Shown piece by piece: positions 1 through 53,712 of a stretch of 53,712 bases of DNA. Location: positions 1-53,712 of the forward strand of contig JAIXWP010000031.1 in assembly GCA_027491215.1 (NCBI GenBank), given 5' to 3'. The notes below the pieces were generated by a model. That model saw nothing but the letters and a program-made list of their open reading frames with translations, made no database searches and had not been told where the DNA came from. The position numbers and the translations under genes were made by a program. How positions within the stretch are numbered: position 1 is the first letter of the stretch; every line of letters begins with the position of its first letter. This stretch comes from Flavobacteriales bacterium (lineage in GTDB: Bacteria; Bacteroidota; Bacteroidia; Flavobacteriales_D; Sanyastnellaceae).

Positions 1-805
1 CTGGTTCTAGAAAGTAACTGGAATAGTAAAGGTTATTTTTAGATTTTTGAACTCCAATCATTCTCCTAAAAATTTTCTTTTCTAACTTGTGATGCGCAGC
101 GGGGGCTGGATGATTCTTTCCTGTATAAACATTAAACGCACTCATGTGAGAAAGCAAATAGTCTCTATCATTATTATAAATACCACCTAAGTAAGAGCAA
201 TGAGTTAGTATGGGCACATCGTGGGCTGCGGCCCATGTCAACGTTTCCTTGAGACGTTCATCAAAAAAATAAAATCCAGTACTCGGATAAAACTTCAATC
301 CATAAAATGGATTGACTGATTTCATTTCATTGACCTTTACCGGAGTGTTGAAATAATTCTGCACTGTCGCACACAACTCTACACCATTGCCTTTCCAACG
401 AGGATCAACTCCTAAGAATGGCAACAACTTCGTGTCGTGCATGCGCAACACTTCAAGCACTTGTTCTAACTGACCTTCATAACCACTTTCAGAAGAACCC
501 GCACCTAGTCTTTCCATGTATAGTGTTAGCGCTACAATCTTCACGTCATCATTATCGTATGCCGAGAGTAGTTCGTTAAAAACATATTTCGGATGCGCGC
601 TTTTCCCCACTGAAAGAAAGCTCGCATACTTTCTTCCACCATTACCCGCCAGTCTCAATAAGCCCTGCACAGCGCTCGATCCAGCTTGCGTTGAAGTTAT
701 ATTGTCCACAAGATTTGCGGCAAACCCTGGTAGGTATAGATGCAAAAAATCCTTCGGTGCATTTTGCATCGTGAAGATGTGCGTGTGTACGTTGTAGTGC
801 GACAT
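1..805 (-). CDS. Amidohydrolase family protein, 3' end cut by window edge
   Basis: The minus strand is open without a stop from an ATG at 805 down to base 1 (268 codons seen), and the gene continues beyond the window. The product starts MSHYNVHTHIF. The HxH at residues 7-9 is the N-terminal metal-binding motif of the amidohydrolase TIM-barrel superfamily, and a later PILTHCS segment (about residue 206) fits a second metal-binding histidine at a strand end. No signal peptide is seen, so a cytoplasmic metal-dependent hydrolase is likely; the substrate cannot be told. Only 2 nt separate its start from the stop of the upstream gene for a membrane protein, so the two are probably co-translated. 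The family call rests on the motifs; the subfamily (Amidohydro_2-like) is an inference. Confidence 0.75.
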   Translation of the reverse strand, partial: MSHYNVHTHIFTMQNAPKDFLHLYLPGFAANLVDNITSTQAGSSAVQGLLRLAGNGGRKYASFLSVGKSAHPKYVFNELLSAYDNDDVKIVALTLYMERLGAGSSESGYEGQLEQVLEVLRMHDTKLLPFLGVDPRWKGNGVELCATVQNYFNTPVKVNEMKSVNPFYGLKFYPSTGFYFFDERLKETLTWAAAHDVPILTHCSYLGGIYNNDRDYLLSHMSAFNVYTGKNHPAPAAHHKLEKKIFRRMIGVQKSKNNLYYSSYFLEP

Positions 806-807
806 AA

Positions 808-1785
808 CTATACTTTTTTAAGGGTGTATATTTTTCTCAATAAATCAAACCAAAACGGAGCACCAAAACTCACCGCAAATCCTGTGAGACTAGCACCTAA
901 AATCAGCACAATGAAATCTCTAATGCTAGTAATTTTACTCGAAGAAAAAACACTCTTGTCGAAACCAACCGGCATATCTGCACTCTTCGACAAATCCTCG
1001 ATGCGCGTTTTCTGTTCATCTATTTCTTTCTTCAGAATATCAAAGCTTTGCGGACTTTCGCTCTTCACTGCAAGAGCCTCAAGTTGACTGATGTTCTTTT
1101 CATAATATTCTATTATTCTCTCTCTGCCCTCAGCATTGTGTTTTACATAATGAAACAACTCGATACTATTCACATTTAGCGCAAGTGCGATGACAGTCCC
1201 CAGCATAAACAAACGCACTTTCGTCTTTCGTTTATACCAATCTGACATTCTCCATTCGAATTCAGAAAACCATATTTCGATATGCTTGACTAATTCATCA
1301 TACACCACCTGCTCTCTTTGTAACCCAGTCCCAGCCTTTGTTTCAGCAATAGCAAGACCTTGTTGCATCATCGTAATAACATCACTTGGCTTTAGCACCA
1401 TCAATGCATGTTTCAAATTTTTCAATATCTCAGAGGAATAGTCGATTCTAGCACCTTCTATTGACTGCATTTGCGCAGCGTGCGATTTACCAACCACTTC
1501 GATTAATGTTTGTGCGAATAATTTCCCGCTAATATTACCCGTAGGTTTCTTGATATCGCGTGTTAGAAGATCTACGCTACCATGCAGATAAATAAGCGAT
1601 GCCCAATTAATCCCATTGACTTTATCATTCATTTGAGACATCAGCCACTTTCGCATAAATCGCCCGCGCTCTGCAAGCCATTGCGCTATCGCTTCATGTA
1701 CAAATCCAGTGAGAATAGCTATCAATGCCCATATAATAATTATGGACACAGCCATGGAAACAAGAGGAAGTTCAAAGAGTCCCAT
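808..1785 (-). CDS. Unknown three-helix membrane protein with coiled coil
   Basis: 325 residues; I do not recognise a named family. Hydrophobic segments lie at about residues 9-29, 190-210 and 290-310. Between the second and third is a charged, heptad-like stretch (about 215-270) that looks like a coiled coil. The C-terminal end has the pattern FGAPFWFDLLRK, a motif I associate with otherwise uncharacterised bacterial membrane proteins. The large soluble part (about 30-185) is mostly helical by composition. The gene lies directly upstream of the amidohydrolase (2-nt gap) on the same strand, which suggests a joint function, perhaps anchoring or gating the hydrolase at the inner membrane. No clear promoter box was found upstream. 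Confidence 0.65.
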   Translation of the reverse strand: MGLFELPLVSMAVSIIIIWALIAILTGFVHEAIAQWLAERGRFMRKWLMSQMNDKVNGINWASLIYLHGSVDLLTRDIKKPTGNISGKLFAQTLIEVVGKSHAAQMQSIEGARIDYSSEILKNLKHALMVLKPSDVITMMQQGLAIAETKAGTGLQREQVVYDELVKHIEIWFSEFEWRMSDWYKRKTKVRLFMLGTVIALALNVNSIELFHYVKHNAEGRERIIEYYEKNISQLEALAVKSESPQSFDILKKEIDEQKTRIEDLSKSADMPVGFDKSVFSSSKITSIRDFIVLILGASLTGFAVSFGAPFWFDLLRKIYTLKKV

Positions 1786-1944
1786 CGTATAGTTTATTTA
1801 AGTTCGAACAATAAAGCTACTGACGCAGCTCATTGAATAATAATCAGTCAGGTGAAGTAAACCTACACTATTTTTTTGAATAATATTCTATATCATTGAA
1901 TATTTTGAATTTGATTTGCCCGAGAACCATAAATACTGAGCTGT

Positions 1945-2589
1945 ATGAGCACTTTCAAAAAATTACATCGATTTACCTCTTTGCCCATCCTTATGGATAT
2001 TCTTGAAAGAAGCAGCATCACGCTCATTTCTCCTGCACATTGGACCGACAGAAACGACAGTCAACCTGTGCTTCAATACGAGAGATCATTAAATAAAAAA
2101 GAAAACAATAAAAGACTTTTCGCGCTTTGCTTTACTCATAAAAATGAGACCATCCATCATTGGGAAAACTATGCATCACAAATGGGAGGTTGTTGCATTT
2201 CTTTTAGCTATGAAAATCTTGAGAAAAAATTAAATACCATCAAAGGCATAGCTCACGGTCCCATCAAATACGTTTCGATACCCAATTTAAAATCTTCCAT
2301 TACTTCGAAGAAAGAAATCCCCTTCATTAAAAGGCTACCTTATGCAGTAGAAGGTGAATATCGCGTTGTTTGGACTGGAGCGACAACAGCATCTGCTTTA
2401 GAAATCCCAATAGACATTGCTTGGATTCGCAGAATCACCTTTAGTCAGAAAATGCCACGCAGTATTTTTGAATCGGTGAAGAAAAGTTTGATTCAATCCT
2501 ATCCCATTCTAAAAGGCCGCATCTATTATTCCACCGTGTATCACAATCAACAATGGATCGAGTCACTCGAACAAAAAATTAATTCGTAA
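1945..2589 (+). CDS. DUF2971-like protein
   Basis: 214 residues, no signal peptide or membrane segment. The order of features resembles DUF2971 proteins: an N-terminal segment about the state of a site (LHRFTSLPILMDIL), then FALCFTHKNETIHHWENYA (W73), then a Gly-rich strand ending in CISFSYENL, and a later segment VVWTG. The biochemical function of DUF2971 is not established; members are often found in accessory and defence-associated regions. It is divergent from the amidohydrolase and membrane-protein pair (159 nt apart) and ends directly in a heptamer repeat array. The family assignment is from pattern memory only and would need a profile search. Confidence 0.5.
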   Translation: MSTFKKLHRFTSLPILMDILERSSITLISPAHWTDRNDSQPVLQYERSLNKKENNKRLFALCFTHKNETIHHWENYASQMGGCCISFSYENLEKKLNTIKGIAHGPIKYVSIPNLKSSITSKKEIPFIKRLPYAVEGEYRVVWTGATTASALEIPIDIAWIRRITFSQKMPRSIFESVKKSLIQSYPILKGRIYYSTVYHNQQWIESLEQKINS

Positions 2590-2747
2590 ATTGGGATTCG
2601 AGATTCGGAATTCAAGATTCGGGATTCGGAATTCGGAATTCGATTATTGAGAATTGAAAATTCTCAACACTCCACTGATCTTTTCAATTACCTTAACTCC
2701 CAAATAATTTCGAATTTCGAATTTCGAATTTCGAATCGAGAATCGAC
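2590..2747. repeat. Two opposed 7-bp repeat arrays
   Basis: Right after the stop codon of the preceding gene, 2590-2644 holds about eight 7-bp units close to ATTCGGA (some ATTCGAG, ATTCAAG, ATTCGGG). At 2706-2747 there are six units in the opposite sense: four AATTTCG, then AATCGAG and AATCGAC. The two arrays are roughly inverted copies, about 60 nt apart, and could fold as one long imperfect hairpin. The array ends 2 nt before the stop codon of the small gene on the other strand, so the whole convergent intergenic space is repeat. Confidence 0.8.
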
Positions 2748-2749
2748 AA

Positions 2750-2974
2750 CTACCCGCTCTTGCGCGCATATCTTCTCGATTGTCGAGTTGTACATTTTAC
2801 ATTAGTGAGATCGCCCTTTGCCGCACGCATGCGCTTTTTAGCCCATCGCTGCGACTTCTTGTTCATGTGACTACGTTCGGTTTGAGTCATTCTACCCTTC
2901 CGGGTTTGAGCGTTTGCCGGCATCGAAGCCACCGCAAACAATACGACAATGAGGGTTACAATTAGATTCTTCAT
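2750..2974 (-). CDS. Small, very basic secreted protein
   Basis: 74 residues from the ATG at 2974. This start is chosen over an upstream ATG at 3001 because it begins a clean signal peptide (MKNLIVTLIVVLFAVASMPANA, cleavage after ANA), and a GGAGG-like stretch lies about 12 nt before it. The predicted mature chain of about 51 residues has 18 Lys or Arg and only 2 acidic residues, one cysteine and no hydrophobic core. I do not recognise a family. A periplasmic or extracellular protein that binds nucleic acid, LPS or another polyanion is possible, but this is inference from charge alone. The gene is flanked by heptamer arrays on both sides. Confidence 0.6.
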   Translation of the reverse strand: MKNLIVTLIVVLFAVASMPANAQTRKGRMTQTERSHMNKKSQRWAKKRMRAAKGDLTNVKCTTRQSRRYARKSG

Positions 2975-3026
2975 CTTAGCTAGGTTTCCTCCGCAACGCA
3001 TCTAGTCAAGAAATATTGCAAAACTC

Positions 3027-3155
3027 AATGACAAGAGACAAATGACAAGAGACAAATGACAAATGATCTCGGCTTTGCCGAGAACAAACCCCCAGCTCCA
3101 AACCCCAAACCCCTAACCCCAAACTCCAAACTCCTAACCCCAAACCCCAAACGCG
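3027..3155. repeat. AATGACA array, 32-bp stem-loop module and AAACCCC array
   Basis: Three repeat parts stand in a row. 3027-3068 holds six 7-bp units, alternating AATGACA and AGAGACA and ending AATGATC. 3067-3083 is a perfect stem-loop (TCTCGGC, loop TTT, GCCGAGA). 3100-3155 holds eight 7-bp units in exact register, mainly AAACCCC with TAACCCC, AAACTCC and AAACGCG variants. The segment 3058-3089 recurs, inverted and with one mismatch in 32 bp, at 8693-8724. Confidence 0.85.
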
Positions 3156-3156
3156 A

Positions 3157-3498
3157 TTAACACTCCACACTCACCGCGTCGACTTGACCTCCCATGGGGG
3201 CGTTGTGCTTGGTGATGCGGACAATGTGCTGGGTGGCACTGGGGAACTCTTGCTGAAGACGATGCTTGATCTTATATGCGACTGCTTCAATCAACTTGTA
3301 TGGCGTACGCATCTCTTCGTAGACAATTTCTTTTACCAAAACGTAATCAACAGTTTGTGATAAATCATCTGCTAATGCCGCGGCTAAAAAATCAAAGTGA
3401 ATGGTGATGTCTACTGAATACTCACCACCAATCACTGTCTCTTCTGCCCAACATCCGTGATGAGCATATACTTGAATATTATGAAGGCGAATGATCAT
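3157..3498 (-). CDS. folB: Dihydroneopterin aldolase
   Basis: 113 residues, close to the usual 115-120. FolB converts 7,8-dihydroneopterin to 6-hydroxymethyl-dihydropterin and glycolaldehyde in folate synthesis. The N-terminal pattern IIRLHNIQVYAHHGCWAEE is typical, the conserved Glu-Tyr region appears as GGEYSVDI, and TVDYVLVKEIV with the later LIEAVAYKI segment fits the tunnelling fold. It is the last gene of a tight minus-strand run (pyrH, frr, gltX, folB), 9 nt after gltX. Its stop codon lies 1 nt from the AAACCCC array. folC, a later step of the same pathway, is at 23.7 kb. Confidence 0.9.
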   Translation of the reverse strand: MIIRLHNIQVYAHHGCWAEETVIGGEYSVDITIHFDFLAAALADDLSQTVDYVLVKEIVYEEMRTPYKLIEAVAYKIKHRLQQEFPSATQHIVRITKHNAPMGGQVDAVSVEC

Positions 3499-3507
3499 TC
3501 GGTTTGA

Positions 3508-5031
3508 TTAGTCGTTCACAGAAATACAAGTAGCAATTCGCTTCTTAGTCTCTTCTTTTCCAACCAATGCTGCAACCTCTGAACTAGCTGGCCCCGTAAG
3601 AACTCCCGTCAAGCAAATTCGGAACAATGGCATTACTGCACCCATTCCTAATCCTTTCGCGGTAATAAATTCTTTAAACGATGCTTCAATATTTGCTGAT
3701 GAAAATTCTGAAATTCCATCCAATGCACTCGACCATTCATTCATCAATGCACCGCTCTCTCCTTTCTTCCACTTCTTCGCAACAGCATCTGCATCGTATG
3801 TGCTGGGAGCACTGAATAAATATGGCCCTTCCAATAAATCTTGAATAAATACCGCGCGCTCTTTCATCAGCTCACACACTCCTGCCGCATATTCATTACT
3901 CACCTCAATTCCTTTCTCTTTCAAAAGTGGTTGAATCATTTCAGCTAACTCCGAGTTTGGAGTCGCGCGCAAATATTGTTGGTTGAACCACTTCGTTTTT
4001 TCAGGATCGAACTTCGATCCACTCTTACCAATACGCTCAATCGTAAACGTATCGATCATCTCTTGCATGGTAAAAATCTCTTGGTTGTTGCTAGGAGCCC
4101 ATCCAAGAAGTAAAAGCATATTCACAAATGCCTTAGGGAAATATCCGCGCTCTCTATAACCGCTCGATTGCTCTCCAGTTTGAGCATCTTTCCAATTCAA
4201 AGGGAACACCGGGAAACCTAATCTATCACCATCACGCTTGCTCAATTTTCCATTGCCATCTGGCTTTAGAATCAATGGCAAGTGAGCGAACTCCGGAGCT
4301 TCCCATTCAAACGCGCGATACATCATTACGTGCAGCGGCGCAGATGGCAACCACTCTTCACCTCTGATTACATGCGTGATTTCCATCGTATGGTCATCAA
4401 CAATGTTTGCTAAGTGATAAGTCGGCATACCGTCGCTCTTGAACAAAACTTTGTCGTCGAGTTCGTTGGTATTAAACACTACCCAACCGCGAATGATATC
4501 GTGAAAACGAACTTCTTCGTTACGTGGCATTTTGAAACGTACCACATACGCATCACCATTTGCAATGCGCGCTTGAACATCATCTGCAGGCAATGTCAAT
4601 GAATTCTTCATTGTGTTGCGAGAAATGCTATTGTATTGCCAGTTTGGCATTTTAGCCAATTCGGCTTGTTTACGAATATTATCTAATTCTTCAGGAGTAT
4701 CAAATGCGTAGTAAGCCCATCCCTTCGAAACCAACTCCTCCGCATAAGCACGATACATCGGCTTGCGCTCGCTTTGACGATATGGAGCATGTGGGCCACC
4801 ATATCCAACTCCTTCATTTGGCTCAATGCCGCACCACTTCAATGCCTCAAGAATATAATCCTCCGCCCCAGGAACAAAGCGACCTTGGTCGGTGTCCTCA
4901 ATACGAATCAAGAAATCACCTCCGTGTTTCTTTGCAAACAAATAATTGTATAAGGCTGTACGAACACCTCCCATGTGCAAAGGGCCCGTAGGACTAGGTG
5001 CAAAACGCACCCTTACTCTTTTTTCAGACAT
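3508..5031 (-). CDS. gltX: Glutamate-tRNA ligase
   Basis: 507 residues. Charges tRNA(Glu) with glutamate in the cytoplasm. The class I signatures are present: FAPSPTGPLHMGG with the HIGH-type motif at residues 19-22, and KLSKR at 262-266 as the KMSKS-type motif. The C-terminal third has the helical anticodon-binding domain, including a YLRATPN segment. Length is usual for Bacteroidota enzymes. A single gltX of this type usually discriminates tRNA(Glu); whether it also charges tRNA(Gln) cannot be read here. 11 nt separate it from frr upstream and 9 nt from folB downstream, so one transcript is likely. Confidence 0.96.
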   Translation of the reverse strand: MSEKRVRVRFAPSPTGPLHMGGVRTALYNYLFAKKHGGDFLIRIEDTDQGRFVPGAEDYILEALKWCGIEPNEGVGYGGPHAPYRQSERKPMYRAYAEELVSKGWAYYAFDTPEELDNIRKQAELAKMPNWQYNSISRNTMKNSLTLPADDVQARIANGDAYVVRFKMPRNEEVRFHDIIRGWVVFNTNELDDKVLFKSDGMPTYHLANIVDDHTMEITHVIRGEEWLPSAPLHVMMYRAFEWEAPEFAHLPLILKPDGNGKLSKRDGDRLGFPVFPLNWKDAQTGEQSSGYRERGYFPKAFVNMLLLLGWAPSNNQEIFTMQEMIDTFTIERIGKSGSKFDPEKTKWFNQQYLRATPNSELAEMIQPLLKEKGIEVSNEYAAGVCELMKERAVFIQDLLEGPYLFSAPSTYDADAVAKKWKKGESGALMNEWSSALDGISEFSSANIEASFKEFITAKGLGMGAVMPLFRICLTGVLTGPASSEVAALVGKEETKKRIATCISVND

Positions 5032-5042
5032 TGATTGGAAAA

Positions 5043-5606
5043 TTAAATGGTCATGATATCCTTGTCTTTTGCAGCAAGGACTTCTTCCACTTTTTTATTA
5101 TATCTATCTACTACTTCTTGAACTTTAGCCTCACCCATCTTTGCCTCATCTTCTGGAAGACCATCTTTTTGAGCTTGCTTGATAAAGTCCAAAGCATCTT
5201 TACGAATAGTACGAATACTCACTTTGGCATTTTCACCTTCTGCATGCGCACGCTTCGAGAGGTCTTTACGGCGCTCTTCTGTAAGCATCGGAACGTTGAT
5301 CAACACAATCTCACCATTGTTCTGTGGATTAAGACCAAGATTTGCCTCGAGGATTGCTTTGCAAATCGGCTCAAGCATTTTCTTTTCCCAAGCTTGTACA
5401 GAAATAGTACGCGCATCCGGTGTATTAACGTTCGCTACGTTTTTCAAAGGAGTGGGCGTTCCGTAGTAATCTACTTTAACACCATCTAACATAGCAGGAC
5501 TAGCCTTACCAGCTCTGATCTTGCTCAATTCAAAATCGAGGTGATCCATTGCTTTATTCATCCCAGCTGTGGCCTCATCCAGGGCCATCTTCACTTCTTC
5601 TGACAT
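5043..5606 (-). CDS. frr: Ribosome recycling factor
   Basis: 187 residues, the usual length. With EF-G it splits post-termination 70S ribosomes. The conserved helical domain I is visible, including LSKIRAGKASPAMLDGV near the N-terminus, VNTPDARTISVQAWEK in domain II, and LTEERRKDLSKRAHAEGENAK towards the C-terminus. It lies 50 nt downstream of pyrH; pyrH-frr is a widely conserved pair. No independent promoter box was found in the short gap. Confidence 0.97.
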   Translation of the reverse strand: MSEEVKMALDEATAGMNKAMDHLDFELSKIRAGKASPAMLDGVKVDYYGTPTPLKNVANVNTPDARTISVQAWEKKMLEPICKAILEANLGLNPQNNGEIVLINVPMLTEERRKDLSKRAHAEGENAKVSIRTIRKDALDFIKQAQKDGLPEDEAKMGEAKVQEVVDRYNKKVEEVLAAKDKDIMTI

Positions 5607-5656
5607 AGGTTCAATTTATAATTTCGGGTTTCGAAGGTATAAAGTAAAAATTAGGT

Positions 5657-6364
5657 TCAAAAATCTACTAAGGTTCCCACCTTTTCGCCTTCTACAAGGC
5701 GCATAAGATTTCCACCTTTATTCATATCAAACACGATGATAGGAAGCTTATTCTCATTACATAATGTGAACGCCGTCATATCCATCACATTCAAATTCCT
5801 TTGGAAAACTTCATCAAAACTAACACGCTCATATTTCGTGGCAGTCGGATCCTTTTCTGGATCTGCTGTGTAGATACCATCCACACGTGTGCCTTTCAAG
5901 ATTACATCGGCCTCGACCTCAATCGCTCTCAATGATGCTGCTGTATCAGTAGTGAAGAAAGGATTACCCGTTCCAGCACCAAAGATCACAACTCTACCCT
6001 TCTCAAGGTGGCGAACTGCGCGGCGCTTGATAAACGGTTCAGCGATGGTTTTCATTTCAATCGCAGATTGAAGACGGGTTTGAACTCCTATTGTTTCGAG
6101 TGCTGACTGCAAAGCCATAGAATTGATCATAGTGGCCAACATACCCATGTAATCGCCCTGCGTGCGCTCCATACCGCCTTGTTCTGCTTGAACTCCGCGA
6201 AAAATGTTACCGCCACCTATGACAATTGCTACTTGAACACCTGCTTCACAAACTTTCTTGATCTCTTCAGCATAAGCCAATAGACGATTATTGTCAATTC
6301 CGAATTGCTTGTCGCCCATAAGCGCTTCACCGCTGAGCTTGAGAAGAATGCGTTTGTATTTCAT
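5657..6364 (-). CDS. pyrH: UMP kinase
   Basis: 235 residues. Phosphorylates UMP to UDP, the branch point to CTP and UTP. Amino-acid-kinase fold markers are KLSGEALMG at the N-terminus, the nucleotide-binding GGGNIFRG, and [17 protein letters not shown], which is characteristic of bacterial PyrH. First gene of the pyrH-frr-gltX-folB run; a TATCTTTG box lies 22 nt before the ATG (6387-6394). It joins dihydroorotase (15.2 kb) as a second pyrimidine gene in the window, though not in the same operon. Confidence 0.97.
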
Positions 6365-6386
6365 AAAATCATAGTGGAATAGGCGG

Positions 6387-6394
6387 CAAAGATA
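6387..6394 (-). promoter_or_regulatory. Putative -7 box of pyrH
   Basis: On the minus strand the bases read TATCTTTG, an exact match to the Bacteroidota -7 consensus TAnnTTTG, 22 nt before the pyrH ATG. A TTG box at the right distance was not found, so only half of the promoter is supported. Confidence 0.5.
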
Positions 6395-6485
6395 ACCAAA
6401 CTATGCCTGTATTTCTATACTGACAGAACGTATCAACCATAATACTTTGACTCGATTTTTCATTTTCTCCCCTTATTTGAGTTTG

Positions 6486-6514
6486 TTGAGACAGGTTCTT
6501 TTACGTTAACTTTA
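6486..6514 (+). promoter_or_regulatory. Putative promoter of the aldehyde dehydrogenase gene
   Basis: TTG at 6486-6488, 18 nt, then TAACTTTA at 6507-6514, which differs from TAnnTTTG in the last base. It ends 18 nt before the ATG at 6533, in line with other leaders in this window. Confidence 0.35.
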
Positions 6515-6532
6515 TACATCCAAATTCATCCA

Positions 6533-7897
6533 ATGAATACCCATAATATAGTCACTAGCCAGCGTAATTTCTTCAAATCGCATATCACCCTCGACATCGA
6601 ATACCGTAAGAATGCACTGCGTAAGCTGAAAGCACTTTTGAAATCAAATGAGCGCTTGATGCATGATGCGATCTATGAGGATTTTGGAAAATCAGAGTTC
6701 GATAATTACGCAACTGAATTGGGGATTCTTTACAAAGAAATCAATTACTACATAGACAACATAGAAAGTCTAAGCGCGCCGAAGCGTGTACGCACTAATT
6801 TGGCGAATCTTCCAGGTAATAGCTATATCTATCAAGATCCATACGGCTGCACCCTCGTTATTGGGGCATGGAATTACCCCTATCAACTATCACTAAGTCC
6901 AGCCATCGCGGCCATTGCTGCTGGAAATACTTGTGTTATCAAACCAAGTGAATTGCCCGCAAACACCATGAAGGTCATGGCGTCATTAATCAATGAAAAC
7001 TTCCCCGCAGAATATCTTTATGTCGTGACTGGTGGCGTGGAAGAAACAACTCAATTGCTTCAAGCAAAGTTTGATAAAATATTTTTCACAGGGAGCACGC
7101 GCGTTGGTAAAATTGTCTACGAAGCAGCTGCAAAAAACCTTACACCCGTCACATTAGAACTGGGTGGAAAATCTCCCGTTATCATTGCGAAATCCGCCAA
7201 CCTCGAAATTGCGGTCAAACGCATCGCCTGGGGAAAATTTCTAAATAGTGGTCAAACTTGTATCGCTCCGGATTACATACTTGTGGAAGAGAGCGTCAAA
7301 GAAAAATTCATTGCTCTTTTAATTGAAAGAATAAAAGCTTCCAACTACATCGATGGCGCGCCTCATTTTACGCGCATTATCAATAAGCGTAATTTCGATC
7401 GTCTTACAAATATGATCGACGCATCCAAAGTGATTTGTGGTGGCAATACGAATGAAAATACATTATACATTGAGCCAACAGTAATGACTGATGTTTCATG
7501 GAACGACAAAGTAATGCAAGAAGAAATTTTCGGTCCGCTACTTCCTGTTATTTCATTCAAAACGTTTAACGAAGCAATCGAAACAATTCAAGAAAAAGAC
7601 AAGCCACTATCGGCGTATTTGTTTAGTCATGATGCAAATGAAAAAGAAGAATTCACCACAAAAATTTCATTTGGTGGAGGATGCATCAACGATGTAATTA
7701 TGCATATCTCGAATGAGCACTTGCCCTTCGGCGGTGTAGGAAACTCGGGCATTGGAAACTACCACGGCAAATATGGATTTTTATGTTTCTCACATCAAAA
7801 ATCCATCTTTAAAAAACCAACCTGGGGCGAACCCAACCTCAAGTATCCACCTTATAACAACTCGAAGTTATCATGGATTAAGCGGCTGTTGGGCTGA
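6533..7897 (+). CDS. Class 3-type aldehyde dehydrogenase
   Basis: 454 residues. Oxidises an aldehyde to the acid with NAD(P)+. The catalytic pair is clear: E209 in TLELGGKSP and C243 in NSGQTCIAPDY, the same spacing as in class 3 (ALDH3) enzymes. The cofactor-binding segment FFTGSTRVG is at about 185-192, and the shorter N-terminus also fits ALDH3, whose members act on fatty or aromatic aldehydes. Bacterial relatives are often called coniferyl or fatty aldehyde dehydrogenases; the substrate here is unknown. It stands alone on the plus strand, convergent with the CoA-transferase genes (38 nt). Confidence 0.9.
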   Translation: MNTHNIVTSQRNFFKSHITLDIEYRKNALRKLKALLKSNERLMHDAIYEDFGKSEFDNYATELGILYKEINYYIDNIESLSAPKRVRTNLANLPGNSYIYQDPYGCTLVIGAWNYPYQLSLSPAIAAIAAGNTCVIKPSELPANTMKVMASLINENFPAEYLYVVTGGVEETTQLLQAKFDKIFFTGSTRVGKIVYEAAAKNLTPVTLELGGKSPVIIAKSANLEIAVKRIAWGKFLNSGQTCIAPDYILVEESVKEKFIALLIERIKASNYIDGAPHFTRIINKRNFDRLTNMIDASKVICGGNTNENTLYIEPTVMTDVSWNDKVMQEEIFGPLLPVISFKTFNEAIETIQEKDKPLSAYLFSHDANEKEEFTTKISFGGGCINDVIMHISNEHLPFGGVGNSGIGNYHGKYGFLCFSHQKSIFKKPTWGEPNLKYPPYNNSKLSWIKRLLG

Positions 7898-7934
7898 GGA
7901 GATTGAACTTATCTATTCACGCTCGAAGTCACTA

Positions 7935-8591
7935 TTAAATGCTCACCTCAGGAATCTCTCCATTAATAATGAGCTTTCCTGAAGTCTTAGAAATAATTTC
8001 CTCAACGCTCACACCTGGCGCACGCTCTAGAAGATGAAACGCACCATCTCTAACTTCCAATACAGCTAAATCGGTAACGATTTTTTTCACGCATTTCACG
8101 CCCGTAAGTGGAAGTCCACATGCTGGCATCAATTTAGAATTGCCCGCTTTATCACAGTGTTGCATCGCAACAATTATATTCTTTGCCGAAGCCACTAGAT
8201 CCATCGCACCACCCATTCCCTTCACCATTTTTCCTGGAATTTTCCAGTTGGCGATGTCACCGTTCTCACTCACTTCCATTGCGCCCAAAATGGTAAGATC
8301 CACTTTGCGAGCTCGGATCATTCCGAAGCTCATCGCGCTGTCAAAAAATACAGAACCCGGAAGTGTCGTAATGGTTTGCTTTCCAGCATTGATCAAATCC
8401 GCATCCTCTTCACCTTCTATCGGAAACGGACCCATACCAAGCAATCCATTCTCTGATTGCAATACCACATCCATTCCCTCAGGAATAAAATTAGCCACCA
8501 AGGTTGGAATACCAATCCCAAGGTTCACATACATTCCATCCGCTACTTCACGAGCAATACGCTTCGCAATACCATTTTTATCTAGTGCCAT
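7935..8591 (-). CDS. scoB: 3-oxoacid CoA-transferase subunit B
   Basis: 218 residues. With subunit A it moves CoA from succinyl-CoA to a 3-oxoacid (usually acetoacetate), feeding ketone bodies or branched-chain degradation products into the TCA cycle. The active-site SENGLLGMG motif places the catalytic glutamate at residue 47, where it forms the CoA thioester; YVNLGIGIPT near the start is also typical. In most genomes the two subunits are a few bases apart. Here 152 nt of repeat DNA separate scoB from scoA upstream, yet both remain intact and in the same order and strand. An acyl-CoA dehydrogenase of related metabolism is at 36 kb. AtoA-type enzymes are the alternative name. Confidence 0.92.
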   Translation of the reverse strand: MALDKNGIAKRIAREVADGMYVNLGIGIPTLVANFIPEGMDVVLQSENGLLGMGPFPIEGEEDADLINAGKQTITTLPGSVFFDSAMSFGMIRARKVDLTILGAMEVSENGDIANWKIPGKMVKGMGGAMDLVASAKNIIVAMQHCDKAGNSKLMPACGLPLTGVKCVKKIVTDLAVLEVRDGAFHLLERAPGVSVEEIISKTSGKLIINGEIPEVSI

Positions 8592-8594
8592 AAT

Positions 8595-8748
8595 ATTCTT
8601 AATTCAAAATTCGAAATTCTCGATTCTCAAAACACTGTCGATCAAGTGCATTTAATTTGTCGCAGCCACGCTGCAGCGCGGCTCTGCTTGTCGTTTGTTC
8701 TCGGCACAGCCGAGATCATTTGTCACTTGTCATTTGTAATTTGTCATT
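8595..8748. repeat. Heptamer arrays with stem-loop modules between scoA and scoB
   Basis: 8595-8629 is five 7-bp units of ATTCGAA type. 8662-8687 is GC-rich and contains the palindrome CGCTGCAGCG. 8693-8724 is the inverted copy of 3058-3089 with one mismatch, including the stem TCTCGGC/GCCGAGA with a 3-nt loop. 8714-8748 is five 7-bp units (TGTCATT type, the complement of AATGACA). The last unit contains the TGA stop codon of scoA at 8744-8746, so the element abuts the gene with no spacer. Confidence 0.85.
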
Positions 8749-9442
8749 GTCTCACCGTTCTCTGCTCTATTCGCTTCTCATAATTTTCACCTTTGAAAAT
8801 GCGATGAACATAAATACCTGGTGTGTGAATCATATTCGGATCAAGCTCTCCTGGCTCTACCAATTCCTCTACTTCTGCAATTGTAATCTTCCCAGCCATT
8901 GCCATTAATGGATTGAAATTTCTCGCAGTAGCACGGAATACCAAATTACCCATGGTATCGCCCTTCCAGGCCTTTACAATCGCATAATCCGCATCGAAGG
9001 CATATTCCATCAAATAATCTTTTCCGTTGAAATTTCGCACCTCTTTGCCCTCGGCTACTTCTGTGCCGACGCCTGCTGGTGTGTAGATCACTGGCATTCC
9101 ATATCCCGCAGCCATACAGCGTGTAGCAAGCGTTCCCTGTGGCACCAACTCTACTTCCAATTCACCACTCAACATTTGTCTTTCAAACTCTGCATTCTCT
9201 CCCACATAAGAACTGATCATCTTTTTGATTTGTCTGTTTTGCAACAACAATCCCAATCCGAAATCATCAACGCCCGCATTGTTGGAAATGCATGTCAAAT
9301 TTTTGACGCCATTCTTTACCAACTGTGCAATTGAATTCTCTGGAATCCCGCATAGACCGAAGCCTCCAATCATCAGAGTCATTCCATCTGAAATTCCCAA
9401 GCAAGCTTCTTCTGCGTTTTTGACAACCTTATATATCGGCAT
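8744..9442 (-). CDS. scoA: 3-oxoacid CoA-transferase subunit A
   Basis: 232 residues. The alpha subunit binds CoA and partners ScoB. The family pattern [13 protein letters not shown] follows a short N-terminus, then [18 protein letters not shown], and [27 protein letters not shown]. The C-terminus [14 protein letters not shown] is a normal family ending; its stop codon is inside a heptamer repeat unit. It begins 14 nt after the PBP1a stop, so it may be read through from that gene or from a promoter within it. Confidence 0.92.
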
Positions 9443-9456
9443 AATTTCTCGTTTTA

Positions 9457-11907
9457 TTATTGATTTTCCTCAGCCTCACCTTCCACTGTAATACCCTCTC
9501 CTGTTTCTACTGGCTCGCCTACTACTGCAGGAACCGCTTCACCATCATCATTCCAATCAAATGAATCGATGCTCGCTCCTGTTTGAACATCCATGTTTTG
9601 CTTAAACGATTCATATCCTTCAGGAGCCTTGAAGTCTCCTTTCGAAATTTTCAATCGTGTATCTGCATATACTTTTTTCATGAAATAACCATAGATCGGA
9701 AGTCCTGTATTTGCTCCTTGACCCAATGCAGTGGATGCAAAACGAACGGTTGGATCTTGGGCACCAACCCAAACTCCTGTTACTAGGTCAGGCGTCATTC
9801 CCATGAACCATCCATCAGTATTGTTCTGTGTGGTACCGGTCTTTCCAGCAGTTGGATATGATATGCCTCCATACGGACGACCACCCCTTAAACGCACACC
9901 TGTTCCGCTACCACAAGATCCATCGACAACTCCTTTCATCATCCCTACCATTTGATACGCGACATTCGGATCTAAAGCTTGATCGATGGCTGGATCTGCT
10001 TCGTAAATGACAGTTCCGTTTTTATCCTCAATTCTTGTGATAAAGGTTGGCTCGATGTAAACTCCTGCATTCGCAAATGTGGCCGTAGCGCCTACCATTT
10101 CAAACAATGGTAATTCTGCAACCCCGAGTGAAAGAGCGGGTACATTCGGAAGCTTGGTTTTAATACCCATCTTCTTCGCTAGGTGTATAACATTGTCCAC
10201 TCCGTAATCATTGATAAGTCTAGCACTCACAGTGTTCACCGAATTTGCAAGCGCACACGACATTGTATAACTACCATACTTTCCATCACTGTTTTGTGGA
10301 CACCAATTACCGATACAGATGCGATCACCACTTACGATATCACTTGGATGCTTGCCCATTCTTAATGCTGTAGCATATACTAATGGTTTGAAAGTTGAGC
10401 CTACTTGTCGACGTGACTGATAAACATTGTCAAATTTGAAATACTTAAAGTCAATTCCACCTACCCATGCTTTCACATGTCCTGTGCTAGGTTCAATACT
10501 CATTAAACTCGCGTGAAGAATCGCCTTGTGATATTTGATGCTATCCATTGGTGACATCAATGTGTCAAGATAACTTCCGTGGCGATACACTTTCATCTTC
10601 ACTGGTGTATTCATCACATTCTCGACTCCTTTGTCATCCAGTTTTTCCCATTCTTCGCCGCATCCTCCATTGTCTTCATTACATTGAAAATAGGATTTTC
10701 CATCTCTGCGAATTGCACTAATGTACTTCTTAGGGCGCTTACATTCTGGACACATCACACCTGTCAATATTTTGTGTCTTTCGCTCTCTGTGATCGCTTG
10801 ATTCATGATCCGATCACGATCTTTATCTGCAATACCATTATAAAATGGATAGTTCTCTTTTTTTCTTCTAGAAATATCTTTGAAAAAAGCTTTCTGCAAT
10901 TCCTTGCCCAAATGTTCTTCCACAGCCCATTCAGCGTGTTCTTGCATTCGTGAATCAATAGTGGTGTATATCTTCAATCCATCGCTGTACAAATTATATG
11001 CACTGCCGTCTGCTTTCTTTCTTTTCAAATCACCATTCTCATCTTTCTCTTCAAGAATTTCATCCAACTTCGATCGCAGTACTTCTCGGAAATATGGTGC
11101 TGGACCTTCATCGTGACTGATGCGCTGGAAATCGATCCCTCGCGGCATCAATCGCAAACTATCATATTCTTCTTCTGCTAAAAATCCATATTTCACCATT
11201 TGATTCAACACCACTTCTCTTCTGCGAAGAGAAAGCGTAGTGTCTTTCTTCATCGGATTCCATTTATTTGGATTCTGAAGCATCCCTACTAACGTTGCTG
11301 CCTGTTGTATATTCAATGAGTCTGGAACAGTATTGAAGTACACTCGTGCTGCAGACTTCACACCCACCGCTTGATACAAGAAATCGACCTGATTCAAATA
11401 AAGTGCAATGATCTCGTCTTTGGTGTACGTTCGCTCGATGCGTGCAGCGATGATCATTTCTCTGATCTTCTGCCAAACACGTCGAAAGATGGAGACATTT
11501 TCATACTCCTTAGTAAACTGAAGTTTTGCTAATTGCTGAGTGATAGTACTCGCTCCTCCATCTTGTCCCAACTTCACTACTGCTCTGAAAAGCCCTTTAA
11601 AATCAATCCCACTATGCTCTCTGAATCGCGCGTCCTCCGTGGCAATCAAGGCATTCACCATATGTGTTGGAATATTCTCAAACCGAACGTCCGATCGGTT
11701 TTCTTTGTAATATGAACCAAGCACTTTGCCGTCAGAAGAAATAATTTCTGTGGCCAAATTGATTTTTGGATTTGCTAATGCTTCTACATTAGGCAGGCCA
11801 CTTAAGAATGCTGTACATAATACCAAAACAACAAGCATCAATGGTGCAAGCCCAATAATCCATAGTCGTTTTTTATAATTTGGTTTCGATGCCGATTTTG
11901 CGCTCAT
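9457..11907 (-). CDS. mrcA: Class A penicillin-binding protein 1a with cysteine-rich insert
   Basis: 816 residues. Bifunctional murein polymerase and cross-linker. A cytoplasmic start and a membrane anchor (about 15-37) precede the GT51 glycosyltransferase ([11 protein letters not shown]91; [11 protein letters not shown]). The transpeptidase has STFK (S504), SVN (556-558) and KTGTT (from 689). Between the two domains, at about residues 380-425, is an insert with C386, C389, C409 and C416 in a CPEC...C...C arrangement that looks like a zinc ribbon and is not expected in this family. The C-terminal tail after about 775 is acidic and low in complexity. A TACATTTG box lies 21 nt before the ATG. 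Downstream are scoA and scoB, 14 nt away. Confidence 0.93.
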
Positions 11908-11928
11908 GTGTCTGTAACGTATAGTCTA

Positions 11929-11936
11929 CAAATGTA
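11929..11936 (-). promoter_or_regulatory. Putative -7 box of the PBP1a gene
   Basis: Minus-strand TACATTTG, an exact TAnnTTTG match, ends 21 nt before the ATG at 11907. It lies in the 42-nt gap behind uvrC, so the PBP1a gene may have its own promoter. No TTG box was seen at the right distance. Confidence 0.5.
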
Positions 11937-11949
11937 TTTCAGGAAGCTA

Positions 11950-13764
11950 TTATCCCCCTTTCTGTTTCGAAAAATAATCAAAAACGAGACGTGCCATTTT
12001 CTTATTTACAACTTCTTCTAACTCTCCAATGGTAGCATCTTTTACCGCTCGCACTGTCTTAAAGTGAAAGAGCAGTTGCTGGGTCGTCCTAAAGCCCACC
12101 CCTGGAATCTCCGTCAATTCGGAGCGCAGCGCTTCTTTGCTACGTCTGTCGCGGTGATGAGACAATCCAAATCGATGGGCCTCGTCGCGCAATTGCTGTA
12201 TCAACTTCAAGGATTCGGAGCGCTTATCCAGGTAAATTGGCAAACTATCCCCTGGAAAATAAATTTCCTCCAAGCGCTTGGCTATACCAATCACCGCAAT
12301 CTTTCCTCTTAGCCCTAGCAGCCCCAAACTTTCTAATGCTGCTCCCAACTGACCCTTTCCGCCATCGATAATGATAAGCTGTGGCAATGGCTCACCCTCC
12401 TCCAACAATCTGCTATAACGACGATGCACAGCTTCTTTCATTGTATCAAAGTCATTCGGACCCTCCACTGTCTTCACATTAAACTTGCGATAATCCGCTT
12501 TACTCGGCTTGGCATTTTTAAATACCACGCAAGCGCTGACTGGGTTTGTGCCCTGAATATTGGAGTTATCGAAACACTCTATGTGAATTGGTAAATCTTT
12601 CAAATGCAAATCCTGCTTCATCCTATCTAAGATGCGATTGGTATGACGTTCCGGATCTACAATCTCCTGCTGCTTCTGCATATCCAGCATGTAGTGTGTA
12701 CTATTGCGTTGAGATAAATCCAAAAGCTTTTTCTTATCTCCTCTTTGAGGAATACTAACAATAGTATTCGGTAACTGAATATCCACCTCGATGGGTACGC
12801 AAATCTCCCGTGAATTACTCTGAAGACGATCGCGAATTTCAATAATCGCTACTTCCAACACTTCCTTGTCCGTCTCCTCCATACGCTTCTTCACTTCTGC
12901 CGTATAGCCCTGCACAATCACTCCATTATTTATCTTCATGAAATTTACATAAGCAGCTTGCGAATCGCTGGCTATCGTAAACACATCTACATCATGAATC
13001 GTAGGATTCACAATGGTACTGCGCGCTTGGAAATTTTCAAGCGTTTCAATTTTTTCCTTTAAAATATGCGCTTCCTCAAATCGATACTGCTCTGCTGAAT
13101 CATTCATCATGATTTTCAATTCACGAATGGCTTCAGAAAAATTCCCTTTGATGATCTTTCGAATATTCTCGACGTTGTGATCATAAGACTCTAAGCTCTG
13201 CTTTCCTTCACACGGACCCAAACAATTTCCTAAATGATACTCAAGACAAATTTTAAACTTCCCCGCTTCAATATTTTGCTTGCTCAAAGGCAGTGAACAG
13301 CTTCGTATAGGATAAAGCTTTCGAACTAGCTCTAATACAGTATGCATTACTTTCGCTGATGCATACGGGCCGTGATATTCACTCCCATCCTTTATTACTT
13401 GACGTGTTGCGAAAATGCGTGGAAAAGGCTCGCGCTTAATAACAATACTGGGGTAAGACTTGTCATCTTTCCACATGATATTGTAACGCGGCTTGTGTTT
13501 TTTTATTAATGAAATTTCAAGCAACAGAGCATCCATTTCACTCTCCACCACAATGTACTTGATATCAGCAATCTTACGAACCAAGGCTGTGGTCTTTGAG
13601 CTATCATGGTTTTTTACAAAATAACTGCTGACTCGATTCTTCAGACTCTTAGCTTTCCCTACATAGATGATTTGACCTTCTTGGTCAAAATACTGATACA
13701 CCCCTGGTTTGGTGGGTAATACCTTTAAAATGGACTGTATGTGTTCACGGGGTTCCAAGACCAC
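11950..13764 (-). CDS. uvrC: Excinuclease ABC subunit C
   Basis: 604 residues. Makes both incisions in nucleotide excision repair with UvrA and UvrB. The N-terminal GIY-YIG nuclease is seen as KPGVYQYFDQEG and IIYVGKAKSLKNRVSSYF, four clustered cysteines follow (about 156-184), then the UVR motif (EQYRFEEAHILKEKIETLE), the RNase H-like second nuclease (IECFDNSNIQG; IIIDGGKGQL), and helix-hairpin-helix at the end (ELTEIPGVGFRTTQQLL). The only start codons are GTG at 13764 and TTG at 13758; TTG fits the usual family length as well. The gene is 14 nt behind an epimerase gene and probably in the same transcript. Confidence 0.95.
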   Translation of the reverse strand: MVLEPREHIQSILKVLPTKPGVYQYFDQEGQIIYVGKAKSLKNRVSSYFVKNHDSSKTTALVRKIADIKYIVVESEMDALLLEISLIKKHKPRYNIMWKDDKSYPSIVIKREPFPRIFATRQVIKDGSEYHGPYASAKVMHTVLELVRKLYPIRSCSLPLSKQNIEAGKFKICLEYHLGNCLGPCEGKQSLESYDHNVENIRKIIKGNFSEAIRELKIMMNDSAEQYRFEEAHILKEKIETLENFQARSTIVNPTIHDVDVFTIASDSQAAYVNFMKINNGVIVQGYTAEVKKRMEETDKEVLEVAIIEIRDRLQSNSREICVPIEVDIQLPNTIVSIPQRGDKKKLLDLSQRNSTHYMLDMQKQQEIVDPERHTNRILDRMKQDLHLKDLPIHIECFDNSNIQGTNPVSACVVFKNAKPSKADYRKFNVKTVEGPNDFDTMKEAVHRRYSRLLEEGEPLPQLIIIDGGKGQLGAALESLGLLGLRGKIAVIGIAKRLEEIYFPGDSLPIYLDKRSESLKLIQQLRDEAHRFGLSHHRDRRSKEALRSELTEIPGVGFRTTQQLLFHFKTVRAVKDATIGELEEVVNKKMARLVFDYFSKQKGG

Positions 13765-13778
13765 AAAGGTAACTCACC

Positions 13779-14783
13779 TTAGTGTCTGTTGTGCATCTTG
13801 TAAAAGCGCACTGTATCAGTGATGCACTGATCTATCGGTTGAAATTGAAAACCAAATTCTTTCTGAACTTTCGCTGATGAGTAGGTAAAAACAAGAGAGG
13901 CATTCTTTACTGTTTCAATTGTCACTAAAGCTTTCTTACCAATTAGCTTTTCTTTGAACCATTCTGCAATGCGCGCCACTTGCATCATCCAAGGCTTAGC
14001 CTCTTTTGTGGGGGTCTTACGACCGAGGGCATTACTGATTTTCACAAAAAGCTCTTGCATCTTCCAGCTCTGACTGACTGCGACATAGCGCTCTCCCGAC
14101 CGACCTTCGTCTCGTAATTTCAGCATTAGTTTCGCCACATCTTCTACGCCTACGAAACCCGTACCTCCCGGAGGGAAGTAAGCGAAGCCTTCATCTATTT
14201 TTGAAAAAATACTCGAACTGCTTCTACTGAAATCACCAGGGCCAATGATGAGGCCTGGATTGATAATCACTGCATCTAATCCTTCTTGAATCCCACGCCA
14301 AACTTCCATTTCAGCTAAGTGCTTCGTGATGCCGTAATGAGTATTGATGGAAGAATTCTCCCAGTCTCCGACCTCATCCACCGCCTGATTCGAGGTTCGC
14401 TTCAAAGCTGCAATGCTACTGACATGAACTAAGCGCTTCACACCCCCTTCCTGTGCGGCATTCACAACATTGGCGGTGCCTTCCACATTCACTTGATACA
14501 TTTCTTTTCTATCACGGCTGTGATAAGAAACTACCGCTGCTGAATGAAATACATATTCTACTCCTTCCATTGCTTCTTGCAATGAAATGACCTCTAAAAT
14601 ATCTGCTTCTACCCATTCTATTTTTTCAAAATATTCAGGGTGACCATAAAATTCAAAAAGTTGTTTTACAAGATGAAGATTACTCTGATGCCTGCGCATG
14701 CCACGCACACGCTCTCCACGAGCAATAAGCTCGTACATTACGTGTATTCCCAATAAACCAGTAGCACCAGTAACTAAATTCAT
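13779..14783 (-). CDS. NAD-dependent epimerase/dehydratase, dihydroflavonol reductase-like
   Basis: 334 residues. Extended short-chain dehydrogenase: TGATGLLG (residues 5-12) binds NAD(P), S122 with Y150 and K154 (YGITK) form the catalytic triad, and VIINPGLIIGPGD is typical of the dihydroflavonol-4-reductase-like group. The substrate cannot be told. It follows the DUF4296 lipoprotein by 2 nt and precedes uvrC by 14 nt, so it is part of a compact run from dihydroorotase onward. There is no signal peptide; cytoplasmic. Confidence 0.85.
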   Translation of the reverse strand: MNLVTGATGLLGIHVMYELIARGERVRGMRRHQSNLHLVKQLFEFYGHPEYFEKIEWVEADILEVISLQEAMEGVEYVFHSAAVVSYHSRDRKEMYQVNVEGTANVVNAAQEGGVKRLVHVSSIAALKRTSNQAVDEVGDWENSSINTHYGITKHLAEMEVWRGIQEGLDAVIINPGLIIGPGDFSRSSSSIFSKIDEGFAYFPPGGTGFVGVEDVAKLMLKLRDEGRSGERYVAVSQSWKMQELFVKISNALGRKTPTKEAKPWMMQVARIAEWFKEKLIGKKALVTIETVKNASLVFTYSSAKVQKEFGFQFQPIDQCITDTVRFYKMHNRH

Positions 14784-14785
14784 AC

Positions 14786-15154
14786 TTAATTTTTATAGAC
14801 CTTCACCGAGTCACCGGGTAGATCAATTTTAATACGCTCCAATCTCGCCAAAACTGTATCCTCAATCACCTGCATCACTTTAGCGTCGATTGAATAGGCC
14901 TTATAGCTTGTTTCAAAATCTTCTTTCTTGATATTGTGCTTTGTAAACACTTGATCGTAAAAATGATCAAGTAATCCTACAGTTGAATCCACGCGTTGGT
15001 AGCGCACAGTATAGGCACCTTCCAACAAACGCACATCCACTAAGACATCTGCAAACTTATCTTGTTCAATCGTTGCAGGAGGCAGCAATTCCTTCTTTGG
15101 TCCAGCACAAGCGAAGACGGCCATCATTAAAAATATGATTGCAAAATATCTCAT
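14786..15154 (-). CDS. DUF4296 lipoprotein
   Basis: 122 residues. A lipoprotein signal ends in FACAG, with C16 as the lipidated residue. The sequence after it (DKFADVLVDVRLLEGAY, then LLDHFYDQVFTKHNI and YKAYSIDAKVMQVIEDTVLARL) is the DUF4296 pattern common in Bacteroidota, a helical domain of unknown function. The start overlaps the end of dihydroorotase by 4 nt, a coupling often seen for this gene in the phylum, as far as I recall. Probably anchored in the inner or outer membrane facing the periplasm. Confidence 0.85.
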   Translation of the reverse strand: MRYFAIIFLMMAVFACAGPKKELLPPATIEQDKFADVLVDVRLLEGAYTVRYQRVDSTVGLLDHFYDQVFTKHNIKKEDFETSYKAYSIDAKVMQVIEDTVLARLERIKIDLPGDSVKVYKN

Positions 15155-16494
15155 CGTTCAAAGGTTAAGCGCATTCCTTTTTGTTGTTCATTCCAAACAC
15201 CACTATCATATACCATATGACCATTCACAAAGGTCTTTTCGATCTTAGAATGAAATGTTTGTCCCTCAAACGGCGACCAACCACATTTATATGCAATGTT
15301 TGATTTATCAACTGTCCATGGACTATTGAGGTCAACCACAACAAGATCTGCAAAATAACCTTCTCTAATAAACCCTCTTTTTTCTACCTGAAATAATTCA
15401 GCCACATTATGTGACATCAGCTGTACCATGAACTCAATAGTTAGTACACCTTCGCGAACTAATTCCAACATTGCCACCATGCTATGTTGCACCAATGGTC
15501 CGCCAGATGGAGCTTTCGCGTATTTCTGAGATTTTTCCTCGAGTGTATGCGGTGCGTGATCAGTAGCAATGACATCTATTTTTCCATTGTTCAACGCCTC
15601 CCGAATGTTCATTCGGTCGTTAGCCGTTTTTACAGCTGGATTCCACTTAATGAAATTACCTTTTGTTTTATAATCAGCATCTGTAAACCACAAATGATGG
15701 ACACACGCTTCTGCAGTGATTTTCTTTTCTTTCAATGGCTTTTCACCATCAAATAATTCCAATTCCTTCGCCGTACTAATATGAAGAATATGTAATCGTG
15801 AATTGTACTTTTTAGCTAGCGAAACAGCATATGTAGACGACGCGTAACAAGCCTCGGCGCTGCGAATCGAAGGATGTGCTTCCACAGGAATGTCCTCTCC
15901 ATATTTTTCTACATAAGCTGCCAAATTGCGCTTAATCATTGGGTCATCCTCACAATGCGTTGCAATCAACATTTTTACTTGAGCAAAAATATTTTCTAGA
16001 GACTCCGCATTATCAATCACCATATTGCCAGTACTCGATCCCATGAATATTTTCACGCCGCACACTTGCTTGGGATCCAACTTTAGCAATTCATTCAAAT
16101 TATCATTGGTAGTTCCCATAAAGAAGGAATAGTTGGCCAACGAAACTTCACTTGCTCGAGAATACTTCTGCTCTAAAAGATCCACAGTAGTTGCAGACGG
16201 CGATGTATTAGGCATTTCCATGTAACTGGTCACTCCGCCTGCCACGGCAGCGCGGGCTTCGGTGTAAATCTCTCCCTTGTGCGTGAGACCTGGTTCTCGG
16301 AAGTGAACTTGATCATCAATCGCCCCAGGAAGCAAGTATTTCCCAGTTCCATCTATCACCGACTCTCCCTCATGAGACACAAGCTCACAAGTCTTGTCAA
16401 TCTTTGAAATGACTCCGCCTTTAATTAGCACGTCCGCCTTGTATTGTTCTTGCTCGTTGACGAGCGTAGCTCCTTTTATGAGATAGTTGTTCAT
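15151..16494 (-). CDS. pyrC: Dihydroorotase, class I type
   Basis: 447 residues. Cyclises carbamoyl aspartate to dihydroorotate in pyrimidine synthesis. Markers are GAIDDQVHFREPGLTHKG (about 58-74), EMPNT, the lysine in GVKIFMGSSTG (K148, expected to be carbamylated), H180, HILHIST (about 235) and the acidic TDHAPH (D312). In most class I enzymes the first motif is DxHxH; here the first histidine is a glutamine (Q62), a variant I remember as common in Bacteroidota. AllB-type hydantoinase relatives are less likely. DUF4296 overlaps the 3' end by 4 nt. Confidence 0.9.
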   Translation of the reverse strand: MNNYLIKGATLVNEQEQYKADVLIKGGVISKIDKTCELVSHEGESVIDGTGKYLLPGAIDDQVHFREPGLTHKGEIYTEARAAVAGGVTSYMEMPNTSPSATTVDLLEQKYSRASEVSLANYSFFMGTTNDNLNELLKLDPKQVCGVKIFMGSSTGNMVIDNAESLENIFAQVKMLIATHCEDDPMIKRNLAAYVEKYGEDIPVEAHPSIRSAEACYASSTYAVSLAKKYNSRLHILHISTAKELELFDGEKPLKEKKITAEACVHHLWFTDADYKTKGNFIKWNPAVKTANDRMNIREALNNGKIDVIATDHAPHTLEEKSQKYAKAPSGGPLVQHSMVAMLELVREGVLTIEFMVQLMSHNVAELFQVEKRGFIREGYFADLVVVDLNSPWTVDKSNIAYKCGWSPFEGQTFHSKIEKTFVNGHMVYDSGVWNEQQKGMRLTFER

Positions 16495-16550
16495 GTGTAT
16501 CCTTTTAGCGACCTGCCATTTGACCGTAATTGTCCAGATTCAGGTTAAGC

Positions 16551-17279
16551 TTAGCGATTCTTTCTGCTCACGCGACGGAATCTCATTTTCAAGACTCCCA
16601 AAACTGCCTCGTTAAAGATATTCATACTCATCTTACTCACACCAAACTCACGGTCAATAAATGTGATCGGTACTTCAACAATCTTAAAACCGAGTTGCTT
16701 TGTGTTGTATTTCATTTCAATTTGAAATGCATAACCAATGAATTGAATACTATCCAAATCAATGGTTTGAAGAACTTTTCTGGAGTAGCACACAAAGCCC
16801 GCAGTGCTATCGCGGACACCCAACCATAAAATCGTGTTGACATAAAGTGAAGCACAAAAACTCATTGCTAAACGCTTGAATGGCCAATTCTTTACCCCTC
16901 CACCTTTCACATAGCGCGATCCAACACTCATGTCTCCGCCCTTTCTTACACATCCATCATAAAGACGAACGAGGTCATCTGGATTATGAGAAAAATCACA
17001 ATCCATTTCAAAAAAATATTCATAGTGACGATCCAAAGCCCATCTGAAACCCGCGATATATGCAGTGCCTAGACCTAGTTTACCCTTTCTTTCTAGAATG
17101 TGTAAACGACCCGTAAATTCATTTTGCAAAGTCTTGACGATACCTGCAGTACCATCTGGACTGCCATCATCAACTATTAGTACATGAAAATCTTTAGACA
17201 ACGAAAACACCTTGCGAATCATTCGCTCGACGTTTTCCTTTTCATTATAAGTAGGTATGATAACTAAACTGTCGCTCAC
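16551..17279 (-). CDS. DPM1-like family 2 glycosyltransferase
   Basis: 242 residues from a GTG start at 17279. An upstream ATG at 17324 is rejected because a good promoter (TTTG, 23 nt, TATCTTTG at 17299-17333) lies between them. The protein begins SLVIIPTYNEKENV, has VLIVDDGSPDGT and FEMDCDFSHNP (DxD metal and nucleotide-sugar site), and the order matches dolichol- or polyprenol-phosphate mannosyltransferases. There is no C-terminal membrane pair, so it is the short DPM1 type. It likely makes a lipid-linked mannose or glucose donor at the inner membrane, for lipid or surface-glycan (perhaps T9SS-linked) synthesis. pyrC follows 56 nt downstream. Confidence 0.9.
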   Translation of the reverse strand: MSDSLVIIPTYNEKENVERMIRKVFSLSKDFHVLIVDDGSPDGTAGIVKTLQNEFTGRLHILERKGKLGLGTAYIAGFRWALDRHYEYFFEMDCDFSHNPDDLVRLYDGCVRKGGDMSVGSRYVKGGGVKNWPFKRLAMSFCASLYVNTILWLGVRDSTAGFVCYSRKVLQTIDLDSIQFIGYAFQIEMKYNTKQLGFKIVEVPITFIDREFGVSKMSMNIFNEAVLGVLKMRFRRVSRKNR

Positions 17280-17298
17280 AGAGTAAAAGTTTGAGCCA

Positions 17299-17333
17299 CA
17301 AAGATAAGCGGATGCCCGCTCCATTTTAACAAA
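17299..17333 (-). promoter_or_regulatory. Bacteroidota-type promoter of the DPM1-like gene
   Basis: On the minus strand, TTTG (17330-17333), 23 nt, then TATCTTTG (17299-17306), followed 19 nt later by the GTG start. Both elements match the known Bacteroidota sigma-A consensus. The position decides the start codon choice of the gene. Confidence 0.65.
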
Positions 17334-17338
17334 TACTG

Positions 17339-18358
17339 TTAAGCCTTTTCGATATCCAATTCTTCTATTAGAGCGTGTACTTTTTCTACCATTTTCTTAG
17401 AACCAATGAATAACGGAACTCGCTGGTGTAAGTCGGTAGGCTGCATTTCCATCACACGGCGCTTGCCATCTGTAGCCAAACCACCTGCTTGCTCTACTAT
17501 AAAGGCCAAAGGATTAGCCTCATACATCAGACGCAATTTTCCGTTAGGAGCCGACTTCGTGCCAGGGTACATATAGATTCCACCCTTTATCAAATTACGA
17601 TGAACATCCGCGACTAGTGAGCCAATGTAGCGTGCGGTGTATGGACGATTGGTCTTTTTATCAGACTGTTTACACCAATTGATATACTCTTGAACTCCTT
17701 TACTAGAACTCAATAGATTTCCCTCGTTCACAGAATAGATTTTTCCATCCTCTGGAATGGTCATATTCTCATGGCTTAAGCAGAATTCTCCGATACTCGG
17801 CTCGAGAGTAAAACCATTCACACCATGTCCAGTGGTATATACAAGCATGGTGCTTGATCCATAAATCACATATCCAGCAGCTACCTGCTCATCTCCTTTT
17901 TGAAGAAAATCATTGATGTTGGCGAGATCACCCACACTGCTTGTTCTTCTAAAAATCGAGAAAATTGTTCCGATACTTACATTGACATCAATGTTACTTG
18001 ATCCATCCAACGGATCAAATAGCAACACATATTTCGCTTTTCGATTGACCTCTGCATCAAATGCAAAGTACTTCTCATTTTCTTCACTTGCGGCGCCGCA
18101 TACCTGACCGCCCCATCTCACTGCATTCAGTAATGCATGATCTGAAAAAACATCCAACTTCATCTGTGTCTCACCCTGAACATTCGTAGTGCCCACTGCT
18201 CCAAGAATATCCTGAAGGCCTGCCTTGTTCACTTTGTGATTGATAATCTTTGACGCTACACCAATATCGGTCAGCAATCGAGACAAATCTCCTGATGCGA
18301 AAGGAAAATCATCCTGACGCTCCATGATAAATTCACTAAGGGTAACAATACTACTCAT
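17339..18358 (-). CDS. fbp: Fructose-1,6-bisphosphatase class 1
   Basis: 339 residues. Hydrolyses fructose 1,6-bisphosphate to fructose 6-phosphate in gluconeogenesis. The start ([11 protein letters not shown]) lines up with the usual class 1 N-terminus. The metal site [10 protein letters not shown] is at residues 115-124, ENVQG-like [12 protein letters not shown] at about 60-71, and the substrate segments [11 protein letters not shown] and GGIYMYPG are intact. A TATTTTTG box (18363-18370) is only 4 nt from the ATG, so it may be chance or give an almost leaderless transcript. leuS lies upstream, behind a terminator. Confidence 0.96.
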
Positions 18359-18413
18359 GCCGCAAAAATACTTCGCAAAAGCCTAATACGCGCGACTTTC
18401 AGAAACTTTCATT

Positions 18414-18432
18414 AAGTGTACTTTATACACTT
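18414..18432. promoter_or_regulatory. Inverted repeat upstream of fbp
   Basis: AAGTGTA, 5 nt, TACACTT: a perfect 7-bp inverted repeat about 55 nt before the fbp start. It could be an operator for a regulator of gluconeogenesis, or a chance palindrome in AT-rich DNA. Confidence 0.35.
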
Positions 18433-18444
18433 TCCGAATCTCGC

Positions 18445-18475
18445 ACAAAAAAATCCCCCGATTTCTCGAGGGATT
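18445..18475 (-). terminator. Intrinsic terminator of leuS
   Basis: Read on the minus strand, AATCCCTCGA, a short loop, then TCGGGGGATT form a 10-bp stem with one mismatch, followed by a run of seven T. It stands 9 nt after the leuS stop codon. Confidence 0.75.
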
Positions 18476-18483
18476 CTATCTAT

Positions 18484-21282
18484 TTAAATTACAATATTCA
18501 CAATTCGTTTCGGCACCACTATCACTTTCTTCGGTGTCTTCCCCTCTAGGAAAGTCACTGCCTTCTCATGCGCCAACGCTGCCTTCTCTACATCTGAAGC
18601 AGACATGTCTACAGGCAATGAAATAAAGAAACGGGTCTTACCATTAAATGAAACCGGATATTCGAAATCGTCGTCTTGTAAAAACGCTTCATTCAAAGCT
18701 GGCCAATCTGCGATGGTAACACTTTCTGAATGACCCAAACGCTCCCACAATTCTTCTGCAAGGTGAGGTGCATAGGGTGAAATCAGCACAGCAAGTGGTT
18801 CCAAAATCGCACGCTTATTACACTTCTGCTCCGTTAATTCATTCACTGCAATCATACATGTACTCACCACTGTATTCCATGAAAAACGATTCAAGTCGTC
18901 GTTTACTTTTTTAATCGTTTTGTGCAATGTTTTCAGTTCTGCTTTTGTCGGCTCATCCGCTGAAACAGTGAATACATTCTCATTGGTATGATACAATCTC
19001 CAAAGCTTGCGCAAGAAATTATGAACTCCATTGATTCCCTTGGTATCCCACGGTTTGCTTTGTTCTACAGGTCCTAAAAACATCTCATAGCAACGCAATG
19101 TATCCGCACCAAATTTCTCTACAAGTTCATCTGGCGTTTGCACATTGTATTTCGACTTCGACATCTTCTCTACTTCCGTATCGCAAACATATTTGCCTTC
19201 GTCGTTTAATATAAATATTGCATCTGCATACTCTGGAAGCCACTTCGTAAAGGCCTCTGTGTCCAACACATCATTATCGACTAAGCTGATATCAGCATGT
19301 AAGCGTTGCGTTTCGAATTGATCCTTTTTATCTGCAGATACAAATTGATTTGTACCCATCACACGATAAACGAAACTACTTCTTCCCAAGATCATCCCTT
19401 GATTGATCATCTTTTTGAAAGGCTCGTCAAACGCAATAAATCCGAGATCAAACAAAATTTTTGTCCAAAATCTTGAATACAACAAGTGTCCAGTACCATG
19501 CTCAGATCCACCCATGTATAAATCGACTTGTCCCCAATATGCTGCCTTCTCTTTAGATACAAATTCTTTCTCATTTTGAGGGTCCATGTATCTCAAGAAA
19601 TACCAAGAACTACCTGCCCAACCTGGCATTGTATTCTTTTCGTATTTCCAATCTTTCGCACGCGCCAATGGTGGTTCCCCATCTTCTGTCGGCAAATATT
19701 TATCGACTTCTGGCAATACCACAGGCATCTCAGAATCATCTAATACCACTGGAATATCGCCATCAAATCCAATCGGGAATGGCTCGCCCCAGTAGCGTTG
19801 TCTGCTGAATACGGCATCACGTAAACGATAATTTACCTTGCCTTTTCCAACACCCAATTGCTCTAACTCTTCAATTACTTTCTTCACAGCTGACTTGTAA
19901 ACCATGCCATTCAAGAACGATGAATTCATCAACTTTACTTCTTTACTCGGTTCGGCTTTTTCAGAAATATCCACTCCTTCAAAAATCGCAGGAATAGTAA
20001 TTCCGAATTTTTTTGCAAAATCATAATCACGCTGATCGCCCGCTGGAACGGCCATTACAGCTCCTGTCCCATAACCTGCTAAGACATAATCTCCAATCCA
20101 AACTGGCACCTCTTCTCCAGTGAATGGATGTATCACATAAGCTCCTGTGAATTGTCCTGAGATATTTTTTACATCACTTTGACGATCGCGCTCTGATTTC
20201 AATTTAGACGATGCCATGTATTGTTCTACTGCATCGCGTTGTTCATCAGTTGTAATTACTGGAACCAATGGATGCTCGGGAGCCAATGTCAAAAACGACA
20301 CTCCAAAAATCGTATCAGGACGTGTGGTGAATACTTCAATCGTAGCATCATGCTTTGCCAATTGGAAAGTCACTGAAGCACCTTCAGATCTGCCAATCCA
20401 ATTACGTTGTACTTCTTTGATACTCTCCGACCAATCAACAGTATCCAATCCATCCAACATGCGCTGTGCGTATGCTGTGATACGCATGCTCCACTGACGC
20501 ATCAACTTCTGTTCAACGGGATGACCACCACGCTCGCTCACGCCATCTTTCACCTCATCGTTTGCCAATACAGTTCCTAACGCAGGACACCAGTTTACCA
20601 TCGAGTCGGCTAAGTAGGTCAAGCGATATTGCATCAAAATCAACTGTTGTTGCTTATGATCCATGCTCTTCCAATCGGTAGCGCTAAAATCTCCTTCCCA
20701 GTTTTTTGAAAAAAAGAATTGACTCTGATCTATCTTTTTGTACCAATCTTCATCAATAGAAGCTTGCACATTATAATTACCGTTTTCTTCAAACTTCGCA
20801 ATCAATGTTTCAATGGGCTCTGCCTTATCTGTTTCGATATTGTACCAAGCATTGAAAATTTGCTTAAAGATCCATTGCGTCCATTTGTAATAAGATGGAT
20901 CGCTTGTGCGTACTTCTCTGCTCCAATCGAAAGAGAATCCGATCTTGTCCAATTGCTCGCGATAGCGGGCAATATTTTTTTCTGTAGTCAATGCAGGATG
21001 CTGTCCAGTTTGGATCGCATACTGCTCGGCTGGTAAACCAAAACTGTCGTAGCCCATGGGATGCAAAACATTCCATCCTTTGTGACGCATATAACGAGCG
21101 TAGATATCACTCGCGATATAACCGAGCGGATGCCCCACGTGCAGCCCCGCTCCACTTGGATAAGGGAACATATCCAAGACATAAAACTTCTTCTTGCTTG
21201 AATCTTCAGTTACACGATAGGTGGATCTTTCGCGCCAATTGCTGCGCCATTTCTGCTCAATACTTCTAAAATCGTATTCCAT
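18484..21282 (-). CDS. leuS: Leucine-tRNA ligase
   Basis: 932 residues from the ATG at 21282. An upstream in-frame ATG at 21381 would add 33 residues without homology, whereas [16 protein letters not shown] is the normal family start. Markers are [17 protein letters not shown] (HIGH type), the large CP1 editing insertion with TTRPDTIFG, the [14 protein letters not shown] segment of bacterial LeuRS, and KMSKSKYN. An extra segment around a stretch of about 60 residues before KMSKS ([19 protein letters not shown]) matches what I recall of Bacteroidota LeuRS. Divergent from the porZ-like gene. Confidence 0.96.
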
Positions 21283-21408
21283 GGGGTCGTAATATCTATT
21301 TCCGGAGCGCGAAGATACTCGCGATTTCAACCTATTTTTAGCCCCGAATAGACGAAAATCATAGTTTTTGCGTTTGTGCACCGCCTATTTTAGAATCTAG
21401 CCCCCCTT

Positions 21409-23742
21409 ATGAAGCATATTTTATCTTTTATAATAGCTGTCTTTATTGCTTTTGCTGGAACAGCACAAAACCAATACGGCGTCGGTTCGTGGAAGGATCA
21501 TCTCTCATACTACAACCTCGTGGATGTATGCGAAGGTGAAAACGGACTCATCTACGCAGCGACATCTTCTAGTCTTTTTTCTTACGATAAAAATGAAGGC
21601 ACCATCGAGCGTATTTCAAAGCTCAACCTGCTAAGCGATGTTCGCATCTCTGCAATGGAATATGATTTCACAAATCACTTTCTCATTATTGGATATGAAA
21701 ACGGAAATCTTGATCTTCTCATCAATGGAAAAGAACGTCAAAATTTACCTGACATCAAACTTTCAAGCCTCATTGGCGATAAAAGAATTTACAATATCGT
21801 TCCTTACCAAGACCGCATCTACCTAGCAACTGGCTTTGGTATCGTGGTGGTAGATCCGTTCAGAAATGAGGTGAAAGAATCGTACTTACTTGGCACAAAC
21901 GGCACCCAAGCTAAGATTGGTGATATCGCAATTCGCAATGGTAAAATCTACGCTGGACTTCCTTCCGGAATACTCCGTGCAGATCTATCTAACCCTATTC
22001 TTGCCAATTTTCAAAACTGGACATTACTACCAAACTTCCCTTCGGCATTCGACGGAGTCTCACAACTAGAATTTGTAGATAATAAATTGATGGCTGTAGT
22101 GGACAATGACAACGGCGACTACATTTATCAAGTAGACGTGGAGTCCAATACATGGAGTACTTTTCTCAATTTCGGCGGACTCTTTTTCAATAACATGTTC
22201 TTCGGAAATAATCAGTTGGTGGTATCCTGCAACTACACAGTGCTTCGATATGACAACAATCTTCAACTGCTCAGTGAAACAGCACCAATCAACGGTAGTG
22301 CTGTTGCTGCTTCCGCTGCAATTGTAGATATAGACAACTCCCTTTGGATTGCTGATCTAACAAATGGTTTGCATAGCATAAAATCTTCCGAAATAAAGAC
22401 GATTGTACCACAAGGACCAAGATATGCTGATGCCCGTCGCATTGCGGCATACAATAACAACGTCTGGGTGGCACACGGCGGTGTGAATGCTTCATATGGA
22501 CCTCAATACAAGGTTCGAAATATTTCATACAATCTTGGAGATACTTGGCAAGAAATTATCAATCCACAAGGTTCGAATACTGACTTCCCAAATGTGCTTG
22601 ACTTCATGAGCGTAGCGATTGACCCAACAGATAACAATCACATCTATCTTGGATCATGGGAAGAAGGGCTGATTGAAATTCGTAATAATCAAGTCGTCAA
22701 CATTTACAATGAATCGAACAGCACTCTCAAAACAGCACCCTTTACGTTCACTGATGAATTCATAGGCGTGGCTAGTGTTGCTTTTGATGTCGATGGCAAT
22801 CTCTGGATGACCAATTCCTTCAATCCTCAAGGATTACAAGTGCGCAATCAAGACGGAACATTCTATGCTTATAATCTAGCACCTATTGCTTCCGTGGATC
22901 GACGTATCACTGAAATTGAAGCGGCGCAGTCTGGCTACATATGGGTGGTTGCGGATGGTCAAGGGCTGATCGGATATAATCCCAATGGCACCCTAGATCA
23001 ATCAAGCGATGATATATTCAAACTTCTCACAGATGAAGAAGGACTTGGTAATCTAAATAGTAAAGACGTATTCTGTATCAAAGAAGATCTTGATGGAGAA
23101 TTATGGATCGGAACGCTACAGGGATTGTGTGTCCTTTACAATCAAGACGCAGTATTCAATTCAGATGAATTCGATGCAGAAACTATATTGATTGAGCAAG
23201 GCGGAAACATTCAAGAATTGCTTGCCACTGAAGCGATCACCTCTATCGAAATTGATGGTGGTAATAGAAAATGGATTGGCACACAAAGTTCAGGTGTATT
23301 TCTTTTTAGTCCTGATGGCATACAGGAAATACTTCACTTCACAACAGATAATAGCCCACTGTTGACCAACAATATCATCGATATTGCTATCAATCAGGAG
23401 ACAGGCGAAGTGTTCTTTATCACTGAAAGCGGAATCATTTCTTACTTTGGTGATGCAACGAATTTCTCTACCGAGATTAATGATATTAAAGCATATCCAA
23501 ATCCCGTGCGTGAGACGTATGATGGCATCATTACGATCGACGGACTCGCATATCAATCTGTCATCAAAATAACAGATCTTCAAGGAAATCTAGTGTTCGA
23601 AACAGTAAGCGAAGGCGGTCGTGCAACCTGGAACGGCTTAGGCCTCAATGGTGAACGTCCCGCTACTGGAGTATATCTAATCTATGCTTCATCGAATGAT
23701 GGAAGCTCAAGCAACGTTGGAAAAATTGCATTCATCAAGTAG
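21409..23742 (+). CDS. porZ: PorZ-like T9SS protein, beta-propeller with sorting domain
   Basis: 777 residues, matching the usual length of PorZ (about 776 in Porphyromonas). Signal peptide 1-19 (cleavage near TAQ). The chain starts VGSWKDHLSYYNLVDV, a pattern of the PorZ N-terminus. Two propellers follow, with two-component-regulator-propeller style strands (GNLWMTNSFNPQGLQV; GYIWVVADGQGLIGY; GELWIGTLQGLCVLY; RKWIGTQSSGVFLF). The end (AYPNPVRETYDG ... GERPATGVYLIYASS) is a type A T9SS C-terminal domain. In Porphyromonas, PorZ is surface-exposed and works with PorU in attaching LPS to cargo. The call is strong by architecture; function here is inferred. folC follows by 1 nt. Confidence 0.8.
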   Translation: MKHILSFIIAVFIAFAGTAQNQYGVGSWKDHLSYYNLVDVCEGENGLIYAATSSSLFSYDKNEGTIERISKLNLLSDVRISAMEYDFTNHFLIIGYENGNLDLLINGKERQNLPDIKLSSLIGDKRIYNIVPYQDRIYLATGFGIVVVDPFRNEVKESYLLGTNGTQAKIGDIAIRNGKIYAGLPSGILRADLSNPILANFQNWTLLPNFPSAFDGVSQLEFVDNKLMAVVDNDNGDYIYQVDVESNTWSTFLNFGGLFFNNMFFGNNQLVVSCNYTVLRYDNNLQLLSETAPINGSAVAASAAIVDIDNSLWIADLTNGLHSIKSSEIKTIVPQGPRYADARRIAAYNNNVWVAHGGVNASYGPQYKVRNISYNLGDTWQEIINPQGSNTDFPNVLDFMSVAIDPTDNNHIYLGSWEEGLIEIRNNQVVNIYNESNSTLKTAPFTFTDEFIGVASVAFDVDGNLWMTNSFNPQGLQVRNQDGTFYAYNLAPIASVDRRITEIEAAQSGYIWVVADGQGLIGYNPNGTLDQSSDDIFKLLTDEEGLGNLNSKDVFCIKEDLDGELWIGTLQGLCVLYNQDAVFNSDEFDAETILIEQGGNIQELLATEAITSIEIDGGNRKWIGTQSSGVFLFSPDGIQEILHFTTDNSPLLTNNIIDIAINQETGEVFFITESGIISYFGDATNFSTEINDIKAYPNPVRETYDGIITIDGLAYQSVIKITDLQGNLVFETVSEGGRATWNGLGLNGERPATGVYLIYASSNDGSSSNVGKIAFIK

Positions 23743-23743
23743 T

Positions 23744-24970
23744 ATGGCCATGTCTTATCAGGAAGTGTTGGATTACATGTTTTCTCAACTTCCAATGTTT
23801 CATCGTATTGGTCCTGCTGCATACAAACCAGATTTATCCAACACAATTGCTCTTCTGGAAATCGTTGGTAACCCTCACAAGCAGCTCAAGTGTGTGCACG
23901 TTGCAGGCACCAATGGAAAAGGATCTACCTCGCATCACATTGCTTCTGTGCTTCAAGAAGCAGGATACAAAACAGGGCTATGTACTTCTCCTCACTTGAA
24001 AGATTTTCGAGAGCGCATCAAAATCAATGGTCAACTCATTCCTGAAACGGATGTCATCGAATTTGTAGAAAAAAATAAGGAAGCGTGGACTGCAATTGAG
24101 CCTTCATTTTTTGAGATGACCATCGCTCTCTCGTTTTGGTATTTTGCAAAAGAAAAAATTGATATCGCTGTCATAGAGACAGGACTTGGCGGGCGTTTGG
24201 ACTCCACCAATGTTATTACTCCTGAGATTTCTGTGATTACAAATATTGGATGGGATCACATGAATTTATTAGGTGACACCCTTGAAAAAATCGCCGCTGA
24301 AAAAGGTGGAATCATTAAAGATAATATTCCAGTAGTTCTCGGAGAAATGAAACCGAATGTTCATTCGGTTTTAACAAATATTGCTTTGGAAAAAAATGTT
24401 CGTGTTATCGACGCATCTCTCTCCACGGCTCCTCCACCACCATCCGCCTTGCAAGGTTACTACCAGGAAGAAAATCGTCGTACTGCATATCAGGCATTAA
24501 AAACACTTGCAACAATTAGTCCTTGGAACATCACCGAAGACCACATCAGCCAAGGGTTTCAGAAGGTGATTGAAAATACTCAATTACTCGGCAGATGGCA
24601 AGTACTAGGTCATCAGCCATTCATTGTAGCAGATGTAGGACATAATAAAGACGGTATCGAATTCGTGATGCAGCAAGTCAAGGATCAAACATTTGACAGG
24701 CTTCATATCGTTCTTGCAATGGTGGCAGACAAAGACATTTCGACAATCTTAAAACTTTTTCCTAAAGAAGCAATTTACTATTTCAGTAAAGCGCACATTC
24801 CTCGAGGATTAGAGGCACACCTCTTACAAACACACGCTGCGGAGGCAGGTCTTATAGGTGAGGTATACTCTACCATTGCAGAAGCATTTTCTGATGCAAA
24901 AAAGAAAGCCTCCAAACAAGATATGATCTTGGTCGGAGGCTCTGTATTTACAGTCGCAGAAGTAATTTGA
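23744..24970 (+). CDS. folC: Bifunctional folylpolyglutamate synthase/dihydrofolate synthase
   Basis: 408 residues from the ATG at 23744, 1 nt after the porZ-like stop codon; an upstream in-frame ATG at 23684 would overlap that gene. ATG at 23750 is an alternative. FolC adds glutamate to dihydropteroate and folates. The P-loop GTNGKGSTSHH is at about residues 55-65, LCTSPHLKDFRERIKING is the typical follow-on, and VIETGLGGRLDSTNV and NIGWDHMNLLGDTLEKIAAEKGGI are also family marks. The stop codon abuts that of the TonB-like gene with no gap, and both lie in one hairpin. Confidence 0.94.
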   Translation: MAMSYQEVLDYMFSQLPMFHRIGPAAYKPDLSNTIALLEIVGNPHKQLKCVHVAGTNGKGSTSHHIASVLQEAGYKTGLCTSPHLKDFRERIKINGQLIPETDVIEFVEKNKEAWTAIEPSFFEMTIALSFWYFAKEKIDIAVIETGLGGRLDSTNVITPEISVITNIGWDHMNLLGDTLEKIAAEKGGIIKDNIPVVLGEMKPNVHSVLTNIALEKNVRVIDASLSTAPPPPSALQGYYQEENRRTAYQALKTLATISPWNITEDHISQGFQKVIENTQLLGRWQVLGHQPFIVADVGHNKDGIEFVMQQVKDQTFDRLHIVLAMVADKDISTILKLFPKEAIYYFSKAHIPRGLEAHLLQTHAAEAGLIGEVYSTIAEAFSDAKKKASKQDMILVGGSVFTVAEVI

Positions 24971-24977
24971 TTACTTC
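24959..24977. other. Hairpin spanning two convergent stop codons
   Basis: GAAGTAAT, loop TTG, ATTACTTC: a perfect 8-bp stem with a 3-nt loop that contains the end of folC and the end of the TonB-like gene. It may end transcription from both sides, though it lacks a clear T run on either strand. Confidence 0.55.
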
Positions 24978-25738
24978 AATGTGAAATTAATAGTAATCGA
25001 TCCTTTTTGATTAGTTGTAGCATTCGGATTAGCCGAGAATCGTGCTGATTTCGCTGCCTTGATTGCTAACTCATGGTGCTTTTGAGCTCCTTCGGTAATG
25101 TTTGATTTAGCTGCATTTACTGTAGCCGAAACCACTTTCCCATTTTTATCCACGATAATATCTACTACCACTCTTCCAGCAACCGTTGGTTTCTCATCAA
25201 GCGATGGATTAGCGGTCATGCTTCGGCCAGCCAATGCCCATTCTCCATTTCCTCCACCACCATTAAATAATCCTTTACCATTAACAGAACCATTTTCTAC
25301 TCCTTCTTTCTTCCCATCATCTTTTGGCCCTTGGCCTGTTTCCTTTCCATTATTATTCAATGCGTCTAATGCATTGTTCAATGGATTACTTACCGTAGGA
25401 TTCGGTTTGGTGCTAGGAGTCGTGGTAGGTTTCGTTGTGTTAGGCTTTGGATCAGGCTTTGGTGCTGAAACAGGAGCAGTCTCTTGCGTTTCAACAGCTT
25501 CTTCTTGAACAGGCTCAGAACTCGAAGATGCACTTTGAGAAGATGCATCATTGCTGTCTCCGCCGCCTGTGTCGGAATCACCAAGTGCTGCCACATTGAG
25601 TGACATGTATTGCGTTCCGTCACCGCCGCCTGTGCCGCAGTCTTTCATTAATAACATAAGCAGTAACGCAAAGCCCACATGGACTCCAAGGCTTCCTACC
25701 CATGATACATTTCTTTGTGTTGATTCAGATGTTTGCAT
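24971..25738 (-). CDS. TonB-like energy transducer
   Basis: 255 residues. One N-terminal membrane segment (about 13-31), then a long low-complexity periplasmic linker (Gly, Ser, Pro, Thr and Asn rich: TGGGD, QSASSSSEP, KPDPKPNTTKPTTTPSTK), then a C-terminal domain at about 165-255 with VAGRVVVDIIVDKNGKV, a TonB/TolA-like strand order. It would link ExbB-ExbD to outer-membrane receptors. It is the last gene of the exbB-exbD-tonB run, 1 nt behind exbD. It is the only TonB candidate in the window, so pairing with the receptor at 49-52 kb is possible but not shown. A TolA-like role is the alternative. Confidence 0.75.
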   Translation of the reverse strand: MQTSESTQRNVSWVGSLGVHVGFALLLMLLMKDCGTGGGDGTQYMSLNVAALGDSDTGGGDSNDASSQSASSSSEPVQEEAVETQETAPVSAPKPDPKPNTTKPTTTPSTKPNPTVSNPLNNALDALNNNGKETGQGPKDDGKKEGVENGSVNGKGLFNGGGGNGEWALAGRSMTANPSLDEKPTVAGRVVVDIIVDKNGKVVSATVNAAKSNITEGAQKHHELAIKAAKSARFSANPNATTNQKGSITINFTLK

Positions 25739-25739
25739 A

Positions 25740-26141
25740 TCACTCTTTTTTAGCTCTGGTGGCTATCACCGGATTGCAACGCAGTACCTTTAAGGTTGAG
25801 AAAAGTTCAATCGTCTCTCCAGTTGGTACATCTCTATCCACATTGAGTATTACAGTGCGCTTATCCTCTGGCTTTCCAGCCATCAAGGCTTCTAATTTCG
25901 ATTTGATATCTTCCTTCGCTACCACTTCACTATTGATCGAAAACTCGAGGTCTTTGGTAATCGTTACTGACACTGCACCTGCTACCGATTCGCCGGTAGA
26001 GGTCTTTGGTAAATTCACAGCTTCTCCGTTCACAGCCATGGTTGACATGACAATGAAGAAAATAAGCAGCAAGAATACCAAGTCGGAAATCGAAGACATG
26101 TTCGCTTCCGCACTTACTTTGTTTCTTCTTCCGAAATCCAT
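25740..26141 (-). CDS. exbD: ExbD/TolR family protein (first copy)
   Basis: 133 residues. A single membrane helix (about 20-38) follows a short cytoplasmic start; the key aspartate of the proton path is D20 (SSISDLVFLLL). The periplasmic domain (about 45-130) has TVILNVDRDVPTGETIELF, matching ExbD. With the ExbB protein upstream (10-nt gap) it forms the proton-driven motor that acts on TonB. TolR and AglS are relatives and cannot be excluded. Confidence 0.88.
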   Translation of the reverse strand: MDFGRRNKVSAEANMSSISDLVFLLLIFFIVMSTMAVNGEAVNLPKTSTGESVAGAVSVTITKDLEFSINSEVVAKEDIKSKLEALMAGKPEDKRTVILNVDRDVPTGETIELFSTLKVLRCNPVIATRAKKE

Positions 26142-26151
26142 AGTGACCTCC

Positions 26152-26850
26152 TTAGTTAGTAGGTTGCTCTAGGATGTCGATGAATTCAACAGCACGAGCT
26201 TCCATTTTGTGAATCACTTTGCCGATACGGCCAACGAGTGTATTATATGCAACGAATGCGATGATACCTACGATAAGACCAACTACAGTTGTGATCATCG
26301 CGAGCATCATATCACCACCCATGGATGTCAAGTCTGGTCCGTTTACTTTGATCGAGTTGAATACACCGACCATACCGATTACCGTTCCTAAGAATCCGAG
26401 CATTGGTGCTGCACCCGCGCTAGTTGCCAAAAATGAAACGTTCTTTTCTAGCGTGTAGATTTCAAGTTTACCAACGTTTTCAATCGCCGCCTTGATATCA
26501 CTCATATCCTTACCGATTCTTGAGATACCCTTTTCAATCATTCTCGCAACTGGAGTTTGGGTAGTAGCACAAAGATTCTTTGCACTATCCAATTTCCCTT
26601 GATTGATATACTCTTTAATTTTTTCCATAAAATTTCCCTCTTCCTTCAATGCCTTATTGATGGCTTGTGTTCTTTCGAAGAAAATGTAAACAGAAATAAT
26701 ACTGAGGATAATTTGAGGGACATAGATGTATGCTCCTTTCAGGAACTCAGCAAGAAAATCAATATCGGTTGACGGGGCAACAGTTTCGGGTGTGCTAACA
26801 GCTTGGCCGGCCACACTCAATCCATCTTGTAAGAAAAAAAGAAAGTCCAT
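26152..26850 (-). CDS. exbB: ExbB/TolQ/MotA family proton channel (first copy)
   Basis: 232 residues from the ATG at 26850. The longer open frame to 27000 would add 50 residues, but the ATG at 26850 starts the family sequence (MDFLFFLQDGLS). Membrane helices are near 40-60, 135-160 and 180-200; LSIISVYIFFERTQAIN, SFLATSAGAAPMLGFLGTVIGMVGVF and ITTVVGLIVGIIAFVAYN match the family. It builds the pentameric part of the motor around ExbD. First gene of exbB-exbD-tonB, divergent from kup; a 20-bp palindrome (26913-26932) lies in the shared upstream region. Confidence 0.9.
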   Translation of the reverse strand: MDFLFFLQDGLSVAGQAVSTPETVAPSTDIDFLAEFLKGAYIYVPQIILSIISVYIFFERTQAINKALKEEGNFMEKIKEYINQGKLDSAKNLCATTQTPVARMIEKGISRIGKDMSDIKAAIENVGKLEIYTLEKNVSFLATSAGAAPMLGFLGTVIGMVGVFNSIKVNGPDLTSMGGDMMLAMITTVVGLIVGIIAFVAYNTLVGRIGKVIHKMEARAVEFIDILEQPTN

Positions 26851-26912
26851 AAGAATAGTGGTTTCGTATCTATATAAATTACTCCTTAAAATTCGATGCA
26901 GCGCATCATCGT

Positions 26913-26932
26913 TCAAATTGAGTACAATTTGA
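26913..26932. promoter_or_regulatory. 20-bp palindrome between exbB and kup
   Basis: TCAAATTG, 4 nt, CAATTTGA is a perfect inverted repeat 63 nt before the exbB start and 135 nt before kup. It has the size and symmetry of a dimer-binding operator, but no regulator is known here. Confidence 0.45.
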
Positions 26933-27004
26933 CCCATGATATAAGCCTTGGAGCAAATTTCTATCAATACCGTTAAGTGGATAACTGAATGATTATTCAA
27001 AAAA

Positions 27005-27037
27005 TTGCCCTAGGCTAATAGTTCCCTCTTACTTTTG
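27005..27037 (+). promoter_or_regulatory. Bacteroidota-type promoter of kup
   Basis: TTG at 27005-27007, 22 nt, TACTTTTG at 27030-27037 (exact TAnnTTTG), with the kup ATG 29 nt further. Confidence 0.6.
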
Positions 27038-27066
27038 TCATCTAGGTCAAACTTACAACCTCACTT

Positions 27067-28998
27067 ATGAGCTCACATATGAAAAAACTCAGCGCTGCTG
27101 GAGTTTTAGTTTCATTAGGAATTGTTTTCGGAGATATAGGTACTTCACCTCTCTATGTACTAAAAGCTATAATCGGAACACGTGAAATATCTCCAGAGCT
27201 AGTACTTGGCGGTATATCCTGTGTTTTTTGGACCTTGACCATCCAAACAACATTTAAATATATCATTCTAACGCTAAAGGCAGACAACAATGGTGAAGGG
27301 GGTATATTCTCTCTCTACGCGCTTGTCAGACGAAGAGGAAAGTGGCTATTCATCCCCGCAATCATTGGAGCTGGAACCCTTCTGGGAGATGGGATTATTA
27401 CGCCTCCTATTTCGGTAGCCTCAGCAATCGAAGGTCTTGAAAAAATACATCATGGAATTCCAGTCGTAGAGATTGTCATCGCAATCATCACGGTACTGTT
27501 TATTTTCCAGCGCTTCGGAACAAAGATTGTCGGTGCAACATTTGGCCCTATCATGCTCGTTTGGTTCGGAATGCTTGCTGTGCTTGGTCTGAGTCAAATC
27601 ATCATCTACCCAGATATTCTTAAAGCATTAAGCCCGCATTATGCATACGATCTACTCGTACACTATCCACAAGGATTTTGGCTATTAGGAGCTGTCTTCC
27701 TATGCACAACAGGCGCCGAAGCACTGTACTCAGATCTTGGACATTGCGGGAGACAAAACATCCAAATTAGCTGGATAGCAGTTAAAGCAGCTCTGATATT
27801 AAACTACTGCGGTCAAGGCGCTTGGCTTCTTCATAGTGGAAACACACATCTGGGGGATATGAATCCATTCTATGAAATCATGCCACGATGGTTCTTGGTA
27901 TTTGGTATTTCTATCGCTACAGCTGCCGCTATCATTGCCTCTCAGGCCCTCATCTCTGGTTCATTTACACTCATTAGCGAGGCTGTCAGCTTGAACTTCT
28001 GGCCAAGAATTACCATTAAATATCCGACAGACGTACGCGGACAAATCTATATCCCTAGCATCAATTGGCTCCTTTGGGCTGGATGTGTCGCCGTAATGCT
28101 ATACTTCGAAGAATCCTCCAAAATGGAAGCAGCGTATGGACTATTCATTACCATCACTATGCTTATGACCACCATTTTGATTTCTCGATATTTAATTTGG
28201 ATTAAAAAATGGTCGACGTACCTCGTCTATCCTATGGTAGCCATTTTCGTGAGTGTTGAGCTTTCATTCTTAATCGCAAACTTGTCAAAACTATCGCAAA
28301 TGTGGCTCTTTCTGGCTATAGGATTAGCAGCAATATTTGTTATGTACGTTTGGTATAAATCACGAAAAATCAATAATAAAATGTTGAACTTCGTGAAACT
28401 GAAAGATCAAATTGATTTGCTTCGCGACTTAAGCCAAGACCAAACAGTAACGAAGTTTGCTACGCACTGTATCTACTTGACGAAGGCAGATTTACCAAGT
28501 GAAGTGGAACAAAAAATCATCTACTCCATTTTTAGTCACACTCCAAAAAGAGCAGACATTTACTGGTTCGTGCACATCGAACGAACAGACGATCCGTATC
28601 ACATGGAATACTCTGTTCAAGAATTGGAAAATGACAAAGTGATTCGCGTAGAGTTTAAACTCGGATTCAAAGTTCAACCTCGCATCGGAATGCTCTTTAG
28701 AAAAGTAGTCGATGAAATGGTAGCGAATGGTGAGCTAGATATTAAGAGTAAGTATCCGTCTCTTAAAAAATATAACCTGGCCGCAGATTTCAAGTTTGTC
28801 ATCTTGGAAAAATTCCTCAGTTATGAAAATGAAATCAGCTTTAGACAAGGTTGGATTTTGAATGTGTATTTTGCTATCAAACAGTGGGCTCAAGCAAATG
28901 AAAAAGCATTCGGACTTGATCCTAGTGAAACACACGTGGAAAAAATTCCATTGCTAGTAAACCCTGTGGATGATGTAAACCTTTGCCGAAAGGACTAA
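27067..28998 (+). CDS. kup: Potassium uptake protein of the KUP/HAK/KT family
   Basis: 643 residues (family about 620-660). A K+/H+ symporter in the inner membrane. The N-terminus has FGDIGTSPLYVLKAI at about 21-35, a family signature, followed by a dozen hydrophobic segments up to about 430, including GDGIITPPISVASAIEGLE and FLCTTGAEALYSDLGHCGR. The C-terminal part (about 440-643) is a cytoplasmic domain. An ATG at 27079 is a second start option. It ends with a 4-nt overlap of the convergent nhaD gene; K+ import and Na+ export are thus neighbours. Confidence 0.93.
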   Translation: MSSHMKKLSAAGVLVSLGIVFGDIGTSPLYVLKAIIGTREISPELVLGGISCVFWTLTIQTTFKYIILTLKADNNGEGGIFSLYALVRRRGKWLFIPAIIGAGTLLGDGIITPPISVASAIEGLEKIHHGIPVVEIVIAIITVLFIFQRFGTKIVGATFGPIMLVWFGMLAVLGLSQIIIYPDILKALSPHYAYDLLVHYPQGFWLLGAVFLCTTGAEALYSDLGHCGRQNIQISWIAVKAALILNYCGQGAWLLHSGNTHLGDMNPFYEIMPRWFLVFGISIATAAAIIASQALISGSFTLISEAVSLNFWPRITIKYPTDVRGQIYIPSINWLLWAGCVAVMLYFEESSKMEAAYGLFITITMLMTTILISRYLIWIKKWSTYLVYPMVAIFVSVELSFLIANLSKLSQMWLFLAIGLAAIFVMYVWYKSRKINNKMLNFVKLKDQIDLLRDLSQDQTVTKFATHCIYLTKADLPSEVEQKIIYSIFSHTPKRADIYWFVHIERTDDPYHMEYSVQELENDKVIRVEFKLGFKVQPRIGMLFRKVVDEMVANGELDIKSKYPSLKKYNLAADFKFVILEKFLSYENEISFRQGWILNVYFAIKQWAQANEKAFGLDPSETHVEKIPLLVNPVDDVNLCRKD

Positions 28999-30383
28999 GG
29001 GTGTAGGATCATCATTTCAATAATGTAGACAGCTGCGCCGCCGAAATAGCCGATCAACGCCCATAGTGATACATTTTTTAAGTACCACATGAAGCTGATT
29101 TTTTCCAAGCCCATCACTGCTACACCCGCAGCACTACCAATAATGAGGATACTTCCTCCTGTACCCGCTGTATATGCCAGGAAGTGCCAGAATGGTCCGT
29201 CTTGAACAAACATATCCGACCACACATCTCCTGTCAATGCAGGAGTAATTTCGTACATATTCATACTCGCTGCTACCAATGGGACGTTGTCAATCACGGC
29301 AGACAATAGACCAATTGCAATGTTGATTGCGTAAACATTTCCAAGACTGTCTTTAAGCCCCTCAGCAAGTGTGCGCAAATGACCTACTTCTTGAAGCGCT
29401 GACACCGCCAATAGAATTCCTAGGAAGAATAAAACAGAAGGCATATCGATTTTACGAAGTGCGTGAAGCGCACTGTACTTCGACTTTTCTTCATCCACCT
29501 TTTTACCATGCATGATTTCGGTTGCCAACCAAACAATCCCTAAGCTAAGCATGATACCCATGAATGGAGGTAGGTGCGTAATGCTTTTAAATACAGGAAC
29601 AAACAACAAACCTCCAACACCAAGAACGAATGCTACTCCACGCTCCCTTGCAGAAATGCCAGCTCCTGATTTTTCTGCAGCCACCGGTCTTTCCACATCT
29701 CCTTTCATTACAAAGGTCAAAATGATTAAAGGCAACAATAGATTTACTAAACTCGCCAAAAAGACTTCTTTCATAATACCCACGCTCGTAATTTGCTTTC
29801 CAATCCAAAGCATTGTGGTAGTTACATCTCCAATCGGCGACCATGCACCGCCGGCATTTGCTGCGATGATTATAACGCCGCCAAAGAACCAACGTGTCTT
29901 TTGATCATCAATCAGCTTTCTTGCTAAGCTCACCATCACAATAGCAGTGGTCAAATTATCCAAGGCAGCAGACAAGAAGAACGTAATGATTCCCAAGATC
30001 CATAAGAGCTTGACTTTATTTTTCGACGTAATTCGGTCAGTAATCACTCGAAATCCTTCATGCGCATCTACTACTTCAACGATGGTCATCGCACCCATCA
30101 AGAATAACAGAATGCCCGCTATTTCTTGTAAGTGATGGAGAAGTCTGTGATCGAAAAACTCTGGCAAGGTCATGTCAGCGCCCTCAGATATTTTCAAAAA
30201 ATCTCCAAGCTGTTGGAAATAAACCGACAAGTGATCAGGAACTGCATGCGCTCCGACAACGAGAATCGACCAGCATAAAACTCCCGTCAGGAGTGCAGTT
30301 GCTGCTTTATCGATTTTGATTGAATGTTCCGTTGCAATGGCGATGTAGCCAAGAATGAAGACAATGAGTATAGCTATTTCCAT
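28995..30383 (-). CDS. nhaD: NhaD-type Na+/H+ antiporter
   Basis: 462 residues, about a dozen hydrophobic segments. Exports Na+ (or Li+) in exchange for protons. Family marks include LDNLTTAIVMVSLARKL, WSPIGDVTTTMLWIG and the SAVIDNVPLVAASMNMY segment (about residue 365), with FLAYTAGTGGSILIIGSAAGVAVMG near the end. The start follows exbD copy 2 by 7 nt, so it looks like the third gene of an exbB-exbD-nhaD transcript. It fits a marine or saline life style (inference). Confidence 0.93.
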   Translation of the reverse strand: MEIAILIVFILGYIAIATEHSIKIDKAATALLTGVLCWSILVVGAHAVPDHLSVYFQQLGDFLKISEGADMTLPEFFDHRLLHHLQEIAGILLFLMGAMTIVEVVDAHEGFRVITDRITSKNKVKLLWILGIITFFLSAALDNLTTAIVMVSLARKLIDDQKTRWFFGGVIIIAANAGGAWSPIGDVTTTMLWIGKQITSVGIMKEVFLASLVNLLLPLIILTFVMKGDVERPVAAEKSGAGISARERGVAFVLGVGGLLFVPVFKSITHLPPFMGIMLSLGIVWLATEIMHGKKVDEEKSKYSALHALRKIDMPSVLFFLGILLAVSALQEVGHLRTLAEGLKDSLGNVYAINIAIGLLSAVIDNVPLVAASMNMYEITPALTGDVWSDMFVQDGPFWHFLAYTAGTGGSILIIGSAAGVAVMGLEKISFMWYLKNVSLWALIGYFGGAAVYIIEMMILHP

Positions 30384-30390
30384 AAAAAAA

Positions 30391-30795
30391 TTATTGCGTG
30401 GGCTGACCGGTCTTGAGATACATTCTCACGTCATGGCGCGAGCCTATTTGCATCACATCTACCAAATCTTGCACACTGAGTGTTCTATCAATATTTATTG
30501 CACAAGAAATATCTGGATCTTTTTTCGCCAACGCTTCTAGTCGAATATCCAACTGTTCCAACGTCAGCTGATTGCCGTCGATATAATAATTACGGCTTGC
30601 ATCAACAGTGAGTTGCACATTTCGTTTGGCCTCCTTTTCCTTGTTATCAGCGGCCTCCGGAAGAAGCACTTTGATAACGTTTGGATTGGTCATTGTCGAA
30701 ATGATCAAGAAAAAAAGTAAAAGAAAGAACATGATGTCATTGAGCGAGTGTGTACTCACTTCAGCAGCTCCCTTTCTTCTTCTATTGATTTTCAT
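30391..30795 (-). CDS. ExbD/TolR family protein (second copy)
   Basis: 134 residues with the same layout as the first copy: a Lys/Arg-rich start, the helix with D20 (HSLNDIMFFLLLFFLI), then a periplasmic domain ending in LKTGQPTQ. It starts 1 nt after exbB copy 2 and is followed by nhaD. It is diverged from the first ExbD at most positions, so it may serve a different motor (for example gliding, Tol-Pal-like, or a substrate-specific TonB). Confidence 0.88.
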   Translation of the reverse strand: MKINRRRKGAAEVSTHSLNDIMFFLLLFFLIISTMTNPNVIKVLLPEAADNKEKEAKRNVQLTVDASRNYYIDGNQLTLEQLDIRLEALAKKDPDISCAINIDRTLSVQDLVDVMQIGSRHDVRMYLKTGQPTQ

Positions 30796-30796
30796 A

Positions 30797-31438
30797 TTAA
30801 TTCTTACTGCCCTTGTTTAAAGCGACTTTTAATGCGAGCGAATGCTCTTGAATCTTAGCCACAAAGCCATCCAGCTGATGCTGGAATAAATGATATGCCG
30901 AGAAGGCTATGATACCTACTACCAAACCAGCAGCAGATGTAATCATCTTTTTATAGAGACCTTCTGAAATGATTGAAATAGAAATATCCTGTGAAATAGA
31001 AATATCAAAGAAGATGGTGATTACCCCTACGATCGTTCCCACGAAACCGAGCAGTGGCGCTAGACCAGCGATCATTGATAGATAGCCCAATCCTTTTTCA
31101 AGCCGCGCTACCTCCACATTTGCCGCATCCTCTAATACTTCATCCAAATCTTCTGTAGTCATTCCCGAATAGATGAAGATTCTACCCCAAGAACCTTTGC
31201 TGGACTTACAAAGCTGTATCGCTTCATTCTTTTTCCCTTGAGAAAGCAGGTCGGTCAGGTTTGTAAGATCCTTATCGTTTACCTTCATATTGTTCGAGAA
31301 AAACATCAGTCGCTCTGCGATAATAATCAGCGCGATCACTGACAACAATGCAAGTGGGATCATTACAAATCCACCTTTCAGCAACAAGCCTAGCACATCT
31401 ATCGAAGGCTCTACCCCTTGAGTTTGTAGTAAAATCAT
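30797..31438 (-). CDS. ExbB/TolQ/MotA family proton channel (second copy)
   Basis: 213 residues from the ATG at 31438. A longer frame to 31477 is rejected because the promoter (31460-31494) lies between. Helices lie near 15-40, 105-130 and 145-175, with GYLSMIAGLAPLLGFVGTIVGVITIF and ITSAAGLVVGIIAFSAYHLF. The DUF-free C-terminus is short. It heads exbB-exbD-nhaD, separated from the first exbBD set by kup. Confidence 0.9.
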   Translation of the reverse strand: MILLQTQGVEPSIDVLGLLLKGGFVMIPLALLSVIALIIIAERLMFFSNNMKVNDKDLTNLTDLLSQGKKNEAIQLCKSSKGSWGRIFIYSGMTTEDLDEVLEDAANVEVARLEKGLGYLSMIAGLAPLLGFVGTIVGVITIFFDISISQDISISIISEGLYKKMITSAAGLVVGIIAFSAYHLFQHQLDGFVAKIQEHSLALKVALNKGSKN

Positions 31439-31459
31439 ATTATTATAGAATAACGATGA

Positions 31460-31494
31460 CAAATATAACCGATACATCTAGCCTGAAATTCAAA
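31460..31494 (-). promoter_or_regulatory. Bacteroidota-type promoter of the second exbB
   Basis: Minus-strand TTTG (31491-31494), 23 nt, TATATTTG (31460-31467), then 21 nt to the ATG at 31438. Same geometry as the DPM1-like promoter. Confidence 0.65.
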
Positions 31495-31618
31495 CGGATT
31501 GTCGTTTAATCAACCGATAAAGGCTTATAAAATTGCTTACCATTCACTTTTTGAGACTACCGTTCATCCGAGTTAGCCATCATAACTCTTTTGATGTAAT
31601 TACATTTACTTAAACACT

Positions 31619-32044
31619 ATGGTTATGGAAACCACCTACAAATCTAAAATCGGATTAGAGCTCGCTATCCCTGTTAGTTTAGTTTTGGGAGGGGTACTTG
31701 TGGCGACACTCATCAACAGACCCGCATGGCCAGCCTTCCTTATCATTATCCCAATGTTTAGTTTCATTTGGTATCTATTTCTCACTACCAAATACTCTAT
31801 CTCCGACAATAAACTGACTATTAAATGTGGTTTTCTATTTCATCAAAAAATAGAAATTAGCACCATCACCAAGATTATTGAAACGAACAACCCATTGAGC
31901 TCGCCCGCTGCATCTCTCGATCGATTAGACATTCGGTTCAAAAAATCTGGAAGCGTTCTTATTTCTCCAAAAGAAAAACTAGCACTGATAAATCATCTCC
32001 TCAGTATCAATCCAGCCATTGAAGTAAAATACAAAAAGAAATAA
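31619..32044 (+). CDS. Small PH-domain membrane protein
   Basis: 141 residues. Two close hydrophobic segments (about 14-31 and 38-55) are followed by TTKYSISDNKLTIKCGFLFHQKIEISTITKIIET and a strand-rich domain ending with FKKSGSVLISP, a layout typical of small bacterial PH-like (YdbT/DUF304-type) proteins. Function unknown. ATG at 31625 is an alternative start, because a TACATTTA box at 31601-31608 sits only 10 nt before the first ATG. A 12-bp palindrome (ATGTAATTACAT, 31594-31605) overlaps this box. It ends at a two-way terminator shared with gdh. Confidence 0.65.
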   Translation: MVMETTYKSKIGLELAIPVSLVLGGVLVATLINRPAWPAFLIIIPMFSFIWYLFLTTKYSISDNKLTIKCGFLFHQKIEISTITKIIETNNPLSSPAASLDRLDIRFKKSGSVLISPKEKLALINHLLSINPAIEVKYKKK

Positions 32045-32080
32045 AAAAGGGCCGGTACCAAGAGGTCCGACCCTTTTAAA
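32045..32080. terminator. Two-way terminator between the PH protein and dehydrogenase genes
   Basis: AAAAGGGCCGG, an 11-nt loop, then CCGACCCTTTT form a stem with one mismatch; A and T runs flank it, so it can work on both strands. It lies between two convergent genes. Confidence 0.75.
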
Positions 32081-32098
32081 ATTATACTCTCGGTTTTC

Positions 32099-33328
32099 CT
32101 AAACTAATTTTTTCAAAGAAATTTCAAAAGCTGTGTTTGCAATCAATGTTGATTCACTTCTCTTTTGATGCACATTTTTTAGTGCATTGTAAATAGTAAC
32201 AGAAGTATCTTCAAAGATTCCTTTGTCGGTCATATCTACATCGCCATTGCTCATCAAATACGCGAAAACTCTCGCCATTCCACAGTTCGCGATGAAGTCT
32301 GGAATCAAGCTAATCTTTTCGTCCACTAATTCTGCAATTGGTCCGTAGAAAATTTGTGTATCTGCAAATGGCACATTTGCTCCACATGCAATCACTTTTA
32401 CACCTGCAGCAATCATGCGCTCCACTTGATCATTCGTAATCAAACGAGATGCTGCACATGGCAAGAATACGTCTGCCTTTATATCCCAAATCTTTTCATT
32501 TACTTCTTCGAAGCTTAAAAGATTCGGCGCATGCAGTGCATTGCCCTGACGATCGATAAACATTTTCTTGATCTCTTCAAATGAAAAGCCATCAGTGTTG
32601 ATCAATCCACCGGCACGGTCGATGATACCAACTACTACCGCACCCATTTGACTCATGTAATAGGCACCAGCTGCACCAACATTTCCCCAACCTTGCACAA
32701 TTACACGTTTGCCTTTTACATCACCGCCCCAAAGATTGTAGTAGTGCTTTACGCTTTCTGCTACACCAAAACCTGTGATCATATCGGCTACCTTATACTT
32801 CAAAGCGCTAGATGGAGTGTATTTCTCATCTTCTAACACCTTCACAACCCCAAGACGAAGATTGCCAATACGCTTTACCTTCTGAGCCTCCGTTGGCTGA
32901 AAGTGTCCGTTGAATACGCCTTCTTGTGGGTGCCATATACCGCACTCTTCGGTCATAGGAATTACTTCATGGATTTCATCCACATTTAAGTCTCCTCCTG
33001 TTCCGTAATAATGTTTGAGAAGTGGTGCTACTGCCGCGTACCAACGCTCGAGCACTCCTTTTTTACGAGGATCACGCGGATCGAAATTGATGCCGCTCTT
33101 CGCACCACCTATCTGTGGTCCACTCACGGTGAACTTTATTTCCATTGTTTTTGCAAGCGACTCTACCTCGCGCTTGTCCAAGCCAAGACGCATACGGGTG
33201 CCACCACCTGCCGCACCGCCGCGAAGTGAATTAATCACTACCCAGCCTTCGGCTTCTGTTAACGCATCTTTCCACTCGAAAACCACCTCTGGGCGCTTGT
33301 TTTCGTAGATCGATAATAAATCTTTCAT
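32099..33328 (-). CDS. gdhA: Glu/Leu/Phe/Val dehydrogenase family protein
   Basis: 409 residues. NAD(P)-dependent amino-acid dehydrogenase. The catalytic N-domain has GGAKSGINFDP (K77 near the active-site lysine cluster) and GTGGDLNVDEIHEVI; the nucleotide domain has VIVQGWGNVGAAGAYYM, the Rossmann GxGxxG variant. Glutamate dehydrogenases usually read GGGKGG here, so the exact substrate (Glu, Leu or Phe) is unsettled and the symbol is provisional. It fits amino-acid breakdown with the acyl-CoA and CoA-transferase genes nearby. A TTG, 20 nt, CAGGTTTG promoter lies 22 nt upstream. Confidence 0.85.
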   Translation of the reverse strand: MKDLLSIYENKRPEVVFEWKDALTEAEGWVVINSLRGGAAGGGTRMRLGLDKREVESLAKTMEIKFTVSGPQIGGAKSGINFDPRDPRKKGVLERWYAAVAPLLKHYYGTGGDLNVDEIHEVIPMTEECGIWHPQEGVFNGHFQPTEAQKVKRIGNLRLGVVKVLEDEKYTPSSALKYKVADMITGFGVAESVKHYYNLWGGDVKGKRVIVQGWGNVGAAGAYYMSQMGAVVVGIIDRAGGLINTDGFSFEEIKKMFIDRQGNALHAPNLLSFEEVNEKIWDIKADVFLPCAASRLITNDQVERMIAAGVKVIACGANVPFADTQIFYGPIAELVDEKISLIPDFIANCGMARVFAYLMSNGDVDMTDKGIFEDTSVTIYNALKNVHQKRSESTLIANTAFEISLKKLV

Positions 33329-33350
33329 TTCATGCAGGAATTTGAGACGC

Positions 33351-33381
33351 CAAACCTGCTTTTAATATTTCATTCTTGCAA
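33351..33381 (-). promoter_or_regulatory. Putative promoter of the dehydrogenase gene
   Basis: Minus-strand TTG (33379-33381), 20 nt, CAGGTTTG (33351-33358; one mismatch to TAnnTTTG), then 22 nt to the ATG. Confidence 0.4.
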
Positions 33382-33414
33382 GAAAAAAATATTCTATTTG
33401 TCAGCACTCAACAT

Positions 33415-34476
33415 TTAAGGATTCCAAATAGCACCGCCAATCGAATCTCTTGAGGCTCCTGTCACAGAAGCTAAAGTGTTCACCTCCCCACGATATCTAA
33501 GCACTCCTAGGAATGCAAATACAAGCGCTTCTTTGAAATCTATAATCTCCTTTGACGGTATGTGAATCTCACAATTGGTGTGCGCTTTTACTCTTTCTAT
33601 AAAAAAATGATGCTTCGCCCCGCCACCTGTAACAAGTACTTTCGAGATGGATTGATCATTCAATACACACGCTATTTGAAACGCTCCATGCTCTACAGCA
33701 GTGCACATCAAATCAGCTACGCTATAGGTTGACTGTTGAAACTTCGATAAAAAATTTGCTTCAAAAAACTCTCTCCCCAAGGACTTTGGAGGAGCAGAAT
33801 GATAATATGACAGTGCATTCCATTCTTCTAACAATGATTGGATCACTTTGCCTGAACGAGCAATATGACCGTCTTCATCGAAGACCATGTTCATTTTTTC
33901 AGCTAAAAAATTGAACATCATATTACATGGAGCAATGTCAAACGCAATACGCTCTTCATTTTTCTCAAAAGAAATATTGGAAATGCCCCCAAGATTTAAA
34001 CATGCCTCAAAAGACGAGAATAACAGTCTATCACCGATAGGAACCAAGGGTGCACCTTGACCACCCAATGTAACATCTAATGTTCGGAAATCCGCAATTA
34101 CAGGGAGTTTACAAATGCTTGCAATTGCTGAAGGTGATCCTATTTGCAAGGTCCATCCATCTTTTGGACGATGAAAAATAGTGTGCCCATGCGATGCTAT
34201 GAAATCAATAGAATGATTTTTTGATGATATAAAATCATTCACCCATTTACCATGAAGCTCACCTAATTCATGATGCAACTGCATAAGTGCTTCACCAGAA
34301 ATATGATATGCATTCGAGAGTTTTTCTCGCCACTCCGCATTGTATGAAACAGCGCGTGTGTCGCGTATCTCAAAGACCCAACGATTATCTTTTTTTTCAA
34401 AAAAACAATATGCGATATCCAAACCATCGAGCGAAGTACCGCTCATTAAACCAATGACGTGATGGCCTGAATTCAT
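33415..34476 (-). CDS. anmK: Anhydro-N-acetylmuramic acid kinase
   Basis: 353 residues. Opens and phosphorylates 1,6-anhydro-MurNAc, a peptidoglycan recycling product, to MurNAc-6-P. The start GLMSGTSLDGLDIAYC is the family signature; ASHGHTIFHRP and TLQIGSPSAIA follow, then the ATP site (LNLGGISNIS; VTGGGAKHHFF). It lies 6 nt behind the ABC-F gene, likely in the same transcript. Together with PBP1a it is one of two cell-wall genes here. Confidence 0.93.
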   Translation of the reverse strand: MNSGHHVIGLMSGTSLDGLDIAYCFFEKKDNRWVFEIRDTRAVSYNAEWREKLSNAYHISGEALMQLHHELGELHGKWVNDFISSKNHSIDFIASHGHTIFHRPKDGWTLQIGSPSAIASICKLPVIADFRTLDVTLGGQGAPLVPIGDRLLFSSFEACLNLGGISNISFEKNEERIAFDIAPCNMMFNFLAEKMNMVFDEDGHIARSGKVIQSLLEEWNALSYYHSAPPKSLGREFFEANFLSKFQQSTYSVADLMCTAVEHGAFQIACVLNDQSISKVLVTGGGAKHHFFIERVKAHTNCEIHIPSKEIIDFKEALVFAFLGVLRYRGEVNTLASVTGASRDSIGGAIWNP

Positions 34477-34482
34477 GTTGTT

Positions 34483-36201
<1,719 letters not shown>

Positions 36202-36221
36202 CACCCCAAACAAATCGAACA

Positions 36222-37364
36222 ATGCATTTCGAACTAAGTGAAGAACACAAAGCGGTGCAGGCTGCTGCACGCGATTTTGCTCAAAATGTCCTCAAGCCAG
36301 GCGTTATCGAGCGCGATGAAAATCAAACTTTCCCTGCCGAACAGATTAAACAACTCGCGGAGCTTGGCTTCATGGGTATGATGGTTGATCCTAAATACGG
36401 CGGAAGTGGCATGGACACATTGAGCTATGCTATCGCAATGGAAGAAATCTCTAAAGTGGATGCGTCTACTTCAGTATGTATGTCAGTGAACAACTCACTG
36501 GTTTGCTACGGTCTTGAGGCATACGGAACGGAAGAGCAAAAACAAAAATATTTGGTGCCGCTTGCAAAAGGCGAAAAGATCGGTGCGTTCTGTCTTTCTG
36601 AGCCAGAAGCTGGTTCTGACGCTACATCTCAGCGCACAACGGCTATCGACATGGGTGATTATTACCTATTGAACGGTACCAAAAACTGGATCACAAACGG
36701 TAGCTCTGCTAGCACCTACATCGTAATCGCACAAACCGATGCTGCTAAAGGTCACCGCGGAATCAACGCATTGATCGTAGAGCGCGGAATGGAAGGCTTT
36801 ATCGTTGGTGCAAAAGAAAATAAACTCGGAATTCGCGGAAGCGATACGCACACATTGATGTTCCAAGATGTGAAAGTGCCAAAGGCTAATCGTATCGGTG
36901 AAGACGGATTCGGATTCAAGTTTGCGATGAAAACATTGAGCGGTGGACGTATCGGTATCGCAGCTCAAGCGCTTGGTATTGCTGGTGGTGCATTTGAGCT
37001 TTCTCTAGCATATTCAAAAGAGCGTAAGGCTTTCGGAAAAGAGATCTCTCAACACCAAGCAATCGCTTTCAAACTAGCTGACATGGCTACTGATATCGAG
37101 GCTGCAAAACTTCTTGTTTACAAAGCGGCTTGGATGAAAGACCAACACTTGAACTACGATCAAGCGAGTGCAATGGCTAAACTTTATGCTTCAAGCGTAG
37201 CGATGAAGCACACTGTTGAAGCAGTACAAATCCACGGCGGATATGGCTTTGTGAAAGAATATCACGTAGAACGTTTGATGCGTGATGCGAAAATCACACA
37301 GATCTACGAAGGAACAAGCGAGGTTCAAAAAATCGTTATCTCTCGCGGAGTTCTTAGCGAATAA
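36222..37364 (+). CDS. Acyl-CoA dehydrogenase (short-chain type)
   Basis: 380 residues, a full-length ACAD flavoprotein. Introduces the alpha-beta double bond into acyl-CoA and passes electrons to ETF. FAD and substrate parts are visible: AFCLSEPEAGSDATSQRTTA, NGTKNWITNGS, and the C-terminal IHGGYGFVKEYHVERLMRDAKI. The catalytic base is E363 in IYEGTSEVQ, the butyryl-CoA-dehydrogenase position. Short-chain (C4) or branched-chain substrate is likely, by the QIYEGTSEVQ ending. It ends at a strong terminator. Confidence 0.94.
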   Translation: MHFELSEEHKAVQAAARDFAQNVLKPGVIERDENQTFPAEQIKQLAELGFMGMMVDPKYGGSGMDTLSYAIAMEEISKVDASTSVCMSVNNSLVCYGLEAYGTEEQKQKYLVPLAKGEKIGAFCLSEPEAGSDATSQRTTAIDMGDYYLLNGTKNWITNGSSASTYIVIAQTDAAKGHRGINALIVERGMEGFIVGAKENKLGIRGSDTHTLMFQDVKVPKANRIGEDGFGFKFAMKTLSGGRIGIAAQALGIAGGAFELSLAYSKERKAFGKEISQHQAIAFKLADMATDIEAAKLLVYKAAWMKDQHLNYDQASAMAKLYASSVAMKHTVEAVQIHGGYGFVKEYHVERLMRDAKITQIYEGTSEVQKIVISRGVLSE

Positions 37365-37395
37365 AACCCACACTTCATTGTGTAGAAAGAATAGA

Positions 37396-37428
37396 AACGG
37401 CCCGACATTGTTCGGGCCGTTCGCTTTT
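37396..37428 (+). terminator. Intrinsic terminator of the acyl-CoA dehydrogenase gene
   Basis: AACGGCCCGA, a short loop, TCGGGCCGTT: a perfect 10-bp GC-rich stem followed by a T-rich stretch, 31 nt after the stop codon. Confidence 0.85.
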
Positions 37429-37455
37429 ACTTAGCATATCCATCAATCGATCGAT

Positions 37456-39486
37456 ATGAAACGTGTTATCTCATGGTTACTCATTGCAGCCTGCATCGGT
37501 TTTGTAGGCTATGTGGTGTACACCTTTTCTAGCGAACAAACCATAGAGCCTCAACTCTGGAAGGCGGTGCCTGCAGATGCTGCATTAGTGGTGCAAGTAA
37601 ATGACCCTCTAAAGGCAAGTGAATACCTAAGTCATTATGATCTTGAATGGAGCACTACAGCAAGCTTACTTTTGAAAAATATCGGAACCGAAGAATGGTC
37701 GAAATACCTCTACTCTCCTCAATGTATCATCAGTTCAACTGAAGCAGGGCAAGGGGTGGTAATGGTTGTTGGTCTCCAAAAAACAACAACGCTCGAAACG
37801 ATTGAAAGCGCAATTCTCGGAATCACCGGTGGAACGAAGGGGGCTGAGAGAAACTTTGAAGGACAAACTATTTTTCCTTTTGGAGACTACTCCGTTTGTA
37901 TTGCAAATCAACTTCTATTTTTTGGAAACTCCGAAGCCCTTATAGAATCCGCTATTCGAAGCACTTTAGATGATGGTAAAAATATCGATCAGCATCTTGT
38001 CACTCTGAAGAATAAATCTGCCAACGACACGGGTATTGTATTTTTTGGAAAATGGAAAAAAGAAGAATGGATGAGCATTGAGCCTCATCAATTAGATGAG
38101 AACTCTTGGTACTACACCGGTATGATCGCCGCTCCAGACTCCACTAAAATGCGTTTCAATTGGAGCAAAACGAGTGATGCATTCGGTGTAGGTAATTACT
38201 TACCTTCAAATACAGTCGCAGCAGAAGTATGGTCGTTTGATGATTTTCAAGCCCTTCGGGAGGCTTTTGACACTGGTATTGAAAACACCAATGAAGAGAA
38301 GTTTACGAATGCTTCTTGGATCGATATCGGAGACAGTTGTTTGTGCGATCTAAATGAAGCATTGCTCGATTGGAGAGGCGGTGTACAAGGCTCGTTCTTG
38401 TATGAATCGAATGGCAAATTGATTCCCATTTCATTTGCAACGGTCATTGACAGCCTGCGCGTAGAAGAACTTATGGGAACATTAGCAACTCCGCTTGCAA
38501 ACAATTTGTTGGAATTAAAATATCAGCCTGTGCAAAGTCGATATTTCCAAAGTGCTTTCCTTGTTAATCCTGTTTATGGAATTCAAGCAGGAGATGTGTT
38601 TTTTAAAGGAGAAGACCCGGATGCCTTGACAGCAATTAAAGCGGATATTCAAAGCAATAACACATTACAACGATCCAAAAACATCAATGAATGGATGGAC
38701 AAGGATGGAAGTGGTTTACACTACTTCGGAGGAAAATATTTAACAGCCCTCTTCCCTCCTGCTCTTCAATGGTTCTTCAATAAAGAAGGAATGAATGGAG
38801 GAACGATGAAGAAGCAAGAAAACGGAATCATTGTAGTTGAGTGGTTTGAAGGAGAAATTAAATCGGCTGTTCAAATCGAGTCCACTAATGTGAATACAGT
38901 ATCCGATACAACATCTGTTGTTGCAGAAGAAGCGCCTGCGGCGCCAGTGGAGCCTGAGCCCGCTGCCCCTTCTACCAAGAAATGGAACACCATTAATCAC
39001 AACACAAAAGAAAAAGAGGTATTCCTTCAGTTGAAAGACAATACCATATTGCTCCAAACGAGCGGTGGAAAAGAGTTGTGGAAAGCTGCTATGTCAGATC
39101 CTATTATCGGGGATGTGACACAAGTTGATGTTTTGAAAAATGGAAAATTGCAATTTGCTTTTACCACAAAACGCGCACTTTACATCATTGATAGAAATGG
39201 TAAATCACTTCCGGGTTTCCCAGTAAAATTGAAGAGTGATGTCACTACTGGACTCTCTGCATTTGACTATTCAAACGATCTCAATTATCGTTTGATTTTT
39301 GGTTGTGCCAATGGTGCAATCCTCAACTATACTGTGGCAGGAACGCTCACTCCGGGATGGCAATACACGGCTGGGCCAGTGGCTAAGAAAATTATTTTTG
39401 AGAAAAAGAACGGCAAAGAACAACTTGTCATTACCTATCAATCTGGAGAGTCACGCACATACAAGAAAAATGGAACACCACTGTAA
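37456..39486 (+). CDS. Unknown membrane-anchored protein with C-terminal propeller-like repeats
   Basis: 676 residues. An N-terminal helix (about 5-24) anchors or exports the protein. The main part (30-480) begins WKAVPADAALVVQVNDP, a pattern seen in Bacteroidota proteins of unknown function (DUF3352-like). A Pro/Ala-rich linker (about 490-515, EEAPAAPVEPEPAAPSTKK) follows, then a C-terminal unit (about 530-676) of strand repeats such as ILLQTSGGKELWKAA, ALYIIDRNGKSLPGF and GAILNYTVAGTLTPGW, which look like PQQ or propeller blades. No catalytic motif is seen. The 3' end overlaps the next gene by 17 nt. Confidence 0.7.
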   Translation: MKRVISWLLIAACIGFVGYVVYTFSSEQTIEPQLWKAVPADAALVVQVNDPLKASEYLSHYDLEWSTTASLLLKNIGTEEWSKYLYSPQCIISSTEAGQGVVMVVGLQKTTTLETIESAILGITGGTKGAERNFEGQTIFPFGDYSVCIANQLLFFGNSEALIESAIRSTLDDGKNIDQHLVTLKNKSANDTGIVFFGKWKKEEWMSIEPHQLDENSWYYTGMIAAPDSTKMRFNWSKTSDAFGVGNYLPSNTVAAEVWSFDDFQALREAFDTGIENTNEEKFTNASWIDIGDSCLCDLNEALLDWRGGVQGSFLYESNGKLIPISFATVIDSLRVEELMGTLATPLANNLLELKYQPVQSRYFQSAFLVNPVYGIQAGDVFFKGEDPDALTAIKADIQSNNTLQRSKNINEWMDKDGSGLHYFGGKYLTALFPPALQWFFNKEGMNGGTMKKQENGIIVVEWFEGEIKSAVQIESTNVNTVSDTTSVVAEEAPAAPVEPEPAAPSTKKWNTINHNTKEKEVFLQLKDNTILLQTSGGKELWKAAMSDPIIGDVTQVDVLKNGKLQFAFTTKRALYIIDRNGKSLPGFPVKLKSDVTTGLSAFDYSNDLNYRLIFGCANGAILNYTVAGTLTPGWQYTAGPVAKKIIFEKKNGKEQLVITYQSGESRTYKKNGTPL

Positions 39487-40504
39487 AGCAGCATTTCTAG
39501 TTAGACAAGGAGAAGCCGAACAAGCATTCGAGTGGCGTGAAATAGCTATGCCAGTAGCGAAAGACGACGAAGTATTGGTAGCTGTAGAAGCCTTCGGTCT
39601 CAACTTCGCTGATGTACTTGCTAGACAAGGACTCTATCGTGAAGCTCCTCCAATGCCTTGCGTACTCGGCTATGACATGGTCGGACGAGTGATTGCTATT
39701 GGACCGAACGTTCATTCGGGCTGGCTTGGGAAGAGAGTCACTGCTCTAACAAGATTCGGTGCCTATGCCACTCACATTGCTACACCCATTATTGGAATCA
39801 CTGAGGTACCAGAAGAAATGCCTGATTATGCAGCATGTGCATTAGGCACCCAATATGTTACTGCCTATTACAGCGCTCGATATCTGCAACAAACGCGCAA
39901 AGGAGAAAGAGTACTAGTGCACGCTGCACTGGGTGGCGTCGGCACAGCACTCGTACAATTACTACAAGAGAGCGGCTGTGAAATCTATGCCACTGTTGGT
40001 TCGGATGAAAAAGTAAATGAACTAAAGTCAAAAGGTATTCACGCCTTCAATTACAGCAACGTAGATGTCTATGATCAAATAAAAAATCATCTCGGTAAAA
40101 ATCGACTAGATGTTTCGTTCAATTCCATCGCTGGAAAAACCTTCAAGCAAGACATGAAATTACTAGGAGCGAATGGACGTTTGCTGCTATATGGATTTGC
40201 TGAAAGAAGTGGAAAGAAAAAAGGCAAGTGCGCCACGTACCAATTACTCTGGAATATGGGAATCGTAATTCCCATCATGATGCTTGCATTTAGCAAAAGT
40301 ATCATGGGCGTCAATATGCTAAAGATTGCAGATCAAAAACCGCAAATTATTAAGGATTGCTTGGATGAATTGGTCACTCTTTGGAAGCAAAACAAAATCG
40401 CCCCTGTATCAGGCGGAATCTACAAACCAGAGCAATTAGCCTTGGCTCACAAGGACTTAGAACTGAGAAAAATCAAAGGAAAAGCGATTATTCGCTTACA
40501 GTAA
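39470..40504 (+). CDS. Zinc-type or quinone oxidoreductase-like dehydrogenase
   Basis: 344 residues from the ATG at 39470, which overlaps the preceding gene by 17 nt; a longer upstream frame is a shadow of that gene. Medium-chain reductase layout: GroES-like fold with AVEAFGLNFADVLARQGLY and PCVLGYDMVGRVIAIG, then the nucleotide-binding segment VLVHAALGGVGTALVQLLQ (about 155-175). It lacks the zinc-ligand cysteines of alcohol dehydrogenases, so quinone oxidoreductase (zeta-crystallin or VAT-1-like) is more probable. Substrate unknown. Confidence 0.85.
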   Translation: MEHHCKAAFLVRQGEAEQAFEWREIAMPVAKDDEVLVAVEAFGLNFADVLARQGLYREAPPMPCVLGYDMVGRVIAIGPNVHSGWLGKRVTALTRFGAYATHIATPIIGITEVPEEMPDYAACALGTQYVTAYYSARYLQQTRKGERVLVHAALGGVGTALVQLLQESGCEIYATVGSDEKVNELKSKGIHAFNYSNVDVYDQIKNHLGKNRLDVSFNSIAGKTFKQDMKLLGANGRLLLYGFAERSGKKKGKCATYQLLWNMGIVIPIMMLAFSKSIMGVNMLKIADQKPQIIKDCLDELVTLWKQNKIAPVSGGIYKPEQLALAHKDLELRKIKGKAIIRLQ

Positions 40505-40593
40505 TTCCGATTAATTCCATTTCGAATCCTTTCCTCCTGAATTTAGTACCGTTCGTTCATTGCATAGATTTCTAGTTAGATAAAAAACGAACT

Positions 40594-40627
40594 TAGTAAT
40601 TACAACCTACCAAAAGTGTAATTACTA
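40594..40627. promoter_or_regulatory. Paired palindromes before the helical-repeat gene
   Basis: TAGTAATTACA, 12 nt, TGTAATTACTA is a perfect 11-bp inverted repeat 13 nt before the ATG at 40641. Each arm holds the palindrome GTAATTAC. The same core is at 31596-31603 upstream of the PH-protein gene. It may be an operator or a hairpin in the leader. Confidence 0.45.
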
Positions 40628-40640
40628 TAACCTGTTTCTT

Positions 40641-42179
40641 ATGTCTAACAAAGCATCCGATCAATTGCACAAACTCATTAAGAGTATGAGCAAGCCAGAG
40701 AAACGCTACTTTAAAGTATTCTCTTCTCGACACATTATTGGTGATGAAAACAATTATCAAACATTGTTTGATGCCATAGACAAGCTGGACGATTATGATG
40801 AAGAAAAGTTGATGAAGAAATTCAAAGACAAAGTATTCGTGCAGAGATTCTCTATAGCCAAGAATAGATTATATAATGCACTTCTTAAGAGTCTTGATTC
40901 ATTTCATGCTAATAGCAGCGTGGAAGCGCAGCTTCATCGCCAAGTACACTCAGCGGAAATTCTTTACAATAAATCCCTTTACGATCAAAGTTTGAAAGTG
41001 CTTCACAGCGCTCGCAAAGTAGCTGAGAAGCATGAAATTTTACATCTGCTGGCAGAAATATCGAAATGGGAAAAGCGCATTCTTGAAAAGAATAACTACG
41101 ACGATATTCAAGATGAAGCTCAACTAAATGAGATCTTAGAAAAGGATATCGAGGTAAATGAAAAACTTCGAATACACAGTGAATTATGGAACATTAAAAG
41201 TAGACTGTTTAGTCAACTTTATCGTCAAGGTAAAGTGCGCAGTGAAAGCGAAACTAAAATGTTCGAACGTATTCTCCACGACGCTAAATCAAAATGGTCG
41301 GGCAAAGAAATCGGAATTGAAAATGAATATATGCTTCAACATATTTCTAGCGCTTATCACTTTGCGCTTGGACAGTATGCTGAATGCTATCCTTATCTCA
41401 AGCAAAACATTGCCCTAATTGAAAGCAATCCTCATCTATTTGAAGAGGAGCCTGGAATCTATTTATCTGTATTATCAAATACCATTTACGTAGGAATGCG
41501 TTTGGGGGAGTGGAAAGAAGCGTTTCAATATCTTGAGCAACTAAGAGCATATCCTGCAACCCTTGCAGAGCGTATGAATGAGGATTTAGAAATACGTCTG
41601 TTTGCTCTAGGCAAAAGCACAGAGCTTACGCTCTATGCACAAAGCGGCGAGTTTGAAAAAGGACTAGAAATGATACCTGAAATTAAGTTGGGTCTTGGAG
41701 CATTTGATGAACATTTGAGCAACGTTAGAAAAGCACATTTCTACTTCAATATTGCAGTGATCTATTTTGGTCTTGAGCAATATCATGAGGCTTTGAAGTG
41801 GGTTAATAAATTGCTCAACAACGTTGACATTGACAAGACAAAAGATATTCATTGCATTGCCCAGATTTTGAATCTCGTTATTCATTTGGAGCTTGGAAAC
41901 AAAGATCTACTCCCATATACACTGCGCTCTACTCAGCGTTTTCTCGCTACTCGAAATAAAGTGTATGAGTTTGAAAATGTCATGCTCTCCTTTGTAAATG
42001 AAATGCTGAAAAAGCGTTCTTCAAAAAACCCAGAAAATCAATACCAGCAGTTGATTGGCGAACTTGAAAACCTTAGAAAAAATCCATTCGAGCAATTCGT
42101 TTTTGAATATTTCGATTTTCTTGCATGGGCAAAGAGCAAGCAAAACGGAAAGAAATTTCGTGAGCAGTTGGCAGCGTAG
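40641..42179 (+). CDS. Conserved Bacteroidota helical-repeat protein of unknown function
   Basis: 512 residues, no signal peptide or membrane segment. The start MSNKASDQLHKLIKSMSKPEKRYFKVF is a pattern I know from otherwise uncharacterised Bacteroidota proteins. After a Lys-rich first 60 residues, the chain is almost all amphipathic helix, with TPR-like pairs at about 240-410 (QYAECYPYLKQNIALIE; WKEAFQYLEQLRAYP; QYHEALKWVNKLLNN). A scaffold or adaptor role is an inference. It is followed 23 nt later by thiL. The paired palindromes stand just upstream. Confidence 0.6.
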   Translation: MSNKASDQLHKLIKSMSKPEKRYFKVFSSRHIIGDENNYQTLFDAIDKLDDYDEEKLMKKFKDKVFVQRFSIAKNRLYNALLKSLDSFHANSSVEAQLHRQVHSAEILYNKSLYDQSLKVLHSARKVAEKHEILHLLAEISKWEKRILEKNNYDDIQDEAQLNEILEKDIEVNEKLRIHSELWNIKSRLFSQLYRQGKVRSESETKMFERILHDAKSKWSGKEIGIENEYMLQHISSAYHFALGQYAECYPYLKQNIALIESNPHLFEEEPGIYLSVLSNTIYVGMRLGEWKEAFQYLEQLRAYPATLAERMNEDLEIRLFALGKSTELTLYAQSGEFEKGLEMIPEIKLGLGAFDEHLSNVRKAHFYFNIAVIYFGLEQYHEALKWVNKLLNNVDIDKTKDIHCIAQILNLVIHLELGNKDLLPYTLRSTQRFLATRNKVYEFENVMLSFVNEMLKKRSSKNPENQYQQLIGELENLRKNPFEQFVFEYFDFLAWAKSKQNGKKFREQLAA

Positions 42180-42202
42180 CCAAAGAATGCGACCTTTGCA
42201 GC

Positions 42203-43246
42203 ATGAGCAATGAACGTACTGAACTAGAACAACTGGGTGAGTTTGGCTTAATCAAGCACCTCACACAGTATTTCAAAATCAATCATAAAAGCACCGTTAA
42301 GTCAATTGGCGATGATGCTGCTATTCTTTCAGTAGATGACCATGAGCAATTATTGGTAACTACTGACATGCTTGTAGAAGGTGTGCACTTCGATTTGATG
42401 TACACCCCTTTAAAACATCTTGGTTACAAGGCAGTGGTGGTCAATCTGAGTGATGTGTATGCAATGAATGCTACTCCAAAGCAGATTACAGTAAGCATTG
42501 CAGTAAGTAATCGTTTTTCACTTGAAGCTATAGAAGAACTCTACAGCGGTATTCAAAAAGCTTGTGAATGGTACGACATTGATCTCGTTGGTGGAGACAC
42601 TACGTCTTCAAAAAGTGGATTGGTAATTTCCATTACTGCTATCGGAGTTGCTAGTCCAGAAAAGATTGCAACACGTGCTGGCGCCAGACTTCACGATTTA
42701 ATAGTAGTCTCAGGTGATCTTGGTGGCGCATATATGGGGCTTCAGGTTTTAGAGCGCGAGAAAGAAGTATTTCGCTCTGTAAATGAAGCACAGCCCGACC
42801 TTTCAGGATATGATTATATTCTTGAAAGACAATTGAAGCCTGAGGCTAGAAAAGACATTGTGGAATTACTTGATCAATTAGATGTAAAACCAACATCGAT
42901 GATTGATATTTCTGATGGACTCGCTTCAGAACTCTATCATATCGCTGATCAAAGTTTTGTGGGATGTGATATTTATGAAGAAAAAATACCAGTGAGCCCA
43001 GAGACTATTGCTGCAGCAAAAGAATTTAATCTAGACTACACTACCGCGGCGTTGAATGGAGGTGAGGATTATGAATTACTTTTCACTATTAAGCAAAAAG
43101 ATCTGGAAAAAATTCAGGGCAATCCTCATTTCAGTATCATAGGCCACGTTACAGAAGAAGCTTCCGGCTGCCGATTAATCACTCGTGCAGGAGAACCTAT
43201 CACCCTAAAGGCACAAGGCTGGAATGCATTTCGAAATGAAATTTAA
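42203..43246 (+). CDS. thiL: Thiamine-monophosphate kinase
   Basis: 347 residues. Phosphorylates thiamine phosphate to the active cofactor. The family start GEFGLIKHLTQYF is followed by SIGDDAAILSVD (metal and ATP site), TTDMLVEGVHFDL, and VGGDTTSSKSGLVISITAIG; ALNGGEDYELLFTI near the end is also typical. No other thi genes are in the window. It is convergent with recJ, and the two genes share 4 nt at their ends. Confidence 0.95.
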   Translation: MSNERTELEQLGEFGLIKHLTQYFKINHKSTVKSIGDDAAILSVDDHEQLLVTTDMLVEGVHFDLMYTPLKHLGYKAVVVNLSDVYAMNATPKQITVSIAVSNRFSLEAIEELYSGIQKACEWYDIDLVGGDTTSSKSGLVISITAIGVASPEKIATRAGARLHDLIVVSGDLGGAYMGLQVLEREKEVFRSVNEAQPDLSGYDYILERQLKPEARKDIVELLDQLDVKPTSMIDISDGLASELYHIADQSFVGCDIYEEKIPVSPETIAAAKEFNLDYTTAALNGGEDYELLFTIKQKDLEKIQGNPHFSIIGHVTEEASGCRLITRAGEPITLKAQGWNAFRNEI

Positions 43247-44961
43247 TTACTTAGACGAACGTCTTTAAGATTCAGTTGAAGAGAGCGTTGGCCTTGCCAA
43301 ACGTTTTCTTCAATTGTAAATAAAATGTCGATCGGCACATTTTGACAAATTGATTCTGCCCATTTACCTAAGTCGAATCCGATCCCGTCCATTCTTTTTT
43401 CTCTACGCTCGCCTTCATAAACAGCGAGTTTTAGATGGGCATTGTTTTCTCCAACAGCTCTAGTGGCGCCAGCATTCTTTAAATTTCTCACCAAGAAGAC
43501 AGGCTTCATATTATCAGGTCCAAATGGAGCAAACATTTGCAAATGTTTGAAGAAACGTTCGGTGATATCTGCGAGTTTGATTTCCAAATCATACTCGATA
43601 AATGGTTTTGGTTTTTCGTTATGAAGCGACTCCTTAATGATTTCATCAAAACGAATTCTGAAATCATCAAATTTCTGGGGCTTCATCGAAAGACCTGCTG
43701 CCATTGCATGTCCTCCATACTGTTCCAACAAATCGCCGCATTTTCCTAGAACTTCATAGAGGTCAATACCAGGAATTGAACGAGCGCTGCCGGCTAGCTT
43801 TCCTTCAATTTCAGAAAGTACTATTGCTGGTTTATAAAACTCTTCTACCAATCGTGAAGCAACAATTCCAACTACACCTTTATGCCATCCTTCATTTCGA
43901 ACTACAGTGCTAAATGATTCCATATAAAATGGATCTTGATGCACAAATTGCAGTGCTTCTTGAGTGATGAGTTTATCAATTTTTCTGCGTTCGTTATTAT
44001 TGTCTTCAACGAGAGCGCTTACTTTTTTTGCAGAGGTTTCGTCTTCTGCGATTAGCAGCTCTACGGCTTGCTTCCCACTAAAAATTCTACCAGCAGCGTT
44101 AATTCTAGGAGCTAGAATAAACACTACATCTGTAATATTTAAGCTTGGTTTTTGAAACTTCGCATGCTCAAGCATCGCTTTGATTCCAGGGCGTTGGTTT
44201 GTTTCCAATAGCTTCAAACCTTCAGTTGCAAGAATCCTATTTTCACCCATCAACGGTACAATGTCCGCACCGATTGAAATAGTAAGCAAGTCCAAGTAAC
44301 AAAACAATTCTTGTTCGTCATGTCCTTGCTTTCTGCACCAGCCTTGCAAAAACTTGAATCCTACCCCACAACCACTAAGTCCTTTATCTGGATATGGACA
44401 ATCTTTTCGCTTCGGGTTAAGCACTGCAAAAGCAGGAGGCAAATCGCCAGGAGTGTGGTGGTCACATACGATGACATCAATTCCCTTTGAATGGGCCAAT
44501 GCAATTTTCTCTGCATCCTTTATCCCACAATCCAAAGTGATAATGAGATCAAATTTTTCTTCAGAAGCCCACTCTACACATTTAAAAGAGAACCCGTATC
44601 CCTCTTCATATCGGTCCGGTATGTAATAGTCACAATTTACCCCAAGGTTTCTCAAAAATGAATACACAACGGTCACAGCGGTCGTACCATCAACATCGTA
44701 GTCACCGTAAACAAGAATTTTCTGTCCCTCCTCTAAAGCAATTTGAAGACGATCAACAGCCTTATCCATATCCATCATCAAAAATGGATCGTGTAATTGC
44801 TCTAGGTTTGGCCTGAAGAATTTTTTTGCGTGATCAAACTGATTAATCCCCCTCTGAAGAAGCAAATGAGTGAGGACCTCTGAGATAGTAAGCTCGCTAG
44901 CCAAATCTTTAATTGTTTGACTATCAAAGCTTCTTTTCGGTATCCAGTCCTTTTGCATCAT
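43243..44961 (-). CDS. recJ: Single-stranded-DNA-specific exonuclease RecJ
   Basis: 572 residues from the ATG at 44961; ATG at 44958 is equally possible, while a more upstream start at 44979 adds nonhomologous residues. A 5'-3' exonuclease in recombination and repair. DHH phosphoesterase motifs are visible: VYGDYDVDGTTAV, LDCGIKD, VCDHHTPGDLPPA, then the DHHA1 part with GIVASRL and GGHAMAAGLS, and the C-terminal OB domain with LKLAVYEG. Convergent with thiL with a 4-nt overlap of stop regions. Confidence 0.95.
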   Translation of the reverse strand: MMQKDWIPKRSFDSQTIKDLASELTISEVLTHLLLQRGINQFDHAKKFFRPNLEQLHDPFLMMDMDKAVDRLQIALEEGQKILVYGDYDVDGTTAVTVVYSFLRNLGVNCDYYIPDRYEEGYGFSFKCVEWASEEKFDLIITLDCGIKDAEKIALAHSKGIDVIVCDHHTPGDLPPAFAVLNPKRKDCPYPDKGLSGCGVGFKFLQGWCRKQGHDEQELFCYLDLLTISIGADIVPLMGENRILATEGLKLLETNQRPGIKAMLEHAKFQKPSLNITDVVFILAPRINAAGRIFSGKQAVELLIAEDETSAKKVSALVEDNNNERRKIDKLITQEALQFVHQDPFYMESFSTVVRNEGWHKGVVGIVASRLVEEFYKPAIVLSEIEGKLAGSARSIPGIDLYEVLGKCGDLLEQYGGHAMAAGLSMKPQKFDDFRIRFDEIIKESLHNEKPKPFIEYDLEIKLADITERFFKHLQMFAPFGPDNMKPVFLVRNLKNAGATRAVGENNAHLKLAVYEGERREKRMDGIGFDLGKWAESICQNVPIDILFTIEENVWQGQRSLQLNLKDVRLSN

Positions 44962-45071
44962 TCTGCGAGGATACACCAAAAAACATCAAATGGCGTGTTT
45001 GTTACCGAACATATATTCAACAATATGCAATGAATATGCAACCTATAACAAGTGAATTAGGTCTTTTTTTG

Positions 45072-45079
45072 TATATTCG
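45072..45079 (+). promoter_or_regulatory. Putative -7 box of the repeat lipoprotein gene
   Basis: TATATTCG (one mismatch to TAnnTTTG), 21 nt before the ATG at 45101. A direct repeat AATATGCAA occurs twice upstream (45022-45030 and 45033-45041) with an 11-nt period and may be a regulator site. Confidence 0.4.
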
Positions 45080-45100
45080 AGCCGCTAAAATTTTTACCAA

Positions 45101-46054
45101 ATGAAATTACGCAATTTTGCATTGATCTTCGTAACAGCTTTCGCTACAACCTTTTTCCTGGCGAGCTGCCTCAATGAGGAAAATAAAATCCCGGAAAACT
45201 GTTATGATGGAATCCTAAATAATGGTGAACAGTTTATTGACTGTGGAGGTCCGAACTGTGAACCATGCGACCACTGTATCAATGGAGTTTTCGAACCATT
45301 TGAAGGTGAAACTTGCACCGACTGTGGTGGAGAATGCGGCCCATGTCCTCAATGTCGTAACTGCGTAAAAGATGGCGACGAAGTTGGAATTGACTGCGGC
45401 GGAACTAACTGCGGACCATGCGCTGCGTTGTGCGGAGATGGAATGTTGAACGGAACTGAAGAACTAGTTGACTGCGGCGGAGCATTCTGTGAGGCTTGTC
45501 CTGAATGTGATGACCTACTCATGAACGGTACCGAAATCGGAATCGACTGCGGTGGGGTAGCTTGTCCTCCATGCACCACTGACGGTAACTGTACAAACGG
45601 TATTGTAGACGGTGATGAATATTGGGTTGACTGCGGCGGTACACACTGCCCAGCATGTGAAACCATTCTTTCATGGAAAGTTGGAAATATCGATCACATT
45701 GTTGACGAAGCTCTTATAACAGCTAATGTCACTGCAAATGTTCTTACTTTCTCTGGAGCAAGTGGAAGCGGTGGCGCCATTACAGTAAGCATTACTACTG
45801 CTAGCACATGGACACAAGGATCAACTTTCCTTTGCACTCCTGCTACCTTCCCTGCAAATGCTATGTCATTCATTAACAATGGAACTGGTGTTACTTACAC
45901 TAATGAATTCACTGGAGCGAATGCTTCTGTTGTCATCAATAGATATATCCCTGCTCCGAATGTCTTCCGTGTATCATTCAGTGGAACATTAAAGAGTGAC
46001 ACTGGTCTTACAACAAGCATTCAAAATGGTGCTTTCTATTTCGACTTCCCATAA
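45101..46054 (+). CDS. Lipoprotein with six Cys-rich DCGG repeats and a C-terminal DUF6252-like domain
   Basis: 317 residues. Signal ends in FFLASC, with C23 as the lipidated residue. Residues 34-186 hold six repeats of 22-24 residues near C..G...G.E..IDCGG..C.PC (begin at about 34, 59, 85, 111, 136 and 164). Each carries four or more cysteines, so disulfide-linked periplasmic or surface modules are likely. Residues 190-317 form a strand-rich domain that I match to DUF6252-like proteins of Bacteroidota. The acidic spots (GDE, NGTE) suggest calcium binding, by inference. It stands alone between recJ and a terminator. Confidence 0.75.
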   Translation: MKLRNFALIFVTAFATTFFLASCLNEENKIPENCYDGILNNGEQFIDCGGPNCEPCDHCINGVFEPFEGETCTDCGGECGPCPQCRNCVKDGDEVGIDCGGTNCGPCAALCGDGMLNGTEELVDCGGAFCEACPECDDLLMNGTEIGIDCGGVACPPCTTDGNCTNGIVDGDEYWVDCGGTHCPACETILSWKVGNIDHIVDEALITANVTANVLTFSGASGSGGAITVSITTASTWTQGSTFLCTPATFPANAMSFINNGTGVTYTNEFTGANASVVINRYIPAPNVFRVSFSGTLKSDTGLTTSIQNGAFYFDFP

Positions 46055-46077
46055 TAGAACTAAATAAATCTTAAGAA

Positions 46078-46106
46078 AGCCCGTTGCAAAACAACGGGCT
46101 TTTTTA
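46078..46106 (+). terminator. Intrinsic terminator of the repeat lipoprotein gene
   Basis: AGCCCGTTG, 5-nt loop, CAACGGGCT and six T: a perfect 9-bp stem with T run, 23 nt after the stop codon. Confidence 0.9.
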
Positions 46107-46112
46107 TTGCCC

Positions 46113-46120
46113 TACATTTG
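46113..46120 (+). promoter_or_regulatory. Putative -7 box of the small outer-membrane protein gene
   Basis: TACATTTG (exact TAnnTTTG) 21 nt before the ATG at 46142, directly behind the terminator. Confidence 0.5.
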
Positions 46121-46141
46121 TGAACCTCAAAACATGCAATC

Positions 46142-46624
46142 ATGAAAATGAAACTACTGACTCTCACTGGAATGATGGTCATTCTAGCGTGCTCGGAACT
46201 ATCCGCTCAAAAGGAAAACGCAATCGGACTCCGCGGAGGCTGGTTCGGCGGAGTCACCTTCCAACATCAACTTTCGAGCTCAACAACCCTCGAATTAATT
46301 GCTCAAGGGAGAAATAGTTGGTTTAATATCACCGGGCTTTATGAAATACACAAAGATTTCTCTGATGTGGATGGAATGAAATGGTATTACGGTGCCGGTG
46401 GTCATATTGGCTTCTACAACTACAGAGAAAATCATCCTGTATTTAACGATCGCTATACTAGCAATGCTACATTCGTCGGCGCAGATGGTATTATTGGATT
46501 AGAATACTTCTTCTCTGAGCTACCTCTTCAAGTAAGTATCGACTACAAACCAATGTTCAATCTTGGCGGTGGCGGTATCTGGTGGTACAACGATGCAGGA
46601 CTTGCAATCCGTTATGTTTTTTAA
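46142..46624 (+). CDS. Small outer-membrane beta-barrel-like protein
   Basis: 160 residues, ATG at 46142 (a second one at 46148). Signal peptide about 1-21 (cleavage after LSAQ). The mature chain alternates hydrophobic and polar residues in short strands (AIGLRGGWFGGVTFQHQL, YYGAGGHIGFYNYRE, GIIGLEYFFSELPLQVSIDYKPMF) and ends in a terminal aromatic (RYVF), as expected for a small barrel. I match it to no named family; transport or anchoring is speculative. A two-way terminator follows. Confidence 0.65.
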   Translation: MKMKLLTLTGMMVILACSELSAQKENAIGLRGGWFGGVTFQHQLSSSTTLELIAQGRNSWFNITGLYEIHKDFSDVDGMKWYYGAGGHIGFYNYRENHPVFNDRYTSNATFVGADGIIGLEYFFSELPLQVSIDYKPMFNLGGGGIWWYNDAGLAIRYVF

Positions 46625-46642
46625 GAAAAAAAATTAGAGCAT

Positions 46643-46676
46643 AAAAAAGCCTCTCGAAATTCGAGAGGCTTTTTTG
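46643..46676. terminator. Two-way terminator between the barrel and nuclease genes
   Basis: AAAAAAGCCTCTCGAA paired with TTCGAGAGGCTTTTTT: a long perfect stem flanked by A and T runs, between convergent genes; works on both strands. Confidence 0.9.
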
Positions 46677-46691
46677 TATTGTGACACTAGA

Positions 46692-49115
46692 TTATTTTAC
46701 CATCATAGATCTTTTCAAAGCACCTTTAGTAGTAATTACTTCTACGAAGTACATACCTGCCTCAAGGTTTGATTGATCCATTGCGATTGTATTAGAACCT
46801 GCAGTGATTGTTTGAACCGAAGTTGAAATTTTCGCTCCTGTAGCTGAATAAACAGTTACAGTAACTTTCTCTGAACGATCCGAAGAAAGATTCAATTGGA
46901 ATTGTCCACTGTTTGGGTTTGGATAAACATCCAAGCTCATTCCGCCGATTGAAGATTCATTAACACCAGCAACAACAAATGGTGCTGAAGTGAAAGTTGG
47001 ACACTCATCGAATTGACGCATAGTCACTGTATAGTTACCGTCAGCTTCTGGAGTGTAGGTAGCTGATACAGCACCATCAATCTCTTGACCTTCGAAAGAC
47101 CACTGGTAGCTTACACCTTGATCGAAACAAACCAAATTACCATTTGACAATGATACGATTGGCGAGAACTTCGTCATGTTTGTAAAGCGGATGTAGCAAG
47201 GGAAGTCAACGCTATCGATAAATGCATTACGGTTGTTCTGGCGAGTTTCGATATACTCGTTGCGAGCCATTTCAAGATTTGTTGGCAAATCCTGGAAGTG
47301 CCACTTCTTAATGATATAGTCACCTTGTCCATAAGGAATGAATGCTGAAATCTGCTCTGGGAAGCTAAAGTCAGAACCAGGAGCAGTGTTTTTTGCAGCT
47401 TGATACATCATAGCACGTGCAGCATCTCCTTTCACTTCATCACGTGGTTCGTAGATCGTTTGACCGAAATCATTAGAACCATATTTGCAAGGACCGTAAG
47501 TTGAAGTGATATTAGTTACTTCACCATATGGGTAATTGCTGCGAACTGCATTACACTCATTCTGACGAACTGGAAGAAGGTTGTGCAAATCGGAAACCTC
47601 TTCTGAATCATCAAAACCAGCATCCAAATAAGTTGGCATCCAGCTTTGTGGGAATGAGTGCTCACGGCTCAGAATACCATCGTTGCTACCAGAGAATTGG
47701 AAGCCAGCTTCATAGATATAATGATCACCAGAGTACTGACATTCTACAGCATTTGCTGAGTTACCGCCTGCTGTTATAGTGTCTTTCACATAGAAATCAT
47801 TAATCAAAGTACTGATGTAATTTGAATAGAAGATTTGGAAATAATCAGTTGGATAAAGTCTTGACTGAAGATCAGACACGAATGTTGGAGCATTGTGATT
47901 CAAACCATTCCAGTATGCACCAAAGTTTGCATCAAGTGTTGCAGCAACACCTGCAGTTGGTGAATCAGTTAAATAATTTTCAAATCCATCAGGACCATTA
48001 AAAGCAAAAACAGCGAAATGATAGTCAGTGCTTACTTCGATGTTACGCGCATTGAAAGTTGCTGCATCACCAACGTGAACAACTTGAGCACCACCAATCC
48101 ATTGACCTCTCTTATAAGTCTGCATATCTGATGGAGCTTCTGTAACAGCGCTACCCTTTTTTCTCAATACAACATAACCTTCTGCTGGTGTAGAACCTGC
48201 AGCAAAAGAAACGTTGAAATCCCATGAGCTAAGGCCAGGGAAAGTCAATGCTGTAGCTTGAGCAACTGGCTCAGAAGCCATATCACCACCGATCGCGTAA
48301 ACATTAATTACATAAGAACCCTCACTTGTGTCATTATTTGAAATAGTGACAGTGCAGAAACGTGAACCGTCTTGTGAAGGAGTGAAAGTCAAATCAAAAC
48401 TTTCAACACCATCAGCCCCAACTACAGTTGGGAAAGATGCGATGCCAAAATCAGATGCATTGACACCTCCAATAGTAACATCAGAAATCAACAAGTCAGT
48501 TGAAAGACCTAGGTTCTCAATATTAATTGTAGTAGTAGTAGCATTGCCAATTACCAATGTTGATCCGCTTGGTACGCTAGAAGTATTTGCAGATACATTG
48601 ATTTCCTGAGCAGCACCCACCGCAGGGATTGAAAGAGAAACTTCATCCAAACCAGTGTTATGTCCGCTTACTTTATTTGTGTAATAGAAGCGAATAAAAC
48701 GAGATGCTGGGTTAACGTTGTCAGAAAACTGAGTAAAGCTAGCCGTAGGCATATCGTTAACAAAAGTGCGAAGTGCTGTCCAGTTAGATCCATCGGTAGA
48801 CTCCTGAACAGTCATTGTGCCTTGCCAAGTACCGCCGCTGTTTTGTCCCTTGAAGAAATAAGTAAGTGTACCAGCTTCTTCAGCGAACTCAATTTGAACA
48901 TAATCAGCCGTTGCATCCAAGCGACATGCTTGACCTACTGCACCATTTGCATAGCGAGGAGCGCTGCCACCTAAAGATTCTGTCCACCCCTCAGGAGTAG
49001 CAGTATCAAAACTCCAAGATGTTGGGAGAATTGCTTGAGCATTCGCAAGCTGAACACTCGCAAACAACGCAATGCACAATTGCATTCCCTTCGTAAATAA
49101 TTTGTTTGTTCTCAT
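46692..49115 (-). CDS. Secreted endonuclease I-type nuclease with T9SS sorting domain
   Basis: 807 residues. Signal peptide about 1-26. Residues 30-165 resemble a carbohydrate- or protein-binding jelly roll, 170-275 a choice-of-anchor (ASH-like) domain, 280-395 a fibronectin-like part, and about 400-640 the endonuclease I core: SREHSFPQSW (483-492, catalytic H486), DLHNLLPVR (509-517) and DEVKGDAARAMMY (559-571). An Ig-like part (about 655-715) and a T9SS type A domain (MSLDVYPNPNSGQFQLN, from about 726) end the protein. It degrades extracellular DNA or RNA at the cell surface. Third gene of the operon with the TonB receptor. Confidence 0.88.
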   Translation of the reverse strand: MRTNKLFTKGMQLCIALFASVQLANAQAILPTSWSFDTATPEGWTESLGGSAPRYANGAVGQACRLDATADYVQIEFAEEAGTLTYFFKGQNSGGTWQGTMTVQESTDGSNWTALRTFVNDMPTASFTQFSDNVNPASRFIRFYYTNKVSGHNTGLDEVSLSIPAVGAAQEINVSANTSSVPSGSTLVIGNATTTTINIENLGLSTDLLISDVTIGGVNASDFGIASFPTVVGADGVESFDLTFTPSQDGSRFCTVTISNNDTSEGSYVINVYAIGGDMASEPVAQATALTFPGLSSWDFNVSFAAGSTPAEGYVVLRKKGSAVTEAPSDMQTYKRGQWIGGAQVVHVGDAATFNARNIEVSTDYHFAVFAFNGPDGFENYLTDSPTAGVAATLDANFGAYWNGLNHNAPTFVSDLQSRLYPTDYFQIFYSNYISTLINDFYVKDTITAGGNSANAVECQYSGDHYIYEAGFQFSGSNDGILSREHSFPQSWMPTYLDAGFDDSEEVSDLHNLLPVRQNECNAVRSNYPYGEVTNITSTYGPCKYGSNDFGQTIYEPRDEVKGDAARAMMYQAAKNTAPGSDFSFPEQISAFIPYGQGDYIIKKWHFQDLPTNLEMARNEYIETRQNNRNAFIDSVDFPCYIRFTNMTKFSPIVSLSNGNLVCFDQGVSYQWSFEGQEIDGAVSATYTPEADGNYTVTMRQFDECPTFTSAPFVVAGVNESSIGGMSLDVYPNPNSGQFQLNLSSDRSEKVTVTVYSATGAKISTSVQTITAGSNTIAMDQSNLEAGMYFVEVITTKGALKRSMMVK

Positions 49116-49143
49116 TATGATGTAATTAAACTTATTGTTCTAA

Positions 49144-51819
49144 TTAAAAATTCATATTCACTCCTACATTCCATCGGAAGCCCATACCCATGAAAACCCC
49201 TGCACTGCTAGCATCAAAGCCTCTGTCATTTGCATTGGTAGATGGATACTCATTATTTCTAGCATCAGAAATATAGGTTGCATTTAGGATGTTCAAGAGA
49301 TTCAATCTAACACCTAATTTGTACTTACCCCATACAGGGAATGGATAGCCAATATTCAAATCTACAGTGTAGTATGATGGAATTTTCCATGATTGAACTG
49401 GCTCTCCTGCAGCACTCAAACTCTCAGGGTCGAAGTCCGCATAGTAATTGTCAAAGTACGTTATACGAGGCTTGATATAAAGACCTTTTACCGGTTCGAA
49501 ACGAATACCGAATGCTGCTTGAAACTGTGCAGCATCACCTACTTTAATTCCTTTAGCATTGAATTGGATTGTATCGATTGGTGCCGTTCCCAACTCATCA
49601 AATACAACCGCCGATGATTCTGAAGTCCATCTCCAATCACCTACGGAAAGAACCCCTTCGAGTGACACCATTCTATGTACTTGCGCCTCAGCTTCTACCT
49701 CCACTCCTTTGTGTAGTGCATTCATACCTGGTATACCAACGAAATAACGTTCACCCGCAACACTGATCGTTTGATTAACAGGTCTGTTATTCCATACTGT
49801 GTAATACAAATTCACAGCACTCTTGAAGATCGAACGATTAAACAAGTAACCCAATTCTGCCGCGATGATGCCTTCATTTTCCACGCCACGATAAGGCGTC
49901 AAAGTTGTTCCAGCGAATACATTGCTTAGCATTGGCGCACGAGAGAGATAGCCTGCATTTGCATAAAAACTATTGCTCTTATTCAAATTAAAACTTGCAC
50001 CACCTTTTACTGTTCCAGCCGGGAATGTTTTCCATCCAGTAGTTGGGTAATTTCCACCATCATCTTTCAATCCAAACAAATTTTGACGAGAGTGTGAAAC
50101 CACTGAAGCAGTCGCATTCAAGAAGTAAGACCAATCTCCTCGCTTTAATTCAAGCAAGCCAAATAGACCCGCTTGACGAACAAAACTCTGGATGTTATAT
50201 CCAAATCGATCCCCCACGCGTTTTACAATATTCTCTGTATCATTCAAATCATCTCCACTTGAATTTGGCACTGCATAATCACCGCCTAATAGATCAAGCA
50301 TTTCTTGATATCGACTTACTTGATAGTAGCGACCATCGAATCCTCCGGAGAACTCTAGATTATCATTAATACGATACTTCAAAGTTGAAAGTAAACCAAC
50401 CCAATAGTGATTGTTTACGTTTGCCCACATATAATTGCTCGACTTGTATTGAGACGTATCATTTACAACCGACAAATCATAGATAGGGGTGAAAATAGTT
50501 CCGTGAGTATTGGTGTAATAAATAGTATCGAAATCAAGCTGACCAGTTTGCTGGTCAAATACGCTTGTTTTTAAGAAAGTACCACCACCATTTCCGAAAG
50601 ATGCATAAGCGATATTAGAAAGAGCTAGCTTCTTATTGATACTCCAGAAATGCTTGAGATTTATGATAGGCTTATGGTAATAATTGACACGATCTGAAAG
50701 CAACTCTCTTTCAGCATTTACATCTCCTCTGTTGCGAGTGATGTATCCCCAAAATTGATTGAATTGCAAACCATATCCACCTTCATCACCTACATATTGT
50801 GATTGGTATCTTGTAGAGTCAAACCCATTCTCGATAGCGTAATCCTTATCGTAATAATACATCTGTCTTCTGCCAGGACGAGTATTGTGATTTTGAGGAC
50901 TACCCATTACAGAAAAAGATAACGAATGCTTACCCAATTCCTTTTGCACCTTCACAAAATAGAAGTATTGTTTTGAGCTCAGATTTCTTACCCAACCATC
51001 ATTGGTTTTATGCGAGAAAGCCGCAGTCACTCCCCAGCCATTTTTCAATCGACCAGAATTAAAACCAATGGTTTGTCTAAAGTTTCTATTAATACCAAAT
51101 TCAGAACTGATAGAAACGCTTTGCTTTTGTTCAATACCCTGACTTAGAATATTGATGGAACCTCCAACAGAAGGAATAGCAAGCTTAGAAGCACCAAGTC
51201 CGCGCTGCACTTGAACCTTTTGAGTTACGGCATCCAAACCAAACCAGTTTGACCAATAAACCCAACCATTTTCCATGTCGTTCATTGGAATACCATCAAC
51301 CATAACTGCAACGTTACGTTGATTGAATCCACGAATATTGATACGAGCATCACCATCTCCACCTCCAGACTGAGTAGCATATACTCCTGGCGTAGAATTT
51401 AAGATAAGCGGGAGATCTTGCGTACCTAATTCTTCGCGAATTTTAATTGCAGAAACATCTGAGAAAGCAACAGGTGTTTTTCTTCCTAATGCAATATCAG
51501 CTACAATTTCAACCTCATTTAAATCAACTGACTCGAGCGTAATGGCAAGATCAATTGGCTTTCCAGTTACAGTGATTTTTTTTGTAAAATCCATATAACC
51601 AACAAAGCGTACTGTCAATGTGTAATCTCCGTTTGGAATATTGAGAACAAATTTTCCATCTAAATCTGTGCTTGTTCCTTTGCCTTCGGCATAAGAAACA
51701 TTAGCTCCTGGAAGTGTCTCTCCTGTGTAACCATCTGTTACAGTTCCTTGGACTTTCGTTTGGGCAAAAGAATTGAAGGAACATAGCAGACCGAGTGCAA
51801 TGATTGCTAAATATCTCAT
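49144..51819 (-). CDS. TonB-dependent receptor with regulatory-like N-terminal domain
   Basis: 891 residues from the ATG at 51819 (a TTG at 51843 is rejected; the ATG starts a clean signal peptide). Residues about 22-105 are a carboxypeptidase-regulatory-like domain (VQGTVTDGYTGETLPGANV), then a plug (about 110-235; INIRGFNQRNVAVMVDGIPMND), and a barrel with long loops ending in MGFRWNVGVNMNF. It lacks a SusD partner next to it, so glycan uptake of the SusCD type is unlikely; the substrate is unknown. Spacing is 28 nt to the nuclease gene and 54 nt from the lamin-tail gene. Confidence 0.9.
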   Translation of the reverse strand: MRYLAIIALGLLCSFNSFAQTKVQGTVTDGYTGETLPGANVSYAEGKGTSTDLDGKFVLNIPNGDYTLTVRFVGYMDFTKKITVTGKPIDLAITLESVDLNEVEIVADIALGRKTPVAFSDVSAIKIREELGTQDLPLILNSTPGVYATQSGGGDGDARINIRGFNQRNVAVMVDGIPMNDMENGWVYWSNWFGLDAVTQKVQVQRGLGASKLAIPSVGGSINILSQGIEQKQSVSISSEFGINRNFRQTIGFNSGRLKNGWGVTAAFSHKTNDGWVRNLSSKQYFYFVKVQKELGKHSLSFSVMGSPQNHNTRPGRRQMYYYDKDYAIENGFDSTRYQSQYVGDEGGYGLQFNQFWGYITRNRGDVNAERELLSDRVNYYHKPIINLKHFWSINKKLALSNIAYASFGNGGGTFLKTSVFDQQTGQLDFDTIYYTNTHGTIFTPIYDLSVVNDTSQYKSSNYMWANVNNHYWVGLLSTLKYRINDNLEFSGGFDGRYYQVSRYQEMLDLLGGDYAVPNSSGDDLNDTENIVKRVGDRFGYNIQSFVRQAGLFGLLELKRGDWSYFLNATASVVSHSRQNLFGLKDDGGNYPTTGWKTFPAGTVKGGASFNLNKSNSFYANAGYLSRAPMLSNVFAGTTLTPYRGVENEGIIAAELGYLFNRSIFKSAVNLYYTVWNNRPVNQTISVAGERYFVGIPGMNALHKGVEVEAEAQVHRMVSLEGVLSVGDWRWTSESSAVVFDELGTAPIDTIQFNAKGIKVGDAAQFQAAFGIRFEPVKGLYIKPRITYFDNYYADFDPESLSAAGEPVQSWKIPSYYTVDLNIGYPFPVWGKYKLGVRLNLLNILNATYISDARNNEYPSTNANDRGFDASSAGVFMGMGFRWNVGVNMNF

Positions 51820-51846
51820 TGGTTTGGTAAAAGTTGATGGCAAAAG

Positions 51847-51868
51847 AAAGGGGTTGTAAAACCCCTTT
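51847..51868 (-). terminator. Intercistronic hairpin before the receptor gene
   Basis: AAAGGGGTT, 4-nt loop, AACCCCTTT: a 9-bp stem between the lamin-tail gene and the receptor gene on the minus strand, followed by a short T-rich stretch. It may be a partial terminator that lowers expression of the downstream genes, or an mRNA-stabilising hairpin. Confidence 0.6.
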
Positions 51869-51873
51869 CATTA

Positions 51874-52788
51874 TTAGCGGAAAATTAATTTCTGATAATT
51901 TCGACTTCCGTCTTCGAATTCAACAAGTATCATATAGACACCTGGAGCAACTTCTGGAAGTGTAATGTTTTGATAATAGTCGTTTACTAATTGCTTCTCA
52001 CGAACGAGAGCACCTGTAGATGAAACAATATTGAAAGCAATCATTCTTTTTGCACTTCTCAAAACAAATTCTCCTTGAGAAATTGGGTTTGGGAAAACAT
52101 CAAATGAAGGACGCTCCATCGATTCCTCAATGCTAGATACAAAGCAATTGCATGTGTGAGAACCAAGGTTCTCGAATGTATTCACTGGAAGACTATCCCA
52201 CTGAAGTGAAGGATCGAACGTAAGAGGATTAGAAGTAACACCACCTAATACAGTATTCTTACGAATCAATGTATTGTCTTCTGTCCACCATGCAGTATTT
52301 GGGTCGCCTGGTTGAGACCATCCACCCCCTGGATCTTCACCTATTTTACCAAGGATGTCCAAGATAACAGTTGTACCTTTAATAAGAGCAAATGCATCAT
52401 CACCATTAAAATAAAATGGAGAGTCAGATTGTACATAAACAGGATTTACGAATGTGTCAGCTAAAGCTTGCAACGCATCTGAAATTGGAACTTCGTTTCC
52501 AGTTCCATCAGGATTGCGCTTGTCCAAAACAAAAACACGCGTTCCATAAGGCTCAATGACACCTGTAATATTGAGCAACATTGGCGCTGGAGCACCATCT
52601 CTAGCTCTTCCCATTTTATACTGACCAGCTCCTAAATCAATCGCTTGGTTAGTCGGGTTGTAAAGTTCAATTGCTTTGTCATTCTGTGTTCCTTCAACAT
52701 ATTCAGATATGAATACATCTGAGCAATTTTGAGCCTTCATAGAGATGGCTGCTGCGAACACTAAACCTGAAAGTAAAACTCGTTTCAT
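51874..52788 (-). CDS. Lamin-tail domain protein with T9SS sorting domain
   Basis: 304 residues. Signal peptide about 1-19. The region 20-170 is a lamin tail domain (CSDVFISEYVEGTQNDKAIELYNP; VFVLDKRNPDG; the GDDAFALIKG segment), the type often found in secreted Bacteroidota nucleases and adhesins. The end (RPSFDVFPNPISQGEFVLR, from about residue 227) is a T9SS type A domain. First gene of a probable operon with the receptor and endonuclease; a good promoter lies 29 nt upstream. Confidence 0.85.
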   Translation of the reverse strand: MKRVLLSGLVFAAAISMKAQNCSDVFISEYVEGTQNDKAIELYNPTNQAIDLGAGQYKMGRARDGAPAPMLLNITGVIEPYGTRVFVLDKRNPDGTGNEVPISDALQALADTFVNPVYVQSDSPFYFNGDDAFALIKGTTVILDILGKIGEDPGGGWSQPGDPNTAWWTEDNTLIRKNTVLGGVTSNPLTFDPSLQWDSLPVNTFENLGSHTCNCFVSSIEESMERPSFDVFPNPISQGEFVLRSAKRMIAFNIVSSTGALVREKQLVNDYYQNITLPEVAPGVYMILVEFEDGSRNYQKLIFR

Positions 52789-52817
52789 CGTTTTATTGTT
52801 TTATTAAACAAGGGGGA

Positions 52818-52847
52818 CAAATGTACTACCATCTTTTGAATTGACAA
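52818..52847 (-). promoter_or_regulatory. Bacteroidota-type promoter of the lamin-tail operon
   Basis: Minus-strand TTG (52845-52847), 19 nt, TACATTTG (52818-52825), then 29 nt to the ATG. It drives the lamin-tail, receptor and nuclease genes. The rest of the 298-nt gap up to 53086 shows no gene and no further clear signal. Confidence 0.65.
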
Positions 52848-53086
52848 TCAATCGAAGTGAAGGATTCTTATTCTTTTTGTTATCAAATGACAGCCAATCA
52901 AAAAATTTGAGTTAAATATGTGTCAAAACCCGCCACCTGCGCCCTAATTTGTCGAACATTTCAACAAATCCCTTATCTTTAGCCCTTAATTTTCGACGCA
53001 AAGCGACCCTTTGGTAAAATTTCGCGTCTAATTATGAAACCTTAATAAACAGAGCATAGCTCGACATAGCAAAAGCCGATCTCCAA

Positions 53087-53712
53087 ATGAAAGTGCTACG
53101 AATAGTCCTGGGCCTAATACTATCGCTACTTTTCACTGAAGCAAATGCTACCCAGATTCTGGGTGGAAACATTACGTGGGAATGCCTCGGGGGAAACCAA
53201 TATCAAATTACGTATACCCAATACAAAGATTGCTTTGGTGCAACAGCTGCATTGAGTAGCGAGAACTTATTCCTATTTCCCTCTGGATGCGGAGCACTTC
53301 CGTTTTCATTGCAAGTCAATTTGGTTTCTCAAACAGAAATCTCGGATTTATGCCCTACTGAATTCGCGAACAGCACCTGTGAGGCATATTTCGCCCAAAA
53401 CAATGTCGGCGGTTTGATTCCGGGTGTTGTAAAAGTGGTGTACTCGGCCACGACAACCCTTGCCCCCGGCTGCACCTGGAAAGCCGTTTGGAATGAAAAC
53501 AACTGGAATTACGCACTCAATATTAACTCTAGTACTCAACCAGACGCTTATGTCTATGCGAATATTGATACCAATAACTGCTCGAATTCAATTGACATCA
53601 ATACTACCCTTGCGATCTATGAATGCGCTAACAACGGGGTTGTTACCAATAACCTTAGCGTTAGCAATCCCTCAGGCCACACACTAAATTTTAGTGCTAT
53701 TGCTCCACAAAC
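53087..53712 (+). CDS. Large secreted protein, N-terminal part only (cut by window edge)
   Basis: The frame from the ATG at 53087 is open to the window end (208 codons). Signal peptide 1-22 (cleavage near ANA). The mature start QILGGNITWECLGGNQYQITYTQYKDCFG is a pattern I recall at the N-terminus of very long Bacteroidota surface proteins that end in a gliding-motility-associated C-terminal (type B T9SS) domain. Cysteines are spaced in a strand-rich module. The product is probably a large adhesin or gliding-related protein, but the C-terminus lies outside the window. Confidence 0.6.
   Translation, partial: MKVLRIVLGLILSLLFTEANATQILGGNITWECLGGNQYQITYTQYKDCFGATAALSSENLFLFPSGCGALPFSLQVNLVSQTEISDLCPTEFANSTCEAYFAQNNVGGLIPGVVKVVYSATTTLAPGCTWKAVWNENNWNYALNINSSTQPDAYVYANIDTNNCSNSIDINTTLAIYECANNGVVTNNLSVSNPSGHTLNFSAIAPQ

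Follow-up and report, generated by a model that had tools for sequence, protein, structure and literature searches.

Heptanucleotide repeats have been described from Xanthomonas and Nostoc, where the units are GGGAATC and GGGGA(C/T)T (PMC4692102, in excerpts that also mention such repeats in Calothrix), and TAACTGA is a further reported heptanucleotide repeat (excerpt of PMC4679880). In Xanthomonas, 90% of the arrays lie between the same open reading frames (ORFs) in two species and, according to the excerpts of PMC4692102, are generally not found with mobile elements; that they keep their positions speaks against frequent movement in Xanthomonas. S23p forms homopentamers built from four-helix bundles, according to an excerpt of PMC4990558, which gives no known function for the protein. 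The same excerpt describes 23S rRNA intervening sequences (IVSs), e.g., that of Coxiella, as an S23p-family gene inside terminal inverted repeats, termed a selfish element. Heptamer repeats and IVS elements are already known separately, and we found no report in the open-access literature (PMC) that links S23p/IVP genes to heptamer arrays.

Here, a physical link between these two orphan observations is described, in Bacteroidota as well as on plasmids of cyanobacteria. Through this link, S23p acquires a role that can be tested and the heptamer repeats a gene that may be their source; it also points to mobile elements of a kind lacking a recognised transposase. The stretch of DNA analysed as a whole (the window; 53,712 nt) is contig C20 of a draft flavobacterial genome of 3.17 Mb in 150 contigs (G000, the study genome; completeness given as 99.95%), whose nearest named relative found by scoB is Flavobacteriales bacterium D4_MAG_00033, a Bacteroidota MAG (90%). 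It holds two copies of a hairpin module that probably belongs to a selfish intergenic element, in a copy without its gene; the full element would be centred on an S23p gene with inverted heptamer arrays. These copies share with the described heptanucleotide repeats 7-base units with fixed and variable positions, an intergenic location and closeness to the 5' neighbouring ORF. They differ in the tie to S23p, no gene family being tied to the repeats in the excerpts of PMC4692102 and PMC4679880, and in the hairpin, which is a feature of one lineage here, unlike the repeats reported in those excerpts. Gene-bearing members of the family (at C97 and C137, below) resemble IVSs in having an S23p gene between inverted repeats, whereas they lie between protein genes, and elements of this kind often have heptamer arrays as ends and occur dispersed as copies lacking the gene. 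The window copies are filed as a variant of the heptanucleotide-repeat kind and not as IVSs, since an IVS lies in an rRNA gene and is excised by RNase III, and these copies are sited between protein genes and away from rRNA; Rfam gave no match in the window at gathering thresholds.

A dispersed composite of heptamers and a hairpin

The first copy starts with an array of the heptamer family F1 at 3027..3066 (+), in which AATG is followed by ACAANNN units with GAG, ATG, GAG, ATG and ATG at the variable positions. A hairpin, TCTCGGC-TTT-GCCGAGA, is placed between in-phase heptamers at 3067..3083 (+), and heptamer, hairpin and ACAAAC together form the 32-bp module at 3058..3089 (+). From the other side, an F3 array of GTTTGGN-like units (3085..3152, -) reads from the stop codon, at 3157, of a gene that we take to be folB; the F1 and F3 arrays converge at the hairpin. 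The second copy, at 8693..8724 (-), is the inverted counterpart of the first and differs solely in a loop base (TGT vs TTT; hairpin at 8699..8715, -). In its F1 array (8716..8748, -), the first TGA doubles as the stop codon of the minus-strand gene scoA (8744-9442). Both the inverted 32-bp recurrence with one loop mismatch and the heptamers ahead of it at each site, as an earlier note on this DNA had claimed, read as described, with AATGACA/ACAANNN units present at both. Next to the second copy lies another dispersed repeat (8594..8692), made of ATTCNNN-type units and a hairpin rich in GC, and a stretch of contig C1 matches it at 87% identity over 100 bp. This ~100-bp repeat was also seen at L011 (3433-3531 and 2533-2622). 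The composite fills the scoB-scoA intergenic region (8592..8743, 152 bp), which is 11-14 bp long in the closest relative. Elsewhere in the window, an F2 array at 2595..2642 (+) begins just past a stop codon (ORF end 2589), and an F2-type array lies at 2706..2749 (-).

A search of the study genome with AATGATCTCGGCNNNGCCGAGA, allowing up to three mismatches, returned 67 rows (the palindrome often being scored once per strand), compared with none for the same pattern read backwards. Four heptamers followed by ACAA gave 138 overlapping matches and, as a backwards control, none. Such recurrence greatly exceeds what chance would give. Counting each hairpin once, with at most one stem mismatch, we found 37 in the stretches of this genome that were read. 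Of these, 35 are embedded in ACAANNN arrays, all in one orientation; the exceptions are L027, where a second hairpin accompanies a normal one, and L035, which is without heptamers. The junction around embedded hairpins is near-constant (GACAAATGA-hairpin-ACAAATGAC), and the heptamers on either side come into register once 18 nt (an A and the hairpin) are removed. The earlier note had read the module as one composite element, naming a total of only two copies as contrary evidence; at about 35-37 dispersed copies, the composite family is upheld and the two-copy case falls away. In most of the 35 copies, the hairpin is followed by ACAAATG and not by a T tract, and a Rho-independent terminator was rejected for this reason.

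At up to two mismatches, the hairpin pattern gave 38 rows in the study genome and one to three rows in 16 of 298 other genomes of the order, and it was absent from two congeners (299 order genomes searched, the study genome included). Among the genomes searched, the F1 and hairpin family is restricted to its own species. The exact composite pattern matched nothing in the genome_contigs or viral_contigs collections, in which the records of this or very near genomes may have been left out.

Across 67 F1 arrays, the three bases after ACAA were ATG (177 units), GTG (52), GGG (46), GAG (41), ATT (37), ATA (18), TTG (14) and rarer others. F1 arms converge at some sites (e.g., L045, L036 and L032), which gives the terminal inverted repeats expected of a MITE, and many copies have a single F1 arm. 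Convergent pairs are frequent in the Xanthomonas repeats too, according to the excerpts of PMC4692102. The same unit order was found at k=5 in 19 pairs of arrays, where shuffles gave 7.1 on average and at most 16, and at k=4 in 84 pairs (shuffle maximum 86), a modest excess over shuffles that is weak evidence for copying between arrays.

A scan for period in 403 kb of the study genome found 11 arrays at lag 7, eight at lag 14, three at lag 9 and none at other lags, and lag 6 was nearly as frequent as lag 7 in the related genome G002 (12 vs 14). Period 7, an intergenic location and several families per genome are also features of STRR-like heptanucleotide repeats, STRR being the name of those in Calothrix. 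A longer composite of ~220 bp, consisting of an F1 array and a GC-rich hairpin segment, was seen at L014 (2809-3024) and L039 (2968-3182), 80% identical. In addition, several contigs of G002 start or end in long ACTANNN arrays (L189, L190, L193, L217 and L235), so heptamer arrays probably break assemblies.

S23p genes between inverted repeats

Comparison of array loci in the study genome showed related copies of a single gene next to the arrays on contigs C97, C137 and C68; this gene belongs to PF05635 (23S_rRNA_IVP / TIGR02436 four helix bundle protein). Its closest solved chain in the PDB is 2RLD (1.7e-20), with a weak match to XCC0516 of Xanthomonas campestris (2GSC; 0.17), and PHROGs gave no match. 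An S23p protein of a relative scored 7.8e-05, below the model cut-off, against the Avd protein of diversity-generating retroelements (NCBIfam NF033474), and the study genome's own S23p had no match to this model. Such a retroelement was rejected as an identity, the study genome being without a reverse transcriptase (PF00078, RVT_1: 0 matches; 3 of 14 control genomes positive).

All seven PF05635 genes of the study genome lie at intergenic repeats. Inverted repeats flank six of them, five times as heptamer arrays, and these six also passed the inverted-flank test described below; the seventh, on C68, is at a contig end. The gene on C97 has F1 and hairpin in both arms and is the one intact F1 S23p gene of the assembly. 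The C137 gene, with F1 on both sides, contains an in-frame TAA, and the C68 gene, cut by the contig end, has F1 on the only side present. Those on C84 and C67 lie between inverted F2 and inverted F3 arrays, respectively, C22:28717 has arrays of family F4, and C22:3451 has another inverted repeat that is not heptameric. With F1 arms around S23p genes (and the hairpin at C97), the F1 and hairpin family has gene-bearing members; neither window copy (3058-3089 or 8693-8724) is accompanied by an S23p gene.

The association extends to related genomes. A PF05635 survey of 60 genomes, including the study genome, gave 142 matches in 40 of them, and 56 loci (57 hits) were examined: seven from the study genome, 29 that ranked first in their genome, and 20 chosen by genome and not by flanks. 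For each gene, the 450 nt to its left were compared by alignment with the reverse-complemented 450 nt to its right, with mismatched flanks as control. Median scores were 21.0 for S23p and 9.5 for mismatched flanks, and 33 of the 57 S23p hits exceeded the control 99th percentile (19.34). By comparison, one of 266 called genes in unselected stretches of the study genome was above this cut, itself part of the S23p gene C22:28717, as were none of 1,153 called genes in G002 (S23p boundaries being taken from HMM domains and those of control genes, limited to genes with full flanks, from gene calls). Period 7 was found on at least one side of 32 of the 57 hits and on both sides of 16, period 8 in seven, and other periods from 4 to 12 in no more than two. 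The remaining 24 hits fell below the cut, a few of them at contig ends, and all seven loci examined (of nine listed) in the single-contig genome G038 were among these. A global test of S23p-heptamer co-evolution over all loci was not significant (Mantel r 0.05, p 0.16).

Heptamers read from S23p flanks were also followed into whole genomes. Three-unit patterns of CGTGGTN and TCCGGCN, both from S23p flanks of genome G013, each matched 127 times in G013; in its congener G032 they matched 29 and 13 times, respectively, and in the other 11 of 13 genomes searched not at all (overlapping matches inside one array being counted). Backwards, CGTGGTN matched 21 times in G013 and three times in G032, and TCCGGCN not at all. 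As predicted, both heptamers taken from S23p flanks prove dispersed in G013.

The same arrangement occurs on plasmids. A tblastn search of plasmids gave 40 records with S23p, mostly from Nostoc, Calothrix and other cyanobacteria, and 22 of these loci were analysed (21 cyanobacterial, one from Azospirillum). Scores above the control 99th percentile were obtained for 10 of the 22 with 450-nt flanks, nine with 300 nt and seven with 150 nt; period 7 was present on at least one side of 13 and period 8 in five. On three plasmid stretches, two of 101 ORFs were above the cut, one being an S23p gene, and a further Nostoc S23p gene on these stretches scored only 10.0. For example, S23p is flanked by matching inverted heptamers GGGAACA on a plasmid of Nostoc sp. 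C052 and by inverted GGGTGTA on one of Calothrix brevissima. In Nostoc edaphicum, an S23p gene with inverted heptamers lies between ribonucleotide reductase genes, and in Anabaena sp. 90, one lies between cas6 and cas4. Inverted heptamers also flank the Azospirillum plasmid gene, with looser units.

Placement, empty sites and possible movement

None of 60 F1 blocks lay within an ORF called by the hexamer-based gene calls made in this analysis. The 5' end was nearer to an ORF than the 3' end in 41 of the 50 blocks having both neighbours, and among these 50 it lay within 40 nt of an ORF in 33, vs two for the 3' end. Thirty-three array starts are no more than 60 nt away from the end of a same-strand ORF; of these, the array's own TGA is the stop codon in six (including scoA in the window), a TCAAT start falls within 3 nt of the stop in eight, and the called ORF enters the array in five. 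The ATTCNNN family of the study genome had a suggestive polarity of the same kind (18 of 23, p 0.011; one of three in G002), and other heptamer families were sparse.

Among 43 array-bearing gene pairs, seven had both orthologues in 1.65 Mb of the congener G002, and five of these were syntenic. Three of the five are clean empty sites in G002 (187 vs 48, 151 vs 33 and 152 vs 14 bp), and at the remaining two the comparison is not straightforward (643 vs 1,669 and 832 vs 656 bp, study genome vs G002); across 82 gene pairs without arrays, the median length difference was -0.5 bp. Synteny held for five of seven array-bearing pairs and 82 of 85 others (p 0.045), numbers that are too small to use. By eye, no clear target-site duplication was present at the three clean empty sites. 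At L027 (~2607-3439), a small gene by F1 arrays and two hairpins seems, also by eye, to be inverted relative to G002.

S23p genes with the same heptamer occur at different loci. In a comparison of 34 loci, the F4 S23p gene of the study genome was closest to that of G002 and vice versa, and both have ACTANNN arms, whereas their neighbours differ, one lying by what we read from its translation as an acyl-ligase-like gene and the other by a presumed aspartyl-tRNA-synthetase-like gene. Likewise, the F1 S23p genes are at three loci that match over the gene and arms only. At the scoA|scoB junction, an S23p gene was found in seven of 76 named Bacteroidota loci having both genes. Flavobacterium xanthum and a Rufibacter are among the carriers. 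Three of the seven passed the inverted-flank cut, and for two the match is short. This junction occurs with an S23p gene (7/76), with the gene-less F1 composite of the window, and with the 11-14 bp of the closest relative. The repeats around one scoA|scoB S23p gene (L150, 3432-3570) have, by eye, a period of 8.

Competing readings and a proposed mechanism

The alternative that survives best, though we consider it unlikely, is that S23p genes and arrays are separate things: arrays would arise by replication slippage, and S23p, mobile or not, would land or persist between them. Local duplication within arrays is evident (GAG-GAG neighbours: 15 observed vs 4.0 expected), polymerase slippage is proposed for heptamer abundance in the excerpts of PMC4692102, an S23p gene is missing at most arrays, and genome G040 has a perfect heptamer array of ~12 copies and no PF05635 match. 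Against this, both arms match each other inverted at the loci that pass the flank test, S23p genes within one genome mostly have different heptamer families, the two families tested in G013 are dispersed in that genome, and the F4 genes retain their heptamer at a different locus.

An improbable reading is that of a pure minisatellite, with heptamers and hairpin spread by array recombination only and no mobile element. Two contig pairs do resemble haplotypes of one locus with different array content: one such pair of contig ends differs, among other changes, by an ACAA-bounded hairpin segment, and C8 and C126 share flanks around different array interiors. Nonetheless, filled and empty sites require that arrays arrived at array-free places, and recombination of this kind accounts neither for the association with S23p nor for the hairpin keeping one orientation.

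REP/RAYT systems and BIMEs are dispersed intergenic palindromes whose fuller versions carry a gene, and in this the family here is like them. The intergenic palindromes are dispersed, an outer start is frequent (CAATG directly ahead of 21 of 60 arrays without a preceding hairpin), and the inner end is regular, the ACAAATA unit being last in its array in 18 of 18 cases. A REP-like or MITE family moved by a RAYT or an ordinary transposase is nevertheless very improbable, as a genome-wide search for two families, Y1_Tnp and RVT_1, matched neither; the gene found here encodes a four-helix-bundle protein. For the Y1 (HUH) transposase (PF01797), there were 0 matches in the study genome and five of 14 control genomes were positive, which led us to reject REP/RAYT as an identity. 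The earlier note's suggestion of a mobile or REP-like family with a helper gene is thereby divided: a dispersed family exists and an S23p-family gene is associated with it, whereas no REP transposase was found. Lastly, a functional 3'-UTR element (a terminator or mRNA tail) is hardly credible, for although a same-strand stop codon precedes 30 of 33 ORF-proximal array starts and some arrays lie, by eye, ahead of hairpins that resemble terminators and have a T run, a T tract is lacking from the TCTCGGC hairpin, other arrays are upstream of genes in antisense, and the arrays are missing at the same genes in the relative (three sites).

In the S23p-centred reading, which we prefer, the full element would be one S23p / 23S_rRNA_IVP gene (mostly ~115-140 aa) between two inverted 7-nt-repeat arrays, each reading inward from the adjacent host gene. 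Each element lineage would have its own heptamer, with F1 (ACAANNN) additionally carrying the 18-nt hairpin insert in this species; gene-less F1 arms or arm pairs lie chiefly directly behind stop codons. We infer that gene and arms move together, that copies with a gene gave rise to those without, and that the heptamer arrays are acted on by S23p. As a guess, pentameric S23p may bind the repeat strand, with host replication or repair performing the joining, and array length may subsequently change through 7-nt slippage, since growth by such slippage fits the runs of identical units. Possibly, each heptamer is read by one S23p protomer, so that a pentamer would account for both the period of seven and the arms of about five units. 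A wider generalisation, which we hold only tentatively, is that S23p proteins are mobilisers of transposase-free elements with inverted heptamer ends in Bacteroidota, Cyanobacteria and some Proteobacteria, that the cyanobacterial and Xanthomonas heptamers are gene-less remains of these, and that 23S rRNA IVSs are members that landed in rRNA.

Two minor observations concern gene content. S23p genes were seen between CRISPR genes on three cyanobacterial plasmids (L344, L345 and L351), twice as cas6|S23p|cas4 and once as cas10|S23p|Cmr3-family, where they are perhaps insertions rather than CRISPR components. In addition, at one further scoA|scoB junction among the loci surveyed, a PD-(D/E)XK gene (PF13366) lies between inverted short repeats (L089, 3405-4000; score 33.0), and another in G002 lies between weak inverted repeats (C22:19496-19846, L224/L267) with a score of 14.5, under the S23p cut; PD-(D/E)XK genes may be another type of gene carried by elements of this class.
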